The translations under genes were made by a program, and so were the position numbers. The notes under the pieces are model-generated. The model was not told the DNA's origin and ran no database searches. It saw only the letters and a program-made list of their open reading frames with translations. From assembly GCF_016907515.1 (NCBI RefSeq), contig NZ_JAFBBY010000001.1:3162001-3226000 (forward strand): 64,000 nucleotides of DNA. The letters are read 5' to 3'. The stretch's first letter is position 1. Each line of letters opens with the position of its first letter. This DNA is from Nocardioides nitrophenolicus. Lineage in GTDB: Bacteria > Actinomycetota > Actinomycetes > Propionibacteriales > Nocardioidaceae. This document shows positions 1 through 64,000 of this stretch, in pieces.

Positions 1-29
1 AGCTGGTCCGCACCGAGGGTCCCAACTGA
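1..29 (+). CDS. C-terminal tail of an upstream gene, possibly nth (endonuclease III)
   Basis: Eight sense codons in frame with the TGA at 27-29 read LVRTEGPN and end exactly on the A of the next gene's ATG. The TGATG overlap is the coupling style used elsewhere in this window. In M. tuberculosis the gene before the TlpA-like, Nudix and MarP genes is nth, so nth is the natural guess. The visible tail is too short to prove identity. The gene is cut by the window edge. Confidence 0.35.
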
Positions 30-649
30 TGCGTCGCCTGCCCGCCGTGCTGGTGGCGCTGGTGGCGGCCGGCGTCCTGCTGACCGGCTGCGACAGCGTC
101 GCTCCGGCGGCCTTCGCGTGCAAGGTCGACCCGACCACGCCCGACCTGGTCAAGGACCGCGAGGCGGCCGGCATCGCCGACTGCAGCGCGCTGCCGACCG
201 AGGCCGGCGCCACCGACCTGCCCGACATCACGCTCGACTGCCTCGGCAGCACCTCCTCGATCTCGCTCGCCGACGTGAAGGGCCCGGCGATCGTCAACTT
301 CTGGTCGACGACCTGCGTGCCGTGCCGGGAGGAGATGCCGGTCCTGCAGCAGTTCCACGAGGCGTACGGAAGCCAGGTGCCGCTGCTCGGCGTCAACTAC
401 CTCGACACCTACCCCGGCGCGGCGATCGACTTCGCCCGGCTCAAGGGCGTCACCTACCCCTCGGCGGCCGACACCTGCGGCGACCTGCAGGAGAGCGACC
501 TCATCCTCAAGGTGCTGCCCCAGTTCTTCTTCGTGCGTGCGGACGGCTCCTTCGAGCAGGTGGCGGGCGGCATCGACTCGCTCGACGAGGTCGTCGCGAT
601 GGTGAAGCAGAACCTCGGCATCGACCTCGCCGCGAAGGCGACGCCGTGA
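29..649 (+). CDS. TlpA/ResA-like thioredoxin-fold lipoprotein
   Basis: This is a 206-aa membrane-anchored thiol-disulfide protein. The N-terminus is a lipoprotein signal peptide with lipobox LLTGC, so Cys21 should be the acylated residue. A redoxin domain follows with FWSTTCVPC, giving a CxxC pair at C96/C99. The residue before the first Cys is Thr rather than the usual Trp. Extra Cys residues at 31, 52, 71 and further on could form structural disulfides. It starts in a TGATG overlap with the upstream reading frame and overlaps the Nudix gene by 4 bp, so it is probably cotranscribed through marP. The M. tuberculosis counterpart by gene order is Rv3673c. A role in extracytoplasmic thiol reduction is inferred from the family. 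Confidence 0.85.
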   Translation: MRRLPAVLVALVAAGVLLTGCDSVAPAAFACKVDPTTPDLVKDREAAGIADCSALPTEAGATDLPDITLDCLGSTSSISLADVKGPAIVNFWSTTCVPCREEMPVLQQFHEAYGSQVPLLGVNYLDTYPGAAIDFARLKGVTYPSAADTCGDLQESDLILKVLPQFFFVRADGSFEQVAGGIDSLDEVVAMVKQNLGIDLAAKATP

Positions 650-1374
650 CCGACCTGCCGTCCGACCTGCCCGACTGGCTGCGTCCGGTCGCCGAGGGCG
701 CCCGCGCGATCAGCGGTAGCGACCTGAGCGCCTTCCTGCCGCCCAAGGACAAGCCGGTACGCCGCGGCGCGGTGCTGATGCTCTTCGGCGACCGCGACGT
801 ACTGCTGACCGAGCGGGCCCACGACATGCGCTCCCACCCCGGCCAGGTCTCCTTCCCGGGCGGCAGCATCGACCCGGGCGAGAGCGTGGTCGAGGCGGCG
901 CTGCGCGAGGCCGACGAGGAGATCGGGGTCGACCCGGCCGGGGTCGAGGTCTTCGCGACGCTGCCCGAGCTGTGGCTGCCGCCGTCCAACTTCGCGGTGA
1001 CGCCGGTGCTCGGCTGGTGGCGCGAGCCGGCGCCGATCCGGGTGGCCTCGCCGCAGGAGGTGCACGCCATCCACCGGGTGACCCTGGCCGACCTGTTCGC
1101 GCCGGAGCACCGGATCCAGGTCCGTCACCCCGGTGGCTGGACCGGGCCGGGCTTCCTGATCGGGCCCGACAAGGACGTGATCCTGTGGGGCTTCACGGGC
1201 GGGATCCTGACCCGTTTCTTCGACTTCCTCGGGTGGCTACCACCGGTGAGCGACCCCCCGGTGCATGATCTCCCCGACTACATGCTCGCCGAGCACGTCC
1301 GCCGGACGGCCGCCGCGGCAGCTGCCGACGAGGAGCCGGGGGACGGCATGGACATCCTGGAGCCCAACGAGTGA
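646..1374 (+). CDS. Nudix hydrolase, CoA pyrophosphatase type
   Basis: The GTG start at 646 overlaps the preceding stop (GTGA) and gives 242 aa. A complete Nudix box lies at residues 73-95 and fits GX5EX7REUXEEXGU: G73, E79, R87-E88, E91-E92, G94. It is preceded by HPGQVSFPGG, the signature of the NudL/CoA-diphosphatase subgroup, which cleaves CoA into 4'-phosphopantetheine and 3',5'-ADP. A longer upstream open frame exists but runs through the tlpA gene and is a shadow. By order it matches Rv3672c. The subgroup assignment is good, but substrate specificity is inferred. Confidence 0.85.
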   Translation: MTDLPSDLPDWLRPVAEGARAISGSDLSAFLPPKDKPVRRGAVLMLFGDRDVLLTERAHDMRSHPGQVSFPGGSIDPGESVVEAALREADEEIGVDPAGVEVFATLPELWLPPSNFAVTPVLGWWREPAPIRVASPQEVHAIHRVTLADLFAPEHRIQVRHPGGWTGPGFLIGPDKDVILWGFTGGILTRFFDFLGWLPPVSDPPVHDLPDYMLAEHVRRTAAAAAADEEPGDGMDILEPNE

Positions 1375-2555
1375 ACCTCCTCGACTGGCTGCTCGTCGTC
1401 CTCGTCGCGGCGTACGCGCTGTCCGGCTACTGGCAGGGCTTCATCACCGGGGCGTTCGCGACGATCGGCCTGCTGTCGGGTGGTCTCGGCGGCATCCTGC
1501 TCGCCCCGGTGGCGCTGAGCAGCTTCGAGCCGTCGCTGGCGGTCTCGCTGGGCGCGCTGTTCATCGTGATCCTGTGCGCGTCGCTGGGCCAGGCCCTGCT
1601 CCAGTACGCCGGCGCCCGGGTCCGCGAGCGGATCACCTGGCAGCCCGCGCGGGCGCTCGACGCGGTGGGGGGCGCCCTGCTCAGCGGACTCGCCGTCCTG
1701 CTCGTCGCGTGGGCTCTCGGCGTGGCGATCTCCGGCACCCGGATCGGTCCCGTCACCTCGATGGTGCGCAGCTCCGTGGTGCTCTCGAAGGTCAACACGG
1801 TGCTGCCGGAGACGGCGCCCAACGCCCTGCAGGCGTTCAACAACGTGGTCGGCACCGGCTTCTTCCCGCGCTACCTCGAGCCGTTCGCGCCCGAGCGGAT
1901 CGTCGAGGTCGCGCCGGGGCCGGCGGACCTGCCCGGCACCGACGCGGTCAAGGCGACCCGGAGCAGCGTGGTCAAGATCCGCGGTGCCAACGACTGCGGC
2001 CGCGGGGTCGAGGGCACCGGCTTCGTGTTCGCCCCCGACCGGGTGATGACCAACGCCCACGTCGTGGCCGGCGTCGACGACCCCGAGGTCAGCATCGGCG
2101 GCGGCACCGAGCTGGCCCGGGTCGTGCTCTACGACCGCAAGCTCGACATCGCCGTCCTCGCCCTCGAGACCGACGACGCCCCGGTGCTGAAGTTCGACAC
2201 CGCCGTCGGCGCGGAGGACCCGGTGGCCATCGTGGGCTACCCCCAGGACGGGCCGTTCGACGTCCAGACCGGCCGGGTCCGCGCGATGCAGAACCTGCGC
2301 TCGCCCGACATCTACGGCAACGGCACGGTCGTGCGCGAGGTCTACTCCCTGCGCGGCCTGGTCCGCCCCGGCAACTCCGGTGGCCCGATCGTCACGCCGC
2401 GGGGCAAGGTCGCGGGCGTGGTGTTCGCCGCGTCGGTGACCGACCCCGAGACCGGGTACGCGCTCACCGCCGAGCAGGTGCAGGCCAGCGCCCGTGCCGG
2501 CAGCGGCCCGGGGTCCGACGACGCCGAGGTCGACACGGGGGAGTGCGCGTCCTGA
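1371..2555 (+). CDS. marP: MarP-type membrane serine protease (CvpA + trypsin-like domain)
   Basis: The GTG start overlaps the Nudix stop by 4 bp and gives 394 aa. Residues 1-120 form a CvpA-like region with about four membrane segments. The C-terminal half is a chymotrypsin-fold protease with triad H230 (TNAHVV), D259 (KLDIAVL) and S336 (GNSGGP). Cys209 and Cys392 match the positions of the redox-regulating disulfide known in M. tuberculosis MarP (Rv3671c), a periplasmic protease needed for acid resistance that cleaves the hydrolase RipA. The neighbouring TlpA-like protein is a plausible thiol partner, which is inference. A composite palindromic repeat follows the stop. Confidence 0.9.
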   Translation: MNLLDWLLVVLVAAYALSGYWQGFITGAFATIGLLSGGLGGILLAPVALSSFEPSLAVSLGALFIVILCASLGQALLQYAGARVRERITWQPARALDAVGGALLSGLAVLLVAWALGVAISGTRIGPVTSMVRSSVVLSKVNTVLPETAPNALQAFNNVVGTGFFPRYLEPFAPERIVEVAPGPADLPGTDAVKATRSSVVKIRGANDCGRGVEGTGFVFAPDRVMTNAHVVAGVDDPEVSIGGGTELARVVLYDRKLDIAVLALETDDAPVLKFDTAVGAEDPVAIVGYPQDGPFDVQTGRVRAMQNLRSPDIYGNGTVVREVYSLRGLVRPGNSGGPIVTPRGKVAGVVFAASVTDPETGYALTAEQVQASARAGSGPGSDDAEVDTGECAS

Positions 2556-2566
2556 GTCGCGGGGGT

Positions 2567-2690
2567 GGGGTGCAGGAATCGCCGGTCGACCGGTGGTTCC
2601 TGCACTTGTCGGGTTCTTCCTGCACTTGTCGGGCGTTGCAACGCCCGTCCAGTGACAGTTTCACCGGTCGACCGGCGATTCCCGCACCCC
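2567..2690. repeat. Composite palindromic element A
   Basis: The outer arms at 2567-2595 and 2662-2690 are 29 bp and match as inverted repeats with one mismatch. The left arm lies within a 32-bp hairpin unit at 2572-2603 that starts GCAGGAAT and ends TTCCTGC. Between the arms, TTCCTGCACTTGTCGGG occurs twice with a 20-bp period (2597, 2617), followed by a perfect 16-bp palindrome GGGCGTTGCAACGCCC at 2631-2646. The same architecture recurs at 28132-28249. It could act as a terminator after marP, but the repeated layout suggests a dispersed repeat family. Confidence 0.75.
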
Positions 2691-2736
2691 CGACCCCCGC
2701 ATCCACCCCTCACCCGCCTCCGCCATAGTTGGCGCC

Positions 2737-3513
2737 ATGACCGACACCTTCGTGCGCTACGAGTACGCCGCCGGCGTCGCCCGGATCACCCTCGCCGACG
2801 GCGAGCGCGGCAACCCGATCCACCCGGGCTCGGTCGCGCAGCTCCACGACGCCGTCCGGGCCGCCCACCGTGACGGCGCGCGGGTCGTCGTCCTGGCCGC
2901 CGAGGGCCGGTTCTTCTCGGTCGGTGGCGACCTCGGCGCCTTCGCCGGCGCCGACGACGTGGCCGGGTTCATCGACGACCTCGCCGAGGCGCTGCACCGG
3001 GTCGTCAGCGAGCTGGTCCGCTCCGACGCGATCGTGGTCAGCGCGGTCCAGGGCACCGCCGCCGGCGCGGGCTTCCCGCTCGCCGCGGCCGCCGACGTGG
3101 TCATCGCCGCCGACAACGTCAAGTTCAGCCTCGCCTACACCAAGGTCGGCCTCTCGCCCGACGGCGGCAGCTCGCTGCTGGTCAACACCCTCGGCCTGCA
3201 CCGCGCGCTGCGGCTGGCCCTGCTCGGCGACCTGCTGACCGCCCAGGACGCGTACGACGCCGGGCTGGTCGCGCGCGTCGTACCCACCGACGAGCTGGCC
3301 GCCACCGTCGACCAGGTGGTCGAGGGGCTCGCGGCCGGGTCGGCCACCGCGAACGCCGCCGCCAAGCGGCTGCTGCGCGAGGTCGCCGCGCCCGCGCCGG
3401 AGGCCGCGCTGCGCAAGGAGACGCTCTCGATCCGCACCCTCGCCGTGAGCCCCGACGGGCGCGAGGGCGTGGCGGCGTTCGTCGGGAAGCGGGCGCCGGA
3501 GTTCAACGCCTGA
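2737..3513 (+). CDS. Enoyl-CoA hydratase/isomerase family protein (crotonase fold)
   Basis: This 258-aa protein has the crotonase fold. It contains the acyl-CoA and oxyanion-hole stretches RVVVLAAEGRFFSVGGDL and QGTAAGAGFPLAAAADVVIA, then the helical C-terminal part ending VGKRAPEFNA. Family members hydrate or isomerise enoyl-CoA thioesters in beta-oxidation and side-chain degradation. The ATG at 2737 is preceded by an ATAGTT hexamer that could be a -10 of a leaderless or very short-leader transcript. Palindromic repeats flank it on both sides, so it is probably its own transcription unit. The exact substrate cannot be read from sequence. Confidence 0.8.
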   Translation: MTDTFVRYEYAAGVARITLADGERGNPIHPGSVAQLHDAVRAAHRDGARVVVLAAEGRFFSVGGDLGAFAGADDVAGFIDDLAEALHRVVSELVRSDAIVVSAVQGTAAGAGFPLAAAADVVIAADNVKFSLAYTKVGLSPDGGSSLLVNTLGLHRALRLALLGDLLTAQDAYDAGLVARVVPTDELAATVDQVVEGLAAGSATANAAAKRLLREVAAPAPEAALRKETLSIRTLAVSPDGREGVAAFVGKRAPEFNA

Positions 3514-3535
3514 CGGTGCGGTGGTCGCCCGGTCG

Positions 3536-3600
3536 CCGTCGTATCTGACGAACGGGCTGGTCTTTCGCCGGTCTTCCAGCCCATTCGTCAGATGCGACGG
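3536..3600. repeat. Palindromic repeat element D (CATCTGACGAA family)
   Basis: Two 25-bp arms (3536-3560 and 3576-3600) form an inverted repeat with two mismatches around a 15-nt loop. The core reads TCTGACGAACGGG on the left and CCCATTCGTCAGATGCG on the right. A second copy with the same loop length and the same internal mismatch lies at 36377-36435. It sits between convergent genes, so it may also serve as a bidirectional terminator. Confidence 0.8.
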
Positions 3601-3618
3601 AGGGACCCGACCCCGGGA

Positions 3619-4506
3619 TCAGGCGGTCGCGTCGTGCCGGACCGGGCACCCGCCCCGCCCCGGGACGGGGAAGGTGCCGAGGTCGGCGAGGTCGAAGCCG
3701 TCGGGATAGCTCTTGATCCGCGGCAGGTCGGCGGTGTACGTCGGCACCCGGTTCGACGGGGTGTGCCGCAGCAGCCGGGCCCGGACCCGCATCGCACCCA
3801 CGCTGAGCCGGCGGACCAGGGGGCCCGGGTCGGCGTACGCGAAGGCGTCGAGCAGCGGCTGGTCCATCAGGCCGCGGCTGAACAGCTCGACCGGCTTGCG
3901 CAGCGGGCGGGGGTAGAAGGTGGTGAGCAGGCGCAGCGTGGAGTCGGCGACCCGACGGCCCCCGGCGTCGAAGTCGAAGTGCGCGCGCTCGTAGTCGTCC
4001 ATCAGGTGCATGAACTCGTCGTAGGTCTCGGGGATGTCCTTGATCCCCATGTGACGGCCGAGGGCGCGGTAGTAGTTGACGCTCGCACGCAGCTCGGTGT
4101 CGGTGAGCGAGCGCCAGCCGTAGTCGTCGAGCCAGCGCTTGGGCACGACGACGAAGGTCGAGAGCACGTAGCGGAAGTCGTCGTTGGAGATGTCGTACAT
4201 CCGGTGCATCTGGTTGATCCGGCGCATCGCGGTCCTGCCGGCCTCGGAGTCGAAGCCGTGCACGAACGGGGCCTCGAGGAGGAGGGCGGTGTCGTCGTAC
4301 CGCTTCTGGACGGCGCCGGTGAAGGCGCCGGTCTGGTCGAGGAGGCGGCCGATGCTCGGGACGGCGTAGGTGCGGAACAGCGCGAAGCTCAGCGCCTGGG
4401 TGAGATCCCAGGTGAACTCGTAGAGCGCCAGGTTCTGGTAGATCTCGACGTAGTCCGTCTCCGGGTCGAGCGATTCGTTGCGGTCCCGCCAGAGCGTCTT
4501 GGCCAT
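3619..4506 (-). CDS. Oxygenase MpaB family protein (DUF2236)
   Basis: This 295-aa protein resembles the DUF2236/MpaB family, which includes latex-clearing-protein-like heme oxygenases. The helical core carries INQMHRMYDISNDDFRYVL and the following FVVVPKRW, typical of the family. No signal peptide is seen. The ATG at 4506 has a TAGGCT hexamer 7 nt upstream (reverse strand, 4514-4519), consistent with a leaderless start. It is divergent from the OYE-type gene at 4626, and a KstR-like box lies in the shared upstream region. A role in steroid or hydrophobic-substrate oxidation is inferred from that context. Confidence 0.75.
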   Translation of the reverse strand: MAKTLWRDRNESLDPETDYVEIYQNLALYEFTWDLTQALSFALFRTYAVPSIGRLLDQTGAFTGAVQKRYDDTALLLEAPFVHGFDSEAGRTAMRRINQMHRMYDISNDDFRYVLSTFVVVPKRWLDDYGWRSLTDTELRASVNYYRALGRHMGIKDIPETYDEFMHLMDDYERAHFDFDAGGRRVADSTLRLLTTFYPRPLRKPVELFSRGLMDQPLLDAFAYADPGPLVRRLSVGAMRVRARLLRHTPSNRVPTYTADLPRIKSYPDGFDLADLGTFPVPGRGGCPVRHDATA

Positions 4507-4589
4507 GCTCCGGAGCCTAGAGCGGTCCGGAGAGCGGCAATAGATGACGAGTTCTCACTTTCTTCTCGCTTTTCTGGCCGGGGAATTTC

Positions 4590-4603
4590 TAGAACGTGTT
4601 CCA
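4590..4603. promoter_or_regulatory. KstR-like operator (TAGAACGTGTTCCA)
   Basis: The 14-mer fits the KstR consensus TNNAACNNGTTNNA at every fixed position. It lies in the 119-bp gap between divergent genes and 9 bp upstream of the TAGAGT -10-like hexamer (4613-4618) of the gene starting at 4626. KstR is the TetR-family repressor of cholesterol catabolism in mycobacteria and rhodococci. No kstR gene is in the window. Confidence 0.65.
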
Positions 4604-4625
4604 TGTCGTCACTAGAGTGCGCCGG

Positions 4626-5819
4626 GTGAGCATCCCCGACGTCTTCGCCCCGGCCGACCTCGGCCCGGTCCGGCTGCGCAACCGCACGGTCAAGGCCGCC
4701 ACCTTCGAGGGGCGTACGCCGGACGGCGTCGTCACCGACGAGCTGATCGCCTACCACCGGGCCCCGGCCGCCGGCGGCGTCGGGCTGACCACGGTCGCCT
4801 ATCTCGCCGTGGCCCCCGAGGGGCGCACCCACCGGGAGCAGATCGTCGTGGGGGAGCGCACCCTGCCGGGGCTGAGCCGGCTCGCCGACGAGATCCACGC
4901 GACCGGCGCCGCGATCGCCGGTCAGGTCGGGCACGCCGGGCCGGTCGCCAACGGCCGCTCCAACGGCGTGCCCGCGATCGCGGCCAGCCGGATGCCGAGC
5001 CCGCTGTCGATGCAGATGATCCGCACGGCGTCCGAGCGGGACCTGACCCGCGTCACCCGTGCGTACGTCGACGCGGCCCGCACCCTGGTGCGGGCCGGGT
5101 TCGACGTGCTCGAGCTGCACATGGCGCACTCGTACCTGATCTCGTCCTTCCTCGCGCCCGGCCTCAACCGGCGCCGGGACCGGTGGGGTGGCCCGCTGGA
5201 GCGGCGGGCCCGGCTCGCGCGCCAGGTCGCCCGCGTCGTACGGGAGGAGGTCGGGGACGCCGTCGCGGTGACCGCGAAGGTGTCGGTCTCCGACGGCTTC
5301 GCCGGCGGGGTGACCACCGCGATGAGCGTCGAGCTCGCCCGGCTGCTGGAGGCGGACGGGCATCTCGACGCGCTGCAGCTCTCGGGTGGCTCGTCGCTGA
5401 TGAACCCGATGTACCTGTTCCGCGGGGATGCCCCGGTCGCGGAGTTCGCCGCCACGATGCCGCCCCTGGTGAAGTGGGGGATGAGGACCCCGGCGGGTCG
5501 GGCCTTCTTGAAGCGCTACGCCTTCGAGGAGGCCTACTTCCGGCCGAAGGCGCTGGAGGTCCGGGCCGCGGTGGCGATGCCGCTGATGCTGCTCGGCGGC
5601 ATCAACCGGGTCGAGACGATGCGGCAGGCGATGGCCGACGGCTTCGACTTCGTGGTCATGGGCCGGGCGCTGCTGCGCGAGCCGGACCTGGTCGACCGGC
5701 TGCGCGCCGGCGCGGCCGCGGGCGGGATCTGCATCCACTGCAACCGGTGCATGCCGACCATCTACTCCGGGACCCGGTGCCCCGAGTGGGCGCCGGGAGA
5801 GGCGATCCCGGCGCCCTGA
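4626..5819 (+). CDS. OYE-type NADH:flavin oxidoreductase (2,4-dienoyl-CoA reductase-like)
   Basis: The GTG start at 4626 gives 397 aa. TAGAGT at 4613-4618 lies 7 nt upstream, as expected for a leaderless message, and an alternative in-frame GTG at 4596 lies inside the KstR-like box. The protein is an FMN-binding TIM barrel of the old yellow enzyme family, with conserved GQVGHAG, LHMAHSYLISSFL and MGRALLREPDL. Near the C-terminus four cysteines (CIHCNRC plus one nine residues later) resemble the Fe-S ligands of 2,4-dienoyl-CoA reductase, but the spacing differs and the C-terminal FAD/NAD domains are absent. It is probably an enoate or steroid-ring reductase, which is inference. Confidence 0.8.
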   Translation: MSIPDVFAPADLGPVRLRNRTVKAATFEGRTPDGVVTDELIAYHRAPAAGGVGLTTVAYLAVAPEGRTHREQIVVGERTLPGLSRLADEIHATGAAIAGQVGHAGPVANGRSNGVPAIAASRMPSPLSMQMIRTASERDLTRVTRAYVDAARTLVRAGFDVLELHMAHSYLISSFLAPGLNRRRDRWGGPLERRARLARQVARVVREEVGDAVAVTAKVSVSDGFAGGVTTAMSVELARLLEADGHLDALQLSGGSSLMNPMYLFRGDAPVAEFAATMPPLVKWGMRTPAGRAFLKRYAFEEAYFRPKALEVRAAVAMPLMLLGGINRVETMRQAMADGFDFVVMGRALLREPDLVDRLRAGAAAGGICIHCNRCMPTIYSGTRCPEWAPGEAIPAP

Positions 5820-5822
5820 GGC

Positions 5823-6119
5823 TCACTTGGTGGCGCAGTCCGTGCTGGCCTTGGTGATCACCTCGGTGGCCTTGGAGACCTCCTCGCTGGAGCCCTTGTC
5901 GTCGTCGACCATCTTGTTGAGCGTGTCGTCGGACAGGTCGGAGTCGACGACGGCCTTCGCGATGCAGTCGATGACGTCGTCGGTCACGGCCGACGAGCCG
6001 CCCGGGAGCTGGTCCTTGATCGCGTCGGCGACCTCGGACTGCGAGGGCCGGCCGCCGCCACCGCAGGCCGACAGGGCGACGGCGAGGAGGGCGGCGGTGG
6101 TCGCGAGCTTGATCTTCAT
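5823..6119 (-). CDS. Small secreted lipoprotein
   Basis: The ATG at 6119 (98 aa) is chosen because it begins a clean lipoprotein signal, MKIKLATTAALLAVALSAC, with the acylated Cys at residue 19. A GGAG ribosome-binding site lies upstream on the reverse strand. A longer frame to 6185 only adds an Arg-rich stretch. The mature part is acidic and helical with two further cysteines (CIAKA and TDCATK) that may pair. No family was recognised. Its stop is 4 bp from the convergent OYE-type gene. Confidence 0.7.
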   Translation of the reverse strand: MKIKLATTAALLAVALSACGGGGRPSQSEVADAIKDQLPGGSSAVTDDVIDCIAKAVVDSDLSDDTLNKMVDDDKGSSEEVSKATEVITKASTDCATK

Positions 6120-6222
6120 GCGGAGTTTCTCCTGGGTCGATGCGTGCGGGCGCGCGGGTGTGCGCGCCCTCCGGTACGCCCGCATGCCCCGTTGTCGGGT
6201 GATCCAACCCCTTCCCAGAAAC

Positions 6223-6236
6223 TAGAACTCGTTCTA
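6223..6236. promoter_or_regulatory. KstR-like operator (TAGAACTCGTTCTA)
   Basis: This is a 14-bp palindrome fitting TNNAACNNGTTNNA, symmetric apart from the central TC. Its last two bases overlap the TACATT -10-like hexamer at 6235-6240, which itself ends 7 nt before the ATG at 6248. This geometry would block promoter access, as expected for a repressor of the TetR/KstR type. Confidence 0.75.
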
Positions 6237-6247
6237 CATTGGCCCGC

Positions 6248-7369
6248 ATGTCACAGGTCATCCCCGAGAAGCCGCTGCGGGTCGTCGTCTGGTCCACCGG
6301 CACGATCGGTCGGCACGCGATCGTGGGCGTCGACGCCCACCCCGACCTCGAGCTGGTCGGGGTGTGGACCTCGACGCCGGAGAAGCACGGCCAGGACGCG
6401 GGCCTGCTCGCCGGCCTGGACCGCGAGCTCGGGGTGAAGGCGACGACCGACCGCGACGAGCTGGTCGCGCTGCGTCCGGACTGCGTCGTGCACGGTGCGA
6501 TGACCGACGACCGGGTCTTCGAGTCGATCGCCGACCTCACCGAGCTGATCCGCGACGGCGTCAACGTGGTGTCGTCGGGGCCCGTCATCCTGCTCCACCG
6601 TGCCGGCACCCTGCCCGACGAGATGATCGAGGCGATCGACGAGGCGGGTCGGCAGGGCAACGCCAGCCTGCACGTCAACGGCATCGACCCGGGCTTCGCG
6701 AACGACGTGCTGCCGCTCGTGCTGAGCTCGCTGTCCCAGCGCATCGACCACGTCACCGTCAGCGAGATCGCCGACTACTCGACGTACTACCAGCCGGTCG
6801 TGATGCGCGACCTCTTCGGCTTCGGGCAGCCGCTCGACGGGGCCACTCCGCTGCTGTGGGAGCCCGGCATCCTGACCACCGCGTGGGGACCGGTGGTCCG
6901 GGTGATCGCCTCCGGGCTCGGGGTGACCCTCGACGAGCCGCTGGTCGAGGAGGTCGACCGGCGGCCGGCCGAGCGGGCCGTGAGGACGGTGTCGTTGGAC
7001 GTGGCGGAAGGCACCATGGGGGCCGTCCGCTTCCGCGTCATCGGCACCGTCGACGGGGTGCCGCGGATCACCCTCGAGCACGTCACGCGGACGGCGGCCG
7101 ACCAGGTCCCGGAGTGGCCCACGCCGGCCGAGGGCGACGGCTGCTACCGGATCGAGATCACCGGGGAGCCGTGCATGAAGCTCGAGTTCACCCACCACGG
7201 CGAGCACGGCGACCACAACGTCTCCGGGATGATCGTCACCGCGCAGCGGCTGATCAACGCCATCCCGGCCGTCGTCGCCGCGCAGCCGGGCCTGGTCACC
7301 GCTCTCGACCTGCCGCTGGTCACCGGTCGCGGCCTGGTCGCGGGCACGAGCGCGCGGGAGCGGCGATGA
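6248..7369 (+). CDS. DapB-like NAD(P)-dependent dehydrogenase family protein
   Basis: This 373-aa protein has an N-terminal Rossmann fold ([20 protein letters not shown]) of the dihydrodipicolinate reductase type. The family is usually annotated as NAD(P)H-dependent amine dehydrogenase or 2,4-diaminopentanoate dehydrogenase-like. Homologues are common in mycobacterial lipid clusters, but their substrates are mostly unknown. The ATG at 6248 has TACATT 7 nt upstream and a KstR-like box overlapping that hexamer, so the message is probably leaderless and KstR-controlled. It overlaps the following SDR gene by 4 bp. Confidence 0.7.
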
Positions 7370-8190
7370 GCATCCTGGACCGGTTCCGGCTGACCGACCA
7401 CGTCGCCGTCGTCACCGGCGCCGGCCGGGGCATCGGCGCGGCCACCGCGCTCGCCCTGGCCGAGGCCGGCGCCGACGTCGTCATCTCCTCACGCACCGAG
7501 GCCCAGCTCGAGGAGGTCGCGGCGCGGATCGAGGACGCCGGACGCCGGGCTCTCGTCGTACCCGCCAACCTCGCGCACACCGACGAGGTCGCCGCCCTCG
7601 CCCAGCACGCGTACGACGAGTTCGGCCGGCTCGACGTCGTCGTCAACAACGTCGGCGGCACCATCCCGAATGCCTTCCTCGACACCGACGTGGCCTATCT
7701 CGAGGAGGCCTTCCACTTCAACGTCGCCACCGCGCACGCACTGAGCCGGGCCGCCGTGCCGCTGATGCTGAGGTCGGCGGGGGAGGGGCGGCAGAAGTCG
7801 ATCACGTCCATCTCCTCCGCGATGGGGCGGCTGGCCGGTCGCGGCTATCTCGCCTACGGCACCGCCAAGGCCGCGCTCGCGCACTGGTCGCGGCTGGCCG
7901 CCACCGACCTCAACCCGGAGATCCGGGTCAACGGCGTCTTCGTCGGCTCGGTGATGACCAGCGCGCTGGAGTTCGTCGCCGGCGTACCGGAGATGAAGAG
8001 CCAGCTGGAGGAGGCGACGCCGCTCGGCCGGATCGGGGAGGCCGAGGACATCGCCGCCGCGGTCGTCTATCTCGCCTCGCCCGCGGGCAAGTACGTCACC
8101 GGCAAGCTGCTCGAGGTCGACGGCGGCATCCAGGAGCCGAACCTCGACCTCCGGCTACCCGATCTGCGACCGGATGTGAACGACTCCTAG
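7366..8190 (+). CDS. Short-chain dehydrogenase/reductase
   Basis: The ATG at 7366 overlaps the previous stop (ATGA), giving 274 aa. It is a classical SDR with cofactor motif TGAGRGIG near residue 18, NNVGG, catalytic Ser in SISSAMG, YGTAK (YxxxK), and the terminal EVDGGI. It is translationally coupled to the DapB-like gene and so probably shares the KstR-type control. A hydroxyacyl or hydroxysteroid dehydrogenase role fits the context, but the substrate is not determined. Confidence 0.8.
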
Positions 8191-8199
8191 AGTGCGTTC

Positions 8200-9267
8200 A
8201 TGAGCACTGGAGGGATCCCCACCGGACACGCCGTCTCGCCGGACTCGGGCCGGCACTGGGCCGACGAGGGCGCGTGGGAGGTCGCCGAGGGCGTCTACCG
8301 GGTCCCGCTGCCGCTCCCGATGGACGCGCTCAAGGCGATCAACGTCTACGTCGTCCAGGGCGACGATGGGCTCACCCTGATCGACGGCGGCTGGTCGATC
8401 CCCGTTGCGCGGCAGCTGCTCGACCGGTCGCTGCGCTCGATCGGCTCGGGCTTCGGCGACATCAAGCGCTTCCTGGTCACCCACGTGCATCGCGACCACT
8501 TCACGCTGGCGACCGTCCTCGGCCACGAGTACGGCGCCGACGTCGCCCTGGGCGAGGGCGAGCGACCGGCCTTGGACCTGCTCAACCGCGCCAGCGCCGA
8601 CGGACTCGACGAGAGCCCCTTCCTCGACGTCCTGCGCACCGCCGGCGCCGCGGAGATCGCGGACGAGTGGGCGGCCGGCCCGCGCGACCTGCCGCAGGCC
8701 GTGGACTGGGCCTACCCCGACACCTGGCTCGACGGCGACCTCACCCTCGACATCGGCCGGCGCCGCCTCGACGCCGTGCACACCCCCGGCCACACCCCCG
8801 GTCACTACGTCTTCGCCGACCAGGCCGAGGGCGTGCTGTTCTCCGGCGACCACGTGCTGCCCACGATCACCCCGTCGATCGGCTTCACGGTGCCGCCCTC
8901 GGACCAGCCCCTCGGACATTTCATGGCCTCGCTGGCCCGGGTCCGCGAGCTGCCCGACCTGCGCATCCTGCCCGCGCACGGGCCGGTCGCACCGTCGTCG
9001 TACCAGCGCGTCGACGAGCTGCTCGAGCACCACGAGCACCGGCTCGACCTGTGCCTGACCTCGCTGAAGGAGCGCGGCACCGCCACCTCCCTCGTCGTGG
9101 CCAAGGACCTGGGCTGGACCCGGCACGAGCGGGCCTTCGCCGAGCTCGACGTCTTCAGCCAGGGGATGGCCGCGATGGAGACCAAGGCGCACCTCGACCT
9201 GTTGGTCGCGCGGGGCCAGGCGAGCGCCGAGGACCTGGCTGACGGGGTCGTCTACCGCGCGTCCTGA
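8200..9267 (+). CDS. Metallo-beta-lactamase fold hydrolase
   Basis: This 355-aa protein has the metal-binding signature HVHRDH (HxHxDH), a later HTPGHTPGH and SGDH, and a C-terminal helical region typical of the long MBL-fold thioester or glyoxalase-II-like hydrolases. It starts 9 bp after the SDR stop. TAGAGT at 8188-8193 ends 6 nt upstream of the ATG, so it may also have its own leaderless promoter. An acyl-CoA thioesterase-like role is possible but only inferred from the neighbourhood. Confidence 0.8.
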   Translation: MSTGGIPTGHAVSPDSGRHWADEGAWEVAEGVYRVPLPLPMDALKAINVYVVQGDDGLTLIDGGWSIPVARQLLDRSLRSIGSGFGDIKRFLVTHVHRDHFTLATVLGHEYGADVALGEGERPALDLLNRASADGLDESPFLDVLRTAGAAEIADEWAAGPRDLPQAVDWAYPDTWLDGDLTLDIGRRRLDAVHTPGHTPGHYVFADQAEGVLFSGDHVLPTITPSIGFTVPPSDQPLGHFMASLARVRELPDLRILPAHGPVAPSSYQRVDELLEHHEHRLDLCLTSLKERGTATSLVVAKDLGWTRHERAFAELDVFSQGMAAMETKAHLDLLVARGQASAEDLADGVVYRAS

Positions 9268-9359
9268 CCCGGAGCGGAGGATCTGTCGGGGGGTCGTGTC
9301 ATCGTCTGCTCAGATCGTCCTGCTGGAGACGCTGACAGCCCGCGGGTGCCGCTCGGCTC

Positions 9360-9401
9360 CTCTAAGCCCCTATAAGTCGCGCCACTTATAGGGACTTAGA
9401 G
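9360..9401. repeat. 18-bp palindrome upstream of ATPase gene
   Basis: The left arm 9360-9377 (CTCTAAGCCCCTATAAGT) and right arm 9384-9401 (ACTTATAGGGACTTAGAG) match at 17 of 18 positions around a 6-nt loop. It is AT-rich for this genome and has TATAAG on each strand, so it could be an operator over a promoter rather than an RNA hairpin. Its right end shares AGAG with the next hairpin. Confidence 0.8.
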
Positions 9402-9451
9402 ATTCCGCGGGTGGGCGGCGCGCGGCAGGCGGCGCCACCCGCGGAATCTCT
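9398..9451. promoter_or_regulatory. GC-rich 17-bp hairpin abutting the ATPase ribosome-binding site
   Basis: The arms at 9398-9414 (AGAGATTCCGCGGGTGG) and 9435-9451 are perfect inverted repeats around a 20-nt GC-rich loop. The distal arm ends one base before the GGAGAAGGAG ribosome-binding site of the gene at 9467. Because it shares four bases with the upstream palindrome, the two structures cannot both form fully. An attenuator or translational switch is possible but untested. Confidence 0.65.
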
Positions 9452-9466
9452 TGGAGAAGGAGTGCC

Positions 9467-10609
9467 ATGTCCGCCTCAGCGCGAGACTCGCTCGACAGCC
9501 CTTATCAGCCGGGGTTCGGCGCGCGTCCCGTGGTGCTGGTCGGCCGTGACCAACAACTGGGGCGCGCCGCGGCGACCCTCACCAGGGTTGCCAACTCCGG
9601 CACGTCAGCGCCGTCCGCGATGGTGCTCACCGGAGCTCGCGGCCTCGGCAAGACGGTCACCCTCGGGGTCATCGGTGACGATGCCCTCGCCCGCCGGTTC
9701 GTCACGGTGGCGGTGACTCTCGATCGGGTCTCCGACAACGTCCAACTTCTCGCGGGCGGGCTTGCTGAGGCGATCGCGCCGCTCGAGGTCGACGCCCAGC
9801 GCGGTGTGGGCGAGATGTGGAAGCGCTTCCGCGACCGGCTGGGCACTCTTGCGATCGAGGTCAACGCTGGTGTCGTGAAGGTGTCCGCTACCGCCGACCC
9901 CGTCGCTCGGCGCACGACGACCCCTGACGTCGTGATGGCGGCCGCCTCCTTCACCGAGCGCTTCGACTATCGCGATCTCGGCCGCCTCGACGATGGAGCT
10001 GCCGCGCGCGCCCTCCTCGAGCCGTCGCTGGGTCTCGGCGTGACCTGGGCTGAGTCCGCGGCGGTGGCTGTCATCCGCGAGGCCGGTGGCTCGCCCTACT
10101 TGATCCAGTACCTCGGCGACGAGACCTGGCTCCATGCGCAGCCCGGCGCCGGCTCTCGGGTCGAGCCAGCCCACGCCCGTGCTGGGATCGACGACGTCCG
10201 GCGCAGCCTCGCCACTGGCATGTTCCGCGGCCGTTGGAACAAGGCCACGCCGGCCGAACGACTCCTGCTGATCGCTCTGGCCCAGGTCATGGCTCCCGAC
10301 GGCGTCGCCACCTCCCGGCATGTCACCGCGCTGCTCGACCGGACGACGCCGCAGCTCAGCACCGCCCGCAAGTCTCTCATCGACAAGGGCATCATCGAGT
10401 CTGCCGGCACGGGCCTGCTGCGCTTCACCATCCAGGGCTTCGCCGAGTTCGTCCGTGAGCACGTCGACGCGCCCTGGTACGGCGCCCGGCTCGCGGCCGG
10501 CGAGCAGGTCGACCTGACCGCGGTCCGCCGCCCCGAGCTCCCGGCCGTGGGCGCGGGGCGTGAGGCGCGCATGGTGGCCACCCGCGACCGGTCCGCGGGC
10601 AGTCACTAG
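9467..10609 (+). CDS. AAA_16-type ATP-binding protein lacking the Walker B region
   Basis: This 380-aa protein has the N-terminal SPYQPGFGARPVVLVGR motif and Walker A GARGLGKT (about 56-63), as in the actinobacterial Orc1/Cdc6-like ATP-binding family. Its C-terminal winged-helix-like part is SARKSLIDKGIIE-like, ending in FVREHVDAPW. Compared with the paralogue at 40810, the stretch from Walker A to GGSPYLIQ is about 146 residues instead of about 202. The missing segment is the one with Walker B (VVVTIDE) and sensor 1. No frameshift was seen. A good GGAGAAGGAG site precedes the ATG. Loss of ATP hydrolysis is likely. The function of the family is unknown. Confidence 0.7.
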   Translation: MSASARDSLDSPYQPGFGARPVVLVGRDQQLGRAAATLTRVANSGTSAPSAMVLTGARGLGKTVTLGVIGDDALARRFVTVAVTLDRVSDNVQLLAGGLAEAIAPLEVDAQRGVGEMWKRFRDRLGTLAIEVNAGVVKVSATADPVARRTTTPDVVMAAASFTERFDYRDLGRLDDGAAARALLEPSLGLGVTWAESAAVAVIREAGGSPYLIQYLGDETWLHAQPGAGSRVEPAHARAGIDDVRRSLATGMFRGRWNKATPAERLLLIALAQVMAPDGVATSRHVTALLDRTTPQLSTARKSLIDKGIIESAGTGLLRFTIQGFAEFVREHVDAPWYGARLAAGEQVDLTAVRRPELPAVGAGREARMVATRDRSAGSH

Positions 10610-10621
10610 ACTGACCGGGTC

Positions 10622-10709
10622 AGACAGGGGAGCACCACGGGGTGCTGAGAGTGCGGCGCGGGCCGCAGACCCTCCGAACCTGATCCGGTTAGCACCGGCG
10701 AAGGGAGTC
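10622..10709 (+). promoter_or_regulatory. TPP riboswitch (THI element)
   Basis: The conserved blocks are present in order: GGGGAGC, GCTGAGAG, CCGCAGACCCT, GAACCTGATCCGGTTAG, ACCGGCGAAGGGAG. The element lies between the ATPase stop and the thiB start, whose ATG is 5 nt downstream. The terminal AAGGGAG doubles as the thiB ribosome-binding site, so control is probably translational: TPP binding would hide it. Confidence 0.93.
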
Positions 10710-10714
10710 AACCG

Positions 10715-11779
10715 ATGCGTACGCGCATGCTCACCGGCCGCCTCACCCTGGTGGCCCTCGCCACCACCGTCCTCGCCAGCGGCTGCTCGCTGATCGGCAC
10801 CGAGAGCGAGGGAGAGCAGGACGCCGACAAGACGGTCACCCTGGTGACCCACGAGTCGTTCGCGGTGCCCGAGGAGCTGGTGAGGGCATTCGAGAAGGAC
10901 ACCGGCTACCACCTGAAGATCAGCAAGCTCGAGGACGCCGGCGCGCTCACCAACGAGCTGGTGCTCACCAAGGCGAACCCGGTCGGCGACGTGGTCTTCG
11001 GCGTCGACAACACCTTCGCCACCCGCGCGCTCGACGAGGGCGTGTTCGCCGGCTACGCGCCCACGCTGCCCGACGGCGCCGCGGCCTTCGAGCTCGCCGG
11101 CGACGAGGACGACGCGCTGACGCCCGTCGACACCGGCAACGTCTGCGTCAACGTCGACGACGCCTGGTTCGCGGCCAAGGGCATCACGGCGCCCAAGAGC
11201 CTCGACGACCTCACCAAGCCCGCGTACCGCGACCTCTTCGTGATCCCGGGCGCGAGCACCAGCTCGCCCGGCCTGGCCTTCCTGCTGGCGACGATCGCGA
11301 CGTACGGCGCCGACTGGCCGTCGTACTGGACCCGGCTGGTCGACAACGGCGCCAAGGTCGTCAAGGGCTGGTCGGACGCCTACTACACCGACTTCACCTT
11401 CTCCGGCGGCGACCGGCCGATCGTGGTGTCCTACGACTCCTCGCCGGCGTTCACGCTCGACGAGGCCGGCGACGCGACGACGACCAGCGCGCTGCTCGAC
11501 GGCTGCTTCCAGCAGGTCGAGTACGCCGGCGTGCTGAGTGGCGAGGACACCAACACCGCCGGCGCGCACGCCGTGATCGACTGGCTGCTGTCGCCCGAGG
11601 TCCAGGCCGCGCTGCCCGAGTCGATGTACGTCTTCCCGGTCGACTCCTCCGTCGAGCTGCCCGCCGACTGGGCGCGCTTCGCGAAGCGGCCCGAGTCCAC
11701 CGAGCAGGTCGCGCCGGCCGAGATCACCGAGCAGCGCAAGGCATGGCTGGAGCAATGGACGGAGATCGTGTCGCGCTAG
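10715..11779 (+). CDS. thiB: Thiamine ABC transporter substrate-binding lipoprotein
   Basis: This 354-aa protein has a lipoprotein signal (VLASGC, acylated Cys near residue 23), then a type 2 periplasmic-binding fold beginning VTLVTHESFAVPEEL. It contains GVDNTFATRALDEGVF and the DTGNVCVNVDD region seen in ThiB. It binds thiamine or its phosphates outside the membrane and passes them to ThiP. A TPP riboswitch directly precedes it, and thiP and thiQ follow without gaps, so assignment from sequence and context agree. Confidence 0.9.
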   Translation: MRTRMLTGRLTLVALATTVLASGCSLIGTESEGEQDADKTVTLVTHESFAVPEELVRAFEKDTGYHLKISKLEDAGALTNELVLTKANPVGDVVFGVDNTFATRALDEGVFAGYAPTLPDGAAAFELAGDEDDALTPVDTGNVCVNVDDAWFAAKGITAPKSLDDLTKPAYRDLFVIPGASTSSPGLAFLLATIATYGADWPSYWTRLVDNGAKVVKGWSDAYYTDFTFSGGDRPIVVSYDSSPAFTLDEAGDATTTSALLDGCFQQVEYAGVLSGEDTNTAGAHAVIDWLLSPEVQAALPESMYVFPVDSSVELPADWARFAKRPESTEQVAPAEITEQRKAWLEQWTEIVSR

Positions 11780-11790
11780 GCAGTTCGAGA

Positions 11791-13422
11791 ATGGCCCGAC
11801 GACTGGCACTGGGACTGCTCGCCGCGGTCCCGGTCGCCGTCGTCGCCGTGTTCTTCGTGCTGCCCGTCGGAGCGATGCTGCATCGCGGGGTCTGGCCGGC
11901 GGGCTCGTTCGACCCGGGAGCGGTGCTCGACGTGCTGCGCCGGCCGCGGACGGGGCGGGTGCTGTGGTTCACCGTGTGGACGAGCACCGTCGCGACCACG
12001 CTCGCGGTGCTGCTCGGCCTGCCGACGGCGTACGTGCTGCACCGGCTGCGCTTCCCCGGGCGCACCCTGGTCCGGACGGCGCTGCTCGTGCCGTTCGTGC
12101 TGCCGACGGTGGTCGTCGGCCTCGCGGTGCGGGAGCTGATCTCGTCGTCGGGGCCGCTGGGCTTCCTCGACCTCGACGGCACGCCGGCCGCGATCCTGAT
12201 CGGCCTGGTCTTCTTCAATGTCGCCGTCGTGATCCGCACCGTCGGCGTGGCCTGGGAGGGGCTGGACCGCCGCCCCGCGGAGGCCGCGGCGGCGCTGGGC
12301 GCGACGCCCGCCCAGGTGTTCCGCACGGTCACCCTGCCCGCGCTGCGACCGGCGATCGTGTCGGCGGCGAGCGTGGTCTTCCTGTTCTGCGCGACGGCCT
12401 TCGGGGTGGTCCTGGTGCTCGGAGGGGTGCGCTACTCGTCGGTCGAGACCGAGATCTACCTGCTCACCGCCGACCTGCTCGACCTGCCCGCCGCGGCCGC
12501 GCTCTCGCTCGTGCAGATGCTGGCGGTCGTCGCGCTGCTGGTCGTTGTCGGCCGGCTGCGCGCCGTGCCCGACCCGACGGTCCGCCGGGTCGCCGCCGCT
12601 CCGGTCCGCCCCCGGCCGCGCGACCTCCCCGCCCTCGCCGTGACCGGGCTGGCTCTGGTGCTGGTGGCCGCGCCGGTGGTGGCCCTGCTGCTCGGCTCGG
12701 TACGACGCGACGGCGCGTGGACCCTCGCCTACTACCGCGCGCTCGGCGGCTCGGCCGAGGGCCTGCTGCAGGTGTCGGTCACCCACGCCCTGGCCGCCAG
12801 CCTGCGGATCGCGGCCGACGCCACCTGGATGTCGCTCACCCTCGGCCTGATCGTCGCCTTCGTGTTGACCCGCAAGGTCCGCTCGCGGGCGGGGAAGCGG
12901 GCGCGGGCGGTGCTCGACGGCTTCTTCATGCTTCCCCTCGGGGTCTCGGCGGTGACCCTCGGCTTCGGCTTCCTGATCGCCCTCGACTCCCCGCCGCTCG
13001 ACCTGCGGGCGAGTCCGCTGCTGGTGCCGATCGCCCAAGCGCTTGTTGCGCTGCCACTCGTCGTACGCACCCTGGTCCCGGTCCTGGCGGGCATCGACGA
13101 CCGTCAGCGCCAGGCCGCCGCGTCGTTGGGCGCGGGTCCGCTCCGGGCCCTGCTGACCGTCGATCTCGCCGTCGTGTGGCGGCCGTTGCTGGCCGCGGCC
13201 GGCTTCGCGTTCGCGGTGTCGCTGGGGGAGTTCGGCGCCACGTCGTTCATCGTGCGACCGGCCGAGCCGACCCTGCCGGTCGTGATCTATCGCTTGCTCG
13301 GTCACCCAGGGGCACTGAACTACGGCACCGCCATGGCCGCGTCGGTGGTGCTCGCCGCCGTGACCGCGGGTGTCATCCTCGTCGTCGAGCGGCTGCGTGT
13401 GCCGGGAGTGGGGTCGTGGTGA
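11791..13422 (+). CDS. thiP: Thiamine ABC transporter permease (fused two-domain)
   Basis: The ATG at 11791 (543 aa) is chosen because it starts the first membrane segment directly (MARRLALGLLAAVPVA) and lies 11 bp after the thiB stop. In-frame ATGs at 11743 and 11755 would overlap thiB. The protein has about twelve membrane segments in two homologous permease halves. Each half has an EAA-type loop: EAAAALGATPAQVFRTVTLP in the first and QAAASLGAGPLRALLTVDL in the second. Fused halves are the usual ThiP form. The stop overlaps the thiQ start. Confidence 0.88.
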   Translation: MARRLALGLLAAVPVAVVAVFFVLPVGAMLHRGVWPAGSFDPGAVLDVLRRPRTGRVLWFTVWTSTVATTLAVLLGLPTAYVLHRLRFPGRTLVRTALLVPFVLPTVVVGLAVRELISSSGPLGFLDLDGTPAAILIGLVFFNVAVVIRTVGVAWEGLDRRPAEAAAALGATPAQVFRTVTLPALRPAIVSAASVVFLFCATAFGVVLVLGGVRYSSVETEIYLLTADLLDLPAAAALSLVQMLAVVALLVVVGRLRAVPDPTVRRVAAAPVRPRPRDLPALAVTGLALVLVAAPVVALLLGSVRRDGAWTLAYYRALGGSAEGLLQVSVTHALAASLRIAADATWMSLTLGLIVAFVLTRKVRSRAGKRARAVLDGFFMLPLGVSAVTLGFGFLIALDSPPLDLRASPLLVPIAQALVALPLVVRTLVPVLAGIDDRQRQAAASLGAGPLRALLTVDLAVVWRPLLAAAGFAFAVSLGEFGATSFIVRPAEPTLPVVIYRLLGHPGALNYGTAMAASVVLAAVTAGVILVVERLRVPGVGSW

Positions 13423-14417
13423 GTCTGGAGCTGCAGGGAGTGACCGTCGCCTTCGACGGGAGCGTGGCGGTCGACGCGGTCGACCTCGCTGTCGCGGACG
13501 GGCACGTGCTGGCCGTGCTCGGGCCGTCCGGATGCGGGAAGTCCACGCTGCTGCGCGCGGTCGCCGGCCTCGAGCCGCTCGCCGCCGGGAGGATCGCCTG
13601 GGACGGCGCCGACCTGGCCGGCGTCCCCACGCACCGGCGGTGCTTCGCGCTGATGTTCCAGGACGGCCAGCTCTTCGACCACCTCACCGTGGCCCGCAAC
13701 GTCGGCTACGCCCGCCGCCTTCAGGGCGCGTCTCGCGCCGTCGTCCGCGCCGAGGTCGACGACCTGCTCGAGCTGGTCGGCCTGGCCGGGTACGCCGACC
13801 GCCTGCCCCGCACCCTGTCCGGCGGCGAGCGGCAACGCGTCGCGCTCGCCCGCTCGCTGGCCGCGCGACCTCGGCTGCTGCTGCTCGACGAGCCGCTCAG
13901 CGCCCTGGACGCCGGGCTGCGCGGGCGGCTCGCGACCGACCTGCGCCGCATCCTCACCGAGTCCGGTACGACGGCCCTGCTGGTCACCCACGACCAGGAC
14001 GAGGCCTTCGCGATCGCCGACCGGCTGGCCGTCATGCGCGCGGGCCGCATCGTCCAGGAGGGCGAGACCGGTGCGGTCTGGACGCATCCCGCCGATCCCG
14101 ACACGGCCCTCTTCCTCGGCTACGCCCGGGTCCTCGAGCCGTCCGCGGCCACCGCCCTGCTCGGCCGCCCCACGGGCCGGGTCGCGCTCCGGCCGACCGC
14201 CCTGCTGGCCGCCCCGGACCTCGACACCGGCCACCCGGCCACCGTCGTGGGGTTCCGCCCGACCTCCGACGGAGGCCGGCTCGTGGTGGCCGTCGACGGG
14301 GTCGGCGAGCTGGACGCCGTCGGGGTGCCGGGTTGGGTCACCGAGCCCGGCCGGCGGGTCGTCGTACGTGTCGAACAGCACGGAATCGCCGACCTGCCGG
14401 GCGGCCCGGCTCGCTGA
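13419..14417 (+). CDS. thiQ: Thiamine ABC transporter ATPase
   Basis: The GTG at 13419 overlaps the thiP stop (GTGA), giving 332 aa. An in-frame GTG sits one codon earlier. The ABC motifs are complete: Walker A GPSGCGKST, Q-loop FQDGQ, signature LSGGERQR, Walker B LLLLDEP and the H-loop VTHDQDE. A C-terminal extension of about 90 residues follows the ATPase core and looks like the TOBE-type regulatory domain. It completes a riboswitch-controlled thiBPQ operon. Confidence 0.9.
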   Translation: MSLELQGVTVAFDGSVAVDAVDLAVADGHVLAVLGPSGCGKSTLLRAVAGLEPLAAGRIAWDGADLAGVPTHRRCFALMFQDGQLFDHLTVARNVGYARRLQGASRAVVRAEVDDLLELVGLAGYADRLPRTLSGGERQRVALARSLAARPRLLLLDEPLSALDAGLRGRLATDLRRILTESGTTALLVTHDQDEAFAIADRLAVMRAGRIVQEGETGAVWTHPADPDTALFLGYARVLEPSAATALLGRPTGRVALRPTALLAAPDLDTGHPATVVGFRPTSDGGRLVVAVDGVGELDAVGVPGWVTEPGRRVVVRVEQHGIADLPGGPAR

Positions 14418-14445
14418 CCTGGGCCCGCACCGTAGGATCCCTCGG

Positions 14446-15531
14446 GTGTATCGCCGCGCCTACACCCTCCTCATCGGCACGGCCGCGCTCATGCTGGGTC
14501 TCGCGGTCTTCACCGCGTGGAAGCTCGATCGCCGGCTCCTCGACCCCGAGGGGAGCTTCCTCGGGCCGTCGTACATCCGGCTTCCGCTGCTCCTGTTCGG
14601 GGCGCTGCTCCTCGACCTGCTGCCGTTGGCGCTGTGGAAGGCCCACGGCCGGCCGAGCCGCGTGGTGCCGGTGGTCCGGGAGCGGCTGCGCACGCACTGG
14701 ACCAAGGAGCGCGCGACCCTGGTCGCCATCGGCGTCATCAGCTTCTACCTGACCTACGTCAGCTACCGGAACCTCAAGTCGTTCCTGCCGTTCGTCCGCT
14801 CCGACCCGAACGCCGCGCCCGGCGAGGTCCGCGCGCTGTCGTACGACCGCGAGCTGCACATCCTCGACCGGGTGATCTTCTTCGGCCACGACCCGAGCGA
14901 CGTGCTGCACGGCCTGCTCGGCAAGACCGTCACCGCCGAGATCCTCTCCCCGATCTACCTCATGTTCCTGCCGCTGGTGCCGCTCGCCGTCACGGCGTGG
15001 CTGGTGTGGTCGCGCAACCACTCCTTCGGCTACTGGTTCGTGACCTCGCAGTGTCTGGCCTGGTCCCTCGGCACGCTGTCGTACTACCTGCTCCCGACCC
15101 TCGGCCCCGGCATCGCCTACACCTCGGAGTACTACGGCGCCGGCGGCCTCGCCCACACCGGCACGACCGACCTGATGAACTCGATCGTGCGGGCGCGCGG
15201 GAACGTGCTGTACGGCGGCGCCACCGAGTCGGTGAACTCGATCGCCGGCTTCGCCAGCCTGCACTGCGCGATCACCCTGCTGTTCGCGCTGATGGTGCAG
15301 TACACGCTGCGCTCGAAGGTCCTGAAGTGGATCTTCTGGGTCAACTTCGGCCTCACCGTCGTCGCCACCCTCTACTTCGGCTGGCACTACGTCGCCGACG
15401 ACATCGCCGGCATCGCGATCGCGATCGTGTCCTTCTACGTCGGCGGCATCGCGAGTGGGCAGAAGTTCGACAGACGCGGGCACTCCCACCCCACGACCAC
15501 GACCTCCAAGGTGCCGGTGAACGTCGACTGA
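14446..15531 (+). CDS. PAP2-superfamily membrane phosphatase/transferase
   Basis: The GTG at 14446 gives 361 aa and has TAGGAT at 14433-14438, 7 nt upstream, which suggests a leaderless start. The protein has about six membrane segments. PAP2-type motifs are present late in the sequence: a SLHC motif (residues 269-272) replacing the common PSxH, and GWHYVADDIAG with the catalytic His and Asp. Actinobacterial homologues are annotated as PAP2 or inositol phosphorylceramide synthase-like. It is probably in envelope lipid metabolism. It starts 28 bp after thiQ but looks separately transcribed. Confidence 0.75.
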   Translation: MYRRAYTLLIGTAALMLGLAVFTAWKLDRRLLDPEGSFLGPSYIRLPLLLFGALLLDLLPLALWKAHGRPSRVVPVVRERLRTHWTKERATLVAIGVISFYLTYVSYRNLKSFLPFVRSDPNAAPGEVRALSYDRELHILDRVIFFGHDPSDVLHGLLGKTVTAEILSPIYLMFLPLVPLAVTAWLVWSRNHSFGYWFVTSQCLAWSLGTLSYYLLPTLGPGIAYTSEYYGAGGLAHTGTTDLMNSIVRARGNVLYGGATESVNSIAGFASLHCAITLLFALMVQYTLRSKVLKWIFWVNFGLTVVATLYFGWHYVADDIAGIAIAIVSFYVGGIASGQKFDRRGHSHPTTTTSKVPVNVD

Positions 15532-15558
15532 GTCGATGGCGCGAGCGGGTCGCTCGTT

Positions 15559-15866
15559 CCTCGCGTGCCTGTGGGGCGGCGTACCTGGGCGCTGTAACAC
15601 GTTGTCCGCGGCTCTTCCGGACTTGCGGCGTCGCGGGAACGGGGCCGTGGGGGTCCGGTACAGCTGGCGGGGGTCGTGGAGGGCGGCGAACTTCGTGTTG
15701 CAGCCGTGGGCTCCTCGCGTGCCTGTGGGGCCGCGTACCCGATCGCTGTAACACGCTGTCCGCGGCTCTTCCGGACTTGCGGCGTCGCGGGAACGAGGTC
15801 GTGCGGGTCCGGTAGAGGCGGTGCGGGTCGTGAAGGGCGGCGAACAGCGTGTTACAGCCGCTGGGG
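15559..15866. repeat. Tandem 154-bp repeat with internal 114-bp inverted-repeat-bounded modules
   Basis: Two units (15559-15712 and 15713-15866) run head to tail with high identity. Each contains a 114-bp module bounded by 19-bp inverted repeats: 15591-15609 with 15686-15704, and 15745-15763 with 15840-15858. The ends read GCTGTAACACGNTGTCCGC, and in unit 2 the arms match at 18 of 19. This occupies most of the 459-bp gap between 15531 and 15991. The rest (15867-15990) is an AT-richer promoter-like region for the NlpC/P60 gene. No open frame here looks coding. Confidence 0.8.
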
Positions 15867-15990
15867 CGGCCCGGAGCCCCGCCTCCGACGCGCCGCAAGA
15901 ATTACAACGATGTAGTTCGTCAACCCGACACGCCGACATCTCGTGAGATTTCTGAGATTTTTGTTTCGCATGTGACAAAAGAGCACTACG

Positions 15991-17256
15991 GTGACGCGAG
16001 TGCGTTCTCCCAGCTTCGGTACCGGTCTGGCCGCCCTCGTCCTGACGGCGGTGGTCTGCGTCCCCGGCGCGCAGGCGGACCCGCCCGCCGATCCGGCGGT
16101 GCCGAGTACGCCGGCCGGGCCCAGTGCCGCGGACGTCCAGGCCGCGCGGGAGCGGGCCGGCGCGGCCGAGGGCGAGGTGGCGGCGATCCAGCAGCGGCTG
16201 GCGGGCGCGGCCGCGGAGCTCGACAGGGCGACGATCCAGGCGGCGCGCGCCACCGAGACCTGGAACGGTGCCCGGTGGGCGGCCCGCACGGCCCGGGCGG
16301 CTGAGGTGCAGGCGATCGCCGACGCGGCGAGTGCCGACCAGGTGCTGGCCGAGCACGAGGCCTCCTTCCGCGACGCCGTGATCACCGTCCAGGGCCTGGG
16401 CCTGGAGCTGACCGTCGTCGAGGCGATCGTCGACGCCAAGGGCATCGACGCGCTGCTCGAGCAGACCTCGGCGAGCGAGCACCTGCAGGCGCTCTTCGAC
16501 CAGCGCCGCGACGAGTACGTCGCCGCGTCCGCGGCCGCGACCGAGGCCGCCGACGCGGCCACCGCGGCCTCGGCGGAGGCGGACCGTGCCCTCGCCGACG
16601 CCCGCGCCGCGCGCGACGCGGCCCGGGCGGCCGCCCAGGACGCGGAGGCGGTCACCGCGCGGATCGAGGGCCGGCGTACCCGACTGGTGAAGCGGCTCGC
16701 CCGGCTCCAGGGGGTCAGTGTCGCGGTCGCCCGCGCCCACCAGGCCGCGGTCGACGCGGAGGCGGCGGCGAACGCCGCGGCGGCGGCGAAGGCGGCCGAG
16801 GATGCCAAGGCGGCCGACGCGACCAAGGCCACGAAGGGCCAGCCCGACGCCGATCCGGCGCCCTCGGCCACGCCCACGTCCACGCCCGCTCCCGGCGACG
16901 GCGCCCAGGCGGCGATCGCGTTCGCCCGGGCGCAGCTCGGCGAGCCCTACCGCTGGGGCGCGGCCGGTCCGTCGGCCTGGGACTGCTCCGGGCTGGTCGC
17001 GAAGGCCTGGGCCGCGGGCGGCAAGTCGCTGCCGCACTACTCCGTGGCGCAGTACGCCCAGTCCACGCCGATCACCCGCGACCAGCTCCGGCCCGGCGAC
17101 CTGGTGTTCTGGTCCGACGGTGGTCCGAGCGCGATCTTCCATGTCGCGCTGTACGCCGGCGACGGGCAGATCATCCACGCCCCGCGCACCGGCCGGCCGG
17201 TCAGCCAGGAGTCGATCGACTACTGGCGCACGCCTGACTTCTACGCGCGCCCGTAG
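15991..17256 (+). CDS. Secreted NlpC/P60 peptidoglycan hydrolase with coiled-coil domain
   Basis: This 421-aa protein starts at GTG 15991. Its signal peptide ends near VPGAQA (about residue 29). A long Ala-rich coiled coil spans about 45-290, followed by a Pro/Thr/Ser linker. The C-terminal NlpC/P60 domain has catalytic Cys in WDCSGLV, His in FHVALYAGD and a third polar residue in IIHAPRTG. This RipA-like layout is typical of D,L-endopeptidases that split daughter cells. A MarP homologue, whose known substrate is RipA in mycobacteria, is in the same window. Identity as RipA itself is not claimed. Confidence 0.88.
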   Translation: MTRVRSPSFGTGLAALVLTAVVCVPGAQADPPADPAVPSTPAGPSAADVQAARERAGAAEGEVAAIQQRLAGAAAELDRATIQAARATETWNGARWAARTARAAEVQAIADAASADQVLAEHEASFRDAVITVQGLGLELTVVEAIVDAKGIDALLEQTSASEHLQALFDQRRDEYVAASAAATEAADAATAASAEADRALADARAARDAARAAAQDAEAVTARIEGRRTRLVKRLARLQGVSVAVARAHQAAVDAEAAANAAAAAKAAEDAKAADATKATKGQPDADPAPSATPTSTPAPGDGAQAAIAFARAQLGEPYRWGAAGPSAWDCSGLVAKAWAAGGKSLPHYSVAQYAQSTPITRDQLRPGDLVFWSDGGPSAIFHVALYAGDGQIIHAPRTGRPVSQESIDYWRTPDFYARP

Positions 17257-17274
17257 GGCCGCTAGGTTCGCCCC

Positions 17275-19251
17275 ATGGCCGAGGAGTCCACCACGCCCCC
17301 GGAGCTGACGGTCGACGTCGCTGCGCTGACCGCCCTGCTCGACGGGAGGTACGCCGACGTCCGCCGCACCGTGCGTGAGCTGCTGCCGGCGTACGCCTCG
17401 GTGCTCGAGGACGCCGAGACCATGCCGCGCGAGGAGTTCCGCGAGCGGGTCAAGGACGTGGTGCTCGAGATCGCCGGCACCGGCGCCGCGGGGATGGGCT
17501 TCCCGAAGGAGTACGGCGGCGGAGGCGACATCGGCGCCTCGATCGCGGCCTTCGAGTCCCTGGCGTACGGCGACCTGTCGGTCCTGGTCAAGGTGGGCGT
17601 GCAGTTCGGCCTGTTCGGCGGCGCGATCCTGCAGCTCGGCACCCAGCGTCATCACGACGCCTACCTCGCCGACGTGGTGAGCGGCCGGCTGCTCGGCTGC
17701 TTCGCGATGACCGAGACCGGACACGGCAGCAACGTCCAGGCGCTCGGCACGGTCGCGAGCTACGACCCGGCGACGTCCGAGTTCGTCGTCACCACCACGA
17801 GTGAGCAGGCCGGCAAGGACTACATCGGCAACGCCGCGAAGCACGCCCGGGTCGCGGTGGTGTTCGCCCAGCTCGAGGTGGCCGGCGAGGGGCACGGCGT
17901 GCACGCGCTCGTCGTACCGCTGCGCGACGAGGCCGGTGCGACGCTGCCGGGCGTCCGGATCGAGGACGACGGCCACAAGATGGGCCTCAACGGCGTCGAC
18001 AACGGCCGGATCTGGTTCGACCCCGATGGCACCGTGCGGGTGCCACGAGAGAACTTGCTCAACCGGTTCGCCGACGTCACCGACGACGGCCGCTACGTCA
18101 GCGAGATCGAGAGCCCGGGCCGCCGCTTCTTCACCATGCTCGGCACCCTGGTCCAGGGCCGGGTGTCCGTGGGCGGGGCCGGGCTGAGCGCGTCGAAGGC
18201 GGCGCTGACCATCGCCGTGCGCTACGGCCTGCTGCGCCGGCAGTTCGAGACCGGCACCGAGGACGAGGGCACCGAGCAGCTGCTGCTCGACTACGGCCTG
18301 CACCAGCGGCGGCTGTTCCCACGGCTGGCGCGCACCTATGCGCTGCACTTCGCCCAGGAGGTGCTGGCCGGCGAGCTGCACGACGTCTTCTCCGGCATCC
18401 GCGACGACGAGGAGACCCGCCGGCTGCTGGAGTCGCGGGCGGCCGGGACGAAGGCGCTGGCGACCTGGCACGCCACCGACACGATCCAGGAGTGCCGCGA
18501 GGCGTGCGGTGGCGCCGGCTATCTCGCGGTCAACCGGTTCGCCGCGCTCAAGGCCGACACCGACGTCTTCACCACCTTCGAGGGCGACAACCACGTCCTG
18601 CTGCAGCTGGTCGGCAAGGGCCTGCTCACCGACTACGCGAGCGACTTCTCCGACCTCGACCAGCTCGGGATGGTCCGGTTCGTGGCGGGGCTGGCCGTCG
18701 AGACCGTGCTGGAGCGGACCCGGGTGCACCGCCTCTTCGAGCAGCTCCGCGATGCCCTGCCGGGCGGCTCCGACGACTGGCACACCGACAGCGGGCTGCG
18801 CGACCCCAACTACCACCTGGCGATGTACCGGTTCCGGGAGGAGCACCTGATCGGCGGCGTCGCCCGGCGCCTCAAGCGGGGCGTCGACTCGGGGATGAAC
18901 CCGGGGGAGGTGTTCTCGCGGGTCCAGGACCACGTCATCGCCGCCGCGCGCGCCCACGTCGAGCGGCTGGTGCTGGAGGCGTTCACGGACAAGGTCGCCG
19001 GGCTCGAGGACGGCGACCTCAAGCTCACCCTCAACCTGCTCTGCGACCTGCACGCACTGTCCGGCATCGAGGCCGACCGCGCCTGGTTCATCGAGCACGG
19101 CCGGCTCACCACCCAGCGCTCGAAGGCGATCACCCGCGAGGTGGCCGAGCTGTGCCGCCGGCTGCGGCCGATCGCGCGCGAGCTGGTCGACGCGTTCGCC
19201 GTACCCGAGAGCCTGCTCCGCGCCGACGCGCTCCTCGGAGGAGGGTCATGA
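17275..19251 (+). CDS. Acyl-CoA oxidase/dehydrogenase family flavoenzyme
   Basis: At 658 aa this matches peroxisomal-type acyl-CoA oxidases rather than the roughly 380-aa dehydrogenases. It has the FAD/substrate motif CFAMTETGHGSNVQ, the middle beta-domain, and TFEGDNHVLLQLVGKGLL near residue 430, followed by a C-terminal oxidase domain. It would introduce an alpha-beta double bond in acyl-CoA. TAGGTT at 17263-17268 lies 6 nt before the ATG, suggesting a leaderless start. It is coupled by ATGA overlap to a methyltransferase and then to a TetR gene. Confidence 0.85.
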   Translation: MAEESTTPPELTVDVAALTALLDGRYADVRRTVRELLPAYASVLEDAETMPREEFRERVKDVVLEIAGTGAAGMGFPKEYGGGGDIGASIAAFESLAYGDLSVLVKVGVQFGLFGGAILQLGTQRHHDAYLADVVSGRLLGCFAMTETGHGSNVQALGTVASYDPATSEFVVTTTSEQAGKDYIGNAAKHARVAVVFAQLEVAGEGHGVHALVVPLRDEAGATLPGVRIEDDGHKMGLNGVDNGRIWFDPDGTVRVPRENLLNRFADVTDDGRYVSEIESPGRRFFTMLGTLVQGRVSVGGAGLSASKAALTIAVRYGLLRRQFETGTEDEGTEQLLLDYGLHQRRLFPRLARTYALHFAQEVLAGELHDVFSGIRDDEETRRLLESRAAGTKALATWHATDTIQECREACGGAGYLAVNRFAALKADTDVFTTFEGDNHVLLQLVGKGLLTDYASDFSDLDQLGMVRFVAGLAVETVLERTRVHRLFEQLRDALPGGSDDWHTDSGLRDPNYHLAMYRFREEHLIGGVARRLKRGVDSGMNPGEVFSRVQDHVIAAARAHVERLVLEAFTDKVAGLEDGDLKLTLNLLCDLHALSGIEADRAWFIEHGRLTTQRSKAITREVAELCRRLRPIARELVDAFAVPESLLRADALLGGGS

Positions 19252-19931
19252 TCCGGGCCACCCTGTCCCACGTCCCCGGACTGGGCGGCTGGTCCGACGA
19301 CCCGCTGTGGGCGTCCTTCTACGACTGGACGGTCGAGCACCCGACCGCCGGCGGCGCGCTCTGGCGTCTCGGCATCAACAGCGACCTGCGCCGGCTCTAC
19401 CGCGCGGCCGACGAGATCGGCCGCCAGCCCGCCGGCAGCCGGATCCTCGACATCCCCTGCGGCGGTGGGGTCGCGCTGCGCGGCCTGCGGCCCGGACAGG
19501 GCGTGGAGTACGTCGCCGGCGACATCGCGCAGACCATGCTGGACCGCACCCTGCGGGTCGCCGAGCGGCGCGGCGTCGTCGACCAGGTGACGCCGCGCAT
19601 CGCCGACGTCGGCGACCTGCCGTTCGACGACGCGTCCTTCGACCTCGTGGTCACCTTCACCGGTCTGCACTGCTTCCCCGAGCCCGAGCGGGCGGTGGTC
19701 GAGATGGCGCGGGTGCTGCGGCCCGGCGGCGTGCTCACTGGGAGCGCGCTGCTCAACGACACCGGCCTCCGCTTCGAGCCGCTGCGCCAGGTCGGCCGGG
19801 TCGCCGGCCTCCTCGGGCCCGGCTGCACGAGCGCCGAGCTGGAGGACTGGCTCGCCCGGGAGGGCGTCGCCGACCTGGTGGTCGAGCGCAGCGGCGCGAT
19901 CGCCTACTTCCGCGGGGTCAAGCGCGGGTGA
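19248..19931 (+). CDS. Class I SAM-dependent methyltransferase
   Basis: The ATG at 19248 overlaps the oxidase stop and gives 227 aa. The SAM-binding motif I is ILDIPCGGGVALRGL, followed by GDIAQTMLD, LPFDDASFDLVV and the post-motif RVLRPGG. These mark a Methyltransf_11-type enzyme acting on a small molecule, often lipids or quinones. It lies between an acyl-CoA oxidase and a TetR regulator in one overlapping operon, so a lipid-related role is plausible. The substrate is unknown. Confidence 0.82.
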   Translation: MIRATLSHVPGLGGWSDDPLWASFYDWTVEHPTAGGALWRLGINSDLRRLYRAADEIGRQPAGSRILDIPCGGGVALRGLRPGQGVEYVAGDIAQTMLDRTLRVAERRGVVDQVTPRIADVGDLPFDDASFDLVVTFTGLHCFPEPERAVVEMARVLRPGGVLTGSALLNDTGLRFEPLRQVGRVAGLLGPGCTSAELEDWLAREGVADLVVERSGAIAYFRGVKRG

Positions 19932-20515
19932 GCGCGGCCGCGGAGCGTCGTACCGCTGTCTTCGCGGCGCTGCGCGCCCTGCTCCTCGAGCGGCCCTGGG
20001 GCGATGTCACGCTGGAGGCGGTCGCCCGGGACGCCGGCGTGAGCCGCCAGACGCTCTACAACTCCTTCGGGTCGCGCCACGGGCTCGCCCAGGCCTACAC
20101 GGTCGACCTCGCCGACGCGCTGTGCGCGCTCATCGCCGCGACCCTCGCCGAGCACGCCTCGCCGCGGGACGGCCTGGAGCACGGGCTGCGGCTGTTCCTC
20201 GAGACCGCCGCCGACGACCCGCTGATCGGGCGGGTGCGTGCCGGCGACGCCCACCACGACCTGGTCCGGATCGTCACCACCGACGCCGGTCCGCTGCTCG
20301 TCCGGGTCGCCGAGCGACTCGAGGCCGGCGCGCTGGCCGCCTGGCCGGGAGCCGACCCGGACGTCGTACGGGTGCTCGCGCGGACGCTGGCCCGGATCGC
20401 GCTCAGCTACGTCACCATGCCGCCGGAGTACGACGACAGCCCCGCGGCGATCGCCGCAGGGCTGTCGGTGCTGTTGACGCCTGGAGCCGCTGGCCGCCAG
20501 GGCGTTGAGCCCTAG
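19928..20515 (+). CDS. TetR family transcriptional regulator
   Basis: The GTG at 19928 overlaps the methyltransferase stop (GTGA), giving 195 aa. The N-terminal helix-turn-helix reads VTLEAVARDAGVSRQTLYNSF, a clear TetR pattern, and the remaining helical part is the ligand domain. As last gene of the acyl-CoA oxidase/methyltransferase operon it probably regulates that operon. No obvious palindromic operator was spotted upstream of 17275. Confidence 0.85.
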   Translation: MSAAAERRTAVFAALRALLLERPWGDVTLEAVARDAGVSRQTLYNSFGSRHGLAQAYTVDLADALCALIAATLAEHASPRDGLEHGLRLFLETAADDPLIGRVRAGDAHHDLVRIVTTDAGPLLVRVAERLEAGALAAWPGADPDVVRVLARTLARIALSYVTMPPEYDDSPAAIAAGLSVLLTPGAAGRQGVEP

Positions 20516-20519
20516 TCTC

Positions 20520-20602
20520 GTCGAGCGCGCCGCGTTGCCTGGACGTAGCGGAGCGAGGAACGAGCGGAGCGGAGGAAGGCGACGCGCGAAAGCGCGCTCG
20601 AC
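20520..20602. terminator. Long imperfect hairpin between convergent tetR and ppa
   Basis: GTCGAGCGCGC at 20520-20530 pairs with GCGCGCTCGAC at 20592-20602. The inner CGCGTTGCCT at 20531-20540 pairs with AGGCGACGCG at about 20577-20586, leaving a short bulge. There is no T-tract, as is common for actinobacterial terminators. The loop is a GAGCGGAG-rich purine repeat. Its place between convergent genes supports bidirectional termination. Confidence 0.55.
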
Positions 20603-20628
20603 ATGCGCGAGCGCAGCGAGCGCCAGGA

Positions 20629-21114
20629 TCAATGAGTCTTGAAGCGCTCGAAGGACGCGGCGATCTCGGCCTCTGCCTCGGTGCGGCCGACCCAGTCGGC
20701 GCCCTCGACGGACTTGCCGGGCTCGAGGTCCTTGTAGACCTCGAAGAAGTGCTGGATCTCGAGGCGGTCGAAGTTCGGGACGTGGTTGATGTCGCGCAGG
20801 TGCTCCATGCGCGGGTCGCCCGCGGGGACGCAGAGGACCTTGTCGTCGCCGCCGGCCTCGTCGGTCATCCGGAACATGCCGATCGCGCGGCACTTGATGA
20901 GGCAGCCCGGGAAGGTCGGCTCCTGGAGCAGGACCAGCGCGTCGAGCGGGTCGCCGTCCTGGCCGAGGGTGTCCTCGATGTAGCCGTAGTCGGCGGGGTA
21001 CATCGTCGAGGTGAAGAGGAACCGGTCGAGGCGCATCCGCCCGGTCTCGTGGTCGACCTCGTACTTGTTGCGGCTCCCCTTGGGGATCTCCACGAGGACG
21101 TCGAACTCCAGCAC
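20629..21114 (-). CDS. ppa: Inorganic pyrophosphatase
   Basis: The GTG at 21114 (161 aa) is chosen because it starts [18 protein letters not shown], the normal N-terminus of family I pyrophosphatases, and has GGAGG upstream at a good distance. A longer frame to 21204 lacks support. The metal-binding region [18 protein letters not shown] (Asp cluster) and the active-site YPADYG are present. It hydrolyses PPi and drives biosynthesis. It is divergent from dacB, as in M. tuberculosis. Confidence 0.95.
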
Positions 21115-21248
21115 TGGCTTCCTCCACACACTCTCGACCCGGATCGGCTCGTGACCACGCTCGAGCGCGCCCGGGGCCGATGTTCGCAGCATTGTCCCGC
21201 ACAATGTCCCCGAACGCGCAGTCGGGGAGCACCCTCGGGAGGAGAACG

Positions 21249-22712
21249 GTGGCCAAGAAGGACCGCGAGCCCGGGGCCGGGCGCGCCCGGCGGGTGGTGT
21301 CCGGGGTGCTGGTGGTGGCCCTGCTCGCCGGAGCCGGTGTCGCCTGGCGGACCGGGTGGGCCGAGCGGTGGTGGGACGAGCTGCGCGCCGACGCGGGTAC
21401 GCCGGCCGACCCGGCGGCGGTCGCGCCCCCGCCGGAGGTCGACGTGCCGCCGGTCGTCGTCCCCGACGCGTGGGCGCCGACCGCCGACGGCACCGCCCCG
21501 CTCGACGCCGCCGCGGTGCAGCAGGCGCTCGCCCCGCTGGACTCGGCCGCCCTGGGTCGGCACGTGATCGCGGCGGTCGGACCGCTCGAGGGCACCGGCT
21601 ACGCCTACGAGGCGGCGGAGGGTGCCGGCGTCGCCATCCCGGCGTCGACGACCAAGCTGGTCACCTCGACGGCGGCGCTCTTCCTGCTCGGGCCCGAGCA
21701 CACCTTCGCGACCACGACCGTGCTCGACACCAGCGGTACGACGCCCCGCCTGGTCCTCGTCGGCGGCGGCGACCCGCTGCTGGCGCGCGAGCCCAACCCG
21801 GCGCCGACGGGCGCGACGTACGACCCGAAGCGGGCCGACGTCCGCACCCTCGCCAAGCGGACCGCCCGCGCGCTGAAGGCGTCGGGGGTGACGAGCGTCG
21901 AGCTCGGCTTCGACGACTCGCTGTTCACCGGTCCGGCGGTGCACCCGCGGTGGAAGCCGGACTACATCCCCGAGGAGGTCAACCCGATCAGCGCGCTGTG
22001 GGTCGACGAGGGCCGGGCGCTCCCGGGCCGGGGTCCGGTCGCCGATCCCGCCCTGGAGGCGGCCACCACCTTCGCGCAGGCGCTCGCCCGCCGTGGGATC
22101 GCCGTCACCGGCGGTCCCGCCCGCACCACCGCTCCCGCGACCGCCACCGAGGTCGCGCGGGTGACCAGCCCGACCGTCGCGCAGATCGTGCAGCGGCTGG
22201 TCGAGGTCAGCGACAACGCCGCCGCCGAGGTGCTGCTGCGCCAGGCCGGGGTCGCCGACTCCGGCGAGGGCTCGTTCGCCGGCGGCCAGCGGGCCGTCGA
22301 GCGGGTGCTCACCGCCAACGGCATCGACCTGCGCGGCTCGGTCCTGTACGACGGCAGCGGGCTGTCCCGCGCCAACCGGCTGGCGCCCGGCGTCCTCGTC
22401 GACGTGCTCCGCCTGGCCGCCTCCGCCGACCACCCCCAGCTCCGCCCGCTGCTCGCCGCCCTGCCCGTCGCCGGCTACACCGGCTCGCTGACCGACCGGA
22501 TGGACCTCGGTCCCGCCGCCGGCCGCGGCCGGGTCCGCGCCAAGACCGGCACCCTCACCGGCGTCACCTCGCTCGCCGGGATCGCCATCGACGCCCAGGG
22601 CCACCTGCTGGCGTTCGCGCTGATGGCCGACAAGGTAAAGAAGGACAAGTCGCTGCTCGCCCGGACCACGATGGACTCCGCCGCGGCCGGCCTCGGCGCC
22701 TGCCTGTGCTGA
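21249..22712 (+). CDS. dacB: D-alanyl-D-alanine carboxypeptidase (PBP4 / S13 family)
   Basis: The GTG at 21249 has GGGAGGAG upstream and gives 487 aa. An N-terminal membrane anchor lies at about residues 15-35. The three penicillin-binding motifs are in order and spaced as in S13 peptidases: S133-T-T-K136, S321-D-N and K432-T-G. It trims the terminal D-Ala from peptidoglycan stem peptides outside the cell. It is divergent from ppa and collinear with Rv3627c. Confidence 0.9.
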
Positions 22713-22750
22713 CCACCCTCCGATTCGGAGACACGGCCTAGGCTTCCGTC

Positions 22751-23800
22751 ATGACCGCACCCGCCGTCCCGCTGCCCCCGATGATCGACTGGGGCCTCGC
22801 CGTGGCGCTCGGCTCCCGGCTGGCGGGGGACGGGCCGGTGGTGAGCCGGGCCGAGGCCGACGACGCGGTCGCCGAGCTCCGGGCGGGCGCGCACCGCTCG
22901 ACCGGGCTGGTCCGCGACTTCACCGGCCTGGACGCGCCGGAGGGCACGGCGCCGATCCTGGTCGTGGACCGGCCGGGCTGGGTGCAGGCCAACGCCGAGG
23001 GCTTCGAGATCGCGACCCGGCCGATGATCGAGAAGCTGGCCGCCAGCAAGCCGCCGAGCGGGATCGGGCTCAAGGTCGGCGCGAAGGTGACCGGCGCCGA
23101 GGTCGGCGGGCTGCTCGGCTTCCTGGCCGGCAAGGTGCTGGGGCAGTTCGATCCCTTCCACGAGCCCCACGGCCGGCTGCTGCTGGTCGCCCCCAACATC
23201 GTCCACGTCGAGCGCGAGCTCGACGTCGACCCCCATGACTTCCGGCTCTGGGTCTGCCTCCACGAGGAGACCCACCGGGTGCAGTTCACCGCCGTCCCGT
23301 GGATGCGAGAGCACCTGTTCTCGGAGATCCGGGCGATCAGCGACACCGTCGAGCCGAGCGGCTTCCTCGACGGCGGCCTGGAGCGGATCACCGAGGCGAT
23401 CAAGGCCGGCCGCAACGGCGGCAGCATCGTCGAGATGTTCAGCTCCCCCGAGCAGCAGCAGGTGATCGACCGGGTGACCGGCATGATGTCGCTGCTCGAG
23501 GGGCACGCCGACGTCGTGATGGACGACGTCGGCCCGACGGTCATCCCCAGCGTCGCCAAGATCCGCAAGAAGTTCACCCGGCGCCGGCAGGGCGTCGGCG
23601 CGCTCGACCGGGTGCTGCGGCGGCTGCTCGGGCTGGAGGCCAAGATGGCGCAGTACCGCGACGGCGCCCAGTTCGTGCGCGCCGTCGTCGACAAGGTCGG
23701 CATGGAGGAGTTCAACGCCGTCTGGGCGGGCCCCGAGAACCTTCCTGGCAAGGCCGAGCTGAGCGACCCCGAGAGCTGGGTCAAGCGGGTCCTCGCCTGA
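22751..23800 (+). CDS. Zinc-dependent metalloprotease-like protein (DUF2342)
   Basis: This 349-aa protein has HEETH (HExxH zinc motif) within WVCLHEETHRVQF. It matches the actinobacterial family annotated as zinc-dependent metalloprotease or coenzyme F420 biosynthesis-associated protein. TAGGCT at 22739-22744 ends 6 nt before the ATG, consistent with a leaderless start. It lies between dacB and tilS, the order of Rv3627c-Rv3626c-Rv3625c. Proteolytic activity is inferred from the motif only. Confidence 0.8.
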   Translation: MTAPAVPLPPMIDWGLAVALGSRLAGDGPVVSRAEADDAVAELRAGAHRSTGLVRDFTGLDAPEGTAPILVVDRPGWVQANAEGFEIATRPMIEKLAASKPPSGIGLKVGAKVTGAEVGGLLGFLAGKVLGQFDPFHEPHGRLLLVAPNIVHVERELDVDPHDFRLWVCLHEETHRVQFTAVPWMREHLFSEIRAISDTVEPSGFLDGGLERITEAIKAGRNGGSIVEMFSSPEQQQVIDRVTGMMSLLEGHADVVMDDVGPTVIPSVAKIRKKFTRRRQGVGALDRVLRRLLGLEAKMAQYRDGAQFVRAVVDKVGMEEFNAVWAGPENLPGKAELSDPESWVKRVLA

Positions 23801-23812
23801 CGGCTCGCTGAC

Positions 23813-24799
23813 ATGGGCCTCCATCCCGCGATCGCCGCCGTGCGCCACGGCGTACGACGCGCGCTCGCCGACCGCGAGCCCGGCGCCACCGTGGTGGTCG
23901 CGTGCTCGGGCGGCGCCGACTCGCTCGCCCTGCTCGCCGCGAGCGTGTTCGAGGGCCGCAAGGCGGGCCTCCGCGTCGTCGGCGCGACCGTCGACCACGG
24001 CCTGCAGCCCGGCTCGGCCGAGCACGCCGCCCGGGTCGTCGCCCAGATGACCGGCCTCGGCGCCGACGAAACCGCGACCGCACGGGTCCAGGTCGACCCG
24101 GCCGGCCTCGGGGTCGAGGCCGCGGCCCGCCGGGCGCGGTACGCCGTCCTCGACCAGCTCCGCGCCCACCTCCACGCCGAGCTGGTGCTGCTCGGTCACA
24201 CCCGCGACGACCAGGCGGAGACGGTGCTGCTCGGGCTGGCCCGCGGCTCCGGGGGACGCAGCCTCGCCGGGATGCGGCGCGGGTTCGACCACTACCGCCG
24301 TCCGCTCCTCGACGTGGCCCGCGCCGACACCGTGGCCGCCTGCCTGGCCGACGGGATCGAGTTCTGGGAGGACCCCCACAACAGCGACCCCGGCTTCGCG
24401 CGGGTCCGGGTCCGCCAACGGGTGCTGCCCGTCCTCGAGGACGAGCTCGGTCCCGGCATCGCCGCGACCCTGGCCCGGACCGCCGACCAGGTCCGTGCCG
24501 ACGTCGAGGCGCTCGACGCCCTCGCCGCCTCGGCGTACGCCGGGCTGGGTGGACCCGACGGCCTCCCCCTCGCGGGCCTCGGCGAGCTGCTCCCCGCGCT
24601 CGCGACCCGGGTGCTCCGGCTGGCCGCGCTCGACGCCGGCGCGCTGGACGCCGAGCTGTTCCACGTCCACGTCACCGCGCTGCACCGGCTGGCCCAGGGG
24701 GAGAGCGGCGGGGAGGTGCAGCTCCCCGGGCTCGTGACGGGCTTCCGCGACGGCGGCCACCTCCGGTTCCGGCCGACGGGCGGGCCTGTGGCAGGCTGA
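23813..24799 (+). CDS. tilS: tRNA(Ile)-lysidine synthase
   Basis: This 328-aa protein has the PP-loop ATP motif SGGADSLAL near residue 28, then VDHGLQ and [11 protein letters not shown], all diagnostic for TilS (called mesJ in mycobacteria). It converts the wobble cytidine of the AUA-reading tRNA(Ile) to lysidine. It starts 12 bp after the metalloprotease gene and is 4 bp from hpt, so the three are probably one operon. Confidence 0.93.
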
Positions 24800-24803
24800 C
24801 GCC

Positions 24804-25355
24804 ATGCATGCGAGCGACGTCGCGGACGACCTGGTCGAGGTGCTCTTCACCGAGGAGCAGATCCAGGCCCGGGTGGTCGAGCTGGCCGCCGAGATCGACC
24901 GCGACTACGACGGCAAGGACCTGGTCCTGGTCGGCGTGCTGCGCGGCGCGGTGATGATCATGGCCGACCTCGCCCGGGCGCTCGGCAAGCACGTCGAGAT
25001 GGACTGGATGGCGGTGTCGTCGTACGGCTCCGGCACGAAGTCGTCCGGCGTGGTGCGGATCCTCAAGGACCTCGACGCCGACATCGCCGGGCGCCACGTG
25101 CTCATCGTCGACGAGATCATCGACACCGGCCTGACCCTGTCCTGGCTGACGTCGAACCTGGGCTCGCGGGGCCCCGCGAGCGTCGAGATCGCCACCCTGC
25201 TGCGCAAGCCGGAGGCGCTGCAGATGCCGGTGAAGCCCAAGTACGTCGGCTGGGACATCCCCAACGAGTTCGTCGTCGGCTACGGCCTCGACTACCGCGA
25301 GCGGTACCGCAACCTGCGCGACATCGGCACTCTCGCGCCCTCGGTCTACTCCTGA
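24804..25355 (+). CDS. hpt: Hypoxanthine phosphoribosyltransferase
   Basis: This 183-aa protein has the PRPP-binding motif [14 protein letters not shown], the upstream [15 protein letters not shown] loop and the C-terminal [16 protein letters not shown] motif of hypoxanthine-guanine phosphoribosyltransferases. It salvages purine bases. The tilS-hpt-ftsH order is conserved widely in bacteria, which supports the call. Confidence 0.94.
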
Positions 25356-25463
25356 TCCCGGCTTCGCTACCCCGCCCAACCAGGGACCAGACAGAATGGG
25401 ACCCGTCGGCGGCGTGTACCGTCGTCTGATCCTTGTCGACGGAGTTGGGGAGCGAGTAAGTCT

Positions 25464-27517
<2,054 letters not shown>

Positions 27518-27521
<4 letters not shown>

Positions 27522-28126
27522 GCGAGCCCCTGGGCGCGCCGGGCGCGATCGGCGCGTTCGACCACGAGCGCGCCGAGGCCGCCGTCCGCGAGCTGCTGGC
27601 CGCCATCGGCGAGGACCCCGACCGCGAGGGGCTCCGCGACACCCCGGCCCGCGTGGCCCGGGCGTACGCCGAGCTCACCGCCGGGCTGCGGATGTCGCCG
27701 GAGGAGGTGCTGACCACCACCTTCGACCTCGGCCACGACGAGATGGTGCTGGTCCGCGACATCGAGCTGTGGTCGATGTGCGAGCACCACCTGGTGCCCT
27801 TCACCGGCGTCGCCCACGTCGGCTACATCCCGGCCGAGTCCGGCAAGATCACCGGCCTCTCCAAGCTGGCCCGCCTGGTCGACGTCTACGCCAAGCGGCC
27901 CCAGGTCCAGGAGCGGCTCACCACCCAGGTCGCCGACTCCTTGATGGAGATCCTCGGCGCCCGCGGCGTGATCGTGGTGATCGAGGCCGAGCACCTGTGC
28001 ATGACCATGCGCGGGGTCCGCAAGGCCGGCGCCCGGACCATCACCTCCGCGGTGCGGGGGACGATGTTGTCGAATGCGACCACGCGGGCCGAGGCGATGG
28101 CGCTCATCCACAGCCCGCGGGGCTGA
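27518..28126 (+). CDS. folE: GTP cyclohydrolase I
   Basis: The ATG at 27518 overlaps the ftsH stop and gives 202 aa. The zinc-binding [10 protein letters not shown] and CMTMRGV motifs are present, with the active-site [20 protein letters not shown] stretch. It converts GTP to dihydroneopterin triphosphate, the first step of folate synthesis. The remaining folate genes folP, folB and folK lie about 6 kb downstream, separated by the rhamnose island. Confidence 0.95.
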
Positions 28127-28131
28127 ATATC

Positions 28132-28249
28132 TGCAGGAATACCCGCTGAAGTGGGTAATCCTGCGGGCTTCCTGACGGAAACTGGCACTTCCTGACGTGT
28201 GCAACAGTCAGGAGGCGCAGGGATACCCGCTGAACCGGGTATTCCTGCA
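28132..28249. repeat. Composite palindromic element B
   Basis: Two 32-bp hairpins with nearly the same sequence lie at 28133-28164 and 28217-28248. Each starts GCAGGRATACCCGCTGAA and ends TCCTGC, and together they also form long outer arms. Between them CTTCCTGAC occurs twice, and TCCTGAC pairs with GTCAGGA around a GCAAC-containing loop. The layout mirrors element A at 2567-2690. It separates convergent folE and rmlCD and may terminate both. Confidence 0.75.
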
Positions 28250-28255
28250 CCGGCC

Positions 28256-29644
28256 TCACCCCAGGTACGCCGCCAGCGCCTCGTCCGCATCGACGCTGAC
28301 GAACCCGGTGGCCGCGAGCTTGTCGAGCGCGAGCGTGCTGTACAGCGGCCGAGGCGAGACGACCTTACCGGCGGCGTACTCCTCGGTGGTCACCGTGCTG
28401 ACCCGGGCCGGGTCGTGGCCGGTCAGCTCGAAGACCTTGCGGGCGTAGTCGGCCCACGACCGCTCGGTGCCGCCGTTGGTGACGTTGTAGGTGCCGTACG
28501 GCGCCCGGGTGGCGACCAGGTGGGCCGTGGCCCGCGCCAGCTCGGAGGTGAAGGTCAGCCGGCCGACCTGGTCGGAGACGACGGCCGGGTCGACGCCGTC
28601 GGCCGCGAGGCGGGCCATGGTGCGCACGAAGTTGTGGCCCTCGCCGATCACCCACGAGGTGCGCAGGACGTAGTGGCGGGGGGCGCCGGCGACGGCGAGG
28701 TCGCCGGCGGCCTTGGTCTGGCCGTACACGCCGAGCGGGGCGAAGCGCTCGTCCTCGGTGTGGCCACCGGAGACCGGGGAGCCGTCGAAGACGTAGTCGG
28801 TCGAATAGTGCACCAGGGTGATGCCGCGCGCGGCCGCGACTCGGGCCAGGGCGGCGGGGGCGGCGGCGTTGGCGGCCCAGGCGACCGGCCGGCCCTCGGG
28901 GGTCTCGGCCTTGTCGACAGCGGTGTAGGCGGCCGCGTTGAGGATCAGCTCGTAGTCCTCCCACGGCCAGGCGGCCAACGCCGCCTCGTCGGTGAGGTCG
29001 AGATCGTCGAGGTCGACCAGGGTCGCGTCGGGGAACAGCGGCGCCAGGGCCTGGCCGAGCTGTCCGCGGCAGCCGGTGACGAGCGTCTTCTTCGGGGCCA
29101 CCGGCTCGACCTCGCCGAGCCGGGGATTGGCGTGGTCCTTGGCGGAGATCTCGACGTCGGCTGAGTCGAGCGGGATCGGCCACGGGATGGCGACGTCGGG
29201 GTCGGCGAGGTGCAGGGCGGGGTAGGTCGTACCGGGGCGCCAGTGGTCGTTGACCAGGTAGGCGTAGACGGTGCCGTCCTCGAGCGCCTGGTAGGCGTTG
29301 CCGACGCCGCGCGGCACGAACACCGCGACGCTCTCGTCGACCTCGCACCAGTACGTCGCCCCGAAGGTCTCGCCCGCGCGCATGTCGACCCACGCGGCGA
29401 ACACCTTGCCGGTGGCGACGGACACGAACTTGTCCCACGGCTCGGTGTGGATGCCGCGGGTGGCGCCTCGCGTGGCGTTGTAGCTCATGTTGTTCTGCAC
29501 CGGGCCGAAGTCGGGCAGGCCGAGCGCCACCATCTTCTCGCGCTGCCAGTTCTCCTTGAACCAGCCGCGCTCGTCTCCGTGGACGGGCAGGTGGACGACG
29601 AGCAGCCCCGGGATCGGCGTCGTCTCGACGCGCAGCTCGCCCAT
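28256..29644 (-). CDS. rmlCD: Bifunctional dTDP-4-dehydrorhamnose 3,5-epimerase / reductase (RmlC-RmlD fusion)
   Basis: The ATG at 29644 gives 462 aa. Residues 1 to about 180 are an RmlC cupin ([25 protein letters not shown]). From about 185 there is an RmlD reductase with [10 protein letters not shown] for NAD(P), [10 protein letters not shown] and catalytic YGQTK. Together they turn dTDP-4-keto-6-deoxyglucose into dTDP-L-rhamnose. The fusion is known in several actinobacteria. It lies 2 bp after rmlB in the same direction, so the two are cotranscribed. Confidence 0.9.
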
Positions 29645-29646
29645 GG

Positions 29647-31566
<1,920 letters not shown>

Positions 31567-33132
31567 TCAGCCTCGTCGCAGCCGCCTGAGCAGCCCCTTC
31601 CGGGCGGGTGGCTCCTCGGCGGCGAGCCGGAGCAGCAGCCCGTCCTGGGCCGAGTAGTCGAGCACGACCGAGCCGACCTGGGTGCCGGCCGGCAGCTCGC
31701 TGAACGCGCGCTTGATCCCGGTGCGCCCGTCCAGCTCGCACATGCCGAGCACCAGGTGCGCGCCCGGCGGCAGCGCGCCGCCCATGGCGGCGGTGGCGGG
31801 GTCGAACCGGGCGGTGAAGGTGCCGGCCGGCTCGAGGGTGCCGTCGTCCTGCTCGACCAGCTCGATCCGGGAGGTCGACGGCAGCAGCCAGTTGACCCGG
31901 GTCGGGGCGTGCCGGACCGCCACGTCGACGAACGCGTCCGACACGTCCGCCGACGGGGTCAGGCCGTGCTCGGCGAGCAGGCCGGCGAGCGGTTCGGGGA
32001 GGGCGCGGACCACGGCGCCGTCCGTCGTACGCCGGGCGAAGGGCTGTCCCGGCACCGGGCTCCAGGTGACGGTGCCGGCGACCGTGACCCCACCCTCGGG
32101 CGCCTCCTCGACGGCGGTCATGACGAACTCGGGACGACGGTCGATGCCGTCGCGCAGGAAGTCGGCGGCGGCATCGGCGTGGCCGGCGCGGAACAGGGTG
32201 ATCGCGACCCGGCTGCGCTCGGGGAGCAGCGCGTCGAGCTCGGGCGGGACGTACGCCGCGAGCATCCGGGCGACCTCGGCCCGCGCCTCGGCGACCCGGT
32301 CGGCGTCGTCGTCGCTCGCGCGCTGCCCGAGCTGGGAGACCAGCCGCACGTGGACGTTCTGGGCGAGCAGCTCGTCGCGGATCGCGGGGTGCTCGACACC
32401 CGAGATCAGCCGGAACAGGCGGTCGAGATAGGGCCAGTACTCCGGGTCGCCGCTGTAGTCGAGCCGGGTCCCGTCGGTCGACGTCGAGTTGTTCTCCGCG
32501 GTCTTGCGCCAGTGGTAGAAGGGCGTCGAGCTGAGCAGCGCGACCCGTGGCAGGTGCCGGATCACGTCGACGTGGAAGAACAGGTCCTCCCACAGGTGTC
32601 GCGGAGCCTCGGGGAACCGGACGTCGTGGTCGACCAGGAAAGCGCGCCGGTACAGCTTGTGGGGCGTCATCGGCAGCAGTCCGCGCAGTGGCTCGGCGCT
32701 GGCGTCGGGTGTGTCGTGGGTGTACTGGGTCAGCCCCCAACGCGCGATCTGGGTGCGCACCTCCTTGCCGTTGACCACGTCGGCGCCCGCGACGTCACCG
32801 AGCGCGACCCCGGCCCGCAGCGCGTCGGGGTACAGCTCGTCGTCATGGTCGAGGAAGAGCACATAGCGCCCCCGCGCCTCGCGGACGCCGATGTTGCGCG
32901 GCCGGCTCGGCCACCCGGACGGCTCCAGGGCGAACGAGCGGTAGTTGGCCCGGCCGGCCGCGATCCGCTCGATCCGGGCGGCGGTGTCGTCGGGGGAGCC
33001 GTCGTCGAGCAGCAGCACCTCGAGCTCGGCCTGGGGGAGGGTCTGCGCGTCGAGGGACGCGATCGCCCGGTCCAGCCCCGGACCGGAGCGGTAGGTCGGG
33101 ATCACGACGGACACCGCGGGAGCCTCGGCCAT
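31567..33132 (-). CDS. Family 2 glycosyltransferase
   Basis: This 521-aa protein has an N-terminal GT-A fold with VSVVIPTYRSG, LLLDDGSPD and the metal site FLDHDDE, followed by LWEDLFFHVDVIR. The C-terminal half (about 300-521) is not catalytic and resembles the beta-rich extension found in large actinobacterial GT2 proteins. It ends in a basic tail, RKGLLRRLRRG. TAGACT 7 nt upstream of the ATG suggests a leaderless start. Adjacent rml genes suggest a rhamnosyl or other wall-polymer transfer, which is inference. Confidence 0.8.
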   Translation of the reverse strand: MAEAPAVSVVIPTYRSGPGLDRAIASLDAQTLPQAELEVLLLDDGSPDDTAARIERIAAGRANYRSFALEPSGWPSRPRNIGVREARGRYVLFLDHDDELYPDALRAGVALGDVAGADVVNGKEVRTQIARWGLTQYTHDTPDASAEPLRGLLPMTPHKLYRRAFLVDHDVRFPEAPRHLWEDLFFHVDVIRHLPRVALLSSTPFYHWRKTAENNSTSTDGTRLDYSGDPEYWPYLDRLFRLISGVEHPAIRDELLAQNVHVRLVSQLGQRASDDDADRVAEARAEVARMLAAYVPPELDALLPERSRVAITLFRAGHADAAADFLRDGIDRRPEFVMTAVEEAPEGGVTVAGTVTWSPVPGQPFARRTTDGAVVRALPEPLAGLLAEHGLTPSADVSDAFVDVAVRHAPTRVNWLLPSTSRIELVEQDDGTLEPAGTFTARFDPATAAMGGALPPGAHLVLGMCELDGRTGIKRAFSELPAGTQVGSVVLDYSAQDGLLLRLAAEEPPARKGLLRRLRRG

Positions 33133-33142
33133 GTGGGGGAGT

Positions 33143-33652
33143 CTAGGAGTCGGTCGTGCGGGTCGCCTGATCGCGCTCCCGACGAGCGGCGCTCACCGTC
33201 AGGACGAGCCGGCGCGGCAGGGTCGTGTCGATGAAGCCGTGATGCCGGTAGAAGCCGGCCGCCGGGTCGTCGACGGCGTCCACGACGACAGAGCGCCCGC
33301 CGCCCCGGTCGCTGGCCTGGACGATCACGTCGAGGGCGTCGGCGAGCAGCGCGGCACCGAGCCCGTGACCGTGCAAGCCGACGTCGAGGGCGAGCTTCGC
33401 GATCAGGTAGCTGGGGATCTGCGCCGGCTCGCCGCGCCTGAGGCGTGAGGTCAGCGAGGCGGCGTCGACGGAGTGGGGCGTGACCGCGACGTACGCCTGG
33501 ACCGCCCCGCCGGGGCTCGGCCACACGTACACCCGAGCCGTTCCCTTCGCCTCCGCGGTCCGCGCCGCCGACCCGAGCCAGCCGTCGAGGCCGGCGTTGC
33601 CGCAGCGGAACGAGGTGACGTCGTGGTCAGGCGTCAGCCGGGTGAGCAGCAT
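33143..33652 (-). CDS. GNAT acetyltransferase, toxin of a TacAT-type module
   Basis: This 169-aa GNAT protein has the family's FRCGNAGLDGWL N-terminal region, the acetyl-CoA loop LHGHGLGAALLADAL and the late FYRHHGFI motif. Small GNAT toxins of this type acetylate aminoacyl-tRNA. Its start lies 26 bp inside the end of the upstream antitoxin gene, the usual coupled arrangement. It sits between the glycosyltransferase gene and folP. Toxicity is inferred from family and partner. Confidence 0.8.
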   Translation of the reverse strand: MLLTRLTPDHDVTSFRCGNAGLDGWLGSAARTAEAKGTARVYVWPSPGGAVQAYVAVTPHSVDAASLTSRLRRGEPAQIPSYLIAKLALDVGLHGHGLGAALLADALDVIVQASDRGGGRSVVVDAVDDPAAGFYRHHGFIDTTLPRRLVLTVSAARRERDQATRTTDS

Positions 33653-33950
33653 CGGCGCGCAGCTCCTCGAGGCGTCGGAACGCCTTCGCGAGGGCGGGGT
33701 CGGGGGCGGGCGGCTCGTCGAGCGCGGCCAGCAGGTCGTCGAAGAACCGGTCGCTGACGACCGTCCGCCTCATCAGGATCTCGTCGATCCGGGCTCCGGT
33801 GGCGCCGATGATCAGATCGGTGCCGCTGACGCCGTCCTCCCGCGCCGCCTGCTCGAGCAGGCTCTTGAAGTCCGCGCTCACGCGGATGTTGAGCCGCTCG
33901 GTTCGCGGGGCGTCGGTCCACCGGTGGTCGGGGCGCGGCGGCTCGGCCAA
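33627..33950 (-). CDS. DUF1778 ribbon-helix-helix antitoxin
   Basis: The start is a TTG at 33950 with a strong GGAGGAG ribosome-binding site just upstream, giving 107 aa. The centre reads RLNIRVSADFKSLLEQAA, a ribbon-helix-helix of the DUF1778/TacA antitoxins, and the C-terminal half is the toxin-neutralising region. It precedes and overlaps the GNAT toxin gene. TACGAT (reverse strand, 33978-33983) may be its -10. It probably represses its own promoter, as these antitoxins usually do. Confidence 0.8.
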   Translation of the reverse strand: MAEPPRPDHRWTDAPRTERLNIRVSADFKSLLEQAAREDGVSGTDLIIGATGARIDEILMRRTVVSDRFFDDLLAALDEPPAPDPALAKAFRRLEELRADAAHPADA

Positions 33951-34025
33951 GTCTCCTCCTCCCCTTGTCGTCTGTACATCGTACGCACATCGCCCCAGCC
34001 ACCGTCAGCATCTAGGGTTTCCGGC

Positions 34026-34898
34026 ATGACCGGACCGTCGACGCCCCTGGTGATGGGTGTCGTCAACGTCACGCCCGACTCGTTCTCCGACGGCGGGCGG
34101 TACGCCGACCCCGCGCGGGCGATCGCCCACGGCCGCGAGCTGCTCGCGCAGGGCGCCGACATCCTCGACGTGGGTGGGGAGTCCACCCGGCCTGGCGCGA
34201 CCCGGCCGCTGCTCGCCGAGGAGCTGGACCGCGTCGTCCCCGTCATCGAGGCGCTCGCGGCCGCCGGCGCGACGGTCTCGGTCGACACGATGCGTGCGGA
34301 GGTGGCCGAGCGGGCGGTCGCGGCCGGCGCCCGGATCGTCAACGACGTGTCCGGCGGGCTCGCCGACCCCGCCATCCTCGACGTGGTCGCCCGCACCGGC
34401 GCCACCTACGTCGCCATGCACTGGCGCGCCCACAGCGACCGGATGCAGCAGTTCGCCAGGTACGACGGCGGGGTGGTCGCCGCCGTCCGCGCCGAGCTGG
34501 GGGAGCGGGTCGCGGCGATCCGGGCGGCCGGCGTACCCGACGACCGGATCGTGCTCGATCCCGGCCTCGGCTTCGCCAAGCTGGCGGAGCACAACTGGGA
34601 GCTGGTCCGCAACCTGGACGCGCTGGCGGAGCTGGGCTTCCCGCTGCTGGTCGGCGGCAGCCGCAAGACCTTCCTCGGGCGTCTGCTCGAGGATCCCGCG
34701 GGCGAGCCGCGCCCGGTGGGGGAGCGGGAGGCGGCCGGGGTCGCCCTGAGCGCGCTGCTGGCGGCGGGGCTGGGGGGTGCTCCGGTGTGGTGCCTGCGGG
34801 TCCACGATGTGCGTGCCCATCGCGACGCGCTGGCGGTTGCGGCACAGTGGACCCCAGCCGCGGATCGGGCCGGGGCGCCGGAAGAGGGATCGAGATGA
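34026..34898 (+). CDS. folP: Dihydropteroate synthase
   Basis: The ATG at 34026 gives 290 aa. The motifs GVVNVTPDSFSDGG, DVGGESTRPGA and LLVGGSRKTFLG mark DHPS, which joins pterin and p-aminobenzoate. TAGGGT at 34013-34018 lies 7 nt upstream, suggesting leaderless transcription. It is coupled to folB by a 4-bp overlap and starts a folP-folB-folK-DUF3180 operon. Confidence 0.95.
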   Translation: MTGPSTPLVMGVVNVTPDSFSDGGRYADPARAIAHGRELLAQGADILDVGGESTRPGATRPLLAEELDRVVPVIEALAAAGATVSVDTMRAEVAERAVAAGARIVNDVSGGLADPAILDVVARTGATYVAMHWRAHSDRMQQFARYDGGVVAAVRAELGERVAAIRAAGVPDDRIVLDPGLGFAKLAEHNWELVRNLDALAELGFPLLVGGSRKTFLGRLLEDPAGEPRPVGEREAAGVALSALLAAGLGGAPVWCLRVHDVRAHRDALAVAAQWTPAADRAGAPEEGSR

Positions 34899-35302
34899 CT
34901 GACGAGCTGAGCATCCTCGGCATCGAGTGCTTCGCCCATCACGGCGTCTTCGACCACGAGCGACGCGACGGTCAGGTCTTCCGGATCGACCTGACCCTCG
35001 CCGTCGACACCGCCCCCGCGGCGGCGTCGGACGACTTGCGCGACACCGTGGACTACGGAAGCCTCGTGGACCAGGTCGTGGCCGCCGTGACGAGGGACCC
35101 GGTCGACCTGATCGAGACCCTCGCGCAGCGGATCGCCGACACGTGCCTGTTGGACCCTCGTGTTGAATGGGTGCGTGTGACCGTCCACAAGCCGGATGCG
35201 CCGATCGAGGCGACGTTCGCCGACGTACAGCTCACCATCACCCGCCGCCGTGAGGTCGCGGGGACGGGAGACCGAACCGGGAAGGCAGAGGGCCCAGCAT
35301 GA
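34895..35302 (+). CDS. folB: Dihydroneopterin aldolase
   Basis: The ATG at 34895 overlaps the folP stop and gives 135 aa. The sequence has the FolB start LSILGIECFAHHGVFDHER with its conserved HHG, DTVDYGSLV and the late VRVTVHKPDAPI segment. It cleaves dihydroneopterin to the hydroxymethyl pterin used by FolK. Its stop overlaps the folK start. Confidence 0.94.
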   Translation: MTDELSILGIECFAHHGVFDHERRDGQVFRIDLTLAVDTAPAAASDDLRDTVDYGSLVDQVVAAVTRDPVDLIETLAQRIADTCLLDPRVEWVRVTVHKPDAPIEATFADVQLTITRRREVAGTGDRTGKAEGPA

Positions 35303-35868
35303 CCGAGACCCCCAATCCGAACATCGTCGACGCGGACACGCTGACCGGCGAGATGCGACCGATCCGTCGGGTGGTGATCGCACTCGGATCCAACCTCGGC
35401 GAGCGGTTCGCGACCCTGCAGGGCGCCCTCGGCGCCCTCGCCGACACCCCGGAGGTCTGGATCACCGGCGTGTCCCCGGTCTACGAGAGCGCCCCCGTCG
35501 ACTGCCCACCGGAGGCCAAGGACTTCCTCAACGCCGTCGTGCTCGCCGACACCACCCTGCCGGCCCACCGCCTGATCGACCGCGCCCTCGCCATCGAGGA
35601 CGCCTTCGAGCGCGAGCGCAGCGACGTCAAGAACGCCCCGCGGACCCTGGACGTCGACCTCATCGTCGTCGGCGACCGCCGCAGCGACACCGACGAGCTG
35701 CGCCTGCCCCACCCGCGCGCCCACGAGCGCGCCTTCGTGCTGAAGCCGTGGCACGACCTCGAGGCCGACGCCGTGCTGCTCGACCACGGGCCGATCGCCG
35801 ACCTGCTCGACAGGGTCGACGCCAGCGGCCTCAAGCTGCGTGACGACCTGGTGCTCGAGACGGTGTGA
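35299..35868 (+). CDS. folK: 2-amino-4-hydroxy-6-hydroxymethyldihydropteridine pyrophosphokinase
   Basis: This 189-aa protein starts with about 20 extra residues before the core VVIALGSNLGERFATLQGAL. It contains VYESAPVDC, ERSDVKNAPRTLDVDLI and LPHPRAHERAFVL, the HPPK active-site segments. It pyrophosphorylates the pterin for FolP. It is coupled at both ends by 4-bp overlaps. Confidence 0.94.
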   Translation: MTETPNPNIVDADTLTGEMRPIRRVVIALGSNLGERFATLQGALGALADTPEVWITGVSPVYESAPVDCPPEAKDFLNAVVLADTTLPAHRLIDRALAIEDAFERERSDVKNAPRTLDVDLIVVGDRRSDTDELRLPHPRAHERAFVLKPWHDLEADAVLLDHGPIADLLDRVDASGLKLRDDLVLETV

Positions 35869-36386
35869 CGCGAGACCCGGTCCAGGAGCCCGAGCCCGAG
35901 CAGGAGCCCGCGGGTCCGTCTCCCGACGGGCTGCGGCCCACCGGCCTGCCCACCGTGCTGGGCTGGGCGGTGGCCGGCACCGTCGTCGGCTGGGCGGTGC
36001 ATCCGGTGTGCGACCGGCTCGGCGTCGTACCCCCGCTGGTGTCCGCCGCGCAGCCGCTCGCGCTGCTGCTGCTCGCCGCGATCCTCGGGTACGTCGCCTG
36101 GGTGACCCACCGCGCCGTCCACGTGCGCCGCGAGCGGCTGGAGGCCCACCAGGCCGTCAATCGGCTGGTCCTGGCCCGCGCGAGCGCCCTGGTCGCGGCG
36201 CTGGTCACCGGTGGGTACGTCGGCTATGCGCTCTCGTGGATCGGCGACTCCGCCGAGCTGGCCGACGACCGGATGGTGCGCTCGTTCCTCGCGGCCGGGT
36301 GCGCCCTGGGTGCCGTGGTGGCGGGGCTGCTCCTCGAGCGGGCGTGTCGGGTCCGCGACGACCCCGATCCTCCCCCGCGCATCTGA
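35865..36386 (+). CDS. DUF3180 family membrane protein
   Basis: The GTG at 35865 overlaps the folK stop and gives 173 aa. After a Glu/Pro-rich start there are about four membrane segments (for example PTVLGWAVAGTVVGWAV and ALLLLAAILGYVAWV). The folK-DUF3180 pairing is standard in actinobacteria (Rv3605c). Function is unknown. Its stop codon lies inside the left arm of palindromic element E. Confidence 0.82.
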   Translation: MTRDPVQEPEPEQEPAGPSPDGLRPTGLPTVLGWAVAGTVVGWAVHPVCDRLGVVPPLVSAAQPLALLLLAAILGYVAWVTHRAVHVRRERLEAHQAVNRLVLARASALVAALVTGGYVGYALSWIGDSAELADDRMVRSFLAAGCALGAVVAGLLLERACRVRDDPDPPPRI

Positions 36387-36435
36387 CGAACGGGTCGCGT
36401 CCGGGACCGATGGGCGACCCATTCGTCAGATGCGC
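36377..36435. repeat. Palindromic repeat element E (CATCTGACGAA family)
   Basis: Two 22-bp arms (36377-36398 and 36414-36435) match at 21 of 22 around a 15-nt loop. The shared core TCTGACGAACGGG / CCCATTCGTCAGATGCG, the loop length and the single C:A mismatch are the same as in element D, while the bases next to the loop differ but still pair. It covers the stop codon of the DUF3180 gene. Confidence 0.8.
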
Positions 36436-36518
36436 GGCTGACGCACTGTGACGGTTGGGACGAGTGTGACAAGCGTGTCTGCCGCGTCTCCGGGGTCCGG
36501 AGGCTTACCGTGCAAGAC

Positions 36519-37115
36519 ATGACTTCCCCTGTCATGTCCGGCAACCGCCGTCGACAGCGCTCCACTCGGGTCCTGGTCGCTGTCCTCCTCCTCGTGCTCG
36601 CGACGCTCGCCGTCGCCGGCACCGCCGTGACCGGCTCCTGGATCCTGGTCACCATCGCCGCCGTCGCCGCCCTCGTGCTCGGCGCGGCCGCCACCAAGAT
36701 CACCCACACCGAGCTCCTGGACTCCCGCCAGGAGGCGGCGCGCGACCGGGCCGTCCAGGCGCGGGCGTACGCCGACCTCACCGAGGCCCGCACCGCGGAG
36801 AACGTCGAGTTCGCCGCCGACATGACCGGCAAGGTCGCCAAGCGCGACGCCACCATCGCCCGCCTCGAGAAGCGCCTCGGCGACGCCGCCGCCGAGCTGG
36901 CCGACGCCCGCCGCGAGCTGGTCGAGGCCGGCGAGCGTGCGGAGGAGGCCCAGCGCACCGCCGACCGGCTCGCGAAGAGTCTCGCCGACGCCGAGGAGCG
37001 CGCCGGCCAGGCCGTCGTCCGAGTCGCCGAGCTCGAGGCCGAGCTCGACGTGCTCACCGCCCAGATCCACGCCCTCGAGGCCCAGGCCCGCACCCAGGCC
37101 CGCCGCCCCGCCTGA
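36519..37115 (+). CDS. Membrane-anchored coiled-coil protein
   Basis: The ATG at 36519 (198 aa) is preferred because TACCGT at 36506-36511 ends 7 nt upstream, the leaderless pattern of this genome. An in-frame GTG at 36510 has GGAGG upstream and would add three residues. Two membrane segments (about 18-38 and 44-62) are followed by a long charged coiled coil rich in Ala, Glu and Arg, reaching the C-terminus. No family was recognised. It opens the wall-polymer island and could be a scaffold, which is speculative. Confidence 0.65.
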   Translation: MTSPVMSGNRRRQRSTRVLVAVLLLVLATLAVAGTAVTGSWILVTIAAVAALVLGAAATKITHTELLDSRQEAARDRAVQARAYADLTEARTAENVEFAADMTGKVAKRDATIARLEKRLGDAAAELADARRELVEAGERAEEAQRTADRLAKSLADAEERAGQAVVRVAELEAELDVLTAQIHALEAQARTQARRPA

Positions 37116-37181
37116 TCCGTCGTACCCCCTCGGTAGCATCGGGCGACCCATCCGTCGTCGACCCGAGAGGACGCTGCCGCC

Positions 37182-40100
37182 GTGGCCTTCGACCGCGCCC
37201 GCGCCCAGCAAGGCCTGATCCGGCTCGCCAAGGCCGGACCCGGCCGGCTGCGAGGACCCCTCGGCCGCGCCACCCGCCGGTTCCGGGGTGAGTTCTCCGG
37301 GCCGCTGGTCACCGTGGTGCTCCCGGTCAGCGACGACGACACCACCCGGATCGGCACCTGCCTCGACTCGCTGAAGGTCCAGACCCACCGCAACCTCGAG
37401 GTGCTCGTGGTGCGCTTCGGGCGCCACGACCGGGTCACCGCGACGGTGCGCGAGCACGCCGCCCAGGACTGGCGGATCAAGACCCGGATCAAGGTCGAGC
37501 GGTCGCTCGCGGCGGCCCGCAACGCGGGAGTCGCCGCCGCCTCCGGCGAGCTGGTGGTCGTGGTGACCCACGCGGGCGACGACTTCGTCCACACCGGCCT
37601 CGAGCGGCTGGTCGAGGCCCAGACCCGGTCCGGCTCGCCGGTCGTGGTCGGCGCGATGCGCGAGCCCGACATCGCCGGCTGGATCCCCGACTCGGCCTAC
37701 GACGCCGCCCACCACACTCCCGTCCGCGCGACGACGCTCGCCGCCACCCCGGTCGCGGTCACCGACCTCGGCCTCGGCAACCGGCTCTTCACGAAGGAGA
37801 CCTGGCGCGAGCTCGGGCTGCGCTTCACCGACGAGTTCCCCGACGGCGCCGACGTCGCGCTCGGGATGCTGGAGCGGGCGCCGGCCTTCGACCTGCTGGC
37901 CGACTTCACCTACATCCCCACCGACCGCCGCGACGGCGTCCAGGTCGGCACCGTCCCCGACGTGCTCAGCGGCCTGCCCGACTGGATCGAGCGCAACGAC
38001 CACACCTGGCACCGCGTCGAGTCGCTCGGGCTGCCCGAGGTGCGCGACTGGTTCCTGTGGGGCGTGCTCGACACGGCGGTGCAGCCGCTGATCGCCGACG
38101 TCGAGCGGGCCGACGAGCAGCAGTGGCAGACCCTGCGCGACCACGTCGCGATGCTGCTCGACGCCGCCGACGAGCAGGTCTGGGCGCGACTGAACGCCGA
38201 GGCCCGGGTCAAGCTCTGGCTGCTGCAGGGCGGCCACCGCAAGGCGCTCGAGGACTTCCTCGGCGCCCGGCTGTTCACCCGCGGCAACCGGCCCACCGAG
38301 GTGCGCGACGGCAAGGTGTGGGCGCTGCTGCCCCACCACGACGACGTCGAGCTCGCGATACCGCCCGAGCTGTTCGAGATGACCGCCGACGAGACCCGGT
38401 TCCGCGCGATGCTGCGCGAGGCGCGCTGGGTCGACGCCACCACCCTCGAGCTGACCGTCTTCGCGGCCGTCGACTTCGTCCACATGACCACCACCCCGAC
38501 CATCGCCTGCGCCCTGGTCGACAGCGCCGCCGGACGGCGGATCGAGCTGGAGATCCGGCAGTTCCGCGACGCGCGCGCCAACCAGGCGCTGCGCCGCCAC
38601 CAGGACTTCTCCTGGGGTGCCTTCGACGCGGTGGTCCCGGTCGCCGAGGTGGTCGCCGCGAGCGCCGACACCGCCACCTGGGTGCTCGAGGTCGACATCG
38701 ACGTCGACGGCGTGCGCCGCTCCGGCGCCGTCCCGCTCATCGACGAGCAGGCCTCCGCCGGCTTCATCGGCCGCGACCACCTCGCGCCGCGTCCGGTCGC
38801 CGGCTCGGTGGTCGCCTTCAACCCGCGCTCCGACGTGGTCGGCCTGCGCATCCGCCCCGACCAGGGGCCACGCCTGCGGACCCTCGCCGTCGAGGGCCGC
38901 GCGGTCCGGGGCGTCATCGACCCCGCCGACACCCCCGTCATCGGCCTCCGGGTCACCCAGGGCACCCAGCAGGTCCGTGCCGAGCTCGCCGACGAGCCCG
39001 ACGGCGCGCGGTCCTTCCGGCTCCAGCTGCCCGCCGCGTGGACCGGACAGCGTCGCTGGCGGGTCGAGGCGCTCACCGCCGACGGCCGCGAGGTCGCGCT
39101 CGGCTGGCCCGCCGGCGCCCCCCAGTGGCTGGGGGTCGGCGCGGGCGAGGTGGTCGGCTCCCGCGCCCCCTCCGGCGACACCGAGCTCTACGAGGCCGCC
39201 GACACGCTCGTGGTCGACGACCTGTTCGTCGAGGGCCGGCGCCTCGACGTGACCGCACGCTGGCTGGGCCTCCCCACCCCCGACGCCCGGCTCGCCCTGC
39301 TCGCCCAGGTCGGCGGCGCGGAGGTGCTCGCCACCGACCTGCCGCCCGCCGCCGACGACGGCACCGTCCGGGTGAGCCTCACCCTGACCACCGACCGCTG
39401 GGGCCTCGGCGAGCGCCCGCTCGCCCCCGGCTGGCTCTGGCTCGCGGTCACCCACGCCGGCGCCACCACCCGAGCCCTCCTCGGCGACGCCGGCATCGAC
39501 CGGCTCCACCACTTCATGGTCGGCGCCGACTACTCCGCCCGGGTGGTCCAGGAGGCCCGGGTCGCCGGGATCGAGCTGCTCCCGCCGGTTCCCGTCGAGG
39601 AGCGGGTGCCCTACGGCCAGACCCAGCTCCAGGAGTGGTACGCCGACGCCGAGATCCCGCTCGAGCCCGACGCGGTCTACTTCCAGTCCTATGTCGGGGC
39701 GTCGGCGACCGACAGCCAGCTCGCGCTCCACCACGAGCTGCGACGCACCCGCCCCGACCTCACGCTCTACTGGGGCGTGGCCTCGGCCGCGTCCTGGGTC
39801 CCGGAAGGCGCCGTGCCGGTCGTGCTGACCACCCGCGAGTGGTACCGCGTGCTGGCGGCGGCCGGGCAGCTGTGCATGAACATCGACCCCGAGCGCTGGT
39901 TCCGCAAGCGCCCCGGCCAGCGGCTGCTGCAGACCTTCCACGGCTACCCCTCGAAGTCGATGGGCATCCGGATGTGGGACGCCAAGCACTACCCGCCCCG
40001 GCGCATCGAGCTCGAGCTGGCCCGCACCTCCCACCAATGGGACCTGATCCTCACGCCCGATCCCGACATGGACCAGTACTACCGCCGCGAGTACGCCTAC

Positions 40101-40751
40101 GACGGCGCGATCCACAACGAGGGCTACCCACGCGACGACGTCCTGGTGGGGGAGCGGGCCGCGGCCGTGCGCGACGACGTACGCCGTCGGCTCGGGATCC
40201 AGCCCCATCAGAAGGCGATCCTCTACGCCCCCACCTGGCGCGACGACCAGGCCACCAACTGGCGTGCCGCCGACGCCGTCCACCACCTCGACGTCGCCAC
40301 CGCGGCCCGCGAGCTCGGTCCCGACTACGTCCTGCTGCTGCGTGGCCACCGCTTCCACAACCCCGCCGGCGACGGTGCCGGGGCGACCCGCTTCCTCGAC
40401 GTCACCGAGTACCCCGAGATCAACGACCTGATCCTCGCCGCCGACGCGGCCGTGCTCGACTACTCCTCGCTGCGCTTCGACTTCGCGCTCACCAACCGAC
40501 CGATGGTCTTCCTGGTCCCCGACCTCGACACCTATGTCGGTGGCGTGCGCGGCTTCCTCTACGACTACGCCCCTACCGCCCCGGGCCCCCACGTCGACAC
40601 CGCCGAGCAGGTCGTCGACCTGCTGCGCGACCTCGACGGGCTGCGGAGCCGCTACGCCGACGACCTGGCCGCCTTCCACGCGCGGTTCAGCCGGTTCATG
40701 GACGGCCATGCCGCGGAGCGGGTGGCGGCGGCCTTCTTTGGAGACTCCTAG
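37182..40751 (+). CDS. Giant GT2 / CDP-polyol glycerophosphotransferase (TagF/TarL-like polymerase)
   Basis: This 1189-aa protein has an N-terminal GT2-like domain (about 40-260; VTVVLPVSDDD, SLAAARNAGVAAASGELV), a central beta-rich region, and a C-terminal CDP-glycerol/ribitol phosphotransferase domain (about 830-1185). The latter has LLQTFHGYPSKSMG with His920 and AILYAPTWRDD. Such enzymes build poly(glycerol or ribitol phosphate) wall teichoic acids. A CDP-ribitol synthase gene lies downstream at 45261. It is followed directly by a CTAG array and an ATPase gene. The nature of the polymer is inferred. Confidence 0.85.
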   Translation: MAFDRARAQQGLIRLAKAGPGRLRGPLGRATRRFRGEFSGPLVTVVLPVSDDDTTRIGTCLDSLKVQTHRNLEVLVVRFGRHDRVTATVREHAAQDWRIKTRIKVERSLAAARNAGVAAASGELVVVVTHAGDDFVHTGLERLVEAQTRSGSPVVVGAMREPDIAGWIPDSAYDAAHHTPVRATTLAATPVAVTDLGLGNRLFTKETWRELGLRFTDEFPDGADVALGMLERAPAFDLLADFTYIPTDRRDGVQVGTVPDVLSGLPDWIERNDHTWHRVESLGLPEVRDWFLWGVLDTAVQPLIADVERADEQQWQTLRDHVAMLLDAADEQVWARLNAEARVKLWLLQGGHRKALEDFLGARLFTRGNRPTEVRDGKVWALLPHHDDVELAIPPELFEMTADETRFRAMLREARWVDATTLELTVFAAVDFVHMTTTPTIACALVDSAAGRRIELEIRQFRDARANQALRRHQDFSWGAFDAVVPVAEVVAASADTATWVLEVDIDVDGVRRSGAVPLIDEQASAGFIGRDHLAPRPVAGSVVAFNPRSDVVGLRIRPDQGPRLRTLAVEGRAVRGVIDPADTPVIGLRVTQGTQQVRAELADEPDGARSFRLQLPAAWTGQRRWRVEALTADGREVALGWPAGAPQWLGVGAGEVVGSRAPSGDTELYEAADTLVVDDLFVEGRRLDVTARWLGLPTPDARLALLAQVGGAEVLATDLPPAADDGTVRVSLTLTTDRWGLGERPLAPGWLWLAVTHAGATTRALLGDAGIDRLHHFMVGADYSARVVQEARVAGIELLPPVPVEERVPYGQTQLQEWYADAEIPLEPDAVYFQSYVGASATDSQLALHHELRRTRPDLTLYWGVASAASWVPEGAVPVVLTTREWYRVLAAAGQLCMNIDPERWFRKRPGQRLLQTFHGYPSKSMGIRMWDAKHYPPRRIELELARTSHQWDLILTPDPDMDQYYRREYAYDGAIHNEGYPRDDVLVGERAAAVRDDVRRRLGIQPHQKAILYAPTWRDDQATNWRAADAVHHLDVATAARELGPDYVLLLRGHRFHNPAGDGAGATRFLDVTEYPEINDLILAADAAVLDYSSLRFDFALTNRPMVFLVPDLDTYVGGVRGFLYDYAPTAPGPHVDTAEQVVDLLRDLDGLRSRYADDLAAFHARFSRFMDGHAAERVAAAFFGDS

Positions 40752-40799
40752 TCGCTCCTAGACGCCCTAGACATTGCTAGACGTCCTCGATCGACCTAG
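40748..40799. promoter_or_regulatory. Helically phased CTAG array upstream of ATPase gene
   Basis: CTAG occurs at 40748, 40758, 40767, 40777 and 40796, spaced 10, 9, 10 and 19 bp, about one turn of DNA each. Three of the copies continue as CTAGAC. The last copy overlaps TAGCCT (40797-40802), a -10-like hexamer 7 nt before the GTG at 40810. The first copy contains the stop codon of the polymerase gene. It looks like a cooperative binding site for an unknown protein. Confidence 0.6.
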
Positions 40800-40809
40800 C
40801 CTGGCCACC

Positions 40810-41964
40810 GTGTCGAGACGGGTGCCCAATCCCTACCGCCCGGGCTTCAACCAGGCTCCGGTGGCACTCGCGGGACGGCACCGGATCACGGCCGCGATCG
40901 ACGAGGTGCTGGCGATCGCCGCGCTGGACGCTCGCACGCCGCGCCCGCTGGCGCTGACCGGTCCACGGGGAGTCGGCAAGACGGTCATCCTGGGCGAGGC
41001 GGCCTCCCGCGCCGCGGACACCTACGCGTGGCTGACCGCCCCGGTGGAGGTTCGGCCCGGCCGCCCGTTCCTGCCCCTGCTGGCCGACCGGCTGCTCGCG
41101 ATCCGCGATCTCTACCGGCAGGCCAAGCCGGGAACCCGGCTCCGGGTGACCGGCGCGACCGTCCGGGCCAGCGTGTTGGGGGTGGGAGGCGAGATCGCGC
41201 TCACGCGGGATGACGCCGACCGGTCCGGACGGCCGTCCCTGGAAGCGGCCCTCGCCGAGGCGTGCGCCGCGGCGGATGCCCTGGAAGCCGGCGTCGTGGT
41301 GACGATCGACGAGCTGCAGCTCGCGTCGAAGCCCGAGCTCGGCGAACTGGCCGCGACGCTCCAGGAGCACGTCCCCGACGACTGGCCCCTCGTCGTCCTG
41401 CTGGCCGGTCTGCCCAGCCTGCGGGGAAGCCACCAGGGGGTGACCTATCTCGAACGTGCGGAGTGGCACAGCATCGGCCTGCTGGACCAGGCGGACACGT
41501 TGGACGCCCTCCGCGTCCCTGCCGCGATGGCCGAGCGGCCGATGGACGACGCAGCGGCCGCACGCCTCGCCGCGGCCTCGGGCGGCTATCCCTACGCGAT
41601 CCAGCTGATGGGCCATCACGCCTGGCGCGCGTCCAGCGGAGCCCAGGAGATCACCACCGAGCACGCCTCGGCGGCCATTCCGGCTGCACAGGAGGAGCTC
41701 GCCGCCGGCCTCTACGCCGCCCGCTGGGAGGACTCCTCCCAACGCGAGCGCGAGTACCTCCGCGCCCTCGCCCAGCTCCTGTCCCTCGAGCCGAGAGTGA
41801 CGGGCGCCCAGGTCGCGGCCGCGCTCGGCAAGCCCGCCAAGGCCGTCTCCTGGATCCGCGAGAGCCTGATCCAGAAGGGCACGATCTTCCCTGAGGGAGA
41901 CTCGGTGCGGTTCACCATCCCCGGACTGGGTGACTGGCTCAGGTCGGGGAATGATCCGTCGTGA
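40810..41964 (+). CDS. AAA_16-type ATP-binding protein (complete)
   Basis: The GTG at 40810 gives 384 aa and has TAGCCT 7 nt upstream. An earlier in-frame start at 40774 lies in the CTAG array. The N-terminus PNPYRPGFNQAPVALAGR is the family motif, with Walker A GPRGVGKT at 51-58 and Walker B VVVTIDE at 162-168, then sensor-like LVVLLAGLPS. A C-terminal winged-helix-like region ends FTIPGLGDWLR. It is the intact paralogue of the gene at 9467. It overlaps the next sulfotransferase-like gene by 4 bp, so the two are translationally coupled. Function is unknown. Confidence 0.8.
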   Translation: MSRRVPNPYRPGFNQAPVALAGRHRITAAIDEVLAIAALDARTPRPLALTGPRGVGKTVILGEAASRAADTYAWLTAPVEVRPGRPFLPLLADRLLAIRDLYRQAKPGTRLRVTGATVRASVLGVGGEIALTRDDADRSGRPSLEAALAEACAAADALEAGVVVTIDELQLASKPELGELAATLQEHVPDDWPLVVLLAGLPSLRGSHQGVTYLERAEWHSIGLLDQADTLDALRVPAAMAERPMDDAAAARLAAASGGYPYAIQLMGHHAWRASSGAQEITTEHASAAIPAAQEELAAGLYAARWEDSSQREREYLRALAQLLSLEPRVTGAQVAAALGKPAKAVSWIRESLIQKGTIFPEGDSVRFTIPGLGDWLRSGNDPS

Positions 41965-43181
41965 CCACGCCCTCGATTCCGCCGCCGACCGAAGGAGCCT
42001 TTCCCGCGATGCGCATCGTCGACCTGCCCGACGCCCTCCCGGACGGCTCGCGGTTCATCCACATCGGTCTGCCCAAGACCGGGACGACGGCGCTCCAGGG
42101 CGCGCTCGACCAGGCGCGCCCCGAGCTCGAGGCGCTCGGTGCCCACAACGTCAACCACGGCCGGCACGAGATGAGGGTCGGCCAGGTCGCGGCGGGCGGC
42201 CTCGCCGAGTTCTGGCAGGGGTCGTGGGAACGACGGTGGGAGGCTCTCGCGACCGAGTTCCGCGAGTCCGACGCCCGATGCACCTTCTGGTCGAGCGAGT
42301 CGCTCAGCCACGCCAAGGGTGAGCGGATCTCCTATCTCGCCGACAAGCTGGGCGCCGACACGCACGTCGTCGTCACGCTCCGTCCGCTGGCGCCGCTCCT
42401 GGTCTCGCAGTGGCAGCAATGGCTGCGACGTCGCGGCACCGAGTCGTTGGAGGACTGGGCGAGCGGACAGTTCTCCGCCGTGGACGTCGAGGGCGAGGTG
42501 CACGTCGACTACGTGAAGTTCATGCCGACGCTCCACCGGTTCAGCCTGCGTCGCATCATCGAGGAGTGGGGCCCGGTCTTCGGCGAGGAGCGGATCGTCC
42601 TCGTCGTCCCCGACCCGGTCGACCGGCTGCGCAACTTCCGGGTCTTCGAGCGCCTGATGGGGGTTCCGGAGATCCTGCAGCCGGTTCCCGAGGGGAACGC
42701 CTCGCTGCCCTATCCCGAGGCGGAGATGCTGCGGCACTTCAACCGCGCCTGGACCGACCACGGCGGCGACCACCCCACCTGGATGGAGGTGATCGGCGTG
42801 CTGGCCCGGATCCCGTTGCGCGACTACACCGCCACCACCACCCCCCACCCGATCCGCGCTCCGCGCTGGGTCGCCGAGAAGGCCAACGAGTACGCCGCCG
42901 CCTGGAACTCCGCCGTCGAAGCCTCCGGCGTCACGGTGGTCGGCGACCTCGCCGACCTCGTGGTGGACCCGTCCGGCTACGCCGAGCAGGTCGATGTCCC
43001 GACCACGGTCGACGTCGAGAGCGCCGGCAGGTTGATGGACGTCGCCTTCACCGCCGCGCTTCGGCACGCGCCCGAGGCTCCGGCGGCGACGCCGCAGGCG
43101 CCCGACCTCTCGTCGTACGCCGGTCGCGAGCTGGTCCGCGAGCTCGGCCGTCGCGCCCGCCGAAGGGTGGCGAGGCGATGA
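41961..43181 (+). CDS. Sulfotransferase-like P-loop protein 1
   Basis: The GTG at 41961 overlaps the ATPase stop, giving 406 aa. An ATG at 42009 with GAAGGAG upstream is an alternative start. IHIGLPKTGTTALQ matches the 5'-phosphosulfate-binding loop of PAPS sulfotransferases, and LRPLAPLLVSQWQQWL resembles the 3'-phosphate-binding region. The C-terminus is a basic tail, RRARRRVARR. It is one of three related proteins in this island. Sulfation of a wall polymer or glycolipid is inferred and unproven. Confidence 0.75.
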   Translation: MTTPSIPPPTEGAFPAMRIVDLPDALPDGSRFIHIGLPKTGTTALQGALDQARPELEALGAHNVNHGRHEMRVGQVAAGGLAEFWQGSWERRWEALATEFRESDARCTFWSSESLSHAKGERISYLADKLGADTHVVVTLRPLAPLLVSQWQQWLRRRGTESLEDWASGQFSAVDVEGEVHVDYVKFMPTLHRFSLRRIIEEWGPVFGEERIVLVVPDPVDRLRNFRVFERLMGVPEILQPVPEGNASLPYPEAEMLRHFNRAWTDHGGDHPTWMEVIGVLARIPLRDYTATTTPHPIRAPRWVAEKANEYAAAWNSAVEASGVTVVGDLADLVVDPSGYAEQVDVPTTVDVESAGRLMDVAFTAALRHAPEAPAATPQAPDLSSYAGRELVRELGRRARRRVARR

Positions 43182-44014
43182 GCCGGCTCCACGTGCCCGA
43201 CGCCCACGCCGGGATGAACGCCTTCGCGGTCCCGACCTGGTGGGCCTCGCTCGAGGACGAGCGGGTCACCCGCGACGACGACGAGCTGCCCGACGTCACC
43301 CTGGTCGAGCTCTCCGAGCTCGCCGGGGACCGCACCCTGCTGGTCGTGGGCGCGGTCGCCGAGCTGCTGTCCGAGCCCACCGCGGAGGGCCTGGCCGCCT
43401 GGGTGGCGGACGTCCGGGCGCTGCACTCCGCCGCCGCGCCGGTCCACCTCGTGGTCTCTCTCGACGAGGTGGTCTCCCTCGACCAGCTGCTCACCCTCGC
43501 CGCCGGCCGTCGCTGGCCGCGCTTCGACGTGGCCGCCGCGGCCGCCCACACCGACGCCGACCCGGTGCCGCCGCAGAGCGTGCCCGGCGGGCAGGACACC
43601 GCCCGCGCGTACGCCGACGCGATCGTCGCCCAGGTCGAGGTGCTGCTGCCGCCGAGCCGGCAGACCGCGGTCGACGGCGCCGCCGACGCCACCGCCTGCA
43701 TCAGCCGCTCCCTCGACACCGACCCCGACCTCGGTCCCGCCGAGGCGCGGGCGATGCGCGACGCCTGCCGGGCCGCGCTCGCGGAGCTGGAGGCCGACGG
43801 GGTCGTGATCAGCGGTCCTCGCGACGCGCTGCTGTGGCCGGTCCCCGCCGAGCGCGGCCTGGTCCCGATCGATGTCGCGGCCGACGCCGCGCTCGAGGTG
43901 ATGCTCGGCCTGGTCGAGCGGCCCGCCGACCTCGCGCCGGACCGGCCGGTCGTCGTACCCGTGGAGGAGCTGCCGGCCCGCGTCCTCCTCACCCGACTGA
44001 GGGGCAGCCGATGA
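43178..44014 (+). CDS. Unknown protein between two sulfotransferase-like genes
   Basis: The ATG at 43178 overlaps the preceding stop (ATGA), and its stop overlaps the next start, so expression is tightly coupled. The 278-aa product has no signal peptide, membrane segment or P-loop. It begins MSRLHVPDAHAGMNAFAVPT, is acidic with alternating alpha/beta predicted character, and includes TLLVVGAVAELL and VHLVVSLDEVVSLDQLL. The last two resemble strands of a P-loop-lacking sulfotransferase relative, but this is weak. I do not recognise a family. Confidence 0.65.
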   Translation: MSRLHVPDAHAGMNAFAVPTWWASLEDERVTRDDDELPDVTLVELSELAGDRTLLVVGAVAELLSEPTAEGLAAWVADVRALHSAAAPVHLVVSLDEVVSLDQLLTLAAGRRWPRFDVAAAAAHTDADPVPPQSVPGGQDTARAYADAIVAQVEVLLPPSRQTAVDGAADATACISRSLDTDPDLGPAEARAMRDACRAALAELEADGVVISGPRDALLWPVPAERGLVPIDVAADAALEVMLGLVERPADLAPDRPVVVPVEELPARVLLTRLRGSR

Positions 44015-45234
44015 CCGCGCGGATCCAGCCGCTGCCCGATGGCTCCACGCTGGTCCACATCGGGCCCTACAAGACCGGCACCACCGCGATGCAGGGCGCG
44101 CTGTGGGAGGCCCGGGACGCGCTGGCCGCGCACGGCGTCGCCTATCCCGGCGAGCTGGCCCACGAGATGAACGCCGCCATGGCGCTCGCCCTCGGCCGGG
44201 TCGACCCCGGCAAGGACGTCGAGGCCTTCCGGGAGCGCTGGTACGCCCTGGTGGCCGAGCTGCGCGCGACGGCGCCGCGGATCGGGGTCCTGAGCAGCGA
44301 GGTCTACTGCGAGGCGACCGACGAGGGCGCCCGCACCCTCCTCGACGAGCTCGGCCCGCGCACCCAGATCGTGATCACGGTGCGGCCGATCGTGCGGCTG
44401 CTCGGCTCGCAGTGGCAGCAGTACGGCCAGAACGTCCCCGTGCCGCCGTACGCCGAGTGGCTGCGCGCGATCCTCGACCAGGCTGACTCTCCCGACGGAG
44501 GCGCGGTCACGCCGTCCTTCTGGCAACGGCACCGCCACGACCTGCTGGTCGAGCGCTGGGTGGGCCTGGTCGGCGCGGACCGGGTCAGCGTGATCGTGGT
44601 CGACGACCGCGACCACCGCGGGCTCCCGGCGGCCTTCGAGGGTCTGCTCGGCCTGCCCGAGGGTCTGCTCCGGCCGCCCGCCGACAAGACCAACCGGTCG
44701 CTGACGTTCGCCGAGGCCACGCTGATGCGGGAGCTGGTCGAGCGCACCTCGCAGCCGCCGTGGACCAGCGCCGACCACGGCCGGTTCGTCCGGTTCGGCG
44801 CCGCCCGGGGCCTCCAGGCCACGCCGCCCGACCCCGCGGCCGAGCGGCTGCTCACCCCCGGCTGGGCGATCGACCGGGCGCTCGAGGTCGGGGCCGCGAT
44901 GGCTGAGCGGATCGGTGCCTCCGGCGCGCGCGTGATCGGCGACCTCGGCCTGCTCTCCGACCGGGCGCTCGCTCCCGCCGAGGGCGACAACGCGCCGGTC
45001 GGCGCCATCGACCCGAGCGCCGCCGCGGCCCTCGCGGTCGGCATCATCACCAAGCTCACCGGCGTCCATCCGCGCCCCGAGCCCCGCGACCTCGCCGGCC
45101 CGGTCGAGCGGGCCGCGTGGTCCCGGCACCGCGCCGTCACCGAGCGCTGGGACGCCGAGCGCGACCAGGCCGGCGCTCGTCGTACGGCCGCCCGCGAGCT
45201 GGCCCGCCGCGCCCGCCGCCGACTCGGCGGTTGA
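44011..45234 (+). CDS. Sulfotransferase-like P-loop protein 2
   Basis: The ATG at 44011 overlaps the previous stop, giving 407 aa. VHIGPYKTGTTAMQ is the 5'-phosphosulfate loop, with VLSSEVYCEA and TVRPIVRLLGSQWQQY following in the same order as in the other two copies. The C-terminal 30 residues are very basic, ending ELARRARRRLGG. It is the third gene of a coupled run that starts at the ATPase. The acceptor is unknown. Confidence 0.77.
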   Translation: MTARIQPLPDGSTLVHIGPYKTGTTAMQGALWEARDALAAHGVAYPGELAHEMNAAMALALGRVDPGKDVEAFRERWYALVAELRATAPRIGVLSSEVYCEATDEGARTLLDELGPRTQIVITVRPIVRLLGSQWQQYGQNVPVPPYAEWLRAILDQADSPDGGAVTPSFWQRHRHDLLVERWVGLVGADRVSVIVVDDRDHRGLPAAFEGLLGLPEGLLRPPADKTNRSLTFAEATLMRELVERTSQPPWTSADHGRFVRFGAARGLQATPPDPAAERLLTPGWAIDRALEVGAAMAERIGASGARVIGDLGLLSDRALAPAEGDNAPVGAIDPSAAAALAVGIITKLTGVHPRPEPRDLAGPVERAAWSRHRAVTERWDAERDQAGARRTAARELARRARRRLGG

Positions 45235-45260
45235 CAGCGCCGCGTGGGAGACTGCGGGCC

Positions 45261-46667
45261 ATGACGAGGAATGTCGCCGTCCTGCTCGCCGGTGGTGTCG
45301 GGAGCCGGGTCGGACTGGACATCCCGAAGCAGCTGATCAAGGTCGCCGGCAAGACCCTGCTGGAGCACACCCTGCTCGCGCTCCACGACCACGTCGACGT
45401 CGACGAGGTGGTCGTGATGATGACGCCCGGCCACACCGACGCGGTCCGCGACATCACCCGCGGTGGCGGCTACCCCAAGGTCACCGCGATCCTCGAGGGA
45501 GGCGAGACCCGCAACGACACCACCCAGCGCGCCATCGACCACCTGGTCGCGACCGGCGACGCGGCTCAGACCCGGATCCTGCTCCACGACGCGGTCCGCC
45601 CGCTCGTGACGCCGCGGATCATCGGCGAGTGCTTCACCGCGCTCGAGCGCTATCCCGCCGTCGACGTCGCGATCCCGTCGGCCGACACCATCATCGAGGT
45701 CGCCACCGACGACACCATCCGCTCCATCCCGCCGCGCGCCTCGCTGCGCCGCGGCCAGACGCCGCAGGCCTTCCGGCTCGACGTGCTGGCCCGGGCCTAC
45801 CAGGTCGCCGCCGGCGACCCCGACTTCACCGCCACCGACGACTGCAGCGTCGTGCTGAAGTACCTGCCCGACGAGCCGATCATCGTGGTCCACGGCGACG
45901 ACCGGAACATGAAGGTCACCGAGCCGATCGACGTCTACATCGCCGACAAGCTCTTCCAGCTCACCGGCATCGACCTGCCCCGGGCCAAGGACGACGCCGG
46001 CTACCGCGCCGCGCTCGAGGGCAAGACCATGGTCGTCTTCGGCGGCAGCTACGGCATCGGTGCCGACATCGCCGAGCTCGCCCAGTCGTACGGCGCCACC
46101 GTGCTCACCTTCAGCCGCTCGACCACCAACACCGACGTCGGCCGGCGTGCCGACGTGGCGGCCGCCGCCAAGGAGGCGGTCGCGAAGGCCGGCACCATCG
46201 ACTTCGTGGTCAACACCGCGGGCGTGCTGCCGCGCGGCGAGCTCCTGGAGACCACCGAGGAGACGGTCTACGCCGCCACCGAGATCAACTACCTCGGCCC
46301 GATCTTCATCGCCCAGGAGTTCTACCCGCACCTCGCCGCCAGCCAGGGTGCGCTGCTGCTCTTCACCTCCAGCTCCTACACCCGCGGCCGCAGCGGCTAC
46401 AGCCTCTACTCCTCGGCGAAGGCGGCGACGGTCAACCTCACCCAGGCGCTCGCCGACGAGTGGGCCGACGCGGGCGTGCGGGTCAACTGCATCAACCCCG
46501 AGCGGACCGCCACCCCGATGCGCACCAAGGCGTTCGGCCAGGAGGCCCCCGGCACCCTGCTCGACTCCCAGACGGTCGCGCGCACCTCGGTCGACGTGCT
46601 CATCTCCGACCAGTCGGGGCACGTCTACGACGTCCGGAAGGACGACCCCTTCAGCCTCGGCGACTGA
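45261..46667 (+). CDS. Bifunctional ribitol-5-phosphate cytidylyltransferase / reductase (TarI-TarJ, Bcs1-like)
   Basis: The ATG at 45261 gives 468 aa. Residues 1 to about 235 are an IspD/TarI nucleotidyltransferase (VAVLLAGGVGSRVGLDIPKQ, LLHDAVRPLV, ATDDCSVV). From about 255 there is an SDR with FGGSYGIGADIAEL, SSSYTRG and YSLYSSAKAA. This fusion is that of Haemophilus Bcs1/Acs1, which makes CDP-ribitol from ribulose-5-phosphate and CTP. It would supply the polymerase at 37182. It is not the MEP-pathway IspD, given the reductase fusion. It overlaps the convergent gene by 17 bp. Confidence 0.85.
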   Translation: MTRNVAVLLAGGVGSRVGLDIPKQLIKVAGKTLLEHTLLALHDHVDVDEVVVMMTPGHTDAVRDITRGGGYPKVTAILEGGETRNDTTQRAIDHLVATGDAAQTRILLHDAVRPLVTPRIIGECFTALERYPAVDVAIPSADTIIEVATDDTIRSIPPRASLRRGQTPQAFRLDVLARAYQVAAGDPDFTATDDCSVVLKYLPDEPIIVVHGDDRNMKVTEPIDVYIADKLFQLTGIDLPRAKDDAGYRAALEGKTMVVFGGSYGIGADIAELAQSYGATVLTFSRSTTNTDVGRRADVAAAAKEAVAKAGTIDFVVNTAGVLPRGELLETTEETVYAATEINYLGPIFIAQEFYPHLAASQGALLLFTSSSYTRGRSGYSLYSSAKAATVNLTQALADEWADAGVRVNCINPERTATPMRTKAFGQEAPGTLLDSQTVARTSVDVLISDQSGHVYDVRKDDPFSLGD

Positions 46668-47787
46668 GCCGCGCGCGCAGCCCGCGCACGGGCGCGGCCA
46701 CCTCCGCCGGTGTCGGCCGGGACGGCGCGGCGACCTCGCGCGCCGTGAGCCGCTCGGCCGCCAGGGCCAGGCCGGCGCCGAACCACCCCGCGACCGCCGC
46801 GTCGATCGCCGCCGGCGGTTCGGGGGTGGCCGCGACGCCGCCGAGCGGGGTCGCGGAGATCGAGTCCAGGTCGCCGTAGACCGTCGCGCCCAGGTCCCGG
46901 ATCGTGGCGGCCATCTCGGCCGCGACCGCGTTGGCGCGCTCGATCGCCCAGTCCGGGGTCACGAGCGGGGCCTCGCCGGGCGCCGGCTCGCGCTCCTTGA
47001 GATGGTCCTTGAGATGGCGGAACAGCCGGACGTAGTGGTCCGGCGGGAGCCCGAGCTCGGCGTACCCGGTGTTGAACCGGCGCAGCAGCTCGGCCTCGTC
47101 GGCGGTCAGTGAGCGATTCTCGCGGGCGTCCTGACCGGCCAGGGTCTCGGCGCGGAGGCCGAGGAGCTGCTCGAAGGTGTGGGGCAGGAAGGCGTGGTCG
47201 CGGGAGTCGAGGACGACGACCAGCACCCGCTCGGCGCCGACATGCGCGGCCCACCTGCGCGCCAGCGCGTCGTGGCGATGCCGGTTCCAGAACTCCCGCG
47301 GCTCGGGCGCCGACACGTCGTCGGCGAGCACCATCCGCAGCCAGGCGTCGAAGGTGTGGGGGCTCTGCCTCTGCAGGCCCTGCTGGTACTGCGACGACAG
47401 GATCCGGGCCAGCGGTCGCAGGGTGATCGCCACCCACAGCTCGTCGGTGCCGAGGTCGCCGACGATCCGAGCGATCTGCTCGTCGGTCGCGTCGGAGAGG
47501 AACTCGCTGCTGAACACCCGACGCTCCGGCCCCGCCGCGGTGAGCGTGCCCACCACGGCCCGCCAGGCCTGCTCGGCCCGCGCGGGGTCCCGCCCGGCGA
47601 CCATGCGGTCGGTGACATAGCGCGCCGCCCGGGCGTCGTGCCGGCTGCGCGACGCGTAGTGCACGCCCTGCGGGCCGAGGTCCGCGCGCGCCAGGTCGAA
47701 CGCGCTCTGCAAGGCCGTGGTCCCGGTCTTGTGGGGTCCCACGTGCAGCAGGCGGGCGCCGGCGGGCAGGACGGACGGCGTCGACAT
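46651..47787 (-). CDS. Sulfotransferase-like P-loop protein 3
   Basis: The ATG at 47787 has TAGGCT (reverse strand, 47795-47800) 7 nt upstream, a leaderless pattern, and gives 378 aa. LLHVGPHKTGTTALQ is the phosphosulfate loop, followed by VFSSEFLSDA and TLRPLARILSSQYQQGL. The C-terminus is basic (GLRARLSRRG). It is closest in layout to protein 2 but encoded convergently to it. It marks the right edge of the wall-polymer island. Substrate unknown. Confidence 0.77.
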   Translation of the reverse strand: MSTPSVLPAGARLLHVGPHKTGTTALQSAFDLARADLGPQGVHYASRSRHDARAARYVTDRMVAGRDPARAEQAWRAVVGTLTAAGPERRVFSSEFLSDATDEQIARIVGDLGTDELWVAITLRPLARILSSQYQQGLQRQSPHTFDAWLRMVLADDVSAPEPREFWNRHRHDALARRWAAHVGAERVLVVVLDSRDHAFLPHTFEQLLGLRAETLAGQDARENRSLTADEAELLRRFNTGYAELGLPPDHYVRLFRHLKDHLKEREPAPGEAPLVTPDWAIERANAVAAEMAATIRDLGATVYGDLDSISATPLGGVAATPEPPAAIDAAVAGWFGAGLALAAERLTAREVAAPSRPTPAEVAAPVRGLRARLSRRG

Positions 47788-47983
47788 GGGGCCGAGCCTA
47801 GGAGACACCCCGGGCGTGTGACGCAAGCCACCGGACCGAGCCGTTCCGGGGCTCCCCGGGCAGGCGTACCGTTGAGGCGTCCCGGAACCCCGGGACGACA
47901 CCACTGAGCACAACGTCCGGTACCCACACCGGCTCGCACCCCCGGGCGCGAGTGGTCGGCGGGACGGGAACGAAAGGTTCACG

Positions 47984-48895
47984 ATGTCCCCCAAGTTCAC
48001 TGTGGGTGTGGTCGGCGCGGGTCGCGTCGGCGCCGTGCTCGCCGCGGGTCTCCGCGCGGCCGGCCATCCCGTCGTCGCCGCCGCCGGCGAGTCCGACGCC
48101 TCGCGAGGTCGCGCCGCGGCGCTGCTGCCCGGCGTCGAGCTGCGCAAGCCGAGCGATGTCGCCCGCGAGGCCGAGCTGCTCCTGCTCACCGTGCCCGACG
48201 ACATGCTGCCCAATGTGGTCAAGGTCCTCGCCGACAGCGGCGCGCTGCACGCCGGCCAGGTGGTCGCCCACACCTCGGGCCGCCACGGGCTCGCGGTGCT
48301 GGCCCCGGCCGTCGCCGTCGGCGCCCGGGTGATCGCGCTGCACCCGGCGATGACCTTCACCGGCACCGCCGTCGACCTCGAGCGGCTGCACGGCTGCGTC
48401 TTCGGTCTCACCGCCGGCCCCGAGGAGCGCGCCCTCGCCGAGTCGCTGGTCGCCGATCTCGGCGGTCGCCCGACCTGGGTTCCCGAGGAGATGCGCACGC
48501 TCTACCACGCGGGCCTGGCCCATGGCGCCAACCACCTGGTCACCCTGGTCAGCGAGGCGATGGGCCTGCTCGGCGCCGCCGGGGTCGACGACCCGGCCGG
48601 CACCCTCCGTCCGCTGCTCGACGCGGCCCTCGACAACGCGCTCGCCCACGGCGACGCCGCCCTAACCGGACCGATCGTGCGCGGCGACGTGCAGACCGTC
48701 GCCGCCCATCTCGAGGACATCTCGGCCAACGCTCCCGACACCGTGCCGTCGTACGTCGCGATGGCGTGGGCCACCCTCGACCGGGTGGTGATCGACGGCC
48801 GGCTGCTGCCGATCCGCGCCCAGGCCATCGCCTCCGTGCTCAGCGCGTACGGCGAGCGCCGGGTGCTGCCCACCCCGCGGGTGGAGTCGGCGTGA
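47984..48895 (+). CDS. Rossmann-like and DUF2520 domain protein (Rv3603c-like)
   Basis: This 303-aa protein begins with the NAD(P) motif [17 protein letters not shown]. It has a middle region like ketopantoate/6-phosphogluconate dehydrogenases (LHPAMTFTG) and the C-terminal helical DUF2520 domain ([16 protein letters not shown]). It directly precedes and overlaps panC, as in mycobacteria, so a role in pantothenate supply such as ketopantoate reduction is plausible but unproven. Upstream lies a small perfect hairpin at 47878-47897 and a GAAAGG ribosome-binding site. Confidence 0.8.
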
Positions 48896-49773
48896 CGACC
48901 CTGACCAGGCCCGCTGTCGCACGCAGCCGGGCCGACCTGGCGGGCCTGCTCGCCGGTCGCGGCACGGTCGTGCTGGTGCCGACCATGGGCGCCCTTCACC
49001 AGGGTCATGCCACCTTGATGCGGATCGCCCGCGAGCGGGCCGGCGCCGACGGCACGGTCGTGGTCTCGATCTTCGTCAACCCGCTGCAGTTCGGCCCGAG
49101 CGAGGACCTCGACCGCTACCCCCGCACCTTCGACGCCGACCTCGACCTCGCCGCGGCCGAGGGCGTCGACGTGGTGTTCGCCCCCGTCGTCGCGGAGATG
49201 TACCCCGACGGCGTGCCCCACGAGGGGGTCGCCTCCGAGGCGGTCACCGTCCAGCCGGGCCCGCTCGCCGACCTGCTCGAGGGCGCCAGCCGGCCCGGGC
49301 ACTTCCGCGGCGTGCTGACCGTCGTCGCCAAGCTCTTCGGCCTGGTCCGGCCCGATGTCGCGGTCTTCGGCGAGAAGGACTACCAGCAGCTCGCGCTGAT
49401 CCGCCGGATGACCGCCGACCTGTGCCTCGGCATCGACATCGTCGGCGCCGTCACCGACCGCGAGCCCGACGGCCTGGCCCGCTCCAGCCGCAACCGCTAT
49501 CTCGACGCCGAGCAGCGGCAGCAGGCCGTCGCCCTGAGCCGAGCCCTGCGCGCGGCCCAGGACCGGGCGGCGTACGGCGTCCCGGCGGCGCGCTGGGCGG
49601 CGATGGCCGTGCTCAAGGCCGAGCCGGGCGTCGAGCTCGACTACCTCGCGCTGACCACGACCGGCCTGGGCGAGCTGCCCGACTACCCCGAGCCCGGCAC
49701 CGAGGGCCGGGTGCTCGTCGCCGCCCGGGTCGGCACCACCCGCCTCATCGACAACCTTCCGCTGCAGTTCTGA
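48892..49773 (+). CDS. panC: Pantothenate synthetase
   Basis: The GTG at 48892 overlaps the previous stop, giving 293 aa. [13 protein letters not shown] is the HIGH-type ATP motif, [20 protein letters not shown] and FGEKDYQQL are diagnostic, and SSRNRYL precedes the C-terminal domain. It joins pantoate and beta-alanine. panD follows after 19 bp. Confidence 0.95.
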
Positions 49774-49792
49774 ACCCTCGAGGGAGACTCCC

Positions 49793-50212
49793 ATGCTGCG
49801 CACCATGATGAAGAGCAAGATCCACCGGGCCACGGTGACCCAGGCCGACCTCCACTACGTCGGCTCGGTCACCGTCGACGAGGACCTGCTCGAGGCCGCC
49901 GACCTGCTGGCCGGCGAGCTGGTCCACATCGTCGACATCACCAACGGCGCCCGGCTCGAGACGTACACCATCGCCGGGGAGCGGGGCAGTGGCGTGATCG
50001 GCATCAACGGCGCCGCGGCCCGGCTGGTCCACCCCGGCGACCTGGTCATCCTGATCGGCTACGGCCAGATGACGACCGAGGAGGCCAAGGAGCACCAGCC
50101 CCACGTCGTCTTCGTCGACGCCGACAACAAGATCATGGCCACCGGCTTCGACCCGGCCGAGACCTTCGGCGACCCGAGCCTGTCCCGGGGCGACGTGACC
50201 GCCGGTCGCTGA
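49793..50212 (+). CDS. panD: Aspartate 1-decarboxylase proenzyme
   Basis: This 139-aa proenzyme starts [20 protein letters not shown]. The self-cleavage site is Gly24-Ser25 in YVGSVTVD, where Ser25 becomes the pyruvoyl group. [10 protein letters not shown] and [10 protein letters not shown] are conserved. It makes beta-alanine for PanC. GGGAGA upstream is the ribosome-binding site. Confidence 0.95.
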
Positions 50213-50225
50213 GTAGCCTGCGGGG

Positions 50226-51917
50226 ATGCCACAGCAGCTGCACCTGCCCGGGTGCCTCACCGCCCCGAGCCCCGGCTGGACGACGCAGGCGGACGTCGTC
50301 ATCGTCGGCTCCGGCATCGCCGGACTCACCGCCGCCCTGCGCCTGCGCGGGCAGGTCGACAAGATCCTGGTCGTCACCAAGGACGTGCTCAACGCCGGGT
50401 CGACCCAGTGGGCCCAGGGCGGCATCGCCGCCGCGCTCGGTCCCGGCGACACCCCCGAGCAGCACGAGGCCGACACCCTGGTCGCCGGCGCGGGCGCCTG
50501 CGACCGCGAGGCGGTGCGGGTGCTGGTCAACGAGGGGCCGGAGGCGGTGCGTGAGCTGATCGCGCTCGGCACCAACTTCGACCACACCGACGACGGCGAG
50601 CTGTCGCTGACCCGTGAGGGCGGCCACCACCGCGACCGGATCGCGCACGCCGGCGGCGACGCCACCGGCGCCGAGATCCAGCGTGCCCTGATCGCCGCGA
50701 TCGAGGCCGCCCCCGACATCGAGGTCATCCAGCACGCCCTGGCCGTCGACCTGCTGCTCGGCGCCGGCGACGTGGCCGAGGACGGCAGCACCGGCCCGGC
50801 GACGGTCGCCGGCCTCACCCTCCACGTCATCGGCGAGGGCGAGCGCGACGGCGTCGGCGCGGTGCACTGCCGCGCCGTGGTGCTGGCCAGCGGCGGCCTC
50901 GGTCAGGTCTTCACCCAGACCACCAACCCGGCCGTGTCGACAGGTGACGGCATGGCGCTCGCGCTGCGCGCCGGCGCGACCCTGCGCGACCTGGAGTTCG
51001 TCCAGTTCCACCCGACGGTGATGTACCTCGGCCCCGACTCGCGCGGCCAGCAGCCGCTGATCTCCGAGGCGGTGCGCGGCGAGGGTGCCTTCCTGGTCGA
51101 CGACGACGGTCACCGGTTCATGCAGGGCGTGCACGAGCTCGCCGACCTCGCGCCGCGCGACGTCGTCGCCAAGGCGATCATGAAGCGGATGCTGGAGACC
51201 GGCCGGCCCCACATGTGGCTCGACGCCCGCCACCTCGGCAAGGAGTTCTGGGAGCGTCGCTTCCCGACCATCCTGGCCACCGCCCGCTCCTACGGCATCG
51301 ACCCGGTCACCCAGCTGATCCCGGTCGCGCCCGCCTGCCACTACGCCTCCGGCGGGGTGCGCACCGACCTCCACGGCCGCACCGACGTGCCGGGGCTCTA
51401 CGCCACCGGCGAGGTGGCCTGCTCCGGCGTCCACGGCGCCAACCGGCTCGCGTCCAACTCGCTGCTCGAGGGCCTGGTGTTCTCGCGGCGGATCGCGGAG
51501 GTGCTGCCGGGCGAGCTCGGGCCGTGGCGCGAGCCGGACGCCGAGCGTCGTACCGCGGGCCTGGTCGCCGGCGACATCCGCCGCGAGCTGCAGGAGACGA
51601 TGAGCTCCCGGGTGGGCGTGCTGCGCTCCGCCCCCGGCCTGGCCGAGGCCGCCGCGGTGCTCGACAAGCTCGCCGGCCGGGCCGCCGAGACCGTCGACCA
51701 GGCCTCGTGGGAGGCCACCAACCTGCTGACGATCAGTGCCGCGCTCACCGACGCGGCCGCCCTGCGCGAGGAGACCCGCGGCTCCCACTGGCGCGACGAC
51801 TTCCCCGAGCGCGACGACGCGCGTTGGGCCGGCCACTTCGACGTGACCATGGACGACGGCGCCACGACGGTCGCCTTCGTCGCCGCTCCCGCGACCGACG
51901 GGGACCTGCCCGCATGA
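50226..51917 (+). CDS. nadB: L-aspartate oxidase
   Basis: This 563-aa flavoprotein has the FAD motif VVIVGSGIAGLTAAL, NAGSTQWAQGGIAAA, and the active-site stretch FVQFHPT, followed by AACHYASGGVRTD-like PACHYASGGV and a helical C-terminus. It oxidises aspartate to iminoaspartate for NAD synthesis. TAGCCT at 50214-50219 ends 6 nt before the ATG. In M. tuberculosis nadBC are elsewhere, so their insertion between panD and coaX is a lineage difference. No nadA was seen in this window. Confidence 0.94.
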   Translation: MPQQLHLPGCLTAPSPGWTTQADVVIVGSGIAGLTAALRLRGQVDKILVVTKDVLNAGSTQWAQGGIAAALGPGDTPEQHEADTLVAGAGACDREAVRVLVNEGPEAVRELIALGTNFDHTDDGELSLTREGGHHRDRIAHAGGDATGAEIQRALIAAIEAAPDIEVIQHALAVDLLLGAGDVAEDGSTGPATVAGLTLHVIGEGERDGVGAVHCRAVVLASGGLGQVFTQTTNPAVSTGDGMALALRAGATLRDLEFVQFHPTVMYLGPDSRGQQPLISEAVRGEGAFLVDDDGHRFMQGVHELADLAPRDVVAKAIMKRMLETGRPHMWLDARHLGKEFWERRFPTILATARSYGIDPVTQLIPVAPACHYASGGVRTDLHGRTDVPGLYATGEVACSGVHGANRLASNSLLEGLVFSRRIAEVLPGELGPWREPDAERRTAGLVAGDIRRELQETMSSRVGVLRSAPGLAEAAAVLDKLAGRAAETVDQASWEATNLLTISAALTDAAALREETRGSHWRDDFPERDDARWAGHFDVTMDDGATTVAFVAAPATDGDLPA

Positions 51918-52828
51918 TCGCCCGCACGCCGTACGACAACCTGCCGGCCGCGCTCCTCGACGAGATCGCCGGCGCCGGGCTCGACCCACGCGCCGTCTAC
52001 GACCACGTCGCCGTCGCCTTCGAGGAGGACCTGCCCGGTGGGGTCGACGACGTCACCAGCGACGCGATGCCCGACATGGGCACCGCGGTGGCCGACTTCG
52101 CCGCGCGCGAGTCGGGCGTGGTCGCGGGCCTGGCGATCGCCGAGCTCGCGTTCGCCTACGCGCTCGGCGACACCGTGACGATCAGCGGCCGGGTCGCCGA
52201 CGGCACCCACGTCGAGCCGGGCGACGTCGTGCTCACCGTGTCGGGGCCGGTGCGGGGGGTGCTCACCGCCGAGCGCACCGCCCTCAACTTCGCCTCCCAC
52301 CTCTCCGGCATCGCCACGGCCACCTCCCGGTGGGTCGACGCGCTCGCCGGCACCCGGGCCCGGGTGCTCGACACCCGCAAGACCCTGCCGGGCTGGCGCG
52401 CGCTGCAGAAGTACGCCGTCCGGTGCGGTGGCGGGGTCAACCACCGGTTCAGCCTGGTCGACCGGGCGATGGTCAAGGACAACCACGCCGTCGCCGCGGG
52501 TGGGGTCGTGGCGGCCTACGAGGCCGTCGTCGCCAAGCACCCGGGCCTGCGGGTCGAGGTCGAGGTGATGGACCTCGAGGAGCTGCGCGCCGTGCTCGCC
52601 GCCGGCTGCACTGAGATCCTGCTCGACAACATGTCCACCGCCGACATGGCCGAGGCCGTACGGATCAACGCCGACGCCGGCGGCAAGGCCACCCTGGAGG
52701 CCTCCGGGGGGCTCACCCTCGACCGGGCCCGCGAGGTCGCCGAGACCGGCGTCGACTTCATCTCGGTCGGTGCGCTCACCCACTCGGTCGTCGTCTTCGA
52801 CCTCGGCCTGGACTTCCGGACCGACTGA
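51914..52828 (+). CDS. nadC: Nicotinate-nucleotide pyrophosphorylase
   Basis: The ATG at 51914 overlaps the nadB stop, giving 304 aa. The motifs DVTSDAM, AERTALNFASHLSGIAT, LDTRKTLPGWRALQKYAV and VKDNHAVAAGG are those of quinolinate phosphoribosyltransferase. It makes nicotinate mononucleotide. coaX starts one base after its stop. Confidence 0.95.
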   Translation: MIARTPYDNLPAALLDEIAGAGLDPRAVYDHVAVAFEEDLPGGVDDVTSDAMPDMGTAVADFAARESGVVAGLAIAELAFAYALGDTVTISGRVADGTHVEPGDVVLTVSGPVRGVLTAERTALNFASHLSGIATATSRWVDALAGTRARVLDTRKTLPGWRALQKYAVRCGGGVNHRFSLVDRAMVKDNHAVAAGGVVAAYEAVVAKHPGLRVEVEVMDLEELRAVLAAGCTEILLDNMSTADMAEAVRINADAGGKATLEASGGLTLDRAREVAETGVDFISVGALTHSVVVFDLGLDFRTD

Positions 52829-52829
52829 C

Positions 52830-53606
52830 ATGCCCCTGCTCGCCGCCGACATCGGCAACGCCCACACCGTCCTCGGACTGGTGTCCGACGGCGCGGTGCA
52901 CGCCGACTGGCGGGTCTCGACGGCCGAGCACCGCACCGCCGACGAGTGGGGGGTGCTGCTGCGCGGGCTGCTCGGCACCCGCGAGGACGAGGTCACCGGA
53001 ATCGCGGTGTGCGCGACGGTCCCGGCGGTGCTCAATGCGTGGCGCGAGATGCTGCCGGTGCATTTTCCCGACATTCCCTGCGTCATCGTCGAACCCGGTA
53101 TTCGCACCGGCGTGCCGATTCTCGTCGACAATCCGCGCGAGGTCGGCACCGACCGGATCGTCAACGCCCTCGCGGCCGCCGCCGATTTCGAGTGCCCGGC
53201 CATCGTCGTCGATTTCGGCGGGACCGCCACGACCTACGACGTGGTCGACGAGCAGGGCCGATATGTGGGTGGTGCGATCACGCCCGGAATCGAGATCTCG
53301 CTCGACGCGCTCAGCCGTGGCGGAGCCCAGCTGCGGATGGTCGAGCTGGTCCGCCCCCGCGGCGTGATCGGCAAGAACACCGTCGAGGCGCTCCAGTCCG
53401 GCATGGTCTTCGGTGTCGCCAGCCAGGTCGAGGGCATGGTCGAGCGGCTCACCGCGGCGCTCGGCGCGACGCCCGGCGAGGTCTCGGTGATCTCGACCGG
53501 CTATCTCGCCCCGCTCGTCACCGACGAGTGCCGGTGCTTCACCCACCGGGCCCCGTGGCTGACCCTGCGCGGGCTGGAGAAGGTGTTCGTCCGCAACCAG
53601 CGCTGA
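52830..53606 (+). CDS. coaX: Type III pantothenate kinase
   Basis: The ATG at 52830 gives 258 aa starting PLLAADIGNAHTVLGL, the ASKHA phosphate-binding motif of CoaX. DFGGTATTYDVVD and GGAITPGIEISLDAL are also typical. It phosphorylates pantothenate, so the operon runs from beta-alanine to CoA precursors. Around 53040-53290 the codons use unusually many A/T third positions (ATT, TTT, AAT, GAT, TAT), unlike the flanks of the same gene. The next gene is convergent with no spacer. Confidence 0.93.
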   Translation: MPLLAADIGNAHTVLGLVSDGAVHADWRVSTAEHRTADEWGVLLRGLLGTREDEVTGIAVCATVPAVLNAWREMLPVHFPDIPCVIVEPGIRTGVPILVDNPREVGTDRIVNALAAAADFECPAIVVDFGGTATTYDVVDEQGRYVGGAITPGIEISLDALSRGGAQLRMVELVRPRGVIGKNTVEALQSGMVFGVASQVEGMVERLTAALGATPGEVSVISTGYLAPLVTDECRCFTHRAPWLTLRGLEKVFVRNQR

Positions 53607-54563
53607 TCACGGCGCGGCGTAGGCGATCTTCCAGTCGAAGGGGTCGCTGCCGGTGAGGTTCCAGGTCTCCTGGCGGCTCGAGCCCTCGCTGCGCGAGCCG
53701 GCGTAGGCGAAGAGGCTCGCCGTCGACTGCTGGTAGGTCTCGAGATAGATCTCCTGGTGGTACTCGCTCGGGTCGCCGTTGCAGGTGATCGGGAGGGTCT
53801 TGGCGGCGCTGGTGAGCTCGGCCTCGACGACGTAGTCGTAGGGCGCGCCGTCGTGGTAGCTGGGGTAGAGGATCCGCGCGCCCGAGGTCCCGGTGAAGCC
53901 CGAGGTGCCGACCGCGCCGGATCCGGTACAGCCGTTGAAGGTGTTCTGATAGCTCCAGTTCAGCGTGGCGCTCTGCAGCTTCCACTCCGGGTGGTCGCGT
54001 CCGTCCGAGGTCGGGTCGTAGACGTAGGTGACGGTGCCGTTCCAGGTCATGGTCTGGTCGTACGCCGGTCCCTTCTGACCGGAGAAGGTGCCGGTGATGA
54101 CGCGGGGGATCCGCAGCGTCTTTCCCGTGCCGTCGCCTCCGCCGGCCGAGCCCGAGCCGCCGTCGTTGGCCCGGATCGTGACGGTCGCCGACGCCGCCGC
54201 GCCGTGCGCCGGCTTGAACCTGACGGTGAAGGTCTCGTCGGGCTCGGGTCGGGTGTCGTTGACGATGCCGACGCGCACCTTCCCCTTGCGGGCGCCCTTC
54301 GCGACGGTCAGCGTGCCCTTGGCCGCCTTGTAGTCGGCGCCGGCGCTCGCGGTGCCGGCGAGCGTCTTCCAGCGGATCCGGACGGCCTTCCTGGCCGGCT
54401 TGGCGAGCCGCACCTTCACGGTGACGTGCCCGGCGGTCTCCGCCACCGACAGGGCGGGTGCGTTGACGACGGTCGCCGCCGCGGCGAGCGCCGGCGCGGG
54501 AACGGAGACGCCGGCGAGGCCCAGCGACACGAGCGCGGCGAGGGTGCAGAGTCTGGCGATCAC
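53607..54563 (-). CDS. Secreted Calx-beta domain protein
   Basis: The GTG at 54563 starts a clean signal peptide (IARLCTLAALVSLGLAGVSV, cleaved near ALA-AAA), giving 318 aa. An upstream ATG at 54599 would add twelve residues. Residues about 32-130 form one Calx-beta domain (LSVAETAGHVTVKVRL, GTASAGADYKAAKGTL, RPEPDETFTVRF). After a Gly/Ser linker the C-terminal half has no family I recognise and carries two Cys. It is probably an extracellular or surface protein. Confidence 0.75.
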   Translation of the reverse strand: MIARLCTLAALVSLGLAGVSVPAPALAAAATVVNAPALSVAETAGHVTVKVRLAKPARKAVRIRWKTLAGTASAGADYKAAKGTLTVAKGARKGKVRVGIVNDTRPEPDETFTVRFKPAHGAAASATVTIRANDGGSGSAGGGDGTGKTLRIPRVITGTFSGQKGPAYDQTMTWNGTVTYVYDPTSDGRDHPEWKLQSATLNWSYQNTFNGCTGSGAVGTSGFTGTSGARILYPSYHDGAPYDYVVEAELTSAAKTLPITCNGDPSEYHQEIYLETYQQSTASLFAYAGSRSEGSSRQETWNLTGSDPFDWKIAYAAP

Positions 54564-54711
54564 GTTCTCGACGCTAGATAGCGCGAGGAATTCCGACATC
54601 AGGGTACGACCCTGATCTTTGCGTCGAATGACTGCTAGTGTGAATTCGCTACCGATATCCGACATTGTCGGTGTTCGTTCGAATATCCCTACTTCTCCCA
54701 GCGAGGAATTC

Positions 54712-55044
54712 ATGGCACAGAAGGTCAACATCGTCCTGGTCGACGACATCGACGGCACCGAGGCCACCCAGACCGTCTCCTTCGGCCTCGACGGCGCCCA
54801 GTACGAGATCGATCTCAACGACGACAATGCCTCCGCGCTGCGTGAGGCGTTGGCGCCGTACGTCGGCCACGGCCGCAAGTCCGGCCGCGGCGGCGCCGGC
54901 AAGCGGAGCGGTGGCCGGGCGGCGGCCGCCGGCGGCACCTCCGCGAAGGAGATCCGCGAGTGGGCCCGCGACAACGGCTTCGCCGTCCCCGAGCGGGGCC
55001 GGATCCCCGCCGACGTGCGGGAGGCCTACGAGTCGGCGCACTGA
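54712..55044 (+). CDS. lsr2: Lsr2 nucleoid-associated protein
   Basis: This 110-aa protein starts MAQKVNIVLVDDIDGTEA, the Lsr2 N-terminal dimerisation domain. A basic Gly-rich linker follows, then the C-terminal DNA-binding domain with SAKEIREWARDNG and the RGR minor-groove motif in PERGRIPADVR. It silences AT-rich, horizontally acquired DNA. The upstream 150 bp are clearly AT-richer than the surroundings, which fits autoregulation. The lsr2-clpC proximity is as in mycobacteria. Confidence 0.95.
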   Translation: MAQKVNIVLVDDIDGTEATQTVSFGLDGAQYEIDLNDDNASALREALAPYVGHGRKSGRGGAGKRSGGRAAAAGGTSAKEIREWARDNGFAVPERGRIPADVREAYESAH

Positions 55045-55125
55045 GCCGGTCCCCCGCCCGGGGGAGGCCGCGATCCGCTCCGGCGAGGGTGGTCGCGGCC
55101 GGTCGGGCCGCCCGAGGATGAGGTC

Positions 55126-56355
55126 ATGAAGCCCGCGCTCCTGGAACCCCACGACCGACCGGTCCCGGCGTCGTACCTCCTCGCGGGCGTCACCGCCTCG
55201 CTGTTCGTGTTCGTCTGCTTCGCCACGGCGCAGTGGTTCCCGTGGTTCGTCCAGCAGACGTCGGTCGCCTACGTCGTGCCGACACTCTTCGGGATCGGCC
55301 CCGGCCTGGTGATCGCTACCCCGATGGCGGTTGCCTGCTGGGTGGCCTTCCGGTGGCCGGCCTTCGCCCTCGCCATCGCCGGGCTGCCCCTGGCCGCGAC
55401 CCTGCTCAGCCCCAGCACCGCGCCGCTCCACTTCGGCGTGCTGGCCAACCTCGGTGCGGTCGCGCTGACCTGCTCGTGGCGCCGGCCGGTGATGTCGGTG
55501 GTGTCCGTGACGCTCGCCCTGCTCGTCGTCGGGGTCTGGGTGGTCACCGGGATCGACATGGAGGCACCCTTCGCCTCCCACATCGACCTCGCCTACGGCG
55601 CCGGCGCGGCCGGTGTCGGGATCGTCTACGGGATCGCGTTCCTGCTGCTGCTCGGCTTCGTGCTGTGGCTGCGTTCGACGGCGTTGCGCGAGGAGCAGCG
55701 GGTCCGGCTGGTGGCCCGCGAGGGCGCTGTCGCCGCGCAGGGTGCGGTGGTCGCCGAGCGGGCCCGGCTGGCACGCGACCTGCACGACGTGGTGGCCCAC
55801 CACGTCTCCCTGATCGCGGTGCGGGCCGAGACCGCGCCGTACACCGAGCCCGACCTGGAACCGGCCGGACGCCGGGTGCTCGCCGAGGTCGCGGCCGAGG
55901 CGCGGCTCGCGCTCGACGAGCTGCGTGGGGTGCTCGGCATCCTCGGTCGCGCCGGGGACGCGGAGCGGGCGCCGCAGCCGACCCTCGCCGACGTCGCCGC
56001 GCTGGTCGAGCGCACCCGGCGCTCGGGCCAGGAGGTCCGCCTCTCGGGAGACGTGCGGGCGCCGGTCGGGGCGGCTCCCGGCTATGCGGCGTACCGCGTG
56101 GTCCAGGAGGCGCTCACCAACGCGCGCAAGCACGCGCCCGGCGCACCGGTCGACGTCGAGGTGACGACCACCTCGCACCTGCTGGAGGTCCGGGTCGCCA
56201 ACCCGGTCGCGCTGCCGGGCGCCGAGCTCGGGACCGGGCGCGGCCTGATCGGGATGCGCGAGCGGGTAGAGGCACTCGGCGGCCGACTCCGGGTGCAGGC
56301 GGCGGGCGACCGGTTCGAGGTGGCGGCGACGATCCCGACGGGCGGTGCCGCGTGA
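55126..56355 (+). CDS. NarL-type sensor histidine kinase
   Basis: This 409-aa protein has about six membrane segments in residues 15-190 with short loops, then a HisKA_3 dimerisation region RLARDLHDVVAHHVSLIA with phospho-acceptor His220. The HATPase region has EALTNARKHAPGA, followed by GRGLIGMRERVEALGG. There is no large extracytoplasmic sensor domain, so the signal is probably membrane-borne. It overlaps its response regulator gene by 4 bp. Homologues are annotated as DesK-like. Confidence 0.9.
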   Translation: MKPALLEPHDRPVPASYLLAGVTASLFVFVCFATAQWFPWFVQQTSVAYVVPTLFGIGPGLVIATPMAVACWVAFRWPAFALAIAGLPLAATLLSPSTAPLHFGVLANLGAVALTCSWRRPVMSVVSVTLALLVVGVWVVTGIDMEAPFASHIDLAYGAGAAGVGIVYGIAFLLLLGFVLWLRSTALREEQRVRLVAREGAVAAQGAVVAERARLARDLHDVVAHHVSLIAVRAETAPYTEPDLEPAGRRVLAEVAAEARLALDELRGVLGILGRAGDAERAPQPTLADVAALVERTRRSGQEVRLSGDVRAPVGAAPGYAAYRVVQEALTNARKHAPGAPVDVEVTTTSHLLEVRVANPVALPGAELGTGRGLIGMRERVEALGGRLRVQAAGDRFEVAATIPTGGAA

Positions 56356-57020
56356 CAGCGGCCGACCAGCCGCTGCGGCTGGTCGTCGCCGACGACCAGC
56401 CGGTCATCTGCGCCGGCTTCGCCGCGCTGCTCGACGCCCAACCGGGCCTCGAGGTGGTCGGCACGGCGGGCGACGGCCGTGAGCTGGTCGCCCTGGTCGC
56501 CGCGACCCGCCCCGACGTGGCGCTGGTCGACGTACGGATGCCCGAGCTCGACGGCATCGAGGCGACCCGGCTGATCACGGCCGACCACCCCACGAAGGTG
56601 CTGATCCTCACCACCTTCGACCTCGACGCCTACGTGTACGACGCCGTCCGCGCCGGCGCGAGCGGCTTCCTGCTCAAGGACGCGACCGCCGAGCGGCTGG
56701 TCGAGGCGGTGCGGATGGTCGCCGAGGGCGCGGTGCTGCTGGCGCCGGCCGTCAGCCGGCAGCTGGTGGCCGCCCGGTTCGCCGAGGTGCCGGGCGCCCG
56801 CCCGGAGCCGGCCGCCGCCCGCGAGCTCAGCCCTCGGGAGCGGGAGGTGCTGCTCGAGCTCGCCACCGGCCGCTCGAACGCCGAGATCGCCGGCGAGCTG
56901 GGCATCGCCCCGGAGACCGTGAAGTCGCACGTGGCCGAGGTGCTGCGCAAGCTCGGCCTGCGCGACCGGATCCAGGCCGTGGTCTACGCCTACGAGCACG
57001 GCCTGGTGGCGCGTCAGTAG
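56352..57020 (+). CDS. NarL/LuxR-type response regulator
   Basis: The GTG at 56352 overlaps the kinase stop, giving 222 aa. The receiver domain has the acidic pair in VVADDQ, phospho-acceptor Asp60 in ALVDVRMPE and Lys in FLLKDAT. The C-terminal helix-turn-helix reads LSPREREVLLELATGRSNAE, typical of LuxR-type DNA binding. It is the cognate partner of the upstream kinase. The target is not known. Its end overlaps the convergent gene by 7 bp. Confidence 0.92.
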   Translation: MTAADQPLRLVVADDQPVICAGFAALLDAQPGLEVVGTAGDGRELVALVAATRPDVALVDVRMPELDGIEATRLITADHPTKVLILTTFDLDAYVYDAVRAGASGFLLKDATAERLVEAVRMVAEGAVLLAPAVSRQLVAARFAEVPGARPEPAAARELSPREREVLLELATGRSNAEIAGELGIAPETVKSHVAEVLRKLGLRDRIQAVVYAYEHGLVARQ

Positions 57021-58555
57021 CCGCCGTACGGCAGCGGCTCGGGCTCCGGCGTCGGCGCCCACGAGGACTCGCCGCGCCCCAGGTCGTCGTGGAGACCGCT
57101 GAGCGCACCCTGGTTGTCCTGGTCGGCACCCGCGAGCCAGCCGGCGGCGATCGCGAGGTTCCGGCCGGCGTCGACCAGCTCGCGGCCGGAGCCGGTCGTG
57201 ATCTTGTCGAACTCGGTCAGGATCTCGGCCACCTTCTCCTGGGGGCCGCTGGTGCCGTAGCCCAGCGGCCAGCCGCGGGCCCAGATGCTGGCCGGGGCCA
57301 GGCCGTAGGCGTCCTCGGCCGCGCGGGCGAAGATGCTGGCGATGACCGGGATCTGGTTGATCCCGATGTCGCGCAGGGCGCCGGTGTGGACCTGGATCTG
57401 CTCGGTGGTGGCGACGCCCGGGTCCAGGCCGGCGTCCGGATGGATGTGGAGGTAGTCGAGCTTCACGGTGCCGATCGCCTCGTCGAGCCGGCGGGCGCAG
57501 TGGTAGAGCTCCTCCTCCTGCGCGAAGGTGGCCCGGCGCAGGGTCAGGATCGCCTCCTCGAAGTTCTTGGCCACCTGCTCGGCGGTGCCGGCCGACAGCG
57601 GCTTCGGCGGGTCGGGCTTCGCCTTGTTCTCCGGGATCACCGCCTGCAGGAAGCCGGCGACCGCCGACGCGCCCTTGAGGACGGTGCCGGCCGGGGCCGG
57701 CACGAAGGTGCCGGCGAGGTCGGTGAAGGCCTTGACGATCTTCAGGTCGATGTTGAAGTCGAACGCGGGCGGCTCGTAGTTGAAGGCGGCCTCGGCGGCC
57801 GCGCACAGCGCCATGATGTCGTTGCCGGCCTCCTCCCACATCTTGGCCTCGCCGCCGAGGATCAGGGTGAGGCCGTAGGCGATCTGGCCCTGGTTCTGCA
57901 GCACGGTGCCGACCCGGACCGGGCCGTACTTGCTGCGGAAGGCGTAGACCATGTCGGAGTCGACGTCGCCGCCGACGTACTCGGAGAACAGGTCGAAGGC
58001 GGTGGTCCGGTTCGGGTCGGCGAAGGTCGGTCGCCACTCCTCGGCGTTCGGGCTGCCGAAGCCGCTGGTGGGCGTCAGCTCCTGCACGGCGGCGTTGGCC
58101 TTCCCGGCCTCCTGGGCGAACCGGCCGTGGTCGGGCAGCGTGTCCCAGCCCTCGAGGATGGACTCGATCCGCTCCAGCCAGGGCTGGTAGCACGACGTCC
58201 ACGGGTCGACCTGGCAGATGTAGCCGGGCAGGTTGTCGATCTCCTCCTCGCGCACCAGCGTGGTGCCCGGCGGGAAGCTGGAGGAGGTGAGGGCGGCGCC
58301 GTCGGCGCGGTCCCACTGGCCGTGGGCGTTCATCGACACCCCGGGAACGAAGAACTGGACGGTGCCGGTCGGGCCGTTGACCGGAGGCAGGGTGTTCCCC
58401 GCCAGGGCCGGATAGGGGATCATCGACCCCTGGTTGAACCCGGTCGAGGCGTCCCCCTCCCAGCCGACGCCCTTCTCCTCGAACATCATCTTGATGGCGT
58501 TGTGGGCGATCTTCTTCTTGAAGTCGGTGATCGCCTGGCTCGAGTACGTGGTCAC
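57014..58555 (-). CDS. Large protein of unknown function
   Basis: The GTG at 58555 with AGGAGAGGAAG upstream gives 513 aa. No signal peptide or clear membrane segment is present. It starts TTYSSQAITDFKKKIAHNAI and is rich in aromatic and acidic residues. A hydrophobic Ala/Gly stretch lies near 270-300 (FTDLAGTFVPAPAGTVL). The C-terminal 200 residues look helical, and the last dozen are Pro-rich (PEPEPLPYGGY). I do not recognise a family. The helical part recalls WXG/ESX-type substrates only loosely. It is convergent with the two-component genes and divergent from clpC. Confidence 0.7.
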   Translation of the reverse strand: MTTYSSQAITDFKKKIAHNAIKMMFEEKGVGWEGDASTGFNQGSMIPYPALAGNTLPPVNGPTGTVQFFVPGVSMNAHGQWDRADGAALTSSSFPPGTTLVREEEIDNLPGYICQVDPWTSCYQPWLERIESILEGWDTLPDHGRFAQEAGKANAAVQELTPTSGFGSPNAEEWRPTFADPNRTTAFDLFSEYVGGDVDSDMVYAFRSKYGPVRVGTVLQNQGQIAYGLTLILGGEAKMWEEAGNDIMALCAAAEAAFNYEPPAFDFNIDLKIVKAFTDLAGTFVPAPAGTVLKGASAVAGFLQAVIPENKAKPDPPKPLSAGTAEQVAKNFEEAILTLRRATFAQEEELYHCARRLDEAIGTVKLDYLHIHPDAGLDPGVATTEQIQVHTGALRDIGINQIPVIASIFARAAEDAYGLAPASIWARGWPLGYGTSGPQEKVAEILTEFDKITTGSGRELVDAGRNLAIAAGWLAGADQDNQGALSGLHDDLGRGESSWAPTPEPEPLPYGGY

Positions 58556-58657
58556 GCTCTTCCTCTCCTGCCCGAGACTCCCCAGTCGAGGTGGACACGT
58601 GCCCCACCTCGGCCCGGTGAAACAGGTCACGGGAAATCGGCCGGATCGGCGGGCGTT

Positions 58658-58668
58658 CGCTGACAGCG
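58658..58668. promoter_or_regulatory. ClgR-like box CGCTGACAGCG
   Basis: The 11-mer matches the core of the actinobacterial ClgR motif (CGCYNANRGCG) and is preceded by TT and followed by GAC. It lies 90 bp upstream of the clpC ATG. A TAGGGT hexamer at 58699-58704 could be the promoter -10 downstream of it. ClgR activates clpC and clpP operons in related genera. No clgR gene is in the window. Confidence 0.6.
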
Positions 58669-58757
58669 GACGGAGATGGGGGCGTGCGGGGGAACGCGTA
58701 GGGTGGGAGCGGAGTTGTTCCCCGTGGACAACCGTGTGACGTGTGAGGAGCGTGCAG

Positions 58758-61320
<2,563 letters not shown>

Positions 61321-61325
<5 letters not shown>

Positions 61326-61426
61326 CCCGGCACTAACTGGCCTCTGAATGACGCCGACCCGGCAGAAAGTAGCGCTACTTTCTGCCGGGTCGGCGCACTT
61401 TTCGCGCCAGTTTCTGCCGGGTCAGT
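61321..61426. repeat. Nested palindromic element C with a perfect 42-bp core
   Basis: The core 61353-61394 is a perfect 42-bp palindrome centred on GTAGC/GCTAC. Outer arms 61321-61341 and 61406-61426 are inverted repeats with two mismatches and share the CCCGGCAGAAA theme with the core. The left arm contains the clpC stop and the right arm the stop of the convergent SMR gene. It is likely a bidirectional terminator, but the repeated arm sequence suggests a duplicated repeat unit. Confidence 0.8.
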
Positions 61427-61748
61427 GGGTGCCCGCGAGGTTGAGCAGGACGACGCCCAGCACGATCAGAGCGAGGGCGGCCGCCTTCAGCAGGTCCACG
61501 CGTTCGCCGAGGAAGAGCACGCCGACCACGGCCATGCCGGCGGTGCCGAGCCCGGCCCACACGGCGTACGCGACCGAGACCGGCAGGTGCTTGACCACCA
61601 TGGCGAGCAGCCAGATGGACGTGGCGTAGCCCGCCAGGACCACGACGGTCCACAGCGGGTCGCGGAAGCTCTGGGTCCGGGGGAGGGCGGCGCTCGCCGC
61701 GACCTCGACCCCGATGGCGGCCATCAGGAGCGCCCAGGCGATCGCCAT
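61422..61748 (-). CDS. SMR family small multidrug/guanidinium-type transporter
   Basis: The ATG at 61748 with GGAAGG upstream gives 108 aa, the normal SMR length. A longer frame to 61790 crosses the operator. Four membrane helices are visible, with the conserved Glu in the first helix (GVEVAASAAL), then the W-containing loop, AYAVWAGLGTAG and LGERVDLLKAAAL. It probably works as a dimer exporting cationic drugs or guanidinium compounds. It is divergent from a TetR gene with a paired operator between them. Confidence 0.87.
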   Translation of the reverse strand: MAIAWALLMAAIGVEVAASAALPRTQSFRDPLWTVVVLAGYATSIWLLAMVVKHLPVSVAYAVWAGLGTAGMAVVGVLFLGERVDLLKAAALALIVLGVVLLNLAGTH

Positions 61749-61782
61749 GGCGCACCTTCCTCTCTGCCCGCTCCGCGGGGCG

Positions 61783-61817
61783 TGTAGCAACTGCTACATA
61801 CTGTAGCACCTGCTACA
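61783..61817. promoter_or_regulatory. Double TetR operator (TGTAGCANNTGCTACA, two copies)
   Basis: Two 16-bp palindromes lie at 61783-61798 (centre AC) and 61802-61817 (centre CC), 19 bp apart. Their arms are identical. The second overlaps TACATT (61814-61819), a -10-like hexamer 6 nt before the tetR start. Binding would shut off tetR and probably the divergent SMR gene. Confidence 0.85.
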
Positions 61818-61825
61818 TTCGACGC

Positions 61826-62425
61826 GTGGAGACGGCGACGACGGCTCGAGAGGGCGACCGGCGGGGACAGCTCGCCGAGGCGGCGACCGACCACGTCCTC
61901 GCCCACGGCCTGATCGGGCTCAGCCTGCGCCCGCTCGCCGCCGCGCTCGGCACCAGCGACCGGATGCTGCTCTACCACTTCTCCGGCAAGGACGACCTGG
62001 TCGCGACCGTGCTGCACACCTCGAACGAGCGGTCCGTCGGGCTGGTCCGCTCGCTGCCGGCCGCACCGTCGGTGCGCGAGACCGTCATCGCGCTGTGGGA
62101 GGCGTCGACGACGCAGGGTCAGCTCGAGAGCTGCCAGCGCCTGTACGTCGAGGCGGCGGCCCTCGGCCTGCTCGGCAAGGAGCCCTACGCCAGCGTCGTG
62201 GGTGAGTCGAACCGGACCTGGCTGCGGGCGCTCGCCGACCTCCTGGTGCGGGCGGGGTGCAGCCCCGAGCTCGCGCCGCGGGCCGCGAACCTGCTCGACG
62301 CGGCGCTGATGGGACTCCAGCTCGACCTGCCGCTCGACCGCGGCACGGCCACCCTGGAGCAGTCCGTCGCCGACCTCGCGGACGCGGTCGGGGCGATCGC
62401 CGCGGCGGGTCAGGGGAGCCGGTAG
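61826..62425 (+). CDS. TetR family regulator of the adjacent SMR transporter
   Basis: The GTG at 61826 gives 199 aa. The helix-turn-helix region reads LSLRPLAAALGTSDRMLLYHF, with the TetR-typical Y-H-F ending, and the remainder is helical ligand-binding domain. TACATT ends 6 nt upstream, so the message is probably leaderless. The double palindromic operator in the divergent gap indicates local autoregulation and control of the SMR gene. Its end overlaps mutY by 16 bp. Confidence 0.87.
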   Translation: METATTAREGDRRGQLAEAATDHVLAHGLIGLSLRPLAAALGTSDRMLLYHFSGKDDLVATVLHTSNERSVGLVRSLPAAPSVRETVIALWEASTTQGQLESCQRLYVEAAALGLLGKEPYASVVGESNRTWLRALADLLVRAGCSPELAPRAANLLDAALMGLQLDLPLDRGTATLEQSVADLADAVGAIAAAGQGSR

Positions 62426-63282
62426 CGCCCGTCGGCGTCGAGGGCCGCGAGGCCGTCCGCCACGAGCGACGCCAGCGCCCGCTCGCGCTGGCCGGCGTCC
62501 TCCCACACGACGTCGAGGCGCGCCTTCGGGACCGCGCCGGGAGCGTCGCGGAGCACCGCGAGCAGCCGGCCCCGGCACTGCCGATCGGTTCCCGCATAGG
62601 TCTGCACCGGCCGCGGTGGTCCGTCGTACGCCGGAGCCCCGGCCCGCTGCCACGCGCACAGGTCCACGACGGGGCAGCCGGCGCAGCGCGGCCGGTCGGC
62701 CGTGCACACGAGCGCGCCCAGCTCCATCACGGCGACCGACCAGGTCGCCGCGGTGGGAGCGTCCTGGGGGAGCAGCGCCGCCCCCAGGTCGCGCTCGGCG
62801 CGGGTCACCGAGCGCGGCGGGAACTCGGTGCCGGTGATCGTGCGGGCCAGGACCCGCCGGACATTGGTGTCGAGCACCACCTGGCGCTGCCCGTAGGCGA
62901 ACGCCGCCACGGCCGCGGCCGTGTAGTCGCCGATCCCGGGCAGGGCCAGCAGGTCGTCGTACGACGCCGGGACCTCGCCGCCGTGCTGCTCGGTGATCGC
63001 CACCGCCGCGGCGTGCAGCCGCAGCGCCCGGCGCGGGTAGCCCAGCCGTCCCCAGGCGCGGACCGCCTCGCCCGAGGACTCCGCCGCCAGCGCCGCGGGG
63101 GTCGGCCACCGGGTCAACCAGGCCTCGTGGACGGGCAGCACCCGCACCACCGGCGTCTGCTGCAGCATGAACTCGCTCACCAGCACCGACCACGGGCTCG
63201 CCTCGGGGCGGCGCCAGGGCAGGTCTCGGGCGTTCGCGTCGTACCAGTCCAGGACCGCGTCGACCAGGGTGCTCGTCGTCAT
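62410..63282 (-). CDS. mutY: A/G-specific adenine glycosylase
   Basis: This 290-aa protein has catalytic Glu37 in SEFMLQQTPV, the helix-hairpin-helix LPGIGDYTAAAVAAFAY, catalytic Asp138 in VVLDTNVRRVLAR and a 4Fe-4S cluster (C193-x6-C200-x2-C203-x5-C209). It removes adenine mispaired with 8-oxoguanine. The region after the cluster is short, about 80 residues, so the usual Nudix-like C-terminal domain is reduced or absent, as in other actinobacterial forms. It matches Rv3589 by position. Confidence 0.93.
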   Translation of the reverse strand: MTTSTLVDAVLDWYDANARDLPWRRPEASPWSVLVSEFMLQQTPVVRVLPVHEAWLTRWPTPAALAAESSGEAVRAWGRLGYPRRALRLHAAAVAITEQHGGEVPASYDDLLALPGIGDYTAAAVAAFAYGQRQVVLDTNVRRVLARTITGTEFPPRSVTRAERDLGAALLPQDAPTAATWSVAVMELGALVCTADRPRCAGCPVVDLCAWQRAGAPAYDGPPRPVQTYAGTDRQCRGRLLAVLRDAPGAVPKARLDVVWEDAGQRERALASLVADGLAALDADGRYRLP

Positions 63283-63376
63283 CGCGGCTCCATTGTGACC
63301 TGCCTCCCGCCGTCGATCACGGGCGGCCTCGGCGGGTCAGCCGGGTTCGTACGGCGCGGCTGACTACCGTCGTCCC

Positions 63377-64000
63377 ATGCCCACGTCCCGCCAGCTCCCT
63401 CCCGGGGTCTACTGGCGGCGCCGGGTGTTCGTGCTCGGCATCGCGTTCGCTCTGGTGTTCGTGATCGCCCGGGTGCTCACCGCCGGCAGCGACGGCCGTT
63501 CGGGGGAGCAGCCGGCCGCCGAGCAGGCCGGCGGGCAGGTCGACCCGGCGGCGGACCCGAGCTCGGACGACACCGAGTCGGCCGGCGCCGAGGGCAGCCG
63601 TGGCACCGATGCCGCTGACGGCGCCGTGCCGCCGAGCGTGCCGACGACGCCGACGCTCGCCGTGCCCGACGGCGAGTGCGCGGCCGCGGACGTCCTGGTC
63701 ACCCCGTCGATCGCCGAGGGCGCCGTGGCCGGCCGCGACGTCGCGATCACGCTGTCCCTGCAGACCCGCGAGTCCGAGGCCTGCACCTGGCAGGTCAGCG
63801 CCGACAGCCTGGTCGTCAAGGTCGCCGAGGGCGGCCGGAACGTCTGGACCACCAGCCAGTGCCCGCAGGCCGTCGCGGCGCAGTCGGTCGTCGTACGTCG
63901 GGCGGTGCCGGCCGCCATCCAGCTCACCTGGGCCGAGGCCCGGGAGTCCACCGACGGCTGTACCCGCCGTGCTGGCTGGGCCGACCCCGGCTCCTTCACG
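63377..64000 (+). CDS. Membrane-anchored secreted protein, partial (Rv3587c-like)
   Basis: The ATG at 63377 opens a frame still open at the window end (208 codons). TACCGT at 63365-63370 ends 6 nt upstream, so it is probably leaderless. The protein begins MPTSRQLPPGVYWRRR, then has one membrane segment (VFVLGIAFALVFVIARVL), a long acidic Ser/Gly/Ala linker and an extracytoplasmic domain with Cys at about 94, 136, 157 and 190. Position after mutY and the general layout recall Rv3587c of M. tuberculosis. Confidence 0.75.
   Translation, partial: MPTSRQLPPGVYWRRRVFVLGIAFALVFVIARVLTAGSDGRSGEQPAAEQAGGQVDPAADPSSDDTESAGAEGSRGTDAADGAVPPSVPTTPTLAVPDGECAAADVLVTPSIAEGAVAGRDVAITLSLQTRESEACTWQVSADSLVVKVAEGGRNVWTTSQCPQAVAAQSVVVRRAVPAAIQLTWAEARESTDGCTRRAGWADPGSFT

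What the first reader, a model, noticed from the sequence alone, without database searches (positions are those of the whole stretch)
36519..47787. Island coupling a polyol-phosphate polymerase, an AAA ATPase and three sulfotransferase-like proteins
The island holds a 1189-aa GT2/CDP-polyol transferase, a CDP-ribitol synthase fusion, three KTGTT phosphosulfate-loop proteins, an unknown protein and an ATPase whose gene overlaps the first sulfotransferase. Gene coupling runs ATPase-St1-unknown-St2. I know of no described teichoic acid pathway with dedicated sulfotransferases, so this may make a sulfated ribitol-phosphate polymer. The block interrupts the conserved folK-DUF3180 to panC order. This is the best candidate in the window for an undescribed system.
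Basis: partly seen in the sequence, partly recalled or inferred. Interest (0 to 1): 0.72.

Follow-up and report, generated by a model that had tools for sequence, protein, structure and literature searches.

The report
Teichoic acid locus with predicted sulfotransferases
This stretch of a soil bacterium's chromosome looks like its main wall-polymer (ribitol teichoic acid) gene set, and three of its genes very probably encode enzymes that add sulfate to sugars, which suggests a kind of sulfated wall polymer that I could not find described.

The parts
31567..33132 (-). GT2 glycosyltransferase with TarS linker domain; likely wall-teichoic-acid glycosyltransferase, upstream of the folate genes
   Evidence: Pfam PF00535 E 1.5e-21, PF22181 TarS_linker E 8.8e-10; membership of the pathway is inferred
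36510..37115 (+). small protein with hydrophobic N-terminus and coiled coil (ATG at 36519 is the likelier start); neighbour of DUF3180 in relatives
   Evidence: present in every stretch with a DUF3180 match (10, 4, 1; some are the same genomes); only sub-cut-off coiled-coil-type matches; function unknown
37182..40751 (+). bifunctional GT2 + TagF/TarF-like polyol-phosphate polymerase (1189 aa)
   Evidence: PF00535, PF04464; PDB matches TagF 3l7i, TarL 8va1, Cps3D 8qoy; the only match over the whole PF04464 model in the genome, one other match is partial
40774..41964 (+). AAA_16 ATPase, possible C-terminal winged helix; insertion seen only in this genome, probably not part of the pathway
   Evidence: PF13191 E 1.5e-9, HTH_24 E 0.076; no hit in the stretches; nearest homologs 48-49% at unrelated sites
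42009..43181 (+). ST1, predicted PAPS-dependent sulfotransferase (start ATG 42009; GTG 41961 is the alternative)
43178..44014 (+). unknown protein (278 codons), perhaps a divergent sulfotransferase-like protein without the P-loop; overlaps ST1 and ST2 by 4 bases each
   Evidence: 8 of 145 relatives have it, in each beside an ST gene at this locus; profile score against the ST C-terminus above all 100 shuffles, but probability only 25% and nothing against the 3-row profile
44011..45234 (+). ST2, predicted PAPS-dependent sulfotransferase (modelled)
45261..46667 (+). IspD-SDR fusion: predicted CDP-ribitol synthase (cytidylyltransferase + pentose-phosphate reductase)
   Evidence: PF01128, PF00106; IspD half matches ribitol-5-phosphate cytidylyltransferase 6xhp, E 5e-33
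46651..47787 (-). ST3, predicted PAPS-dependent sulfotransferase, convergent with the synthase gene (17-base tail overlap)

Best explanation
The block is this Nocardioides-type strain's ribitol wall-teichoic-acid locus, with three PAPS-dependent glycan sulfotransferases that decorate the polymer. Proposed steps: the IspD-SDR fusion reduces ribulose 5-phosphate and makes CDP-ribitol; the GT2-TagF-like enzyme builds a ribitol-phosphate chain, perhaps with a sugar in the repeat; a TarS-linker GT2 encoded 3.4 kb upstream of the island's first gene may add side sugars; ST1-ST3, cytoplasmic and perhaps held at the membrane or the polymer by a basic C-terminal helix, move sulfate from PAPS to hydroxyls of the chain or its sugars before export and LCP-type attachment. 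Shown by computation: domain content, sulfotransferase fold (of ST2), conserved PAPS-site residues, an APS kinase in the genome, purifying selection, recurrent gene linkage. Inferred: that the polymer is the acceptor, the position of sulfation, the division of labour among the three STs, and the role of the unknown protein. The AAA ATPase is most likely an unrelated insertion.
Against: Neither sequence nor fold identifies the acceptor. 7 of 27 genus synthase loci and all 11 synthase loci elsewhere in the order have no ST in the 20-kb stretch read, so sulfation would be optional. 32 of 80 family loci from named genomes show neither the synthase nor a TarF-like domain nearby (several are short contigs), so the family also serves elsewhere. 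Five of the 24 high-scoring genomes (G035, G093, G095, G098, G106) carry the ST away from the synthase, and two Streptomyces genomes have two further ST genes far from it. Existing sequence models barely see the family: ST1 is below the cut-offs, ST2 has no Pfam match at E<=0.1, 18 of 53 members reach Sulfotransfer_4 at E<=0.1 (best 1.8e-4, bit scores not shown), NCBIfam gives nothing for ST1-3, and of ten distant or added proteins only one, itself in the 53, had a sub-cut-off match. Only ST2 was modelled. The text of a paper on ribitol wall polymers of S. griseus and S. antibioticus holds no word beginning with 'sulf' (PMC13274773, word search and passages); whether those strains carry the ST was not tested.
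Confidence: 0.66

Rival explanations
1. The proteins are true sulfotransferases but sulfate a different acceptor (a glycolipid, capsule or another wall glycan); they share the locus because it collects surface-glycan genes.
For: The folK-panC interval varies among relatives, with extra polymerase-like and GT2-like hits; 32 of 80 family loci show neither synthase nor TarF-like genes nearby; this genome has further family members elsewhere.
Against: In Streptomyces the ST sits directly beside the synthase (14 of 17) at another chromosomal site, and the link needs several changes on the tree; one shared hot spot does not explain both.
Confidence: 0.22
2. The KTGTT proteins are not PAPS sulfotransferases but P-loop proteins of another function (kinase-like or a different group transfer).
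For: No Pfam or NCBIfam match over cut-off where scores were shown.
Confidence: 0.05
3. The ATPase is a functional partner (regulator or motor) of the sulfotransferases.
For: It lies between polymerase and ST1 on the same strand, and a GTG start would give a 4-base overlap.
Against: No hit in the 30 stretches, which include four with the same ST1-unknown-ST2 run; homologs are widespread (119 of 145 at E<=1e-15) at other sites; ST1 has an ATG shared with relatives and its own Shine-Dalgarno; GC3 is lower than in called neighbours (0.89 against 0.93-0.97).
Confidence: 0.06

Closest known systems
Ribitol wall teichoic acid loci (TarI/TarJ/TarL type; Streptomyces ribitol WTA)
   Same: CDP-ribitol synthesis, a TagF/TarF/TarL-family polymerase and a TarS-linker glycosyltransferase
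   Different: cytidylyltransferase and reductase are one protein; the polymerase is fused to a GT2 domain; three sulfotransferase genes are embedded
GT + TagF-like capsule polymerases (PMC5974469, abstract seen; Cps3D 8qoy)
   Same: one protein joins a glycosyltransferase and a polyol-phosphate transferase
   Different: those make Gram-negative capsules; whether their loci hold sulfotransferase genes was not checked
Heparan sulfate N- and 3-O-sulfotransferases (NDST1, 3-OST; 1nst, 1t8t)
   Same: fold; P-loop and R-to-S PAPS site (motif roles recalled)
   Different: 12-16% identity, bacterial, acceptor presumed to be a polyol-phosphate polymer, basic C-terminal helix
Actinoplanes missouriensis wps-1 cluster (PMC13390465, passages seen)
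   Same: actinomycete surface-glycan cluster with two predicted sulfotransferases
   Different: Wzx/Wzy exopolysaccharide; a word search of the main text found no term beginning 'CDP'

Membership tests
PAPS-dependent sulfotransferase superfamily | sulfotransferase fold | tested here: met
PAPS-dependent sulfotransferase superfamily | 5'-phosphosulfate P-loop (KTGTT) | tested here: met
   invariant in ST1-3; K21-T24 at least 90% in 53 members
PAPS-dependent sulfotransferase superfamily | 3'-phosphate site, Arg and Ser eight residues apart | tested here: met
   R125 and S133 invariant in 53 members; aligned with R/S of PF00685 proteins
PAPS-dependent sulfotransferase superfamily | recognised by an existing curated sequence model (an aid to naming, not a defining feature) | tested here: not met
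   ST1 below cut-off, ST2 no Pfam match, ST1-3 no NCBIfam match
PAPS-dependent sulfotransferase superfamily | sulfate transfer from PAPS | not testable with these tools
   APS kinase present, no biochemistry
Ribitol wall teichoic acid pathway | CDP-ribitol synthesis | tested here: met
   IspD-SDR fusion, TarI-type match; product inferred
Ribitol wall teichoic acid pathway | polyol-phosphate polymerase | tested here: met
   PF04464 E 1.5e-77; TagF, TarL, Cps3D matches
Ribitol wall teichoic acid pathway | wall attachment enzymes (LCP) | tested here: met
   4 LytR_cpsA_psr matches in the genome, none in the window
Ribitol wall teichoic acid pathway | TagO/TagA/TagB and ABC exporter | not tested
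   not searched
Ribitol wall teichoic acid pathway | ribitol phosphate in the cell wall | not testable with these tools
   no chemistry of this strain

The most novel reading that the evidence does not exclude
Sulfated ribitol wall teichoic acids exist as an undescribed, repeatedly evolved polymer class in Nocardioides, some Streptomyces and perhaps Microlunatus. They are made by heparan-type sulfotransferases encoded inside the teichoic acid locus, in part of Nocardioides together with a companion protein that may be a sulfotransferase relative without the PAPS loop.
Probability: 0.58. Interest if true: 0.78.

Novelty: new variant of a known kind. Interest (0 to 1): 0.66.

Why it matters
Teichoic acids are already polyanions through phosphate; known decorations include sugars, amino acids and pyruvate and acetyl groups (recalled). 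Enzymatic O-sulfation would add strong, pH-independent charge and a recognition code like that of heparan sulfate to a Gram-positive wall polymer. In Streptomyces, variation in a wall glycopolymer decides which strains umbrella toxins bind (PMC13274773, passages seen), so optional sulfation could be a way to change a toxin or phage receptor. The prediction gives named genes in culturable genera for a direct chemical test.

Tried and rejected
ATPase-sulfotransferase link: several genomes seemed to have an ATPase homolog within about 10 kb of an ST-family gene (compare). Ten stretches were read. In the six that hold both (L072, L073, L076, L079, L080, L081) the ATPase is about 31-33% identical to the window's and sits beside an Fpg-like gene (recognised by eye), and the ST relatives are about 28-30% identical; the two closest homologs (G051, G025; L077, L078) have no ST-family gene in their stretch. 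Rejected as a system.

Sequence search of solved structures with the ST profiles gave nothing meaningful (E 0.28 or worse). A loosely framed paper search returned 73,436 papers and is uninformative. The searches that bear on 'not in print' were made, judged from titles, abstract openings and a few passages, all in an open-licence library that lacks most carbohydrate-chemistry journals; an older chemical report of sulfate in actinomycete walls cannot be excluded. The TarF profile that I built missed the divergent Streptomyces polymerase that Pfam finds, so the TarF counts are lower bounds.

Full report
What is there. The window lies in a complete 5.8-Mb genome (G000). Relatives placed in the same genus, G081, G086 and G067, have contigs of the same length as named records of Nocardioides albidus, Pimelobacter simplex and N. 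nematodiphilus, so the genus is Nocardioides in the broad sense. Between DUF3180 (35865-36386) and DUF2520 (47984-48895) lie: a coiled-coil protein; a 1189-aa GT2 + TagF/TarF-type polymerase; an AAA_16 ATPase; ST1; an unknown protein; ST2; an IspD-SDR fusion, all on the + strand; and ST3 on the - strand, its tail overlapping that of the fusion by 17 bases. A GT2 protein with a TarS linker domain and dTDP-rhamnose genes lie upstream of the folate genes (the folate genes and panC recognised by eye). PF04464 has one match over the whole model in the genome, the one here, and one partial match elsewhere. So this is probably the strain's main polyol-phosphate polymer locus, not a spare island.

The locus in relatives. 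Thirty stretches around ST matches, 28 of them from other genomes, were read. In four genomes (G034, G083, G014, G081) the same run polymerase-ST1-unknown-ST2-synthase is present at 73-97% identity, with ST3 at this site in three of them; three of the four have a further ST gene between ST2 and the synthase. The synthase occurs in 38 of 145 relatives (27 of the genus, own included, and 11 others of the order). In 25 of the 27 it lies within 14 kb of DUF2520; in G059 and G029 no DUF2520 was in the 20 kb read. In 20 of the 27 an ST gene is in the same stretch; in G035, G059, G015, G039, G011, G052 and G029 none was found, nor in the 11 outside the genus. The unknown protein occurs in 8 of 145, in each beside an ST gene of this locus.

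The ATPase. It gave no hit in the 30 stretches (19 stretches, 18 genomes, are this locus), nor in the stretches. In G034, G083 and G081 ST1 begins 9 bases after the polymerase stop, in G014 about 40. In the window ST1 has GAAGGAG 11 bases before ATG 42009; L038 and L085 keep the same signal, L036, L037 and L039 do not. The reported overlap depends on GTG 41961. The ATPase has homologs in 119 of 145 genomes at E<=1e-15, the best at 48-49% at unrelated sites. I treat it as an insertion.

Is the acceptor the ribitol polymer? Of 145 relatives, 24 have an ST match of 200 bits or more and all 24 have the synthase; 14 of the remaining 121 do. The threshold was picked after seeing the list and kinship was not corrected. 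Five of the 24 (G035, G093, G095, G098, G106) carry the two apart. The stronger argument is recurrence elsewhere. A scan of named genomes gave 80 loci (best 80 of 335), of which 44 carry the IspD half; in 38 of these, 37 titled Streptomyces, the ST match starts 1.3-1.5 kb before the synthase on the same strand. In the one such locus scanned with Pfam the order is PhoD-like phosphatase, ST, synthase, PF04464 polymerase, TarS-linker GT2, then a pyruvyl transferase on the other strand, between genes recognised by eye as obg and proB. S. coelicolor SCO2589-SCO2590 are named in print as wall teichoic acid genes (PMC3937824, passage); that they are the same locus is my recollection. On a tree of 104 rows the wall-locus label needs 11 changes against 31.5 in shuffles, 8 forced by starred branches, so several gains or losses. 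Against this, 32 of 80 loci lack both partners nearby, so the family has other uses too.

Mechanism. Cytoplasmic synthesis: CDP-ribitol from the fusion, chain by the GT2-TagF enzyme. GT + TagF-like polymerases in Gram-negative capsules make poly(glycosylpolyol phosphate) (PMC5974469, abstract), so a sugar in the repeat is possible. The three window STs have no strong hydrophobic stretch (19-residue hydropathy maxima 1.29-1.58), in line with PAPS being cytoplasmic (recalled); sulfation would precede export. Three or four paralogs may act on different hydroxyls or sugars. dN/dS of 0.08-0.39 for island genes against three or four relatives shows that they are maintained.

Novelty. Paper searches joining teichoic acid and sulfotransferase, the phrase 'sulfated teichoic acid' (none), or sulfate terms with teichoic acid or ribitol in Nocardioides or actinomycetes (without a sulfate term: none) listed no sulfated teichoic acid. 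A 2026 study predicts sulfated exopolysaccharide in Actinoplanes and says that bacterial sulfated polysaccharides had been reported only in cyanobacteria (PMC13390465, passages), although a sulfated capsule of marine Cobetia is in print (PMC11766843, listing). The library is open-licence only, so older wall chemistry may be missing.

Noticed in passing
window 31567-33132 (-): GT2 glycosyltransferase with a TarS linker domain, next to dTDP-rhamnose genes (28256-31548); may decorate the same wall polymer although the folate genes lie between.
   Followed up: partly
window 40774-41964 (+): AAA_16 ATPase between polymerase and ST1, at this site in this genome only among those read; lower GC3 than called neighbours, closest homologs 48-49% in G051 and G025 at unrelated sites.
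   Followed up: yes
L036:8609-9742, L037:8892-10025, L038:10593-11747: a further sulfotransferase gene follows ST2, about 48-50% identical to ST1; absent from the window.
   Followed up: partly
L072, L073, L076, L079, L080, L081: a second conserved site with distant ST-family genes (about 30% identical) near an Fpg-like and an HMG-CoA-lyase-like gene (both by eye); no Pfam match for the four of these ST proteins scanned.
   Followed up: partly
C-termini of the ST family (for example window 43119-43178): a basic C-terminal tail, alike in Nocardioides and Streptomyces; possible membrane or polyanion anchor.
   Followed up: partly
window 36510-37115 (+): coiled-coil protein with hydrophobic N-terminus that stays with DUF3180 in relatives.
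   Followed up: no
G000:C1:1169716-1170849, 847664-848644, 2938032-2939159: further ST-family genes elsewhere in the same genome, outside the wall locus.
   Followed up: no
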